A DNA stretch of 29,453 nucleotides from a virus. Positions 1 through 29,453 of this stretch are shown here, piece after piece. The position numbers were made by a program, and so were the translations under genes. The notes below the pieces were generated by a model. That model made no database searches. It saw only the letters and a program-made list of their open reading frames with translations, and was not told the origin of the DNA. The DNA is taken from positions 1 through 29,453 of IMG/VR virus record IMGVR_UViG_3300030117_002432; one strand, 5' to 3'. Each line of letters starts with the position of its first letter. Position 1 is the stretch's first letter.

Positions 1-84
1 TGCTAAAATAAAAAGTCTTTTCTTTTCTGACTTAGTAATTGTACCATTTTGTAATTTTGTCTTAAGTTTTTTGTATTCTTCCAT
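1..84 (-). CDS. Small hypothetical protein, 3' end outside window
   Basis: An ATG at 84 opens a frame that stays open for 28 codons to the left edge, so the C-terminus is missing. The visible part begins MEEYKKLKTKLQNG and is rich in Lys and Glu, as expected for a short helical protein. It starts 11 nt after the stop of the 41-aa ORF to its right, which fits an operon running on from the terminase genes. I do not recognise the family. It could be a chance ORF, but the spacing and codon use match its neighbours. Confidence 0.45.
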   Translation of the reverse strand, partial: MEEYKKLKTKLQNGTITKSEKKRLFILA

Positions 85-95
85 TGTTTTGTTTT

Positions 96-221
96 TTATT
101 GTTTTTGAAAATCGTTTATTAGTCTTTGTTTTATTTGTTCTTTACTTTCTTCAGAAAATAATTCACTTGAATATCTATTTTGATACTCTTCTATAAGGTC
201 ATCTAAATTTATTATATACAT
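96..221 (-). CDS. Small hypothetical protein (41 aa)
   Basis: The frame runs ATG to TAA and encodes a short acidic/polar protein starting MYIINLDDLIEEYQNRY with a helical, Gln/Lys-rich C-terminus. It follows a clear Bacteroidota-type -7 box (TAGATTTG at 244-251) by 22 nt and precedes another short ORF in the same direction. I do not recognise a family. The product looks like one of the tiny accessory proteins common after phage terminase genes. It is real rather than chance mainly on the basis of its position behind a promoter-like element. Confidence 0.5.
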   Translation of the reverse strand: MYIINLDDLIEEYQNRYSSELFSEESKEQIKQRLINDFQKQ

Positions 222-243
222 TTGTTTTGTTTTTAATTATAAT

Positions 244-251
244 CAAATCTA
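244..251 (-). promoter_or_regulatory. Candidate Bacteroidota-type promoter (-7 box)
   Basis: On the minus strand this reads TAGATTTG, a full match to the TAnnTTTG -7 consensus of Bacteroidota sigma-ABfr promoters, and it lies 22 nt before the ATG at 221. A convincing -33 TTG at the usual spacing is not obvious. The surrounding gene-free stretch 222-315 is very AT-rich and shows no hairpin terminator after the large terminase gene. Confidence 0.4.
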
Positions 252-315
252 CAACTTTATTTTGGAATAATTAACATTTTTTAATAAAAGTTTTAGTTTT
301 TTTTATCTACCTCTG

Positions 316-1482
316 TTATCTTATTGCATATTTACCCTTATTTGGGTTTTGTAAGGCCATCATTAATGAATATCTAGCAGCATCAATACAGTCAGGATGC
401 GCACCTGTAGGTTTTTGTATATTGTTTCCCTCTTTGTCTTTATCCCATACATAGCCTTGTAATTCTCTTATCATATTCTTTGATCTTGATGTTACATACA
501 CTTCATTCTGATTTATAAGGTTGATTCCATATACTATTGAATCTCTGCCTTTTGTTACAGGGAATATTCTGTGGCCATAGTTTCTAAGCTCTTGTATTGA
601 CTTAGGCTCTGCACTATCTGCGTATATGTGTTCTAAAGCTCGACTGTCTGTTAAGAAATTACTTATGTCTCTGTTAAGCATACCTTTTCTATAAAGTAGC
701 TCATCAAATATATAAGCATTGTTCCACTTGTATAATCTTATGTAGGTTGTAGGATCAACCGAATAACCAAAGTCAAGACCTGCACAAAGAAGCCTAGCAT
801 CGTCAGGTATCTTATCAATAGACTTCCAATCAGGAATACAAGCACCTTCTAAACTACCTATCTCTCCAAGTCCATATACTTTCCACCAATTAGCCCAATA
901 TGTGGATGTCTTAGCTTTTACTTTAGCTTTCTCTATTTCTTTTACAATGGATGTAGGTAAGCTGTTATTGTCTTTGTATGTAAGTGTTAGGAAGTCTGTA
1001 TCCTCTTGGCCTATTAATTCTTTATCTACCCAAAACAAATTAGTAGGATTATAGTCAAGCCATATATTACCTGATGTCCTTACTGCTAATTGTTGGTATG
1101 CTTCAAAGCTAATATTGTTACACTCATTAATGAATAAGTCTGTTCTCCTGGCACCTCTTAGTTTATCAGGCTGGTCTGTACTAAAGAACTCTATATAGCT
1201 ATAGTTGCTGAATTCGTATTTTAAGATACTTCTATTGAACTTTCTCTCATCGTACCTATTCAGGGCCTTAAGAATGTTTAGAAAGTCTTTTAAAGCACCT
1301 CTACGCAAGTGTGGTATTGATTCTGCTACTACACTTATTTCTTTGTGTGAGTTTCTACAAGCATAGTCTATAAGTATCAATAAGACTGCTATTGTTTTAC
1401 CAGCAGAACTACCTCCCCTTATTATTCTTGTTCTTTGATTTAGTGATCTGAGTTTTGTAAGAGCTGTAGTCTTAGTAAACAT
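316..1482 (-). CDS. terL: Phage terminase large subunit
   Basis: The protein (388 aa) is the motor and nuclease that packages DNA into the prohead through the portal. The N-terminal ATPase has a Walker A motif GGSSAGKT at residues 23-30 and a Walker B-like LFINE at 116-120. The C-terminal RuvC-like nuclease has candidate metal-binding aspartates in LDFGY (D237), YADS (D289) and HPDCIDAARY (D364, D367). The length and motif order fit the PBSX/Terminase_3 type. The start ATG at 1482 is 3 nt from the stop of the methyltransferase gene, so the two are probably translated from one message. The small-subunit partner is probably the 82-aa product at 2004-2252. The gene looks intact. Confidence 0.95.
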   Translation of the reverse strand: MFTKTTALTKLRSLNQRTRIIRGGSSAGKTIAVLLILIDYACRNSHKEISVVAESIPHLRRGALKDFLNILKALNRYDERKFNRSILKYEFSNYSYIEFFSTDQPDKLRGARRTDLFINECNNISFEAYQQLAVRTSGNIWLDYNPTNLFWVDKELIGQEDTDFLTLTYKDNNSLPTSIVKEIEKAKVKAKTSTYWANWWKVYGLGEIGSLEGACIPDWKSIDKIPDDARLLCAGLDFGYSVDPTTYIRLYKWNNAYIFDELLYRKGMLNRDISNFLTDSRALEHIYADSAEPKSIQELRNYGHRIFPVTKGRDSIVYGINLINQNEVYVTSRSKNMIRELQGYVWDKDKEGNNIQKPTGAHPDCIDAARYSLMMALQNPNKGKYAIR

Positions 1483-1485
1483 TTG

Positions 1486-2004
1486 TCAAAATAATTTGGA
1501 TTGCACTTTTTTTTCTACAGTACATATTGTATCATTGTGTGCTGATCCGTGAGCAACTAATAATATCTCCACTATTTGAAAACCATTTTTTTTTCCAAAT
1601 CCATTACTATTCCAACCAAAGGAAATTGCATAGCCACCAACTTTGATTTTTTTAGATAACTCGTTCTTTACACTACAATAAAAAAAAGAATTTGTATCAT
1701 CTCGCAAAACATCTATCCCAAGTTCATTATAACATTCCTTTACTTGTCTGCCTGAATAAGGAGGGTCGAATAATACACCATTATATTTACCTTTGAGCAT
1801 CTTTGAGAAATCCAAAGCTTTCATATTATATTTTGCCATTGTATTTGGATTCAAGTCGTTTGTTATTTCAGCAGGACTTGTTTGACCTGCAAAAGGGTCT
1901 ATCCAATTTTGGAAATCTTGTCCATATTTATATATGAGTTCACTAATTGGTTTAATTTTGAAAGTCCATTTATTAGGCATCGCCCAAGTTCTTTTAACAA
2001 TCAT
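1486..2004 (-). CDS. DNA adenine-type methyltransferase (DPPY), between the terminase genes
   Basis: This 172-aa protein has the two hallmarks of amino-methyltransferases: an AdoMet-binding DPFAG at residues 36-40 and a catalytic DPPY at 80-83, followed by GGYAISFGWNS near 123-133 and an HND motif at 156-158. It most likely methylates N6 of adenine (N4-cytosine is less likely) in phage DNA, for protection or marking. It is short and has no evident separate target-recognition domain. Its ATG shares one base with the stop of the small-terminase gene (TAATG), and its own stop lies 3 nt before terL, so it sits inside the packaging operon. Its target site cannot be read from the sequence. Confidence 0.8.
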   Translation of the reverse strand: MIVKRTWAMPNKWTFKIKPISELIYKYGQDFQNWIDPFAGQTSPAEITNDLNPNTMAKYNMKALDFSKMLKGKYNGVLFDPPYSGRQVKECYNELGIDVLRDDTNSFFYCSVKNELSKKIKVGGYAISFGWNSNGFGKKNGFQIVEILLVAHGSAHNDTICTVEKKVQSKLF

Positions 2005-2252
2005 TAATCTATAAATATTGGTTGGTCATCGTTTATATGAATGTCTTTAGTTTCTTTAGGTTTACCAGCAAAGTAATTGTAATATAATTGCACAAACTTA
2101 AAATCTTTTTTTTCTAACCCCTCCTTTAATGCTATAAAAGCCAAAGGCTCTAATGGTGTAAGTTTTTCAATCAGTTGTACTTCTTCTTGTTTAGGTTTTC
2201 TACCTGCTCGGCCTTTAGTTGAATGTCCTCCGTTATTTTTTCTACCATCCAT
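2004..2252 (-). CDS. terS: Putative small terminase subunit
   Basis: This 82-aa protein has a basic Gly/Arg/Lys N-terminus with GRAGRKPKQEE, then a helical core (LIEKLTPLEPLAFIALKEGL) and the ending YYNYFAGKPKE. That architecture is typical of the short small-terminase-like proteins found upstream of terL in Bacteroidota phages. It would recognise the packaging site and stimulate TerL. The start is fixed because a TAA codon lies immediately before the ATG in frame. It is short for the family (often 120-180 aa), so it may be reduced to the DNA-binding/oligomerisation core. Assignment rests on context and the GRKPK...GKPKE pattern. Confidence 0.65.
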   Translation of the reverse strand: MDGRKNNGGHSTKGRAGRKPKQEEVQLIEKLTPLEPLAFIALKEGLEKKDFKFVQLYYNYFAGKPKETKDIHINDDQPIFID

Positions 2253-2373
2253 TTATTGTTGCTTTAAATTCTAGCTCTTGTAATATTTCTTTTAACATAT
2301 ACAAAGCATCTTTATTGTCTCCATTTTCAAGAGCTTCTATAGATATTTTTATGTCATCAATGATACGTCTCAT
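2242..2373 (-). CDS. Small hypothetical protein (43 aa) before terS
   Basis: The frame reads ATG to TAG and encodes MRRIIDDIKISIEALENG followed by an amphipathic acidic helix ending in a Trp. It overlaps the start of the small-terminase gene by 11 nt, the same kind of coupling seen between other genes here. It is the first gene after the cytosine methyltransferase and follows an extremely AT-rich 52-nt gap containing the CGATATATA element. No family is recognised. Short helical proteins of this kind are common in phage operons. Confidence 0.6.
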   Translation of the reverse strand: MRRIIDDIKISIEALENGDNKDALYMLKEILQELEFKATINGW

Positions 2374-2425
2374 AATTAATATAATTTAATTAATTAATCT
2401 TTTGTATATCTATATATCGAATAAT
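2374..2425 (-). promoter_or_regulatory. AT-rich gap with a CGATATATA element before the packaging operon
   Basis: This gap separates the cytosine methyltransferase from the packaging operon. On the minus strand it contains CGATATATA (plus-strand 2411-2419), a nine-base word that also occurs directly before three virion genes, and a self-complementary run of TTAATTAATTAA type. Here the element is about 38 nt from the next ATG rather than 3. It may be a promoter for the terS-MTase-terL transcript. No standard TAnnTTTG box is present. Confidence 0.3.
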
Positions 2426-3916
2426 TTAATTAATTTTTGTTGGTAAAACTTTTTTAATGTTTTTAGCTACAGCTTCTACTACATCTACTGTTACTGCATT
2501 ACCACACATCTTGTATCTTTGACTATCTGAGATTTCTCCTAGTTCTTTTCCTGTCTTTGTCCAATTATCAGGAAAGCCTTGTAACCTTTCACATTCTTTT
2601 GGTGTTAATCTTCTTATGTAATTTACTATTGGTGTATGTCCTCCACCCATTCCCATAGCAGATGTAAGTGAGGGAGATAGGTTTGTCATTGTGCTGCATC
2701 CAAACTTTAGGTTTGTCATTGTTACTGCATTAGCACTTATTACTGCTTGTTCACCCCCTGCATCTAGTGTTTGTGCAATACCTTTACCTACTCTACCTCT
2801 TCTTGTTTTACTTGGTAAGTTTTGATAGTTTATCGTATCTCCAGGTTTTGCTATTTCGTACCCTTTCTTATTGTTTGTTTTTATCATAATTCTTTCATCT
2901 CCTGATGTTTTAGTTAAAGTAGGAGCTATGCCCTCACTGTCATAAACACGATTTGTCTTTTCATAACTTCCAGGCATTTCAATAAAAGTTGTTATAGCTT
3001 TATCATATTTAGTTTCTGTTATATTTAAAACATCTTTTAATTGATACCATATTTCAGCAGGTGGGATACTAAACCATTTATCGCCATTTCTAAACCAATG
3101 CTCTACTTGGCTATAAGGCATATTCATTTCTTTACTTATTTGTTTTATTGATTTTGTTTTATGCTTCCTAAGAAATGCTCTTAACTCATCAGTATTTATT
3201 TCATACTTTCTTTTTGTCACTATTTCAGGAATATCGTGTACAATAGTTTTATTTGCTATTTCATATCCTTTTTCTTGTGCATCGAGTTCACGTTCAATAA
3301 TGTAACTTCCTTGTCCATCTCTTCTTCTTGCTGCAAGTGTACAGGTATTTGCTTGTTGTCTTTGTAACTCATCAACCTGTTTATTGTTTTCTGTGATAGG
3401 AAATATTTGTTGTCCGCTTCCTTTTCCAATATATCCGACAAGGTAGATTCTCTCTCTATTTTGGGGTAAAAACCACTTTGTATTAAGCAGTTGCCACTCG
3501 AGTCGATAACCCCCAATGTTTGTAAAGGCTTGGATAATTGCCCAAAAGTCTGCGCCAGAGTTTGAGGAGAAAGTTCCTTTAACATTTTCCCAGATAAAAA
3601 AACTTGGTCTGCATTCTTCGATAAGCCTAATTGCTTCGGAGATAAGGGACGATCTTGCACCATCCATTCCTTTTCTTTTTCCAGCCATACTAAAGTCTTG
3701 GCAAGGACTTCCGAAAGTGATAATGTCGATTCCTGGTAACTCCCCTCCTCGAACATCTGTAACTGATTTGACATAAGTTATGTTTTTAAAATTATTCTTA
3801 TATACATCTATTGCATATTTATCTATTTCAGAATAGTATGTGTGTTTTATATCAAACACCTTTTTCAGACCTAAGCTGAATCCACCTATTCCACTAAACA
3901 AGTCAAGATGATTCAT
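2426..3916 (-). CDS. C5 cytosine-specific DNA methyltransferase
   Basis: This 496-aa enzyme transfers a methyl group from AdoMet to C5 of cytosine, probably protecting phage DNA from host restriction. Motifs seen in order: I, DLFSGIGGFS (5-14); IV, FGSPCQDFS with catalytic Cys72; VI, ENV (110-112); VIII, QNRERIY (152-158); IX, around LTPKECERLQGFPDNW (437-452); X, MCGNAV (469-474). The variable region between VIII and IX is long. It contains an inserted helix-turn-helix-like stretch (about 245-300) and a 30-nt near-tandem duplication. All motifs are intact, so it should be active. It overlaps the DnaA-like gene by 14 nt. No cognate restriction enzyme is nearby, so it is a solitary phage methylase. 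Confidence 0.93.
   Translation of the reverse strand: MNHLDLFSGIGGFSLGLKKVFDIKHTYYSEIDKYAIDVYKNNFKNITYVKSVTDVRGGELPGIDIITFGSPCQDFSMAGKRKGMDGARSSLISEAIRLIEECRPSFFIWENVKGTFSSNSGADFWAIIQAFTNIGGYRLEWQLLNTKWFLPQNRERIYLVGYIGKGSGQQIFPITENNKQVDELQRQQANTCTLAARRRDGQGSYIIERELDAQEKGYEIANKTIVHDIPEIVTKRKYEINTDELRAFLRKHKTKSIKQISKEMNMPYSQVEHWFRNGDKWFSIPPAEIWYQLKDVLNITETKYDKAITTFIEMPGSYEKTNRVYDSEGIAPTLTKTSGDERIMIKTNNKKGYEIAKPGDTINYQNLPSKTRRGRVGKGIAQTLDAGGEQAVISANAVTMTNLKFGCSTMTNLSPSLTSAMGMGGGHTPIVNYIRRLTPKECERLQGFPDNWTKTGKELGEISDSQRYKMCGNAVTVDVVEAVAKNIKKVLPTKIN
3256..3774 (-). CDS. Possible overprinted ORF inside the cytosine methyltransferase gene (172 codons)
   Basis: A second frame (+1 relative to the methyltransferase, same strand) is open for 172 codons from an ATG at 3774 and covers methyltransferase residues of roughly 48-220. 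The predicted product starts MSNQLQMFEEGSYQES and has sections such as LSEVLAKTLVWLEKEKEW and LSPQTLAQTFGQLSKPLQTL. These remind me of small Dcm-adjacent phage proteins, but I cannot verify this. It may be a shadow produced by codon constraint on the conserved catalytic region. I list it because such a long open overlap is unusual in AT-rich DNA. The low confidence reflects that alternative. Confidence 0.2.
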   Translation of the reverse strand: MSNQLQMFEEGSYQESTLSLSEVLAKTLVWLEKEKEWMVQDRPLSPKQLGLSKNADQVFLSGKMLKELSPQTLAQTFGQLSKPLQTLGVIDSSGNCLIQSGFYPKIERESTLSDILEKEADNKYFLSQKTINRLMSYKDNKQIPVHLQQEEEMDKEVTLLNVNSMHKKKDMK

Positions 3917-4319
3917 CTACTAATTGTTTTTTTTCAAGCTCATCTATAATGTTTACTATTTTGTTTATGTTTTCATTATTAAGGTGATTAGCCTTTAATT
4001 TGACAAACTCTCTTTTAGATTTATTGTTTACACCTTTGTTTGATTTTGTAAGCTCTGTTAGCCACTTACCTATCTTTGTATTGTATTGTACATTTGTTTC
4101 AAAAGTATTTACTGCGTGTAGTACAGATGAATGACTTGATGTCTTTCCTTGTGATTCAAAGAACTCTGCTATTTGTTGTAGTTTCATCTTTTCATATTTG
4201 TATAGTACCCAAGCTAGTAAAGATCGTACCTCTACTATTTCTATCTTTCTAGTGTTTTCAAATACATCGAGCTTTGTTATCTTATTTATTCTGTTTGCTA
4301 TCTTTATTGCTTTATTCAT
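3903..4319 (-). CDS. Stand-alone DnaA domain IV-like DNA-binding protein
   Basis: This 138-aa protein resembles the C-terminal DNA-binding domain of DnaA. Residues about 29-75 (VRSLLAWVLYKY, LQQIAEFF, then TSSHSSVLHAVNTFE) match the helix-turn-helix and the DnaA signature of the HSTVLHA type. There is no AAA+ ATPase part, so it cannot load helicase the way host DnaA does. It may bind the phage origin or host DnaA boxes, or act as a regulator. The C-terminal half is Lys/Asn-rich with a helical end. It sits between the exonuclease-like gene (ATG 4 nt before that gene's stop, overlapping) and the cytosine methyltransferase. I see no obvious consensus DnaA boxes in the window. Confidence 0.75.
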   Translation of the reverse strand: MNKAIKIANRINKITKLDVFENTRKIEIVEVRSLLAWVLYKYEKMKLQQIAEFFESQGKTSSHSSVLHAVNTFETNVQYNTKIGKWLTELTKSNKGVNNKSKREFVKLKANHLNNENINKIVNIIDELEKKQLVDESS

Positions 4320-5089
4320 AATATTCCCTCTATTATATAATTATCTAAATCGTGGCCTTGTATAAAAAAATTTTCAAATATTGTTAAGGCCTGTTCTGTT
4401 TTTCTTTTACCCTCTAAGTAAAACTCCTGACTACATTTCCATACACCAATATCTAAACTACCTTTGTCAATAACCAGGAATGTAAAATCCTCATAAGACT
4501 TATTATATAAGTGGCAGTATAAATAACATTGAACATCGTAAGAATATTTCTTAGCTGAGTATGGAAAACCTTTTATGTCTGTTGTTGTTTTAATATCTAC
4601 AATACCTTTACTACTTAATACATCTGCTTTACCTCTAAATGGGTATCCGTGTATCGTATCTATTGCAGCTACTTCAAACTCACAGTCTGTTATGTATTTC
4701 AGAGCTTGTTCATTCTTTAGAAAAGCATCAGCGATTTTTTCAGCATTTTCTTTCTCTAATCTTGTATATACTAATCCGTATTTTTCCTTTGCCTCTCTAT
4801 ATGCTTTTGAGTTTTTACTAGATACATTTACAAATATTTGTTCTTGAAATTTATCTGGCTCAAGTATTGACAAATGTATAAGCCTACCATCTCTTAGTGG
4901 TTGTGTTTCTTTACTGCCATACTTTGTAACATACTTGTATGTTTTTGGACTTGATAGTAGTAATTTTAAAGACGAGCTGCTAAGTACTAGGTGTGATAAT
5001 TCTCCATAGTAAAAATCATCATTTACCATTTTTTTTAACAAGTCTTGCTTGTTGTACTCGTTTCCGTCTAAAAGTTGTATCGTTTTCAT
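4316..5089 (-). CDS. PD-(D/E)XK exonuclease, RecE/RecB-nuclease-like
   Basis: This 257-aa protein fits the phage PDDEXK/DUF3799 exonuclease group, which degrades double-stranded ends during recombination and replication. Motifs: DGRLIH (67-72), an acidic residue in CEFEVAAID (136-144), GKADVL with D156, the core VDIKTT with D165 and K167, and QCYLY with Q187. The N-terminus with LSSSSLKLLLSSPKTY is typical of the family and supports the ATG at 5089, despite a 71-nt overlap with the preceding ORF. A second ATG at 5026 would leave only 8 nt of overlap. No Erf/RecT annealing protein is recognisable in the window. Confidence 0.85.
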   Translation of the reverse strand: MKTIQLLDGNEYNKQDLLKKMVNDDFYYGELSHLVLSSSSLKLLLSSPKTYKYVTKYGSKETQPLRDGRLIHLSILEPDKFQEQIFVNVSSKNSKAYREAKEKYGLVYTRLEKENAEKIADAFLKNEQALKYITDCEFEVAAIDTIHGYPFRGKADVLSSKGIVDIKTTTDIKGFPYSAKKYSYDVQCYLYCHLYNKSYEDFTFLVIDKGSLDIGVWKCSQEFYLEGKRKTEQALTIFENFFIQGHDLDNYIIEGIL

Positions 5090-5270
5090 AATTTTTTTTT
5101 ATTAGTTTTGTTTCTATATTATTTGTGTATTCATACATTTCAGTAAGGCATTTGATATAATTACCTATTTGTTTTTTTCTATTACCATTTGCTTTTTCAA
5201 AAGCTGATTTCATAGCCTGACCTATGTAGTTAAATGAAGCCTCATACTTTTGTTTTGCTTTTATGTCCAT
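5019..5270 (-). CDS. Hypothetical helical protein (83 aa), possibly with a shifted C-terminus
   Basis: The start at 5270 (MDIKAKQKYEASFNY) is preferred because it overlaps the stop of the preceding membrane-protein gene by 10 nt. A more upstream ATG at 5300 would overlap it much more. The first ~60 residues are a Lys/Glu/Asn-rich helical protein. The last ~23 residues (basic, RRKRVQQ) lie inside the exonuclease gene. The switch occurs at a run of nine A bases (5092-5100). One extra A would end the protein at a TGA overlapping the next ATG, which is the usual junction in this genome. The C-terminus may therefore be an artefact or a natural indel. No family recognised. Confidence 0.6.
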   Translation of the reverse strand: MDIKAKQKYEASFNYIGQAMKSAFEKANGNRKKQIGNYIKCLTEMYEYTNNIETKLIKKNYENDTTFRRKRVQQARLVKKNGK

Positions 5271-5401
5271 TGTTCTAACATCAAAAGTAAACACATACAA
5301 ATCAAGAACACAATAAATGCAAATTTTAAGGTCTGATATGTTACCTCATTTTTCTTTGGGCTTCTACCTTGATTACTTCCATACTGTCTTTGTTTTTTCA
5401 T
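5261..5401 (-). CDS. Small membrane protein (46 aa)
   Basis: From the ATG at 5401 the protein starts MKKQRQYGSNQGRSPKKNE (basic, soluble) and continues into one strongly hydrophobic segment FAFIVFLICMCLLLML near the C-terminus, ending LEQWT. This predicts a single-pass inner-membrane protein with a cytoplasmic basic N-terminus. An in-frame ATG at 5500 would add 33 residues but would overlap the upstream gene by 41 nt, so I prefer the shorter form. Its place among early genes suggests a host-takeover or membrane-anchoring role, but this is only position-based. Confidence 0.55.
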   Translation of the reverse strand: MKKQRQYGSNQGRSPKKNEVTYQTLKFAFIVFLICMCLLLMLEQWT

Positions 5402-5459
5402 TTTGATATATTTTATATTACTTTCTTTTTTTACATAGCCTATTTCATAAAAATAGTTC

Positions 5460-5627
5460 TCATTCAGATATGCGAGATAATTCTTTTTTTTTGATTTCAT
5501 ATCCGAGTTCTGTTAGTATTGTTTTATTTTCTTCTATGTACTTAAGTACCTCTTGTTCTTTTTTTATTTTTTGCCTACAATAGTCCATTACTTGATTCTC
5601 TATTGGATTGTGATTGTTTTTTGCCAT
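5460..5627 (-). CDS. Small hypothetical protein (55 aa)
   Basis: The start is set at the ATG at 5627 (MAKNNHNPIENQVMDY). The longer frame from 5678 adds a peptide that reads like untranslated leader and would cover the promoter-like sequence. The product is a charged helical protein with Lys/Glu repeats (KIKKEQEVLKYIEEN) and no transmembrane segment. It lies between the PD-(D/E)XK-like gene and the small membrane protein. I do not recognise a family. Confidence 0.6.
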   Translation of the reverse strand: MAKNNHNPIENQVMDYCRQKIKKEQEVLKYIEENKTILTELGYEIKKKELSRISE

Positions 5628-5681
5628 AGTTTTATTTTTTAGTTTTACAATATAGTGAAAATAATTAACAATATGCAATAA
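5628..5681 (-). promoter_or_regulatory. Possible internal promoter
   Basis: This is the only gap of more than 50 nt in this part of the early operon. On the minus strand it contains TATATTG, one base short of the Bacteroidota -7 box TAnnTTTG, with a TTG about 21 nt upstream, and it precedes the ATG at 5627. Evidence is weak because both boxes are imperfect and the region is AT-rich. Confidence 0.2.
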
Positions 5682-6095
5682 CTATACCTTATGTACGATA
5701 CTTGCCATATCCTCTGTGAGTAGATAGACCTTTTTTAGTAGCTTTTTTTTAGTCCATAATGTAGTATCAGGACAGTATAATTCTTTAACAAGTGGCATCT
5801 CTAAGTAGTTAATCCAATATAGATATGTTCCTTTAGGGTCAGATACAAAGTACAGCTTGACAATCTCACTATCCATCTCCATTAGCTTATCGTACTTATA
5901 CTTTTCAAGTAGTTTGTCTTTATAGTATTTGTTTCTGAACTTCATCTCCATCACACACTCGTGGCCTTTTGGTGTCAGACCTGAAGCATCATAGTGTTCA
6001 AACTTTCCCTCACTCCATTTGAGATTCCAACCCTCAAACTCATTAAGAAAATTTACTACAATTCTTTCAAATTTATTTATAGTCTCTATACCCAT
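5682..6095 (-). CDS. Putative PD-(D/E)XK-type nuclease
   Basis: The ORF is open from a GTG at 6119, but I set the start at the ATG at 6095 (MGIETINKFERIVVNFLNEFEGW, 137 aa), which reduces overlap with the previous gene. The motif pair YDASG, then 12-13 residues later a CVMEMKFR strand (E-x-K), fits the PD-(D/E)XK nuclease core. Downstream are a Tyr-rich region (YLYWINYLE) and a basic KKKLLKKVYLL helix. It could be a resolvase-like or repair nuclease. This assignment is by motif only, and a binding protein with a decayed nuclease fold is possible. Confidence 0.5.
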   Translation of the reverse strand: MGIETINKFERIVVNFLNEFEGWNLKWSEGKFEHYDASGLTPKGHECVMEMKFRNKYYKDKLLEKYKYDKLMEMDSEIVKLYFVSDPKGTYLYWINYLEMPLVKELYCPDTTLWTKKKLLKKVYLLTEDMASIVHKV

Positions 6096-6309
6096 TCTCG
6101 TAAATAGTATTAAGATCACTTATCCAATTATTCCAATGTTTTGGGGTACAAGAGCAGGGTATATAATATGAGTGCATAAAATACTTGCTGTGTAAAGATG
6201 CTATAAGCTCTTGTTCCTGTTTATTGATACTACTACTTTTTACAGATTTAAATTCTGTCCAAGAGTCGTACTCTTTCTTGTTTAGTTTAATCCATTTCTT
6301 GTCTGCCAT
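6073..6309 (-). CDS. Hypothetical protein (78 aa) with a CxC motif
   Basis: The protein starts MADKKWIKLNKKEYDSW and has a conserved-looking C-terminal half: HSKYFMHSYYIPCSCTPKHW, then WISDLNTIYENGY. The pattern of aromatic residues followed by CSC and an Asn/Trp-rich helix occurs in small phage proteins of Bacteroidota, as far as I recall. No function is known. It overlaps the 56-aa gene upstream by 23 nt and the nuclease-like gene downstream by 23 nt, inside the early operon. Confidence 0.65.
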   Translation of the reverse strand: MADKKWIKLNKKEYDSWTEFKSVKSSSINKQEQELIASLHSKYFMHSYYIPCSCTPKHWNNWISDLNTIYENGYRDYK

Positions 6310-6457
6310 TTCTAGTTATGTTGTTTAAATATTTCTTTCTCTCATCACATCCGCATCGCTGGTATCCTAACTTGTTTGCTATCCAAGTTGCTATGGCTTT
6401 ACCTTTACCAAATGTAACAATGTTTATTATATATTCTAATTTGTCTCCTAATTTCAT
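6287..6457 (-). CDS. Small hypothetical protein (56 aa) with a CGCD motif
   Basis: The ATG overlaps the stop of the sigma-like gene (ATGA), and the frame ends with TAA inside the next gene's start region. The product reads MKLGDKLEYIINIVTFGKG, then IATWIANKLGYQRCGCDERK and a polar tail. The pattern G-x-G-K ... C-G-C-D-E-R-K-x-Y-L is one I recall from short proteins of many Bacteroidota phages, so this is very likely a real gene. The CxC could bind a metal or form part of a DNA-binding fold. Function unknown. Confidence 0.75.
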   Translation of the reverse strand: MKLGDKLEYIINIVTFGKGKAIATWIANKLGYQRCGCDERKKYLNNITRNGRQEMD

Positions 6458-6933
6458 ATGAGTTCTTTAAGTTTTGATTTTACTTTATTAAATGTATTAT
6501 AAAGAGAATAATAAGAAATGTTTGTTTTTCTAGAAAGCTCACTTATGCTGACACCTTGTTCATTTACTATTTCAAAAACTTTTCTATCATACCAATATAT
6601 TTCTTTTAATGCGTTTTGTATTTTTTCATAAACCTCAACATAGTTAGTATCATCGCCTTGTACTATTTCCAATCCGTTAAGCTCTATAAGTTTATATTTT
6701 AATTTTTTTCTCATTAAATCAACATACAAGCCTCTAAGTATTCTAAAACAATAATAGTAATTTATATCATCACCATAGCTGAAATCTACACCTTTTTGTG
6801 TATTGCGAATTAGAAGAACATACATCTCCTGGACTATATCTTGTACCTCAGTTTCTCTAAGACCGCCGAAAGACCTGGTGATTTCCAACCACTTTGTATG
6901 TCTATCGTATGCCTTTTCAACTTGAGTTTTCAA
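6454..6933 (-). CDS. Sigma-70-like / ECF-type RNA polymerase sigma factor
   Basis: This 159-aa protein has the two-domain look of a small sigma factor. A region-2-like N-terminal half includes EVQDIVQEMYVLLI (about 28-42) and a YYYCFRILRGLYVDLMRKK helix. A region-4-like C-terminal helix-turn-helix follows (ISELSRKTNISYYSLYNTFN, about 130-149), ending in a basic helix. It probably redirects host RNA polymerase to phage promoters. The start is a TTG that overlaps the ATPase stop (TTGA). The next in-frame ATG would remove the conserved N-terminus, so TTG is preferred. It may read one of the non-standard intergenic elements in this genome. Confidence 0.65.
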   Translation of the reverse strand: MKTQVEKAYDRHTKWLEITRSFGGLRETEVQDIVQEMYVLLIRNTQKGVDFSYGDDINYYYCFRILRGLYVDLMRKKLKYKLIELNGLEIVQGDDTNYVEVYEKIQNALKEIYWYDRKVFEIVNEQGVSISELSRKTNISYYSLYNTFNKVKSKLKELI

Positions 6934-7841
6934 AATGGGAAGTTAAGTTGTTCTAATACTGATTTATTGATTGTTGTTTGTTCTCCGATCTTGTACCCTA
7001 CATTGTTTGGTATGCTTTGTAATAATAATGGAGAATCAAAAGGTGTAGGTTTTGTTCCTGTATCGTGGTCTTTAATTTTCTTACAATGCAGCTCTGTATA
7101 TATCCATCTGCTATCGTGTTGTGTTAATCTATGTATAGTATAAAAGTCATCTGTTCTGTTTCCAAAAACATTACCACCCTCTACATCTGACATAGCAAGA
7201 GGTAAAGGATGACCTGCAAACTCGTGATTAGCTGGGTATCTTTTTCTGAAGGCCTCAGTAACCGAGTGCATAATTAACCACAGACCTACATCATATTTCT
7301 TGACAAATATTCTAAAATCTGTCATACACTCGTATAAATATTCATAAGCATTACTATATTTCATCATACCTTTATTTTTTTTTAAGCTGTTGATTGGATC
7401 AATAATCAAGCAGTCAAATTTGTATTGTGGGTACACAACCTCACATAAAGATAGTAAATCTAAGTAATCATAGTTCTTTTCGCAATCAATAAATTTAAAA
7501 TGCTGAAAAACAAACTCTGAATGTTTGTCTAATTCTTCTTCTGATATTTTGTTTATAGGCTTTGCAGATTTAAACTCAACAAGCTTTCTTATAAGAGAGT
7601 AAGGCTCATTCTCAGAACTAAATACCAGGAATTTTACTTTATGCTTCATAGCGAAGAGTAGCATAAAATAAATGATGATTGAGGTCTTACCTACATTTGC
7701 GTGGCCAGCAAAACAAGTAACATTTCTTTTGAATCGAATAACATTGTCTATCTCATCTATCCCTAACTTTGGAGCTTCTTTAAGTATTCCTTTTCGTATT
7801 TTATCAACCTTATCAAGTTCGTCTCCAAAGTTTATTAACAT
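6930..7841 (-). CDS. RecA/DnaB-like AAA+ ATPase, probable replicative helicase
   Basis: This 303-aa protein has a RecA fold: Walker A GHANVGKT (46-53), a catalytic-Glu strand VFSSENE (73-79) and Walker B CLIIDP (144-149, D148). A sensor-like strand WLIMHS (188-193) and a GNRTDDFYTIHR segment typical of DnaB/KaiC-type helicases follow. There is no N-terminal primase-binding domain and no primase motif, so it resembles the short phage helicases. It would unwind DNA at the fork or act as a recombination ATPase. Its ATG shares one base with the stop of the DUF3310-like gene, which places it in the replication operon. Confidence 0.8.
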   Translation of the reverse strand: MLINFGDELDKVDKIRKGILKEAPKLGIDEIDNVIRFKRNVTCFAGHANVGKTSIIIYFMLLFAMKHKVKFLVFSSENEPYSLIRKLVEFKSAKPINKISEEELDKHSEFVFQHFKFIDCEKNYDYLDLLSLCEVVYPQYKFDCLIIDPINSLKKNKGMMKYSNAYEYLYECMTDFRIFVKKYDVGLWLIMHSVTEAFRKRYPANHEFAGHPLPLAMSDVEGGNVFGNRTDDFYTIHRLTQHDSRWIYTELHCKKIKDHDTGTKPTPFDSPLLLQSIPNNVGYKIGEQTTINKSVLEQLNFPF

Positions 7842-8059
7842 TATTCTTTATGTAATTTTTCTAATTCAAATTTAAGATGATGTATTGCTTTCTCCAAACA
7901 TCTATTAGGTGTTTTATGTTTTCTATATGCTCTTAGTATATAGGTACAAGCAGTTCCTAAATTATAATTAAGCTCAAAGTTTTCTACAACTTCTCTTGCT
8001 GTATAACCATTTTTACCGTTATAATATTCAGGAGTTTTTATTTTAGAATGGTAAGTCAT
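7841..8059 (-). CDS. DUF3310-like small protein
   Basis: The 72-aa product has the DUF3310 pattern: an aromatic start (PEYYNGKNGYTAREVVENF), then NYNLGTACTYILRAYRK and a KAIHHLKFELEKL helix. This family is widespread in phages near nucleotide-metabolism and replication genes and includes parts of T7-type nucleotide kinases, but the small stand-alone members have no established activity. It overlaps the SSB gene upstream by 17 nt and the helicase downstream by 1 nt, consistent with co-translation with replication proteins. Confidence 0.65.
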   Translation of the reverse strand: MTYHSKIKTPEYYNGKNGYTAREVVENFELNYNLGTACTYILRAYRKHKTPNRCLEKAIHHLKFELEKLHKE

Positions 8060-8408
8060 TCTCTAACTGTTTATTGTCTTTTGGTACAGGATAGCTTTCT
8101 CTTTCTTGATTCTGATCTTGTAGAGTGACCTCATTGTTGTATTGTATTTTCCATCCTTGAATGGAGTTGAAATATTTTACTTGACCTTTATCATTTGTCC
8201 ACTCTCTACCTCTAAGATTTATAAAGACCTTGATATAATCTCCTGTGTTATAATTATCAAGTAAACTACATTTATCTTTTACAAACTCCACTAATATATT
8301 TTGTGGGTATTTGTCTTTTGTTATTACCACAAGCTCTCTTTTTGTAAAGCCTTTAGCACCAAATTCTTGGGTTTGTCCTATTTGTTTTATTGTTCCTGTT
8401 ATTTCCAT
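8043..8408 (-). CDS. ssb: DUF3127-type single-stranded DNA-binding protein
   Basis: This 121-aa protein fits the DUF3127 OB-fold group seen in Bacteroidota and their phages. It begins with a strand MEITGTIKQIGQTQEF, has a KRELVVITKDKYPQNILVEF pair of strands, then INLRGREW with a GWKIQ strand. It ends in an acidic tail, ENDLPF, like the C-terminal tip through which SSBs recruit partner proteins. It would coat single-stranded DNA during replication and recombination. It lies 1 nt after the 134-aa gene and overlaps the DUF3310-like gene. Confidence 0.8.
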   Translation of the reverse strand: MEITGTIKQIGQTQEFGAKGFTKRELVVITKDKYPQNILVEFVKDKCSLLDNYNTGDYIKVFINLRGREWTNDKGQVKYFNSIQGWKIQYNNEVTLQDQNQERESYPVPKDNKQLENDLPF

Positions 8409-8409
8409 A

Positions 8410-8814
8410 TTATTTATCTATTATTTTAAAATACATATTTGTTAAGTGTTCTACCTCATTTACATTTATGTTGCCAGCTATGTATGCTTGTGATGCTTCT
8501 TTAAAAGCAACCTGAAGTAATATACTTCTCCCTGTATCTAATCTTGCTTGATATTTATTATCATCCTTTTTTTCAAAATTATTATACATAGGTTTTTTGT
8601 TATCTTGCTTTGAAAGTACAATTTTATAATCGCCATTCTTTTGAGCTACATAATCGTATTCTATGTAATCTCCTTTTGTAACATTTAATTTACTTGTATA
8701 AAGTAAACCTGTATGTTTTGTAGTAGTAATTTGATAGGTGTATATGTCTTTGTTTTCTCCAAAAGGTCTCCTATCAGTTTTAAATATTTCTTTTATTTCT
8801 GCTTTGTAATTCAT
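8410..8814 (-). CDS. Hypothetical protein (134 aa), possible nucleic-acid-binding
   Basis: The N-terminal ~75 residues alternate polar and hydrophobic residues like a small beta-barrel (YKAEIKEIF, YTYQITTT, DYIEYDYVAQ, DYKIVLS). The C-terminal ~50 residues are helical, with SILLQVAFKEASQAYIAG and NVNEVEHLTNMYFKIIDK. That second part resembles the tail of several phage DNA-binding/annealing-associated proteins, but I cannot name a family. It immediately precedes SSB and is co-oriented with the replication genes, so an OB-fold role in DNA binding is plausible but unproven. Confidence 0.65.
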   Translation of the reverse strand: MNYKAEIKEIFKTDRRPFGENKDIYTYQITTTKHTGLLYTSKLNVTKGDYIEYDYVAQKNGDYKIVLSKQDNKKPMYNNFEKKDDNKYQARLDTGRSILLQVAFKEASQAYIAGNINVNEVEHLTNMYFKIIDK

Positions 8815-8818
8815 AGTT

Positions 8819-9004
8819 TTATTTTAAATGTTCTTGTAATTGTCTATTGTTAGTGATTTTGTTTTTATTCATAACTAATCTAACTTTTATTTCTAAGTCT
8901 TTATTTTCACTTTTAAGCTCGTTGCAAAACTTAATTAAAGTATTTACTTGCTTACCTAAAAGTTTAATTCTATTGTTTAGTTCGTCTATATTAGGAGCTG
9001 CCAT
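8819..9004 (-). CDS. Short coiled-coil hypothetical protein (61 aa)
   Basis: I use the ATG at 9004 (MAAPNIDELNNRIKLLGKQ) rather than the ATG at 9016, which would add four residues and lengthen the overlap with the preceding gene. Heptad-like spacing of Leu/Ile (ELNNRIKLLGKQVNTLIKF, then NELKSENKDLEIKVRLV) predicts a coiled coil, and the C-terminus is polar. Function unknown. It is part of the early operon. Confidence 0.55.
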   Translation of the reverse strand: MAAPNIDELNNRIKLLGKQVNTLIKFCNELKSENKDLEIKVRLVMNKNKITNNRQLQEHLK

Positions 9005-9236
9005 ACTTAATATCATTTATTTTTACATCAATAAGGTTATCTATAGACTGTATCATAACCTCTTGACTTACATACCCTTTTTTAAATTGCTCTAAAGTCT
9101 TAATTAAGGTTTTGAGTTGTACTTTATTTAGGTTGTCAGTCAATAACCATTCTCCTTTTTTATTCCAATGATTTTGGATAAAAGATAATTCTTCCTTAAT
9201 ATCTAATATCTCTTGTATTTCTTTGCTTATTTTCAT
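8991..9236 (-). CDS. Hypothetical helical protein (81 aa)
   Basis: The product begins MKISKEIQEILDIKEELSF and is a charged, mainly helical protein with a WNKKGEWLLTDNLNK middle section and a VSQEVMIQSIDNLID helix. No motif identifies a family. It starts 11 nt after the stop of the 94-aa gene and overlaps the coiled-coil gene downstream by 14 nt. It appears to be one of several small early accessory proteins. Confidence 0.55.
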   Translation of the reverse strand: MKISKEIQEILDIKEELSFIQNHWNKKGEWLLTDNLNKVQLKTLIKTLEQFKKGYVSQEVMIQSIDNLIDVKINDIKYGSS

Positions 9237-9247
9237 AATGTTTTTTT

Positions 9248-9532
9248 TTATAATTGGTAATTATTTTTTAAGAATTGTTCTTTAGTGCATTTTTCTATTT
9301 TAGCTTCTTTGATAAATCTTCTTTTAAAATCAGAATCAGCTTCTAAATTATAAATCTCACACTTTGTGTAATAAGTATCAATCTTATTACTTTTTTCCCA
9401 CGATAATTTACCTTTAAGATGATTTAATTCTAATTTGTTATGCTTAATTGTTTTTCTTGCATCTATAATATCTTTTTCAATATCAGATAATGTTTCGATG
9501 GCTTTTTTTATGTTTATTAATTTTTTATTCAT
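9248..9532 (-). CDS. Hypothetical helical protein (94 aa)
   Basis: The protein starts MNKKLINIKKAIETLSDIEKD and is strongly basic and helical. Lys/Glu/Asn-rich stretches suggest a coiled coil in the first 50 residues, and DSDFKRRFIKEAKIEKCTKEQ follows near the end. No family recognised. It is the second gene of the early operon, 12 nt after the 73-aa gene. Confidence 0.55.
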   Translation of the reverse strand: MNKKLINIKKAIETLSDIEKDIIDARKTIKHNKLELNHLKGKLSWEKSNKIDTYYTKCEIYNLEADSDFKRRFIKEAKIEKCTKEQFLKNNYQL

Positions 9533-9544
9533 TTTGTTTTGTTT

Positions 9545-9766
9545 TTAAATTAATCCGTTTTCAAAAAGATACCTTTCATCATACCATACAAATTCAGGAT
9601 TTCTTTTCATTTGTATTGCTTGTTTTTTTGATTTGACCTCAATACAAAATTGAGTTTCTTTACATACTACCATATAAGGCAAATCTAATCCATCTGTTAT
9701 ATAGAATGTAAAATCTTTTGGGTCTAAATCTACCCAGTCTTTTGTGTTATCTTTTAAGTTACTCAT
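9545..9766 (-). CDS. Hypothetical protein (73 aa), first gene of the early operon
   Basis: The product MSNLKDNTKDWVDLDPKDF continues with beta-like segments (TFYITDGL, YMVVCKETQFCIEVKS) and a KKQAIQMKRNPEF helix. It is a small alpha/beta protein of unknown role. Its ATG is 19 nt downstream of a promoter-like box that directly follows a strong terminator, so it is probably the first gene expressed from the early promoter. First-position early genes often encode host-takeover factors, but nothing in the sequence shows this. Confidence 0.6.
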   Translation of the reverse strand: MSNLKDNTKDWVDLDPKDFTFYITDGLDLPYMVVCKETQFCIEVKSKKQAIQMKRNPEFVWYDERYLFENGLI

Positions 9767-9785
9767 AATGTTTTGTTTTGCTGTA

Positions 9786-9820
9786 CAAGTTAATGAAAAT
9801 TGTTAATAATACAAAAAAAA
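9786..9820 (-). promoter_or_regulatory. Candidate early promoter for the replication operon
   Basis: On the minus strand TTTTTTTTG (9812-9820) is followed after 19 nt by TAACTTG (9786-9792), close to the Bacteroidota -33 TTTG / -7 TAnnTTTG pair with usual spacing. It starts 19 nt before the ATG at 9766. The -33 T-run is also the U-tract of the terminator that ends the NinG transcript, so terminator and promoter overlap back to back. The -7 box lacks one T of the consensus. Confidence 0.4.
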
Positions 9821-9841
9821 GGGAGTAAATTAATACTCCCC
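9812..9841 (-). terminator. Intrinsic terminator after the NinG-like gene
   Basis: On the minus strand GGGAGTA pairs with TACTCCC (7 bp, plus-strand 9821-9827 and 9834-9840) around a 6-nt loop, followed by eight T bases (9813-9820). It lies 38 nt after the stop of the NinG-like gene and ends the lysis/NinG transcript just before the early operon. Confidence 0.85.
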
Positions 9842-9878
9842 TTATAAAAACAAAACACTTACCGAAGTTGGTAAGAAC

Positions 9879-10286
9879 TCACAAATGTAATCTTTTATTC
9901 TCTTTTTCTAAAAGTTTTTTATATTTTTCTACCATTTCTTCAAGATCACTCATAGAATACTTTACTGTTTTCTTGGATAGATTGTAGAGATGTTTAGGGA
10001 GGTCTGCTTTCTTTTTTTCTAATGCCAAGCTGTATTCATATTGTTTTCCGTACCTATATCTATTGTCGTATCTTGATTGTGGCCATACATTATCTTCGTG
10101 CCACCTGGTACTCATTTGTTTGCGAGATATAAAATGACCTGCATCAACCTCGCTATAGTAATATTTTTTTTTGGATGTTATGCAAGTAACAAAACCTTTT
10201 TTGTCTGCATTTTTTTTTCGTATGTATTCTGAGAATATTCTGTCTAGTTTATTTATGAGACCTTTACGAGATATTTTTTTAGGCAT
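9879..10286 (-). CDS. NinG-like recombination protein with degenerate zinc site
   Basis: The frame is open from a TTG at 10292 but the ATG at 10286 (MPKKISRKGLINKL, 135 aa) is the natural start. The pattern matches phage NinG (Rap): LDRIFSEYIRKK, then EVDAGHFISR, RWHEDNVWPQ and a C-terminal helical YKKLLEKEN. NinG proteins act on branched recombination intermediates. Compared with lambda NinG, only the first Cys of the C-x-x-C pair remains (CITS), and the second pair is replaced (PQSRYDN where CxxCN is expected), so zinc binding may be lost. The His/Asn residues of the HNH-like core remain. It is preceded by a long pyrimidine-rich leader. Confidence 0.75.
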   Translation of the reverse strand: MPKKISRKGLINKLDRIFSEYIRKKNADKKGFVTCITSKKKYYYSEVDAGHFISRKQMSTRWHEDNVWPQSRYDNRYRYGKQYEYSLALEKKKADLPKHLYNLSKKTVKYSMSDLEEMVEKYKKLLEKENKRLHL

Positions 10287-10302
10287 ATACAAATATATTC
10301 AA

Positions 10303-10350
10303 AACCAAAAGAAAAGAAAGAAAAGTAACCAAAAGAAAGAAAAGAAAAAG
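10303..10350. repeat. Tandem polypurine/polypyrimidine repeat
   Basis: Two adjacent imperfect ~23-nt units begin at 10303 and 10327, each starting AACCAAAAGAAA on the plus strand and continuing with GAAA-type purine runs. On the coding strand this is a pyrimidine-rich leader ending about 17 nt before the NinG-like start. Confidence 0.7.
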
Positions 10351-10383
10351 CCTCCTAGAAAAACAAAATATCTAATTGCCTGA

Positions 10384-10401
10384 TCCAACTGCCGTCCAAC
10401 T
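10384..10401 (-). repeat. Spaced direct repeat AGTTGGA-N4-AGTTGGA
   Basis: Minus strand AGTTGGACGGCAGTTGGA: two identical 7-mers with an 11-bp period, about one helical turn, in an otherwise AT-rich gap. This spacing is typical of a site bound by a protein dimer or by two monomers on one DNA face. No protein can be named. Confidence 0.5.
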
Positions 10402-10455
10402 TTATTAGGTTGCAGAAGTTTTGCTATGAGCAAAGGCAAATATATAATTATTTTT

Positions 10456-10590
10456 TTATCTACCTTGTCCTCTATATCTTTTTTTGTAGTTCTTGCTTTG
10501 CTTTACTTTACTCATTTTTGTTTTTGAGTGTACACCTTTTCGCTTTCTGCTTTTTGATTTATATATATTAACCTTTACTTTACGAGCCAT
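10456..10590 (-). CDS. Small, very basic protein (44 aa)
   Basis: The frame runs ATG to TAA. The product MARKVKVNIYKSKSRKRKG is followed by VHSKTKMSKVKQSKNYKKRY and ends RGQGR. About half of the residues are Lys or Arg, and I recall the ending KNYKKxYRGQG from very small proteins of other marine phages, so it is likely real. Its charge suggests binding to nucleic acid, either as a packaged DNA-condensing peptide or as an RNA-binding protein. Its ATG lies inside the last codons of the 43-aa membrane-protein gene (11-nt overlap), placing it at the end of the lysis operon. Confidence 0.75.
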   Translation of the reverse strand: MARKVKVNIYKSKSRKRKGVHSKTKMSKVKQSKNYKKRYRGQGR

Positions 10591-10711
10591 CTCTTGTTAT
10601 ATAATATAAAAAGCTACCAGCTATATATGCTAGTACAAAAAATAAAATAATGTGATATAAGTTTATGTGAGCTTCACCACAAAAGCCTAATAAATGTTCT
10701 AAAGTTTCCAT
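10580..10711 (-). CDS. Small single-pass membrane protein (43 aa) in the lysis cluster
   Basis: The product starts METLEHLLGFCGEAHINLYH and continues with a hydrophobic helix IILFFVLAYIAGSFLYYI before a short polar end (TRDGS). One transmembrane segment is predicted. It begins 2 nt after the stop of the 3-TM holin-like gene. The position suggests an auxiliary holin, antiholin or spanin-like partner, but the sequence does not decide which. The LGFCGE-H-N pattern is familiar from small proteins of Bacteroidota phages. Confidence 0.7.
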   Translation of the reverse strand: METLEHLLGFCGEAHINLYHIILFFVLAYIAGSFLYYITRDGS

Positions 10712-10713
10712 AA

Positions 10714-11172
10714 TTATTTTTTAAATATACTAGTTGCCTTTTCAGTAGTTCTACCACCAAAATATGCCAACACTACAGCCATCATTACTTTTTCAAACGT
10801 ATCATTCCAAACCTCATTTATGTGAAATGGTATGCTATCAACACTATCTAACAAACCAGCAAATGAGAATATTACTATACACCATACTAAAACCAAAGGC
10901 CTTACATTTTGAGTAAGCCAACTACCTTTAGCATCTGCCACCCATCTTGTACTAATAGCTTCTATCTCTTTGTTTTGTTGTTCATATATAAGCTGTTGTA
11001 ATCTAATTTTTTCTTGTGTAGGTATCTTAGCTTTACCTATTTCTGCTATTGCTTCTTTTGGAGATGTAACACCTTTTAATACATTACCAAGTGTAGGATT
11101 AACTATTGATGCAGCTCCGAATAGTAGTTTACCTACTGTACTCTCTGCAAATTTTTTCTTTGGTTTACTCAT
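10714..11172 (-). CDS. Holin-like protein, 3-TM family
   Basis: This 152-aa protein resembles the 3-TM holin family (PF11351 type). It has a weakly hydrophobic N-terminal segment (VGKLLFGAASIVNPTLGNVL), the motif STRWVADAKGSWLTQNVRPL (74-93), a strong helix VLVWCIVIFSFAGLL (94-108), another hydrophobic segment MMAVVLAYFGG (130-140) and the terminal GRTTEKATSIFKK. The SRW-AD...SWL...RPL pattern followed by GGR-EK is diagnostic. It would permeabilise the inner membrane at the end of infection and release the endolysin. It overlaps the amidase gene by 8 nt. Confidence 0.85.
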   Translation of the reverse strand: MSKPKKKFAESTVGKLLFGAASIVNPTLGNVLKGVTSPKEAIAEIGKAKIPTQEKIRLQQLIYEQQNKEIEAISTRWVADAKGSWLTQNVRPLVLVWCIVIFSFAGLLDSVDSIPFHINEVWNDTFEKVMMAVVLAYFGGRTTEKATSIFKK

Positions 11173-11590
11173 TACTTATTAATTTATATTCTTCTTTTGC
11201 GTTATATGACGGACATTCTTTTTTATCTGTGAAATCTTTATGCCCATATACTATAGCTGATGGATGTGCTTCTTTAAGATGAACTAAAACATTGTGTAGA
11301 GTTTCTATTTGTTCAGGTGTTCTTGTATCTTTCCAATCTTTCATATTTTTATCCATACCACCAATATAACATACACCTATACTATCTCTATTATGACCCG
11401 CACAATGTGCGCCTATTTTTTCAACAGGCCTACCCTCTTGTAAAGTGCCATCTAGTTTGATTACATAATGGTAACCACAGTCTGACCAACCGTTACCTTT
11501 AACGTGCCATTCTCTTATATCCTCTACATCAAAGTTTTTAAACTCAGGTGTAGCAGAACAATGTACTATGAGTTTGTTTATTTTTCTCAT
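11165..11590 (-). CDS. N-acetylmuramoyl-L-alanine amidase (Amidase_2 endolysin)
   Basis: This 141-aa protein is of the T7-lysozyme/Amidase_2 type and cuts the amide bond between muramic acid and the stem peptide. Zinc ligands expected from the family are present: H10 (LIVHCSAT), H117 (VYGHKDF) and C126 (KKECPSY), with Y40 in CGYHYVI and K124 near the catalytic centre. The length equals a bare catalytic domain without a cell-wall-binding module. There is no signal peptide, so it needs the holin to reach the wall. Its ATG shares a base with the stop of the secreted thioredoxin-like gene. Confidence 0.93.
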   Translation of the reverse strand: MRKINKLIVHCSATPEFKNFDVEDIREWHVKGNGWSDCGYHYVIKLDGTLQEGRPVEKIGAHCAGHNRDSIGVCYIGGMDKNMKDWKDTRTPEQIETLHNVLVHLKEAHPSAIVYGHKDFTDKKECPSYNAKEEYKLISNE

Positions 11591-11913
11591 TATTTCTTAA
11601 ATAGTATTGCATTTATTCTACCTTGTATCTCTTCTAAAGGTACTTCTAGCTTGAATGATAAACCTGCTGACCATTGACCTTTAGGTTTACCATCTTTACC
11701 AATTAAAACAATAGTAGGTACTGATTTTATTTGTGCTTTAAAATCTGATTTTTGTTCTTCTAAAAACACCTTTAATACTTTTGCATTTCTAATTCTATCT
11801 AAATTATAATCGTTACTTGTGTTCCATTTTGCGTTGATATGTAAAACAGTTACATCTTGACTAAAAATATAACTGCTAAAAAAAAGTGTTAGTATTAAAA
11901 TTAAATTTTTCAT
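11590..11913 (-). CDS. Secreted thioredoxin-like protein without Cys (copy 2)
   Basis: This 107-aa protein has a signal peptide (KNLILILTLFFSSYIFS, probable cleavage before QDV) and a thioredoxin-like core: VTVLHINAKWNTSN, a helix VLKVFLEEQ, then IKSVPTIVLIGKDGKPKGQW with the cis-Pro VPT typical of thioredoxins. The W-C-x-x-C active site is replaced by WNTSN, and the protein has no Cys at all, so it cannot do disulfide chemistry. A role as a periplasmic binding or scaffold domain is more likely. It is paired with the upstream one-TM protein (4-nt overlap) and repeats the arrangement found at 13414-14050. Confidence 0.7.
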   Translation of the reverse strand: MKNLILILTLFFSSYIFSQDVTVLHINAKWNTSNDYNLDRIRNAKVLKVFLEEQKSDFKAQIKSVPTIVLIGKDGKPKGQWSAGLSFKLEVPLEEIQGRINAILFKK

Positions 11914-12218
11914 CTTTTATAAACTTTGTCCTCTAATTCTTTTATTGATTCTTTGTTGTCTAATATATCCTCTTTAAGCCCATCCGTAGATTTTTCTATT
12001 GTAATAATTGTTGATCTTACAAGCTCGTCTTTAAGCTGAAATTCCATTTTTTTTACAAACTCTTCTCCACTTAGTGCATCAATTTTATTTTGTAAATCAT
12101 TTATATCACCCTGCAAAGTAAACCACATACTCGCTAATGACAAAACACCTGCTACTATAATTCCTATTGTTTTAAGGTCAAGTGTTAATTTAGTATCCTC
12201 TGATAATTCTGTACTCAT
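11910..12218 (-). CDS. One-TM coiled-coil protein, i-spanin-like (copy 2)
   Basis: This 102-aa protein has a short N-terminal cytoplasmic part, a transmembrane segment (KTIGIIVAGVLSLASMWF, about 16-33) and a periplasmic coiled coil (INDLQNKIDAL, then helical KKMEFQLKDELVR and KESIKELEDKVYK). It is a clear paralogue of the product at 13754-14050: LDLKTIGIIV and SLASM align at the same residue numbers (13-22 and 27-31). The topology is that of an inner-membrane spanin subunit, but no family match was confirmed. It overlaps both the beta-barrel gene and the thioredoxin-like gene by 4 nt. Confidence 0.65.
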   Translation of the reverse strand: MSTELSEDTKLTLDLKTIGIIVAGVLSLASMWFTLQGDINDLQNKIDALSGEEFVKKMEFQLKDELVRSTIITIEKSTDGLKEDILDNKESIKELEDKVYKR

Positions 12219-13417
12219 AATCTATAATTTATTCCGATTGAACTGTTGTATATTTCTGTATCCCAAAACTTAGTGTATTCTCCCTCTAAGAATATACCAA
12301 ATCTTTTTATTTTCCATCCTATTACTGCACCAAACTGATAGTCTTCCCATTGTTCTAAGTTAGCATCTTTTCTAAGGCCACCTTTTCCATAGTTGTTTCT
12401 GTTCAGGTAACTAAAATCAATATCGCCTTGTATGTATTTATGATAACCAGGTAAGTAACTTCCGTATATATGAGTCCAAAAATTATTCCTATTATGGTAA
12501 AAATCAAAACCTATTATAGGAGATATTAAACCAAAGTCATCAATAAAAGCAAATTGCTCCTCATTCCATCTATTCATCAGATCGCCGAATATTGTATTTC
12601 TAAAATCTATATCTGAGTAAGCTACTATATCACCGTTACTATCTTTCCAAATCCAATCGTATCTTTCCTGTCCTGTTTCTATGTCTGTGTACTTAGTAAA
12701 GTGGTCTGTGTAACCGTAGATAAATCCTAAAGTGTACCAAGGGTTTATCGGGTATTCAATTACATTTCCGTTTGCATCTACATAAGTATCTGTTCTGTTT
12801 AACCAAATTTCTATAGGATTATATCCTGTACCTGTCTCTGCTGAGTGTGTTCTATATATTGCACCAGCACTTATACTTAATTTTCTACCTAAAGGTATTC
12901 TAGCTCTAAGCTCTGCTGATTGATATTTAAAACCAATGTTGCCTTGTTCTCTTTGTTCTAATTTAACAATGTGATATTTGCCTGTATGTCTAATAAAATA
13001 TCTTGAGTTTTTAAACTCCTCTCCTCTTTCTCTTTCTAATTCAAAATTAAACAAGTATTCAAAACCTTTAACTGCTGCTGTAGGTGCAGATAATCCAACT
13101 GTAGATTCTGACCCATCATAGTAATGTTTAGATTTTACCTCGTAATCAAAAAGGCCTAATCTTCTAATTCCAAAAGCTATACGATAATCAAATGGATAAT
13201 ATTCTGTTACATCAATAACTTCAGGTATGTCATATAAATTATCATCTGCTGGTCTCTCTACAAAATAATCCTTTACAGTATTTTTATAAGAGTTAGATAT
13301 ATCTCCTGATACATATACTGTAGAATACTTAAAAAGCTCATCATATACTTTTTTTAAGACTTGTGCTTGTGTGTTACAAAAAAACATAAGCATTATAAAT
13401 ATTAATAACTTTTTCAT
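12215..13417 (-). CDS. Predicted outer-membrane beta-barrel protein
   Basis: This 400-aa protein has a clean signal peptide (KKLLIFIMLMFFCNTQA, cleavage probably before QVLKK). The rest is rich in aromatic residues and alternating hydrophobic/polar strands (DYRIAFGIRRLGLFDYEV, KLSISAGAIYRTH, YTLGFIYGY, SPIIGFDFYHNRN, YQFGAVIGWKI, FGIFLEGEYTKFW) and ends in a strand SSIGINYRL, as expected for an outer-membrane barrel. It would be exported and inserted in the host outer membrane. It lies inside the lysis region, coupled by 4-nt overlaps to a thioredoxin-like gene before it and a one-TM gene after it. The role could be outer-membrane disruption, release or superinfection exclusion. I recall similar uncharacterised proteins in marine viruses. 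Confidence 0.7.
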   Translation of the reverse strand: MKKLLIFIMLMFFCNTQAQVLKKVYDELFKYSTVYVSGDISNSYKNTVKDYFVERPADDNLYDIPEVIDVTEYYPFDYRIAFGIRRLGLFDYEVKSKHYYDGSESTVGLSAPTAAVKGFEYLFNFELERERGEEFKNSRYFIRHTGKYHIVKLEQREQGNIGFKYQSAELRARIPLGRKLSISAGAIYRTHSAETGTGYNPIEIWLNRTDTYVDANGNVIEYPINPWYTLGFIYGYTDHFTKYTDIETGQERYDWIWKDSNGDIVAYSDIDFRNTIFGDLMNRWNEEQFAFIDDFGLISPIIGFDFYHNRNNFWTHIYGSYLPGYHKYIQGDIDFSYLNRNNYGKGGLRKDANLEQWEDYQFGAVIGWKIKRFGIFLEGEYTKFWDTEIYNSSIGINYRL

Positions 13418-13767
13418 CTAAATTTATTTTCTATTAGTTTGTTTATTTCTTTTTCAAGTTTTGTTTTATAATCTTCAGGCATTTTAAGTGTAATACCTGC
13501 CTCTACTCTATATACTTCATTACCATTGTTATAAAGCACTATAGTAGGTAAAAACTCTATTGTCTCATCAATAAAGTAATTTTCGTGTTTTGCGTTTTCA
13601 AAATCAAACACATAAGTATTATGTTCTCTATAATCTTTTATAGAAATTTGTTCAACAAAATCTGCTTTAAAAAGCACGACACTAATTTTTTCTTTATAGT
13701 ATTGACTATTAGCAGTTGATACAAACAGGACAATTAACAGGGCACATATTTTATTATTTAAGTTCAT
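13414..13767 (-). CDS. Secreted thioredoxin-like protein without Cys (copy 1)
   Basis: This 117-aa protein has a signal peptide (NKICALLIVLFVSTANS, cleavage likely before QYYKE). The mature part contains ISVVLFKADFVEQ, a middle helix, ETIEFLPTIVLYNNGNEVYR with the thioredoxin cis-Pro (LPT) and a C-terminal charged helix. No Cys remains in the mature protein, so no redox activity is expected. It is diverged from, but has the same layout as, the 107-aa protein at 11590-11913. It overlaps its one-TM partner gene by 14 nt and the barrel gene by 4 nt. Confidence 0.65.
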   Translation of the reverse strand: MNLNNKICALLIVLFVSTANSQYYKEKISVVLFKADFVEQISIKDYREHNTYVFDFENAKHENYFIDETIEFLPTIVLYNNGNEVYRVEAGITLKMPEDYKTKLEKEINKLIENKFR

Positions 13768-14050
13768 AAATTCGTTCTTCTATTTTCTCAACAGTTTCCT
13801 TTATCTCTTTTACATCCTCTTGTATGTTCTCTACTTGTTGCTGAGTTAAATCTATTTGAGATCGTATAAGCTTGTCTTTAAATTCTATTTCTTTATCTGA
13901 CACAGGAAAAGCAGGTAATTCTTTAGCCTCTGCTATGTCTGCTTGCATAATAAAATACATACTCGCAAGTGATATAGCACCACCTACAATTATTCCTATT
14001 GTCTTTAAATCAAGTTTTACTTGAGTTTCCTCATTAATTACTTTGCTCAT
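13754..14050 (-). CDS. One-TM coiled-coil protein, i-spanin-like (copy 1)
   Basis: This 98-aa protein has a short N-terminus, a transmembrane segment (KTIGIIVGGAISLASMYFIM, about 16-35) and a long charged C-terminal coiled coil (QQQVENIQEDVKEIKETVEK and EERIYEL). This predicts an inner-membrane anchor with a periplasmic rod, like an inner-membrane spanin. It is paralogous to the product at 11910-12218, sharing LDLKTIGIIV and SLASM in the same register. It starts inside the end of the preceding 89-aa gene. Confidence 0.65.
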   Translation of the reverse strand: MSKVINEETQVKLDLKTIGIIVGGAISLASMYFIMQADIAEAKELPAFPVSDKEIEFKDKLIRSQIDLTQQQVENIQEDVKEIKETVEKIEERIYELK

Positions 14051-14303
14051 TGTTCTCTATTTTTTGAATAGAGCCATCACTAAGATTTATATTTGAAAAA
14101 TCTCCGTATGTTTCTTTTAATTTAGTAATATATTTATTGAAGTCTGCTTCGGCTTGTGTCAAACTCTTATGCCACTCGTGTATTCTAACCTCTAAAATAT
14201 TTTTACTATGATATGCTTTACCTAGTTCAAGTTGATCTTTCGCTTGGTTATTTAACAAATCTTGTAATATCTCTAATTCTGATTCTTTTATTTTTTTACT
14301 CAT
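14034..14303 (-). CDS. Coiled-coil hypothetical protein (89 aa)
   Basis: The product starts MSKKIKESELEILQDLLNNQ and has a long helix with EVRIHEWHKSLTQAEADFNK, then KETYGDFSNINLSDGSIQKI. This arrangement (helical region followed by YGD-x-x-INL-x-DG) is common in small phage proteins near tail fibre and lysis genes in marine Bacteroidota phages, as I recall, but has no assigned function. It is the first gene after a candidate promoter (TATATTTG at 14320-14327) and overlaps the one-TM gene downstream by 17 nt. Confidence 0.65.
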   Translation of the reverse strand: MSKKIKESELEILQDLLNNQAKDQLELGKAYHSKNILEVRIHEWHKSLTQAEADFNKYITKLKETYGDFSNINLSDGSIQKIENNEQSN

Positions 14304-14319
14304 AATTTTATATTTTATT

Positions 14320-14327
14320 CAAATATA
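14320..14327 (-). promoter_or_regulatory. Candidate promoter of the envelope/lysis operon (-7 box)
   Basis: On the minus strand this is TATATTTG, a full TAnnTTTG -7 match, in the 29-nt gap between two genes and 16 nt before the ATG at 14303. A -33 TTG is not obvious at 19-23 nt, although AAGTTGG lies closer. It could start the transcript for the duplicated cassette, endolysin and holin. Confidence 0.4.
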
Positions 14328-14332
14328 GTAAA

Positions 14333-14653
14333 TTACCAACTTGGTTTTAATGAAACGTCTGTTGGATTTTCTTGTTTGTCTATCCGACCTGAAAGACTAC
14401 TTTTCATAGCATCTACATCTAACCCAGCTTCAAGCCATTTAATAACATCAGACTTTTTTAATTTATCATATTCAATAAAATTATCTTTGTCATATACAAC
14501 ACCATAAGTACCGTAAATATTTGAGTTATAATCGCCTTTATTAGCGTTGTAACCCCAATGCACGTTGTAAATAACATTGTCTTTTGAATCTTGACTTATT
14601 TTTGCATCTAGAGCTTGAATAACCCAAGTATAACTTATTTTTGATTTTGCCAT
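14333..14653 (-). CDS. Fibre-associated small protein, DUF7936-like
   Basis: The 106-aa product begins MAKSKISYTWVIQALDAKIS and has VIYNVHWGYNANKGDYNS, a YGTYGVVYDKDNFIEYDKL segment, VIKWLEAGLD and a C-terminal PTDVSLKPSW. The pattern T-W-x-I...VHW...YGS/T-GV...W...L-PW is the one I associate with the small conserved proteins (DUF7936 type) encoded next to tail fibres in marine phages. It follows the fibre gene by 6 nt. It may be a virion part or an assembly helper. Confidence 0.65.
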   Translation of the reverse strand: MAKSKISYTWVIQALDAKISQDSKDNVIYNVHWGYNANKGDYNSNIYGTYGVVYDKDNFIEYDKLKKSDVIKWLEAGLDVDAMKSSLSGRIDKQENPTDVSLKPSW

Positions 14654-14659
14654 AATTAC

Positions 14660-17443
14660 TTATTTTTTTATTTCTAGTTTTGGTTTACCTCTTTCATCAG
14701 TCCAATCTACTTCCATTATATGTTTATCTTTTCTGTCGCCTATTACAAGCCAGGAAACATAACCGTTAAAATCTTTGTTTTGACATTCTATATTTAACTC
14801 ATTACCCTCTACTTTTCCTCTAACTGCATCCCAACTATCCTCGTTTGTTGTAAATGCTTGTTTGTCATCTACAAGAGCTTCAAATGTTCCCTCTGTCATT
14901 CCAAAATGTTTATCAATATTAATTAATGCTTTGCCGTCAACAAGTTTTGCTTTTCCTCTATATATTAAATCTGTTAGTGGCGATTCTACAAAAGAATGAT
15001 ATAAATAATGTGTATCAGGTTTTACAGGGTGTTCTATTTTAAATGAACCTGACCCTTTACTTAATGCACCTGTTATAGTTAAATCTCCTCCAAAAGTAGC
15101 ATCTCCTGAACTTATTACAACATCGGCTGCATTTCCTTGACTACTTAATACTAAACCTGATTCTGCTCTAATTGCTAATTTTCCGTTGTGTGAAGATATA
15201 ATACCATTTGCACCACCTATAAACCCTATAGTTGTACTTGCTTCTTTAAATCTTTGGTGCATACTTCCTGCTGCTGCCTGTAAAGTTAAAATATTATCAG
15301 GTGCATCAGTTCCAACTCCTAAGTTGCCTGAACTATCTATAGTTAATCTATCATTAGTACCTAAACTAGCATTATCTGATATTTTAAATTTATCGCTATC
15401 TGAAGCATCTACCCCAATACAAAAAGTATTTCCACCATTTGTAATAAAACTCATACTTGCATCTCTTGTTGTTGATGTCGTTTCAATTTTAAGTGTTGGA
15501 AAATCATTATCTAATGCACTAACTAAATGTAAAGCATTTGTATCTGTCAATGAAGTAGCACCTATTGCAAGACCGCCACTATTTATATATGAATTATCAC
15601 CAGCAGCATTTAAAAAGGCTTTTACTGTACCATCGTTAGCTCTTAAAGTTAAACTTCCGTGTCCACTATTTTGACCCAAACTTGCTATTTTAACTGTGTT
15701 ACCACTGTGTGTTAAAGCTATTTCATCTTGATTAGAGCCTGTAGATTTAACATCTAGAATAACGGTTGGTGTCATACCAATTCCTACATCACCTGAACTA
15801 TTAATTCGCATTCTTTCTGCTGATCCATCTGCATCTACAAAAGCTAAACCATCACTACCATTTAAAGTAGCAAGAAAAAATCTTGATGTACCATTTTCTG
15901 AAAACTTTTGATATGTAACACCACTTGCAGCGTTTAAATGTAAAGTGTTACCAGCACCTGTTATATCAACTGTACCTGCAAAAGTTGCATTACCATCACC
16001 AGCAATTTTTAAATCATATCTTGAATCTGTTTCATTATAAATTATAAATCCATTTGAATCAACACTTATTTGCCAATCATCATAAGAAGTTGTATTTAAT
16101 TTATATGCTTTACCATCACCATTTAAAGTAACGTTACCTGCAAAAGTTGTATTCTCGCTTGAATCAATAGTAATTGCAGTTGTATTACCAACTCCGAGTT
16201 GTAAAGTGCCATTAAAATTATTATATATTTTAGAAGCATCTGAGGAATCTTGAAATATTCTTAAACCTGATGAATCACTTGTGCCATTTTTAATAACTAA
16301 TACACCACTCTCTAAATTAATACCAGTTTCTATTGTGGCGCTACCTGCAAAAGTTGCAGATACATCGTGATTTAAAGTCAATGATGTTCCCGCACCAGTA
16401 ACAAACACTATATTAGATTCACTTGATGTTGCAGTATTTTTTATTATACTCCAATTATTGCTACTTCCAGAAACATTATTTTTAATTGCTAAACCTGTAC
16501 CATCTATGTTTAAAGACACAGCCGATGCAAATATTCCTGTTGACCCAATCCCTAAATCTCCTGAAATAAGACCATCCCCTGTAACACTTACTCCTGCACT
16601 TGTAGTTTCAAACTTTTTAGAGTTATCATAATATAATTCTACAGCACCATCATCTATAAAAGTTGCTAAAGTTTCGCTAGTGCCTAATATATCTAACTGA
16701 CTAGCTGTTATTTTTAAATTTCCTGTTCCGTTATCAGTTATATAACTGTGATTTGCATCGTGGTATATTTCTAAATCTTCTCCTGTTCCAATAGTTAATT
16801 TTACATTATCCTCAAATCTAAACTTTTTACTAATTACAGTTGTTTCAGCAGACCCCGCTATTGTTATATATGGTGTGATTCCACCGCTGCCATCATCTGA
16901 TTTAATAAAAATATCAGCATCATTTGTATTTTGCTCTATATATAAATCTCCGGTTGAATTTATTATTTTTCCATCAGTTCCGTTATGTAAAAGTTTTAAG
17001 TCATCACTAGCACCTAAAGATAATTCTATATTATCTTCGAATCTTATATTTTTTTGTACTGTAGTAATTGCTTGACTTCCATCAAGAGTAAAATAGGTTG
17101 CAACTCCACCTGATCCATCATCAGACTGAAATATAACATCGCCATCATCAACTGTATTTACTATGGTAAGATTACCACTAGCATTTGTAATTGTAGAGCC
17201 ATCTATTGTAATGTTATCTACAACAAGATCACCTGTTATAAGTACATTTCCTGTTACATCTAACTCCTTGCCTGATGCTGCTGCACCACCAATACCAACA
17301 CCTGCTGTAGATAAATATAGAATACTATTATTACCTGAGCCATCAGTTATTTGTTGAGCAGTTGAACTTAAAACAGTACTAGCACTTGTTTTTAAGAGAC
17401 CTACATACGTTACCGATATTTGTGTATTTGTTAATGCTGCCAT
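14660..17443 (-). CDS. Long repetitive tail fibre
   Basis: This 927-aa protein is built from beta-rich repeats: SDDGSGG blocks occur twice near the N-terminus, each followed by an RFEDN-type strand and a DLKLLHNGTDG/DLEIYHDANH segment. Many copies of the type AGNVTLNG / TFAGTVDITG / GNATFAG and RLTIDSSGNLGVGTDAPD follow. The C-terminal ~135 residues are a distinct domain starting GSGSFKIEHPVKP, with DLIYRGKAKLVDG, INIDKHFGMTEGTF and ending in KLEIKK. I recall that tip domain in cyanophage and pelagiphage fibres. It is not the S74 chaperone. The fibre should bind the host surface. Confidence 0.85.
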   Translation of the reverse strand: MAALTNTQISVTYVGLLKTSASTVLSSTAQQITDGSGNNSILYLSTAGVGIGGAAASGKELDVTGNVLITGDLVVDNITIDGSTITNASGNLTIVNTVDDGDVIFQSDDGSGGVATYFTLDGSQAITTVQKNIRFEDNIELSLGASDDLKLLHNGTDGKIINSTGDLYIEQNTNDADIFIKSDDGSGGITPYITIAGSAETTVISKKFRFEDNVKLTIGTGEDLEIYHDANHSYITDNGTGNLKITASQLDILGTSETLATFIDDGAVELYYDNSKKFETTSAGVSVTGDGLISGDLGIGSTGIFASAVSLNIDGTGLAIKNNVSGSSNNWSIIKNTATSSESNIVFVTGAGTSLTLNHDVSATFAGSATIETGINLESGVLVIKNGTSDSSGLRIFQDSSDASKIYNNFNGTLQLGVGNTTAITIDSSENTTFAGNVTLNGDGKAYKLNTTSYDDWQISVDSNGFIIYNETDSRYDLKIAGDGNATFAGTVDITGAGNTLHLNAASGVTYQKFSENGTSRFFLATLNGSDGLAFVDADGSAERMRINSSGDVGIGMTPTVILDVKSTGSNQDEIALTHSGNTVKIASLGQNSGHGSLTLRANDGTVKAFLNAAGDNSYINSGGLAIGATSLTDTNALHLVSALDNDFPTLKIETTSTTRDASMSFITNGGNTFCIGVDASDSDKFKISDNASLGTNDRLTIDSSGNLGVGTDAPDNILTLQAAAGSMHQRFKEASTTIGFIGGANGIISSHNGKLAIRAESGLVLSSQGNAADVVISSGDATFGGDLTITGALSKGSGSFKIEHPVKPDTHYLYHSFVESPLTDLIYRGKAKLVDGKALINIDKHFGMTEGTFEALVDDKQAFTTNEDSWDAVRGKVEGNELNIECQNKDFNGYVSWLVIGDRKDKHIMEVDWTDERGKPKLEIKK
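15974..16356 (-). repeat. Recurrent 14-nt word inside the fibre gene
   Basis: The plus-strand word ACCTGCAAAAGTTG occurs exactly at 15974-15987, 16136-16149 and 16343-16356. On the coding strand it encodes the repeated TFAG strand. The conservation at DNA level suggests recent duplication or recombination within the fibre. Confidence 0.8.
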
Positions 17444-17504
17444 TACTCTTTAAATATGTAATTAATTTGTCAATATTTTTCTTTTTAACTTTATATGCTT
17501 TCAT
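17379..17504 (-). CDS. Possible small basic protein (41 aa) overlapping the fibre start
   Basis: The ATG overlaps the stop of the DUF6712 gene (ATGA), the usual junction in this genome. The product MKAYKVKKKNIDKLITYLKS continues into a polar stretch and ends at a TAG 64 nt inside the fibre gene in another frame. The first ~20 residues look like a genuine basic helix, while the part overlapping the fibre gene looks like a shadow. It may be a short real gene or a translational-coupling leader. Confidence 0.35.
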   Translation of the reverse strand: MKAYKVKKKNIDKLITYLKSNGSINKYTNIGNVCRSLKNKC

Positions 17505-18010
17505 AAAACCCATCCATTAAATAAAGCATCTTTATCAGGGTGTATGTCGTCATTTGTATTACTCGTATATTCAGGGAATAGATTTTGATTAAAGCTCATA
17601 TAATCTATAAATCTCCTTGTATAATATTCAGCTATATCTCTATGCTTTTCAATTAAATAATCTACTTCTTCTTTACTAACAGATTCACTATTCTCGCTTG
17701 TATGTTTAAACAAGCCACCGTTTTTAAGTGAATATGCAGCAAAAGGTAAATAATCAACCATTGCAAAGTGTATAAGCATAGGCTGTATGTATGTGTTTAC
17801 TAATGTCAAATAGTTGCCTGTTAAACTAGCACCACCTGTTCCAAGTATATCTGTACTTATTTTATTATATAGGTCTGTACCTAAATAGTTTCTTATATGT
17901 ATCTCCTGAGCAATTTTGACAAAACCGATAAACTTATCAACATCTACCGATCCATCAATAATTGAGTTTCTTTTTAAATCTATTGGTTTTATGAATAATG
18001 CTGTTGCCAT
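17501..18010 (-). CDS. DUF6712-type head-tail connector protein
   Basis: The 169-aa product fits the DUF6712 group of Bacteroidota phages: an N-terminal ALFIKPIDLKRNSII segment, VDVDKFIGFVKIAQEIHIRN followed by YLGTDLYNKI, a helix-rich middle (MLIHFAMVDYLPFAAY) and a C-terminal AEYYTRRFIDYM with a polar tail. The position right after the portal supports an adaptor role joining portal and tail, like gp6-type connectors, but that is inference from position. The start is 3 nt after the portal stop. Confidence 0.75.
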   Translation of the reverse strand: MATALFIKPIDLKRNSIIDGSVDVDKFIGFVKIAQEIHIRNYLGTDLYNKISTDILGTGGASLTGNYLTLVNTYIQPMLIHFAMVDYLPFAAYSLKNGGLFKHTSENSESVSKEEVDYLIEKHRDIAEYYTRRFIDYMSFNQNLFPEYTSNTNDDIHPDKDALFNGWVL

Positions 18011-18013
18011 ATC

Positions 18014-19765
18014 TTATTTGAAATTAGGGTGATGTCCATTATTAGGCATATCCTTTGGTGCTACCTTAGCTTTCTTGTGTCCTGCTGGTGTAGGCTTATA
18101 TGACTTAGGTATGCTTTTAACTTCATCATAGTTTTGTATCTTCTTTTTCATTGTCTTTGATTTTAGCCTATACAATACCTCACTAAAGAAATGTCCACAA
18201 TTAGGGCCACCTTTGTATTTAAACAAATCATAAGCTCTACCTTTATGTCCAAAAGACCTATTCACTCCAGCTCTACTTGCTTTATCTATATCTTCAATTC
18301 TATATACTACTCCTCTTTGACTTCTTGCCATCATAATTCTACAGAATTGTCTTGATTTGCCACTTGAATACTTTTGTGAATACTTATATCTTACTTTATA
18401 TAAAGATTTGTCTAAGTAGCTAAAACCACTTTTTTTACTATCTATACTTCTTTTTTCTAATTGTTGTTCTTTACTCTCTATGTTTTTTGTAGCCCATTCC
18501 TCTATATCTTCGTTCTCTGAGCTGTACTCTCTTGCATCTACTTCTTCCCATCTATTAGAAATTTTCTCTCCTCTAAGCTCATCTAATATAATATCAAACT
18601 CCTCATCAGATAAATCTTCTTGCTTTAATTTTACGCCTGTTTCTTCTTCTTTTGTTTCTTCATCCTCTACATTTTCTAAGTCTGTAAATTCTAATGGCTG
18701 TAAAGTTTTAAAGTATAGTTTTAAAGATATTTTATTATAAGCAAGTATTTGGTCAAAAGCATCTATCAATAAATGTTGAAATGGCCTAATAACTGTATTG
18801 TCTAGAAGTATAGAGGCAGTCTTTAACTCATCTGCATTGTTACCTAAACCTGTTTGGTCTTTAATTCCAATAAGCATAGGAGATACCACTCTATGAGACA
18901 CTAATATTTTTTTTGTGCTTTCTTCACTTAAAAATTGATATTGTTGATGTGCATCAGATAATTGAACAGGCTCAATACTAGCTGCTGTTTCTACATTGTC
19001 ATTGAAAGCTAGAATAAACTTACCTGCATTTGAAGTGCCTGAAAATTTTTGGTATATTCTTTGCTCTATCATCTCTCTTTCCTCCTCATTTGGAACACCA
19101 TTGTTAAAATTAATTAACATACTTGGTGCTAATCCATTCTTAATATTATTTAAATGATAATTAGAAACTTCTTCTTCAAGCTCACAATACTGAGTACCAC
19201 CTGTGTAATCTGTAGGGCTATAATAATAAAATCCAGCTCTATAAGGCTTTATATATAATATCTCTATAGCTTCATTACTTTTACCAAAACTTGGTATTCT
19301 TTTTAACTTGCTTGTTGGTTTATATTCTGCCCAATCAGAAAAATAATAGTATGCTTCTATTTCTCCATCTTTATTAGCTTTTTCTGCTCTTAAAGTTTCT
19401 ACAGGAAAATGCTCAATTTGTGCTATTTTGTTTCTGTCTTTAGAATATATTATTTGTATTGCACATTGACCCATTAATTTAAGATCGTAACAAAGTTTTC
19501 TAACACAATCATTGTTAAACAAAGAAACCATTTGTGCATACTCATCAGGTTTTTTGTTACTATCGGTTGCATCTAATCCTTTACCATAAATCATAGCTGA
19601 TATGGCATTTATAACTGCGTTATTTGTAGGACTACCATTGTACCTATCAATTAAGTATTTAAAATAATTGTTATCCTCTCCATAAGCTATCCACTCTTTG
19701 TTTCTATACTCTATAATTTTTGGTGTAGCATAGCTACTTAAATTTATTACTCTTAAATCGTTCAT
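18014..19765 (-). CDS. Portal protein with C-terminal extension
   Basis: The 583-aa protein has a portal core: NNAVINAISAMIYGKG (48-63), wing/stem strands up to ~240, then FLSEESTKKILVSHRVVSP (278-296), GLGNNADELKTAS (306-318) and a helix VIRPFQHLLIDAFDQI (325-340). It would form the dodecameric DNA gate at one capsid vertex. From ~360 an acidic linker leads to an extra domain (about 445-583) with SRQFCRIMMARS, DLFKYKGGPNCGHFF and the end motif APKDMPNNGHHP. I recall this extension in other Bacteroidota phage head proteins. The start overlaps the preceding gene (ATGA). Confidence 0.88.
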   Translation of the reverse strand: MNDLRVINLSSYATPKIIEYRNKEWIAYGEDNNYFKYLIDRYNGSPTNNAVINAISAMIYGKGLDATDSNKKPDEYAQMVSLFNNDCVRKLCYDLKLMGQCAIQIIYSKDRNKIAQIEHFPVETLRAEKANKDGEIEAYYYFSDWAEYKPTSKLKRIPSFGKSNEAIEILYIKPYRAGFYYYSPTDYTGGTQYCELEEEVSNYHLNNIKNGLAPSMLINFNNGVPNEEEREMIEQRIYQKFSGTSNAGKFILAFNDNVETAASIEPVQLSDAHQQYQFLSEESTKKILVSHRVVSPMLIGIKDQTGLGNNADELKTASILLDNTVIRPFQHLLIDAFDQILAYNKISLKLYFKTLQPLEFTDLENVEDEETKEEETGVKLKQEDLSDEEFDIILDELRGEKISNRWEEVDAREYSSENEDIEEWATKNIESKEQQLEKRSIDSKKSGFSYLDKSLYKVRYKYSQKYSSGKSRQFCRIMMARSQRGVVYRIEDIDKASRAGVNRSFGHKGRAYDLFKYKGGPNCGHFFSEVLYRLKSKTMKKKIQNYDEVKSIPKSYKPTPAGHKKAKVAPKDMPNNGHHPNFK

Positions 19766-20133
19766 ACTATTATATAATCGTTATCGTGTGATCCTGCTGT
19801 TTCATCAAAGGTAAACTCTCCATTATTAATATCATAATAATTGTTGTTTGCTTGATTAACAGTTTGGTCGGTACAAAAAATTTTGTCTCTATAAACTAAC
19901 GATGAGCCTGACAACAATTTTAAATCATAAAATCTTCCCTCTTTTAAAACAGGACTTATGGTCACAGATACTGTTTTGTAATTACCAGAGCTTACACTTG
20001 CTGCACTAACACTTGAACTAAAAACCTCTTCATTTGTGCTTGTGTCTCTGAGCTTCATAGTGTATGTTGAAGCAAATGTTCTTGGTATTACATCTATATT
20101 CTGCGAGGATGAACTTGTTGTCATAATCTTCAT
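19762..20133 (-). CDS. Putative minor structural protein (123 aa)
   Basis: The product begins MKIMTTSSSSQNIDVIPR and is Ser/Thr/Asn-rich with beta-strand-like pieces (TYTMKLRDTSTNEEVFSS, KTVSVTISPVLKEGRFYDL, SLVYRDKIFCTDQ). It resembles short Ig-like or jelly-roll virion proteins of marine phages, with no specific match. The start at 20133 is supported by the CGATATATA element placed exactly 3 nt upstream, as in two other structural genes. It ends overlapping the portal ATG, so portal translation may be coupled to it. Confidence 0.6.
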   Translation of the reverse strand: MKIMTTSSSSQNIDVIPRTFASTYTMKLRDTSTNEEVFSSSVSAASVSSGNYKTVSVTISPVLKEGRFYDLKLLSGSSLVYRDKIFCTDQTVNQANNNYYDINNGEFTFDETAGSHDNDYIIV

Positions 20134-20136
20134 ACT

Positions 20137-20145
20137 TATATATCG
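20137..20145 (-). promoter_or_regulatory. CGATATATA start-proximal element, copy 1
   Basis: Minus strand CGATATATA followed by AGT and then ATG of the 123-aa gene. The same nine bases with the same 3-nt spacing occur before the genes at 23116 and 24909. It could be a promoter or a translation-initiation signal. Confidence 0.5.
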
Positions 20146-20175
20146 AAATAATAATGCTATTTTGTATAGAGATAT

Positions 20176-20200
20176 AAAAAAAGGGGCTAAATAGCCCCCC
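20176..20200 (-). terminator. Intrinsic terminator after the 44-aa gene
   Basis: Minus strand GGGGCT pairs with AGCCCC around a 4-nt loop (plus-strand 20183-20198), followed by seven T bases (20176-20182). It begins 6 nt after the stop of the 44-aa gene. Confidence 0.85.
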
Positions 20201-20203
20201 TAA

Positions 20204-20338
20204 CTAATTTTGTTTTTTCTTTTTGCTTTTTGCGTGTTCAATAAAAAGTCCGTCAAAAAGGTCATCTCTTATTCCTAGAGTTTTTAGTAATTTACAAGTG
20301 TTTAAATAGTTGCTTTGTAGTGGTGTTAAATCTTTCAT
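20204..20338 (-). CDS. Small hypothetical protein (44 aa)
   Basis: The frame runs ATG to TAG: MKDLTPLQSNYLNTCKLLKT, then GIRDDLFDGLFIEH and a basic tail KSKKKKQ. It stands alone between two intrinsic terminators, with a 170-nt gene-free stretch upstream, so it seems to be a separately controlled monocistronic gene. No family recognised. The acidic middle and Lys-rich end suggest a small regulatory or nucleic-acid-interacting protein, but this is speculative. Confidence 0.7.
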   Translation of the reverse strand: MKDLTPLQSNYLNTCKLLKTLGIRDDLFDGLFIEHAKSKKKKQN

Positions 20339-20508
20339 ATGCTAAATATACACTTTTTTTATTTATTAAAATATGTTAATAAATCTCTTGAGAGGAATTT
20401 ACTCTACTGCACTTTCTCGAATTTTTAATGTTAGTATATGCTAGAGACCCCTTAATTCATTAAAACGCTTTAAAATAGCCTTATATTAAATATTGATATT
20501 TAGCCAAA
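20339..20508 (-). other. Gene-free region between tail tube and 44-aa gene
   Basis: No ORF of note is present in these 170 nt. On the coding strand there is a perfect 16-nt palindrome TAAATAT-CA-ATATTTA (20487-20502), a G-rich word AAGGGGTCTC, a short stem CTCT-TG-AGAG (plus strand, near 20385-20394) and TATATTTA (near-consensus -7) 4 nt before the ATG. It probably holds the promoter and control sites for the 44-aa gene, or an untranslated RNA. Nothing more can be said. Confidence 0.4.
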
Positions 20509-20511
20509 AAA

Positions 20512-20537
20512 CAAAAAAAAAGGGGCAAAATGCCCCT
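20512..20537 (-). terminator. Intrinsic terminator after the tail-tube gene
   Basis: Minus strand GGGGCA pairs with TGCCCC around a 3-nt loop (plus-strand 20522-20536), followed by nine T bases (20513-20521). It lies 24 nt after the tail-tube stop. Confidence 0.88.
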
Positions 20538-20560
20538 CTTTATTTATAAACCATAACTCT

Positions 20561-21085
20561 TTATGCGTTTGGATCAATAGGTGAACTAGCATCATCTGAC
20601 GGTGCTGCTGCACAGAAAAATGGTGGGTTAGTTTCTTGTGCAGTCAATACTAATGTAAATCCTGACAAGTCTCCCATTGCTGCACCTGATACCATAGTTC
20701 CTCCGCTTACATCACAGCCGTGTTGTTTACCTAATAAGAAAGCATTACCGTTATAATCAACCACTACAACTTGAGGCCTTCCGTGAGCAAGTAATTTAAT
20801 TTGCTCTTGTGTCGCCTTATCTAAAAATTGTAATGTTAGATTTAAAGTGCTTTCGTAAAAAGTTGTACCATTATCTCTTGAAGAGTTTATGGCTGTTTCT
20901 AAAGATGAATTACCTTTTAAATCGTATCTGTAAAAATCTACAGAGCCATCAAGAGTAACAGAGCCATCTCCAGCTATTGCCAAGTCTCTTGTTGTGTTGC
21001 TGTAGTTAGAAAAGAAAACATATCTTAATCCACCTACACCTGATTTACAAGCTAAACTTCTTCCGTTTGTTATATTACAAGCCAT
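20561..21085 (-). CDS. Major tail protein (tail tube)
   Basis: The 174-aa product begins MACNITNGRSLACKSGVGGL and has RYVFFSNYS, VDFYRYDLKGNSSLETAINS, then NGTTFYESTLNLTLQFLDK and KLLAHGRPQVVVVDYNGNAF. It closes with GTMVSGAAMGDLSGFTLVL. This pattern (ACxxTxGRxLxCKxxVGG, NGTxFY, MGDxxGFTL) is the one I know for tail-tube-type proteins of Bacteroidota siphophages. It would stack in rings around the tape measure. It sits between two terminators, 15 nt downstream of the capsid terminator's T-run, so it probably depends on read-through from the capsid gene. Confidence 0.75.
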   Translation of the reverse strand: MACNITNGRSLACKSGVGGLRYVFFSNYSNTTRDLAIAGDGSVTLDGSVDFYRYDLKGNSSLETAINSSRDNGTTFYESTLNLTLQFLDKATQEQIKLLAHGRPQVVVVDYNGNAFLLGKQHGCDVSGGTMVSGAAMGDLSGFTLVLTAQETNPPFFCAAAPSDDASSPIDPNA

Positions 21086-21099
21086 ATTTTTATTTTTTT

Positions 21100-21138
21100 A
21101 AAAAAAAAGGTAAGTAGGCTTTTACCCACCTACCCTTT
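21100..21138 (-). terminator. Intrinsic terminator after the major capsid gene
   Basis: Minus strand GGGTAGGTGGG pairs with GCCTACTTACC (10-11 bp with G-T wobbles; plus-strand arms 21109-21119 and 21125-21135), followed by nine T bases (21100-21108). It lies 19 nt after the capsid stop and only 14 nt before the tail-tube ATG. Confidence 0.82.
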
Positions 21139-21153
21139 TTATGTTAAACATTA

Positions 21154-22050
21154 TTATGAATATAAAACGATGTCTGATCCGATTCCGTGTTGTACTCCTG
21201 CACTTCCTCTTAGGACAACTCTTACATTTTGACTTCCGTCAATGTCAGCCATATCAATTAACTTAACTTCTTGCCAATCGTTTAATAGACCTGTTCCAAA
21301 GAATAAGTTTGATGATTCAGCTGCAACCATTGTATCAGCCGCTAAACCTGGAGCTGTGAATAATGGAACACCTTGAAAGTTCATCTCAGTTTGGCCAACG
21401 TGATACAATTCTCTATATCCTAAAGCTGCTTGAGCTTGAATATAAAACTTTGCTGCACTTGTTGGTAGGTAAATCTTAACATCTTCCTTTGAATATACTG
21501 CACTTGGAATAGCATCAACTACTTTTCCTAATTCTGCAATAATGTTTGAAGCTGTTAATGTAGTACCTGAAACATCTACAACGTCTCCGTCAGCAAGTAA
21601 TAACGTTCTAAATCCGTCAAACTCTCCTGCATTCGCAGTTGCTCCGTTCCAGATATTTTGCTCAACTTTCTGAGCTACTTTAGCTGCAACTTGTGCAATT
21701 AGGAAATCAGAGAATTTTTTAGGTAGATTGTCATACTGACTAAAGCCCATTGATTGAGCATCCCAATCTTGTCTAAAATCTTTTTTACATAGTTGTAAGT
21801 TTACTTGAAATTCCTCAGGTTGTAGGATTCTTTCAGTTAATGTTACTGTAGAGGTTGGATCAAAATCACAAGACGCATCTTTTAAGATACTATCTAAAGC
21901 CATTTTCTTGATTACCTCTTTAAATTTAATGTTGGGTTTTATTGTAACCCCTCCGTTTGATAACGTTACTCCACTTAATAGTGCTGCTGCTATATACTCA
22001 CCAGCAAATTCGCCTGCATAAGTAGTTGTTATCGAAGTTGTAGTCGCCAT
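21154..22050 (-). CDS. Major capsid protein, HK97-fold type
   Basis: The 298-aa protein begins MATTTSITTTYAGEFAGEYI, has a segment VIKKMALDSILKDASCDFDP and TVTLTERILQPEEFQVNLQL, then a helix KKFSDFLIAQVAAKVAQKVE (spine-helix-like). A domain with VKIYLPTSAAKFYIQAQAAL and YHVGQTEMNFQGVPLFTAPG follows, and the end is a beta strand VRVVLRGSAGVQHGIGSDIV. The order and the FQGVPLF feature fit HK97-type capsid proteins of Bacteroidota phages. The 5' leader is A/T-rich without a Shine-Dalgarno sequence, as usual for highly expressed Bacteroidota genes. A strong terminator follows. Confidence 0.88.
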   Translation of the reverse strand: MATTTSITTTYAGEFAGEYIAAALLSGVTLSNGGVTIKPNIKFKEVIKKMALDSILKDASCDFDPTSTVTLTERILQPEEFQVNLQLCKKDFRQDWDAQSMGFSQYDNLPKKFSDFLIAQVAAKVAQKVEQNIWNGATANAGEFDGFRTLLLADGDVVDVSGTTLTASNIIAELGKVVDAIPSAVYSKEDVKIYLPTSAAKFYIQAQAALGYRELYHVGQTEMNFQGVPLFTAPGLAADTMVAAESSNLFFGTGLLNDWQEVKLIDMADIDGSQNVRVVLRGSAGVQHGIGSDIVLYS

Positions 22051-22081
22051 ATCTTTTATTTATTTATTTATTAATTAATTA

Positions 22082-22501
22082 TTAACTTGGATCAGTAGCT
22101 GTAATTGACCCCGATGCGTTTCCGATTCCCCAAACATACCATTTGTTACCATCAGACCAAATATCAATAAAGTCTCCTACTGATTCTGCTGATGCTACAA
22201 AGTTAATTTGATCTTCTCCTGAAGCAGCAACGCTTGCTCCATTTACTACTAAAATACCATCTATATTGTCTCCCTCTGCACTGTCAATTATATAATTAGA
22301 AGTGTCAAAAGCGTTTGCTACGACAAATCTAAAATTTAGTCCAGATTCTACTGCTGGTAAAGTAACGGTAACTCCTGCACTAGCTGCAAGTTCATACCAT
22401 TTTCCACTATCTGCTGCTGTTAGTGTAACTGCTGCTGATACTGCATCAACATCATTTTTAATTCTAACAACATCATTATTTATGTGTGTTAATACTGCCA
22501 T
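22082..22501 (-). CDS. Putative capsid decoration protein
   Basis: The 139-aa product has a short N-terminal strand (MAVLTHINNDVVRIKNDVDA) and then a beta-rich domain: AVTLTAADSGKWYELAASAG, VTVTLPAVESGLNFRFVV, NIDGILVVNGASVAA, INFVASAESVGDFIDIWSDG and KWYVWG. This small beta-sandwich-like layout directly before the capsid gene, without other candidates, suggests a head decoration protein (or head fibre base). It is inference by position and fold; no specific family is recognised. A 31-nt gap with AT-rich runs separates it from the capsid gene. Confidence 0.55.
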   Translation of the reverse strand: MAVLTHINNDVVRIKNDVDAVSAAVTLTAADSGKWYELAASAGVTVTLPAVESGLNFRFVVANAFDTSNYIIDSAEGDNIDGILVVNGASVAASGEDQINFVASAESVGDFIDIWSDGNKWYVWGIGNASGSITATDPS

Positions 22502-22519
22502 AATTTTAATTTTTATTTA

Positions 22520-23116
22520 TTATTTATTTATAGATTCTAATACTCTGTCAAGAGTAGATTTTTTTCTGTTACCTGCAAATTTGAATTTAGGCTCAAACTT
22601 ATCTTCCTCAGGGCTATGTTTAATAGGCTCTGCAGCAGGTTTAGATAATTCCTCTTTTAATTCTTCTTCTTCATTATTAAGAACTTCAGTAACCGCAAGA
22701 GACACTTCCTCTGCAACTTGAGATGACATTTCTTCTTTATCTTTGTGATCTATCATTTTGTCAATATGCTCTTTTAATTCGTCCATTTCTTTTCTAAACT
22801 CTTCTCTAGTAACATATTCAGCCTCAACCTCTTCAGATTTTTCTTCATCCTCTTTTTCTTCTTCTTCTTGAGCTTTAATTTCTTTAATCACTCCCTCTTC
22901 TTCAACAACAAGAAGCCTATTATCTTCAAGCTCGTATTCGCCTACAGGTAGAGCAACTTTCTCGTCCTCTGTGCGAATAAAAACTTCTTTTCCTGATTCA
23001 AAAGCATCTGCTTCTAAAACAGTTCCATTTTCTAATTTAAGTTCAGCTAATTGAATATCAGATAGCTCAACTCCTAATAGATTTTTTACTTGATTTAACA
23101 TTTCTGTAGCTTTCAT
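22520..23116 (-). CDS. Scaffold-like protein
   Basis: The 198-aa protein begins MKATEMLNQVKNLLGVELSD and has beta-like pieces TLENG/VLEADAFESGKEVFI and KVALPVGEYELEDNRLLVV. An extremely acidic Glu/Lys/Asp coiled coil (about 80-155) and a basic end KFKFAGNRKKSTLDRVLES follow. Acidic coiled coil plus basic C-terminus is typical of scaffolding proteins that template capsid assembly and are then removed by the head protease. The N-terminal part (MKATEMLN...LGVEL...LENGTVLEADAFESGKEVFI) is one I recall from Bacteroidota phages. The CGATATATA element lies 3 nt before the ATG. Confidence 0.78.
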   Translation of the reverse strand: MKATEMLNQVKNLLGVELSDIQLAELKLENGTVLEADAFESGKEVFIRTEDEKVALPVGEYELEDNRLLVVEEEGVIKEIKAQEEEEKEDEEKSEEVEAEYVTREEFRKEMDELKEHIDKMIDHKDKEEMSSQVAEEVSLAVTEVLNNEEEELKEELSKPAAEPIKHSPEEDKFEPKFKFAGNRKKSTLDRVLESINK

Positions 23117-23119
23117 AAT

Positions 23120-23128
23120 TATATATCG
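23120..23128 (-). promoter_or_regulatory. CGATATATA start-proximal element, copy 2
   Basis: Minus strand CGATATATA followed by ATT and the scaffold ATG, 3-nt spacing as in copies 1 and 3. Confidence 0.5.
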
Positions 23129-23152
23129 TATTTAGTTATTTATTTTGCATTT

Positions 23153-23299
23153 TTAAGATATTCTTGTAATGTTTCCTATGCCTTGTGCGTGTATTTCGCC
23201 TGTGCAACATTTAATAGAATATGTCAGCTCGTCTTTACATAAACAAGCTCTTCTACCACCCTTTGGGCTTGTGTAACTCGGTATTTTGTTTTCTTTCAT
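23153..23299 (-). CDS. Small Cys-rich protein (48 aa) in the head operon
   Basis: The ATG shares one base with the stop of the XkdF-type gene (TAATG). The product reads MKENKIPSYTSPKGGRRACL, then CKDELTYSIKCCTGEIHAQG and IGNITRIS. The four Cys (C19, C21, C31, C32) in the C-x-C...C-C arrangement look like a metal or disulfide cluster. I recall very similar short proteins (ACLCKDGxTYSxKCCDGxLxAQGIG) in other Bacteroidota phages, so the gene is real. Its place between protease and scaffold suggests a virion or assembly part. Function unknown. Confidence 0.8.
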   Translation of the reverse strand: MKENKIPSYTSPKGGRRACLCKDELTYSIKCCTGEIHAQGIGNITRIS

Positions 23300-24909
23300 T
23301 ATTTATTACTTTTAGGGTGTCCTTTTGGTAATAAGTCAAAGTCTCCTGTGTACTTAGGATTTTGTGGCCTACCATTTCTTACTAAATACATATAAGCATT
23401 TACTCGTGCTTGAGCCCAAGCTGTAGGAGATTTTATTCGAGGACTATGTGATACATTAAAGGCACCTAAACCTCTTTGAAATACTGCTTTTAGTTGTCCT
23501 ACTGTTACACCATATCCTAGTTTCTTTTTATATCTTTCATTAAATTCATCTGACTTTTTTTGTAATGATGCTAAATCTTTTTGTGAGACTTTAGCTCCCC
23601 TGCTTGTTGAAGCATCTCCTTTAGCTGTACCTTTTCCTTTTGGATTTGGATTAGGTGTAGCTGACTTAGGTGCTTTTGGACTTTTTCTTATACCCCCTCT
23701 TGGCCCTATCTCTGCCATCTTTACGCATTTGTGTTTTTGATAATCTTTTTTATATCCCTTTGGACATTTATACTTTTTAAACTCCTCGTCACTTAATGCG
23801 TGTTTTTCACAAGGCATATACCAAGTTTGATCTTCAAAATTGTGCTCGTGAATTCCATCACATCCTATATCCTTTGCTATCTTTTCAGCCATCTCTTTAT
23901 CAGCATAAGCTAATCTATCCATAATAATTGCAAAGTCATCATCTACTTTTTTTGATGCAAGTTCTATTTCTCCAAGTTCTTTTAATTTAGATTTACTCCA
24001 TCTTAGACCTGCTTTACCTCCCCATAAATAATAGCTTATTGTTCCACAAGCCTTGTTATCACTTGGGTTAAAATATTCTTCAGCTCGTGATAAATACGAG
24101 TACATTCTTTTAATTGTTTCTTTGCTTATAGGTTTACCTTGTGCTAATTGTTGGGCTCTAATTTTACCAACATCTGTAGCACATTTATTGTTGACTTTTT
24201 TATTTAAGTCAATACCTTTTTTAGCATTATTCTTGACACCACTTGGATAATCAGAATAGGATTCCATAATTATTTTTTTTCCTGCCTTATATCGTTTGTC
24301 ATTTCTAATTATACCTCTTACTGCTGATAACAATTCCTCTGCCTCTGCCTCCTCTATTTTTGCTAAATCTTTAATAGTAGGGTCTTTTGGTCTCTCTGCT
24401 CTATCAGCAAAATAACCCTCAATACTAAATCCTTTAACTTTGCCTGTTTTTACAAACTCTTGCCATACTTTATCATTGTTAACTTTTACTGCACCTACCC
24501 AAGTACCCACAGGATATTCAAGATTATATAAAGCTGTCTTGTCTTTTTTAGAATCCTCTACTATCCAAGATTCTACAAGTGATAAACCTTTAAGCGAGTG
24601 TTTATGTTCTAATGTAGAATTGTTTTGGTTTCCTTTCTGTAAATAAATTTGGGAGGCCTTTCTAACTGTATCACGTGAGAAGTATATATAATATTCATCT
24701 TCTCCGCTTTTCCTGTAAATAGGTTTGTTTGGAATTAGCAAAGCTCCCAATAGAATTTTTTTCTCTTTATCGACCTCTGCAAGTTGTATGATCTGGTCAT
24801 TCTTGAGAGTTATAAAATCCTCTTCAATAGCTGGGTTTTCAACTATACTTATCGCTTCTATACCTGTCAAATCTTCGTTGTCGTCTAAAATTAATTCAAC
24901 TATCTTCAT
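23299..24909 (-). CDS. XkdF-type prohead protease with C-terminal fusion domains
   Basis: The 536-aa protein begins with an XkdF-type domain (1-170): ILDDNEDLTGIEAISIVENPA, H102/H104 in EHKHSLKG and the candidate catalytic serine S162 in KGFSIEGYF. It should process scaffold and capsid. It continues with a second domain at 215-312 (SYSDYPSGVKNNAKKG, RMYSYLSRAEEYF, WGGKAGLRW), a short HEHNFED-WYMPCEKH segment (354-370), a CPKGYKKDYQKHKC stretch (382-395), a Pro/Lys-rich linker and a last DUF5824-like domain (460-525: GVTVGQLKAVFQRGLGAF, WAQARVNAYMY). The CGATATATA element 3 nt upstream fixes the ATG. The fusion is unusual for a protease. Confidence 0.78.
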   Translation of the reverse strand: MKIVELILDDNEDLTGIEAISIVENPAIEEDFITLKNDQIIQLAEVDKEKKILLGALLIPNKPIYRKSGEDEYYIYFSRDTVRKASQIYLQKGNQNNSTLEHKHSLKGLSLVESWIVEDSKKDKTALYNLEYPVGTWVGAVKVNNDKVWQEFVKTGKVKGFSIEGYFADRAERPKDPTIKDLAKIEEAEAEELLSAVRGIIRNDKRYKAGKKIIMESYSDYPSGVKNNAKKGIDLNKKVNNKCATDVGKIRAQQLAQGKPISKETIKRMYSYLSRAEEYFNPSDNKACGTISYYLWGGKAGLRWSKSKLKELGEIELASKKVDDDFAIIMDRLAYADKEMAEKIAKDIGCDGIHEHNFEDQTWYMPCEKHALSDEEFKKYKCPKGYKKDYQKHKCVKMAEIGPRGGIRKSPKAPKSATPNPNPKGKGTAKGDASTSRGAKVSQKDLASLQKKSDEFNERYKKKLGYGVTVGQLKAVFQRGLGAFNVSHSPRIKSPTAWAQARVNAYMYLVRNGRPQNPKYTGDFDLLPKGHPKSNK

Positions 24910-24912
24910 ATT

Positions 24913-24921
24913 TATATATCG
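24913..24921 (-). promoter_or_regulatory. CGATATATA start-proximal element, copy 3
   Basis: Minus strand CGATATATA followed by AAT and the ATG of the XkdF-type gene. The word extends to CGATATATAAATATG, which contains TATAAATA. Confidence 0.5.
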
Positions 24922-24941
24922 TTTTTAATTAATTATTTTGT

Positions 24942-26837
24942 TTATCCTAAACTGCTTTCTTGTATAATATTTCTATCTAAGCTTTGTGCTGTTGTTACAT
25001 CTCCTGACACTACAAATGCTTTAACAGGTTTCTGTGTTTGTGTAGCTAATGTTTGTGCTAATTGGTTTTGTGTATCAGCACCAACTATATTAAATGCAGG
25101 TGCAGATGGAGCTGAAAATCCACCACCTGAAGTACCAATAGACGTACTACCTGATATACCTCCTGTTTCACTACCTACTTTTACTGATTTAATTTTAGCA
25201 ATATTAGTTGCTCCTGCTGCTGCTGCAATACCTGCCTGTATAAATGGGTAGGGTGGAAAAACAGTTGTAATTGGATTATCGGATGCTGTTTTAAATGCGT
25301 TTATAGTTCCTGCTACTGCACTTATTGTAGCTTGAGCAAGTGCTGCTGCCTTACCTATTTTACTTCCTTTACCTGCTATCATACCTATCAACTGCAAAGT
25401 GTCCATTGCTATTTTTACTTTCATATCATTAGTCAATTTCTCAAGCTCTACCTCTGTGTCTTTGAATTGTGCTAATTTCTCTAATTTTGCTTTTTCTAAA
25501 TTGTTTGTATCTAGGTTATTTTTTTTAGCAAGATCAATTAATTTGTTATAGTGTTCAGTAACCTTTTCTATCTCTAAGGCCCTTTTTTCTTCTTCTGATA
25601 CAGCCTCAGCATCTCGAATGTTCTTTTTTAAATCTGCTAATTCTTTTTCAGCTTGTGCTTCCTTTGCCTTTCTCTCTTTCTCAGCAGCATCTTTTAAAGC
25701 TTGTGCTGCTTTTTCCTCTGCTGTTTTTTCTGCTTCTATCCTCTTTCTTTCTGATTCTGCTTCTCTAAGGTTTGTTGTTATTTCAGCAGTTAATGTTTTT
25801 TGTTTTTTTAATCTTTGTGATTCAAGATCAATTAATTTTGCTTCAAGATTTGCTTGTTCATCTAAATCAGCTTTTGTAGATTTACTTAATTCATTTTCTG
25901 CTTTTTTAGTTTCAAATCTAATTCTTGCTGCTTCTATTTCTTTAAGTGTTATTTCTTCCTCTATTCTACCTGCTTCTTTTAAAGCTTCAATTCTATCTTG
26001 AATACTTACATTTTCTTTATCTGCTGCTTTCTCTCTTAACTCATTAAATTTTCTTGTTGCCTCTGCTCTATCTATTATTAACTGCCTTTCTAGCTTATCA
26101 GCCTTAGCCCTCATATCAGCAATCTTTCCTGCTGTCTTTATTTCTTTTCTTGTTTCTTCTCCAAAATTCTTAATACCATCAATAGCCCCTTGCATTGATT
26201 TCTTAGCCTCATCAAATTTACCTGTAAACACATTGATAAGCACCATACCAAAATCTGAAAGTATATCTGTAACATTACCTATAATTACTTGAATTGTACT
26301 AAAGAATTTTCTAAATTTATTTTGGCCTTCTTCTGATGCACTAAATGCTGCTGCTACTGATGCTATAGCTACTACTAAAGCACCAATACCTGTTGATATT
26401 ATAGCTGTTCTTAAAAGCTTAAATCCTTTTGTAGCTGCACCTACACTAGTTGTAATACCTGTGATACCAGATATTAATCCTCCTGTTTGTCTATCTAGTA
26501 TTCCAATAACACCTGAATAGTCAGCAGTTTGCTGAGTAGATTTTTTTATTATTTTATTGTTTTGTTGTCTTTCTTTGTTTATATCTCTTACTGCTTTTTT
26601 TTCTCTTTGTATCTTATTGGTAGTTTTCTCTATTTCTTTGTTAGTTTTAACTCTTGCGTTTAGTGCTTTATCAGAAACTCCACTTTGTTTCTCAAGAGTT
26701 TTATTGAGGTCTAATAACTCTTTCTCTAATTCATCTATCAATGATTCAGAAGCATCTAAAGATTTATTTAACTCTTCAATGTTTTTTTGAGCTTGTTGGG
26801 CTGTAATTTTTACATTTACTATAACTTCTTTTGCCAT
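24942..26837 (-). CDS. Tape measure protein
   Basis: The 631-aa protein is a tail-length determinant. Its N-terminal ~110 residues are a coiled coil (VNVKITAQQAQKNIEELNKS, EKELLDLNKTLEK). A hydrophobic membrane-active segment TAIISTGIGALVVAIASVAA follows (about 142-162), then another amphipathic part (VIIGNVTDILSDFGMVLINV). A very long Lys/Glu/Ala-rich coiled coil (about 230-450) and an Ala/Gly-rich C-terminus with AALAQATISAVAGTINAFKT and PFIQAGIAAAAGATNIAKI follow. This is typical of siphovirus tape measures. At roughly 1.5 angstrom per residue the tail would be around 95 nm. The 49-aa gene overlaps its start. Confidence 0.9.
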   Translation of the reverse strand: MAKEVIVNVKITAQQAQKNIEELNKSLDASESLIDELEKELLDLNKTLEKQSGVSDKALNARVKTNKEIEKTTNKIQREKKAVRDINKERQQNNKIIKKSTQQTADYSGVIGILDRQTGGLISGITGITTSVGAATKGFKLLRTAIISTGIGALVVAIASVAAAFSASEEGQNKFRKFFSTIQVIIGNVTDILSDFGMVLINVFTGKFDEAKKSMQGAIDGIKNFGEETRKEIKTAGKIADMRAKADKLERQLIIDRAEATRKFNELREKAADKENVSIQDRIEALKEAGRIEEEITLKEIEAARIRFETKKAENELSKSTKADLDEQANLEAKLIDLESQRLKKQKTLTAEITTNLREAESERKRIEAEKTAEEKAAQALKDAAEKERKAKEAQAEKELADLKKNIRDAEAVSEEEKRALEIEKVTEHYNKLIDLAKKNNLDTNNLEKAKLEKLAQFKDTEVELEKLTNDMKVKIAMDTLQLIGMIAGKGSKIGKAAALAQATISAVAGTINAFKTASDNPITTVFPPYPFIQAGIAAAAGATNIAKIKSVKVGSETGGISGSTSIGTSGGGFSAPSAPAFNIVGADTQNQLAQTLATQTQKPVKAFVVSGDVTTAQSLDRNIIQESSLG

Positions 26838-26968
26838 CTTATTTCTTTTTTAACTTGTTTGTAACCTTGTTTTACACTTTTGGGTAAACTGTATTTACCT
26901 TGTGCTATTCTGATATTCTCAGTTTCGCCATCCGCAAACTCTAATAATTCTAATATATTTTGTATCAC
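26819..26968 (-). CDS. Small basic protein (49 aa) before the tape measure, GTG start
   Basis: A GTG at 26968 overlaps the tail-protein stop (GTGA), and the frame ends at a TAG 19 nt into the tape-measure gene. The product reads MIQNILELLEFADGETENIR followed by IAQGKYSLPKSVKQGYKQVK and a basic end KKEIRWQKKL. Position and coupling are good evidence that it is translated. In other siphophages the slot just before the tape measure holds tail-assembly chaperones. This peptide is far shorter, but it could play a related role. Confidence 0.6.
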   Translation of the reverse strand: MIQNILELLEFADGETENIRIAQGKYSLPKSVKQGYKQVKKEIRWQKKL

Positions 26969-29453
26969 GCTTTCTTCAATTTATTTAATAATTCTAAACT
27001 ACTTTCACCTGTTTGCAGATTGGTTGTTATTTTATTGATTATAAATTCCTCATTACTAATTATAAGTGTATCACTTAGTTTGTATTGTAATAAAAAGCTC
27101 TGTGGTAATATGGCCTTAACTTTTACTAACCTTCTATTGTAACTAAATATGTCGCTTATGTAATCACTATAATAAGTTTTAAATAATGTGTTCGTATCTA
27201 TGTTTGCTACAAACGGATCAACTTCTGTACTAAAGTTCAAAGTTTGACTTGCCGTTACAGTTGTATAAGTTATTGTAATGTTGTCAATATTATCAAAATT
27301 ACTTGTAATAACAACACTATTTGTAATTACAGGATTTATAGTTGTGTTTGCGCCATCATTAACACTTACTGTTTGTGTAGCGTTATTACTGTCTAAGTAA
27401 CTAAATGTAACCGCACTTGACTCAGCACCAGCTACGGCAAGATAAACGCTTGAAGTTCCTTGTTGAAAATTAGTACCTCTGTTTATAGTGCTTATGCTTG
27501 CAGGTGTTCCTACACCACCACCATTAAACATTTGTATAGCTGTAGAGCTTACACTTGTATTTTTTCTAACAAATAATAATGGCTTGCCGATTGTAGGGCT
27601 TTGGTTGTCATCTACAAAATATCCAAAACCTATATTTGTATTTGCACCTCCATTAACATTTTTTAATCTTTCAAATAACATCTTTTCGTATGGTGTTTTT
27701 ATAATATAGTCTTGGCCTCTATTTAGTCTAGGGTCTCTACCACTATTACTTGCATTACTCGCTTTAACTGATCCATATTCTCTTGAATTTAGCTTGTTAT
27801 AATAAAAAGCTGCAAATGACTTAGGGTCTTGAAAACTAAAACCTATATCGTTAAAAGGTACACTAAAATTACTTTCACTATCATCAATAACAACAAATTC
27901 AGTTATATCTCTACTTGTACCACTTGCATAAAAACTATCTAACGTTTGTACTTTGATTTGGCTAAACGTACTACTTGAAACATCATTATCAACAAAAGCT
28001 GTTAAGTTAAATGTTTTAAATAGGCCTGTTAAGAAGTTTAATATTTTCATATCTGGTATTTGGTCTGATATATATATTGTATCAACAACAGAATCAGGGC
28101 TTATAATTCCAGCCGTAACAGTTCTTTCATTTTCAAATACACCAAATCTTGTAAGTGTTTTAGTAAACGACATAGCATAACTCATATTTAAACTTGTTTC
28201 TGTTGTCTCTATAACAAACTCTATATTGTGTCCATCAACTGTATTAAATAAATCTGTTTCAAACTCAAACTCTAAAACAGTATTTGTTGTACCAGATGTA
28301 TGAGCAATCTCTGTAATAACTTCATTAGTTCCTGCTTTTCTAAATCTTGCTGTGAATGCTTTTGTGTTAACCGTTGGGGTTACTGTCCAAGTAACTTTCA
28401 TTTTTTCAATATCTTGGCCTTGATTCAATATTCCTGTTTGAAATCTAAATATTCCTCCATCAAATACAGGTGCAAAACCTGTGAAACTATCAGGCTGTGT
28501 GCCTGTTGTGGTATTATCAAAAAATTGTGTAACATCTCCACTAAAGCTCTGAATCTTATCTATAACTATTAGATTAGTACTTGTTTCATTTGTTGGTGTT
28601 ACCCCTATCTCTCCTTTGTTTCTGTGTAGCCACATATAAAGATTGGAAAAGAATCCTGTCGTCTTAAAAAAGTCATCTGTAAAACTTATGTCTATTTCTG
28701 CATCTTCTTCTATTACTTTTATAATATCTATAATTCTTAATGCTGGTTTAAGATCAGTATATTGAAATCCTTTAGTTGTTCCTAATCTTTCTGTACTTCC
28801 TGACCCTGAATCTGCTTGACTACCACTAGCATATAAGTTTCTTGTCGTATCACTTCTTGCTTGTGTTGTTAAAACACCACCAGCTGCGCTGTCATATATA
28901 AATCTTTGTGTGTGTGATATTAACGGATATATAACGTGAGCTGTAGAAACTGTTTGACCATTTAATACACTAACAAAAGTCTCTAATCCTTGTTTTACTC
29001 TTGTTACATCATAATCGTGATTAAATTGAGAAAAATCTAAACTACTTAACTTTCTGTCTTTTACCCTGTCTTTAAGTTGTATCGTCTGACCATAAAAAGT
29101 AATATTATAACTTTCTGGTACATTGTTTTTCAGTTTTACCCCATTCATTACAATATAACCTGCTCTAAAAGGTTTATAATTTAATTCAAGTATTGCATCA
29201 AGCTTAGAGTTAGCATCAAATATTCCATTTGGTATTGCATCCGAAATTAAATCACGTCTGTAATAATGTTTGAATAATTTATTATTAACAGCACTTGCTG
29301 GAAGGGTAAAAGTTTTACTAAAATCTGTAAACACCTTTTCTATATCTCTTATGTCCTGGATTGTTTGAGTGAGTGTAATTTGCTCATCTTCAAATAAATC
29401 TAAATTTTGATAATTAATATCTGTAATTAAATTTATCTCATTCCATTTTCTAA
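26965..29453 (-). CDS. Large tail protein, N-terminus beyond the window
   Basis: The frame stays open from the stop at 26965 to the right edge, so the gene starts outside. The GTG at 29334 is not a required start: the 39 codons upstream (KWNEINLITDINYQNLDLFE, then DEQITLTQTIQDIRDIEK) read as natural protein leading into VFTDFSKTFTLPAS. At least 828 residues are present: a beta-rich N-terminal part (YYRRDLISDAIPNGIFDANS), central beta-sandwich domains (VTWTVTPTVNTKAFTARFR, VLEFEFETDLFNTVDGHNIE) and a C-terminal FLLQYKLSDTLIISNEEFII. Probably a baseplate or distal tail component. The exact role is not identifiable. Confidence 0.7.
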   Translation of the reverse strand, partial: RKWNEINLITDINYQNLDLFEDEQITLTQTIQDIRDIEKVFTDFSKTFTLPASAVNNKLFKHYYRRDLISDAIPNGIFDANSKLDAILELNYKPFRAGYIVMNGVKLKNNVPESYNITFYGQTIQLKDRVKDRKLSSLDFSQFNHDYDVTRVKQGLETFVSVLNGQTVSTAHVIYPLISHTQRFIYDSAAGGVLTTQARSDTTRNLYASGSQADSGSGSTERLGTTKGFQYTDLKPALRIIDIIKVIEEDAEIDISFTDDFFKTTGFFSNLYMWLHRNKGEIGVTPTNETSTNLIVIDKIQSFSGDVTQFFDNTTTGTQPDSFTGFAPVFDGGIFRFQTGILNQGQDIEKMKVTWTVTPTVNTKAFTARFRKAGTNEVITEIAHTSGTTNTVLEFEFETDLFNTVDGHNIEFVIETTETSLNMSYAMSFTKTLTRFGVFENERTVTAGIISPDSVVDTIYISDQIPDMKILNFLTGLFKTFNLTAFVDNDVSSSTFSQIKVQTLDSFYASGTSRDITEFVVIDDSESNFSVPFNDIGFSFQDPKSFAAFYYNKLNSREYGSVKASNASNSGRDPRLNRGQDYIIKTPYEKMLFERLKNVNGGANTNIGFGYFVDDNQSPTIGKPLLFVRKNTSVSSTAIQMFNGGGVGTPASISTINRGTNFQQGTSSVYLAVAGAESSAVTFSYLDSNNATQTVSVNDGANTTINPVITNSVVITSNFDNIDNITITYTTVTASQTLNFSTEVDPFVANIDTNTLFKTYYSDYISDIFSYNRRLVKVKAILPQSFLLQYKLSDTLIISNEEFIINKITTNLQTGESSLELLNKLKKA

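Follow-up and report, generated by a model that had tools for sequence, protein, structure and literature searches.

A TM-thioredoxin gene pair tied to the endolysin, with an optional predicted outer-membrane barrel, as a candidate outer-membrane lysis module in marine phages

The window, a linear viral record of 29,453 bases (IMGVR_UViG_3300030117_002432), contains an operon in which two copies of a two-gene unit, each encoding a small protein with one transmembrane segment (TM) and a secreted thioredoxin-like protein (Trx), flank a gene for a 400-aa protein that models, with moderate confidence, as an outer-membrane beta-barrel; the endolysin and holin genes follow. Across relatives, the TM-Trx pair is the invariant core of this cassette, and the barrel is optional and always found with a TM-Trx pair; it is the pair, rather than the barrel, that is consistently tied to the endolysin. 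From these sequences we propose an envelope-spanning late lysis module that would take the place of a spanin but be built from other components, a reading to which we give a probability of about one half. Its observed basis is the anatomy of the genes, the predicted folds, the loss of the redox motif in Trx, the co-occurrence of the families, the linkage to the endolysin, and the lack of a recognizable lipoprotein.

The cassette and its predicted products

The operon is encoded by the minus strand, from 14303 to 10714, in the order g89, TM1, Trx1, barrel, TM2, Trx2, amidase, and holin; successive genes overlap, in this order by 17, 14, 4, 4, 4, 1, and 8 nt. The five genes from TM1 to Trx2, which had been described in a sequence-only reading of the window, are present at the place and in the order given there, and the five overlaps from 14 to 1 nt are those among them and with the endolysin. 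The first gene, g89 (14034..14303), encodes a hydrophilic protein of 89 aa; it is a conserved neighbour and overlaps TM1. The alpha pair consists of TM1 (13754..14050; 98 aa, with the shape of an i-spanin) and Trx1 (13414..13767; 117 aa, alpha subfamily, with a signal peptide and a thioredoxin fold without CXXC). It is followed by the barrel gene (12215..13417; 400 aa), the product of which has a signal peptide and a conserved N-terminal helix (at about residues 20–35), and by the beta pair, that is, TM2 (11910..12218; 102 aa) and Trx2 (11590..11913; 107 aa, beta subfamily, with a signal peptide and a redox-dead thioredoxin fold). The last two genes are ordinary lysis genes by their Pfam and PHROG matches: the endolysin, an N-acetylmuramoyl-L-alanine amidase (11165..11590; Amidase_2, PF01510; phrog_822), and the holin (10714..11172; phrog_3427, weakly GTA_holin_3TM). 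When the coding strand is scanned for hydropathy, plausible membrane or secreted products are confined to the cassette, the holin, and a 43-residue frame with one TM after the holin; the remaining hydrophobic matches come either from very short frames or from within larger proteins.

TM1 has a single hydrophobic segment (near residues 15–35) followed by about 60 mostly charged residues, and TM2 also has one such segment. In the TM family (242 distinct members), the charge bias favours an N-in orientation in only 139/240 members and the predicted periplasmic part is short (median 64 residues). The two proteins had been read as paralogues from shared motifs, and alignment bears this out: they are 39% identical over 101 columns (E 4e-24; score 193 compared with a maximum of 62 in 2000 shuffles), and no gap separates the shared motifs LDLKTIGIIV and SLASM in the alignment.

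A profile search relates the Trx proteins to thioredoxins (E 3e-9), and nearly all of the structural matches shown for the Trx model (pLDDT 84) are thioredoxins or thioredoxin-like proteins. They share with the thioredoxins of PF00085 the fold and the retained cis-proline position, and the Pfam model recognizes 18 of 37 relatives at E ≤ 0.1; they differ in having a signal peptide, in the pairing of their gene with that for a one-TM protein, and in the family-wide loss of the CXXC active site. In all 248 distinct members CXXC is missing from the mature protein; it was found only once, within a signal peptide. Because the motif is absent from the mature proteins, an enzymatic redox role is unlikely; judged by their sequences, the Trx proteins are most likely binding proteins. 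The description of these genes as thioredoxin-like with signal peptides therefore holds for fold and signal peptide but needs the correction that the redox motif is missing. In a pairwise comparison Trx1 and Trx2 are 25% identical (E 0.02); however, iterated profiles started from either one gather 131 proteins each, so we consider them to be one family.

The model of the barrel protein (pLDDT 71, pTM 0.62, from 23 sequences) has long antiparallel strands, and its best 50 PDB matches (VIA-align) are outer-membrane barrel proteins (e.g., CymA, Z 11.4 over 213 residues with rmsd 6.3, and TamA, Z 11.2 over 181 residues with rmsd 4.1). The contrast in hydropathy between the inward and outward faces of the strands, calculated for the barrel family, is 43.3 compared with a shuffle mean of 26.5, and 0/2000 shuffles reach it; an earlier test on the single sequence was weaker, with 39/2000 shuffles as high. 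The protein thus combines the signal peptide, antiparallel amphipathic strands, and structural matches that characterize the outer-membrane beta-barrel fold class, and structure prediction and strand hydropathy agree with the barrel character that had been noted from the sequence; the predicted structure is that of a transmembrane barrel, and homologues that are virion components encoded in unrelated places were not found. By sequence, the barrel has no credible relative in Pfam, PHROGs, or PDB sequences, including by profile searches. By structure, the viral protein A0A516LKJ4 in BFVD, the record of which carries no name or function, aligns with the greater part of the barrel (E 1e-25, 22% identity, TM-score 0.62), which makes it a probable relative within one family.

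Families, gene orders, and linkage to the endolysin

Neither Pfam nor PHROGs gives a name to the TM, Trx, and barrel families, and tblastn finds no credible match to any of them in cultured phages, even when the queries include divergent members and a TM consensus; in the literature we found nothing relevant on thioredoxin-containing lysis cassettes or on phage barrels in lysis operons. IMG/VR contains at least 572 relatives of the barrel, at least 456 of one TM subfamily, and at least 190 of the beta Trx subfamily, and hundreds of relatives of the three families are found in marine viral contigs that range from <5 kb to 213 kb. Judged by the portal protein, the closest phage in culture is Nonlabens phage P12024S (36% identity), which makes a marine flavobacterium the probable host. 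At the slot of the cassette, P12024S encodes instead a one-TM protein, the matches of which include a GAF-domain protein. Capture of the barrel from a host genome is unsupported: the barrel profile matches 1/397 genomes in the family of G021, and that one is G021 itself (titled Flavobacteriaceae, the genome behind locus L106); the remaining genome matches are MAG contigs of viral appearance. No fusions among the TM, Trx, and barrel genes were found; two apparent cases (L234 and L236) are effects of ORF labelling where genes overlap.

We surveyed gene order in 144 non-redundant loci. The architectures are TM-Trx-barrel (57 loci), barrel-TM-Trx (39), TM-Trx-barrel-TM-Trx (19, including the window), and TM-Trx (10); the rest are a few rare or truncated forms. 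The five genes had been put forward as a unit for which co-occurrence should be sought in viral genomes. Where 1.5 kb of sequence is available on both sides of the barrel, a Trx gene is nearby in 94/94 loci and a TM gene in 93/94; Trx follows TM for 147 of the 149 TM genes with room, mostly with a short overlap. A barrel with neither partner is seen in seven loci, and all seven are cut by a contig end near the barrel on at least one side. The distances among barrels correlate with those among Trx proteins when the endolysin is controlled for (partial r 0.57 and 0.65). Seeding with beta Trx and a divergent TM yielded 82 TM-Trx loci that contain no barrel. A single five-gene unit is thus not what the survey supports, since TM-Trx-barrel and TM-Trx modules also occur apart.

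The phylogenies bear on the origin of the two pairs. The Trx tree separates into three clades that are tied to position (SH-aLRT 96–99), with alpha before the barrel, gamma after the barrel in three-gene loci, and beta comprising both the second copy of the five-gene loci and the barrel-less loci; the TM tree also splits by context, less cleanly. A recent tandem duplication is rejected by the position-specific Trx clades and by the occurrence elsewhere of the beta pair alone with endolysin and holin: the two copies, although duplicates in appearance, belong to subfamilies that separated anciently and have different partners. On the barrel tree, lineages with differing architectures are intermingled (13 changes), which implies that the pairs around the barrel have been repeatedly gained and lost. 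The window, as judged from its sequence, carries two modules, that is, an alpha pair with the barrel (TM-Trx-barrel) and a beta pair (TM-Trx).

Of 86 loci, 71 have a muralytic gene (M15 peptidase or amidase) no more than 3 kb downstream, and in 46 the distance is <60 nt; in the remaining 15 loci neither muralytic family was found within this distance, which counts against a lysis-module reading. In the displayed patterns of barrel-less loci that are uncut by a contig end, the endolysin and then the holin directly follow the TM-Trx pair, and the block occurs in at least two unrelated settings. In one it follows a tail fibre gene, a DUF7936-like gene (d106), and g89, with NinG after the holin; in the other it follows HK97gp10-like and tail-completion-like genes (our reading of unannotated clusters), with a tail fibre gene after the holin. 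The endolysin beside the pair is either an amidase or a Peptidase_M15_3. Because the order within the block is constant while its surroundings change, a single lysis module is the best reading.

Loci seeded with the holin were chosen independently of TM, Trx, and barrel, and only those with enough upstream sequence were counted; they are mutually related, so they do not represent 45 independent events. When the holin cassette includes an endolysin, TM-Trx is present in 24/24 loci (13 with the barrel, 11 without); when it lacks an endolysin, TM-Trx is present in 0/21; in two more loci an M15 gene is several genes away and TM-Trx is absent. The pair thus tracks the endolysin and not the holin. 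The assignment of the cassette to a lysis operon, made originally from the window alone, agrees with the linkage statistics and with both the barrel-less and the holin-seeded loci.

A proposed spanin-like function without a lipoprotein

Like two-component spanins (e.g., lambda Rz/Rz1 and T4 PseT.3/PseT.2), the cassette has genes that overlap and lie next to those for endolysin and holin, a small, presumably inner-membrane protein with one hydrophobic segment near its N-terminus, and a presumed span from inner to outer membrane; TM1 and TM2 (98–102 aa) can be compared with the 117-aa i-spanin of T4 (PMC6139136). The difference is in the partner: in place of an outer-membrane lipoprotein, the cassette has a soluble thioredoxin that is redox-dead and that a beta-barrel accompanies in some loci only, and the best match of the cassette proteins to a spanin PHROG is only E 0.2.

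We searched six frames with all starts in the window, in ten relatives of 30–37 kb, and in P12024S, and found no credible lipoprotein; the only candidates are frames of 40–46 codons inside larger genes. As a positive control, the filter recovers 21/22 and 8/8 members of two lipoprotein families. No lipobox is present in 146 distinct Trx proteins, and the pattern is passed by 2/135 barrels, the barrel in the window not being one of them. Without a credible lipoprotein in any frame, the window likewise has no recognizable unimolecular spanin, which would combine an N-terminal lipobox with a C-terminal TM. Neither an o-spanin nor a u-spanin of the classical type is therefore recognizable in the recovered sequence of the window and the ten relatives; the record is linear and may be incomplete, as are those of the relatives, so a spanin could be encoded outside it. 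The cassette has the overlapping, adjacent genes of a two-component spanin in a lysis cassette, but the defining lipoprotein is absent, so it does not belong to the spanin family. Some larger relatives encode in the cassette, beside the barrel, a Tyr/Asn/Ser-rich outer-membrane lipoprotein (LPP) that may be a conventional o-spanin in those phages.

Kongari et al. could identify no spanin in about 13% of the phage genomes in their survey (PMC6139136). The authors argued that such phages must reach the outer membrane by another route and raised, as an untested possibility, that an outer-membrane protein (OMP) could serve as the o-spanin (PMC6139136).

In the mechanism that we propose, the TM proteins would reside in the inner membrane with their helical tails in the periplasm, each paired with a secreted, redox-dead thioredoxin that would serve as a periplasmic binding adapter. 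The barrel would be the outer-membrane anchor of the alpha pair; the beta pair would act alone or on an outer-membrane protein of the host, as in the barrel-less relatives. Once inner membrane and wall have been breached by holin and endolysin, the complex thus linked would pull on, fuse, or perforate the outer membrane, and the virions would escape. Physical interaction, topology, timing, and outer-membrane disruption are what we infer from the observations on the genes and their predicted products. The dispensability of the barrel, that is, the many relatives with TM-Trx and no barrel, counts against the module, as do the short predicted periplasmic part and the weak charge bias of the TM proteins, the LPP of some larger relatives, and the moderate confidence of the barrel model. 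Disruption of the outer membrane had been suggested for the cassette as one duplicated unit; disruption is still the most economical interpretation, given the lysis-gene linkage and the lack of a classical spanin, but the single duplicated unit is not supported. A stronger version, which we advance only tentatively, is that this is the first OMP-based spanin, in which the barrel replaces the lipoprotein o-spanin and is linked by the dead thioredoxin to the i-spanin-like TM protein, with a barrel-free variant that uses an outer-membrane partner of the host.

Alternative functions and significance

The cor or lom genes of lambda-type phages, located near tail fibre genes, are thought to alter outer-membrane receptors. 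The barrel and TM-Trx might likewise modify the host surface, altering, hiding, or replacing a receptor to prevent superinfection or readsorption to debris, with the lysis genes as mere neighbours. This explanation would accord with the optional nature of the barrel and with the position of the cassette after tail fibre genes in many relatives, and phage outer-membrane barrels annotated without a function are known (porin-like phage proteins are among the structural matches). Like lambda Lom/Ail and the porin-like barrels, which are often encoded near tail fibre genes, the barrel in the window is phage-encoded; it differs from them in being larger (about 400 aa), in lacking a Pfam or PHROG family, and in belonging to a family that is accompanied by TM-Trx and, in most loci, precedes the endolysin. 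No Pfam family, hence not Ail_Lom, matches the barrel in the window at E ≤ 1, and its relatives have only chance-level matches. The TM-Trx pair tracks the endolysin even when head-tail genes are upstream, an exclusion protein could do without a gene for a partner in the inner membrane, and the predicted loops are as conserved as the strands (0.67 and 0.70), unlike those of a surface target under pressure. We consider a surface modifier unlikely, although it fares best among the alternatives to a lysis module.

A role in regulating lysis would also suit small proteins, one-TM or secreted, that are encoded next to holin and endolysin (RI of T4 acts on its holin from the periplasm), so the TM-Trx pair could control lysis timing as an antiholin or through the endolysin, with the barrel as an outer-membrane sensor or signal partner. 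The tracking of the endolysin by the pair is as expected for such a regulator, and TM1 weakly matches a PHROG that is annotated as a holin (E 5e-4). However, the pair accompanies two unrelated types of endolysin, a whole outer-membrane barrel would be costly for regulation, and the lipoprotein-free genomes would be left without an outer-membrane step; a timing function is accordingly quite improbable. Least probable is that the barrel itself weakens the outer membrane as a phospholipase- or protease-like enzyme or a porin, with TM-Trx as an assembly helper: its strands contain invariant charged residues and OMPLA is among its structural matches (Z 9.6), but many non-enzymatic barrels rank at least as high as OMPLA, neither a catalytic motif nor a Pfam enzyme family is recognized, and TM-Trx occurs without the barrel.

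The envelope-spanning lysis module is a concrete and widespread candidate for the outer-membrane step in genomes without recognizable lipoproteins, in phages the hosts of which are probably marine Flavobacteriia. The TM-Trx(-barrel) genes may represent a means, so far undescribed, of breaching the outer membrane; if so, they would account for how a large group of lipoprotein-lacking marine phages disrupts that membrane and would assign a function to three families of proteins that are now listed as hypothetical, and the question is directly testable.

Additional open frames in the window

A 43-aa open frame with one transmembrane (TM) segment (10583-10711, minus strand) lies directly after the holin gene. 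A long tail-fibre-like protein (927 aa) is encoded at 14660-17443, also on the minus strand; its length varies widely between close relatives.

The holin family and the neighbors of the endolysin

The holin family of the window cassette also occurs in other phages (L408, L431, L389 and similar), distant from any endolysin; in these loci the order is holin, then a coiled-coil protein that resembles the 89-aa protein of the window and a 74-75 aa protein, and the TM-Trx pair (the one-TM protein and the thioredoxin-fold protein) is absent. A lone additional TM-family protein is located between endolysin and holin in one locus (L366:4631-4927), with the insertion DIDGDGKPDLN preceding its TM segment. 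In the cultured relative Nonlabens phage P12024S, the slot before the endolysin is occupied by gp12, a one-TM protein (L100:8556-9194) with distant matches that include a GAF-domain protein.

Signal-peptide proteins and lipoproteins in the cassette

Members of the signal-peptide family phrog_26616 (motif K..HYLAG...KE..D.GHGDGQD), which carries a lipoprotein annotation, are repeatedly encoded within the cassette or next to it (L095:6924-7274; also L147, L074 and L070, between Trx and the predicted outer-membrane beta-barrel); a shorter protein that resembles this family (L162:11185-11412) has no signal peptide. In larger relatives, the TM/Trx/barrel cassettes also include the gene for an outer-membrane lipoprotein with a high content of Tyr, Asn and Ser (L138:11198-11608, L419:3637-4014 and about 20 further loci). 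This protein, LPP, is a candidate for either a conventional o-spanin, that is, the outer-membrane lipoprotein partner of a two-component spanin, or an additional component.
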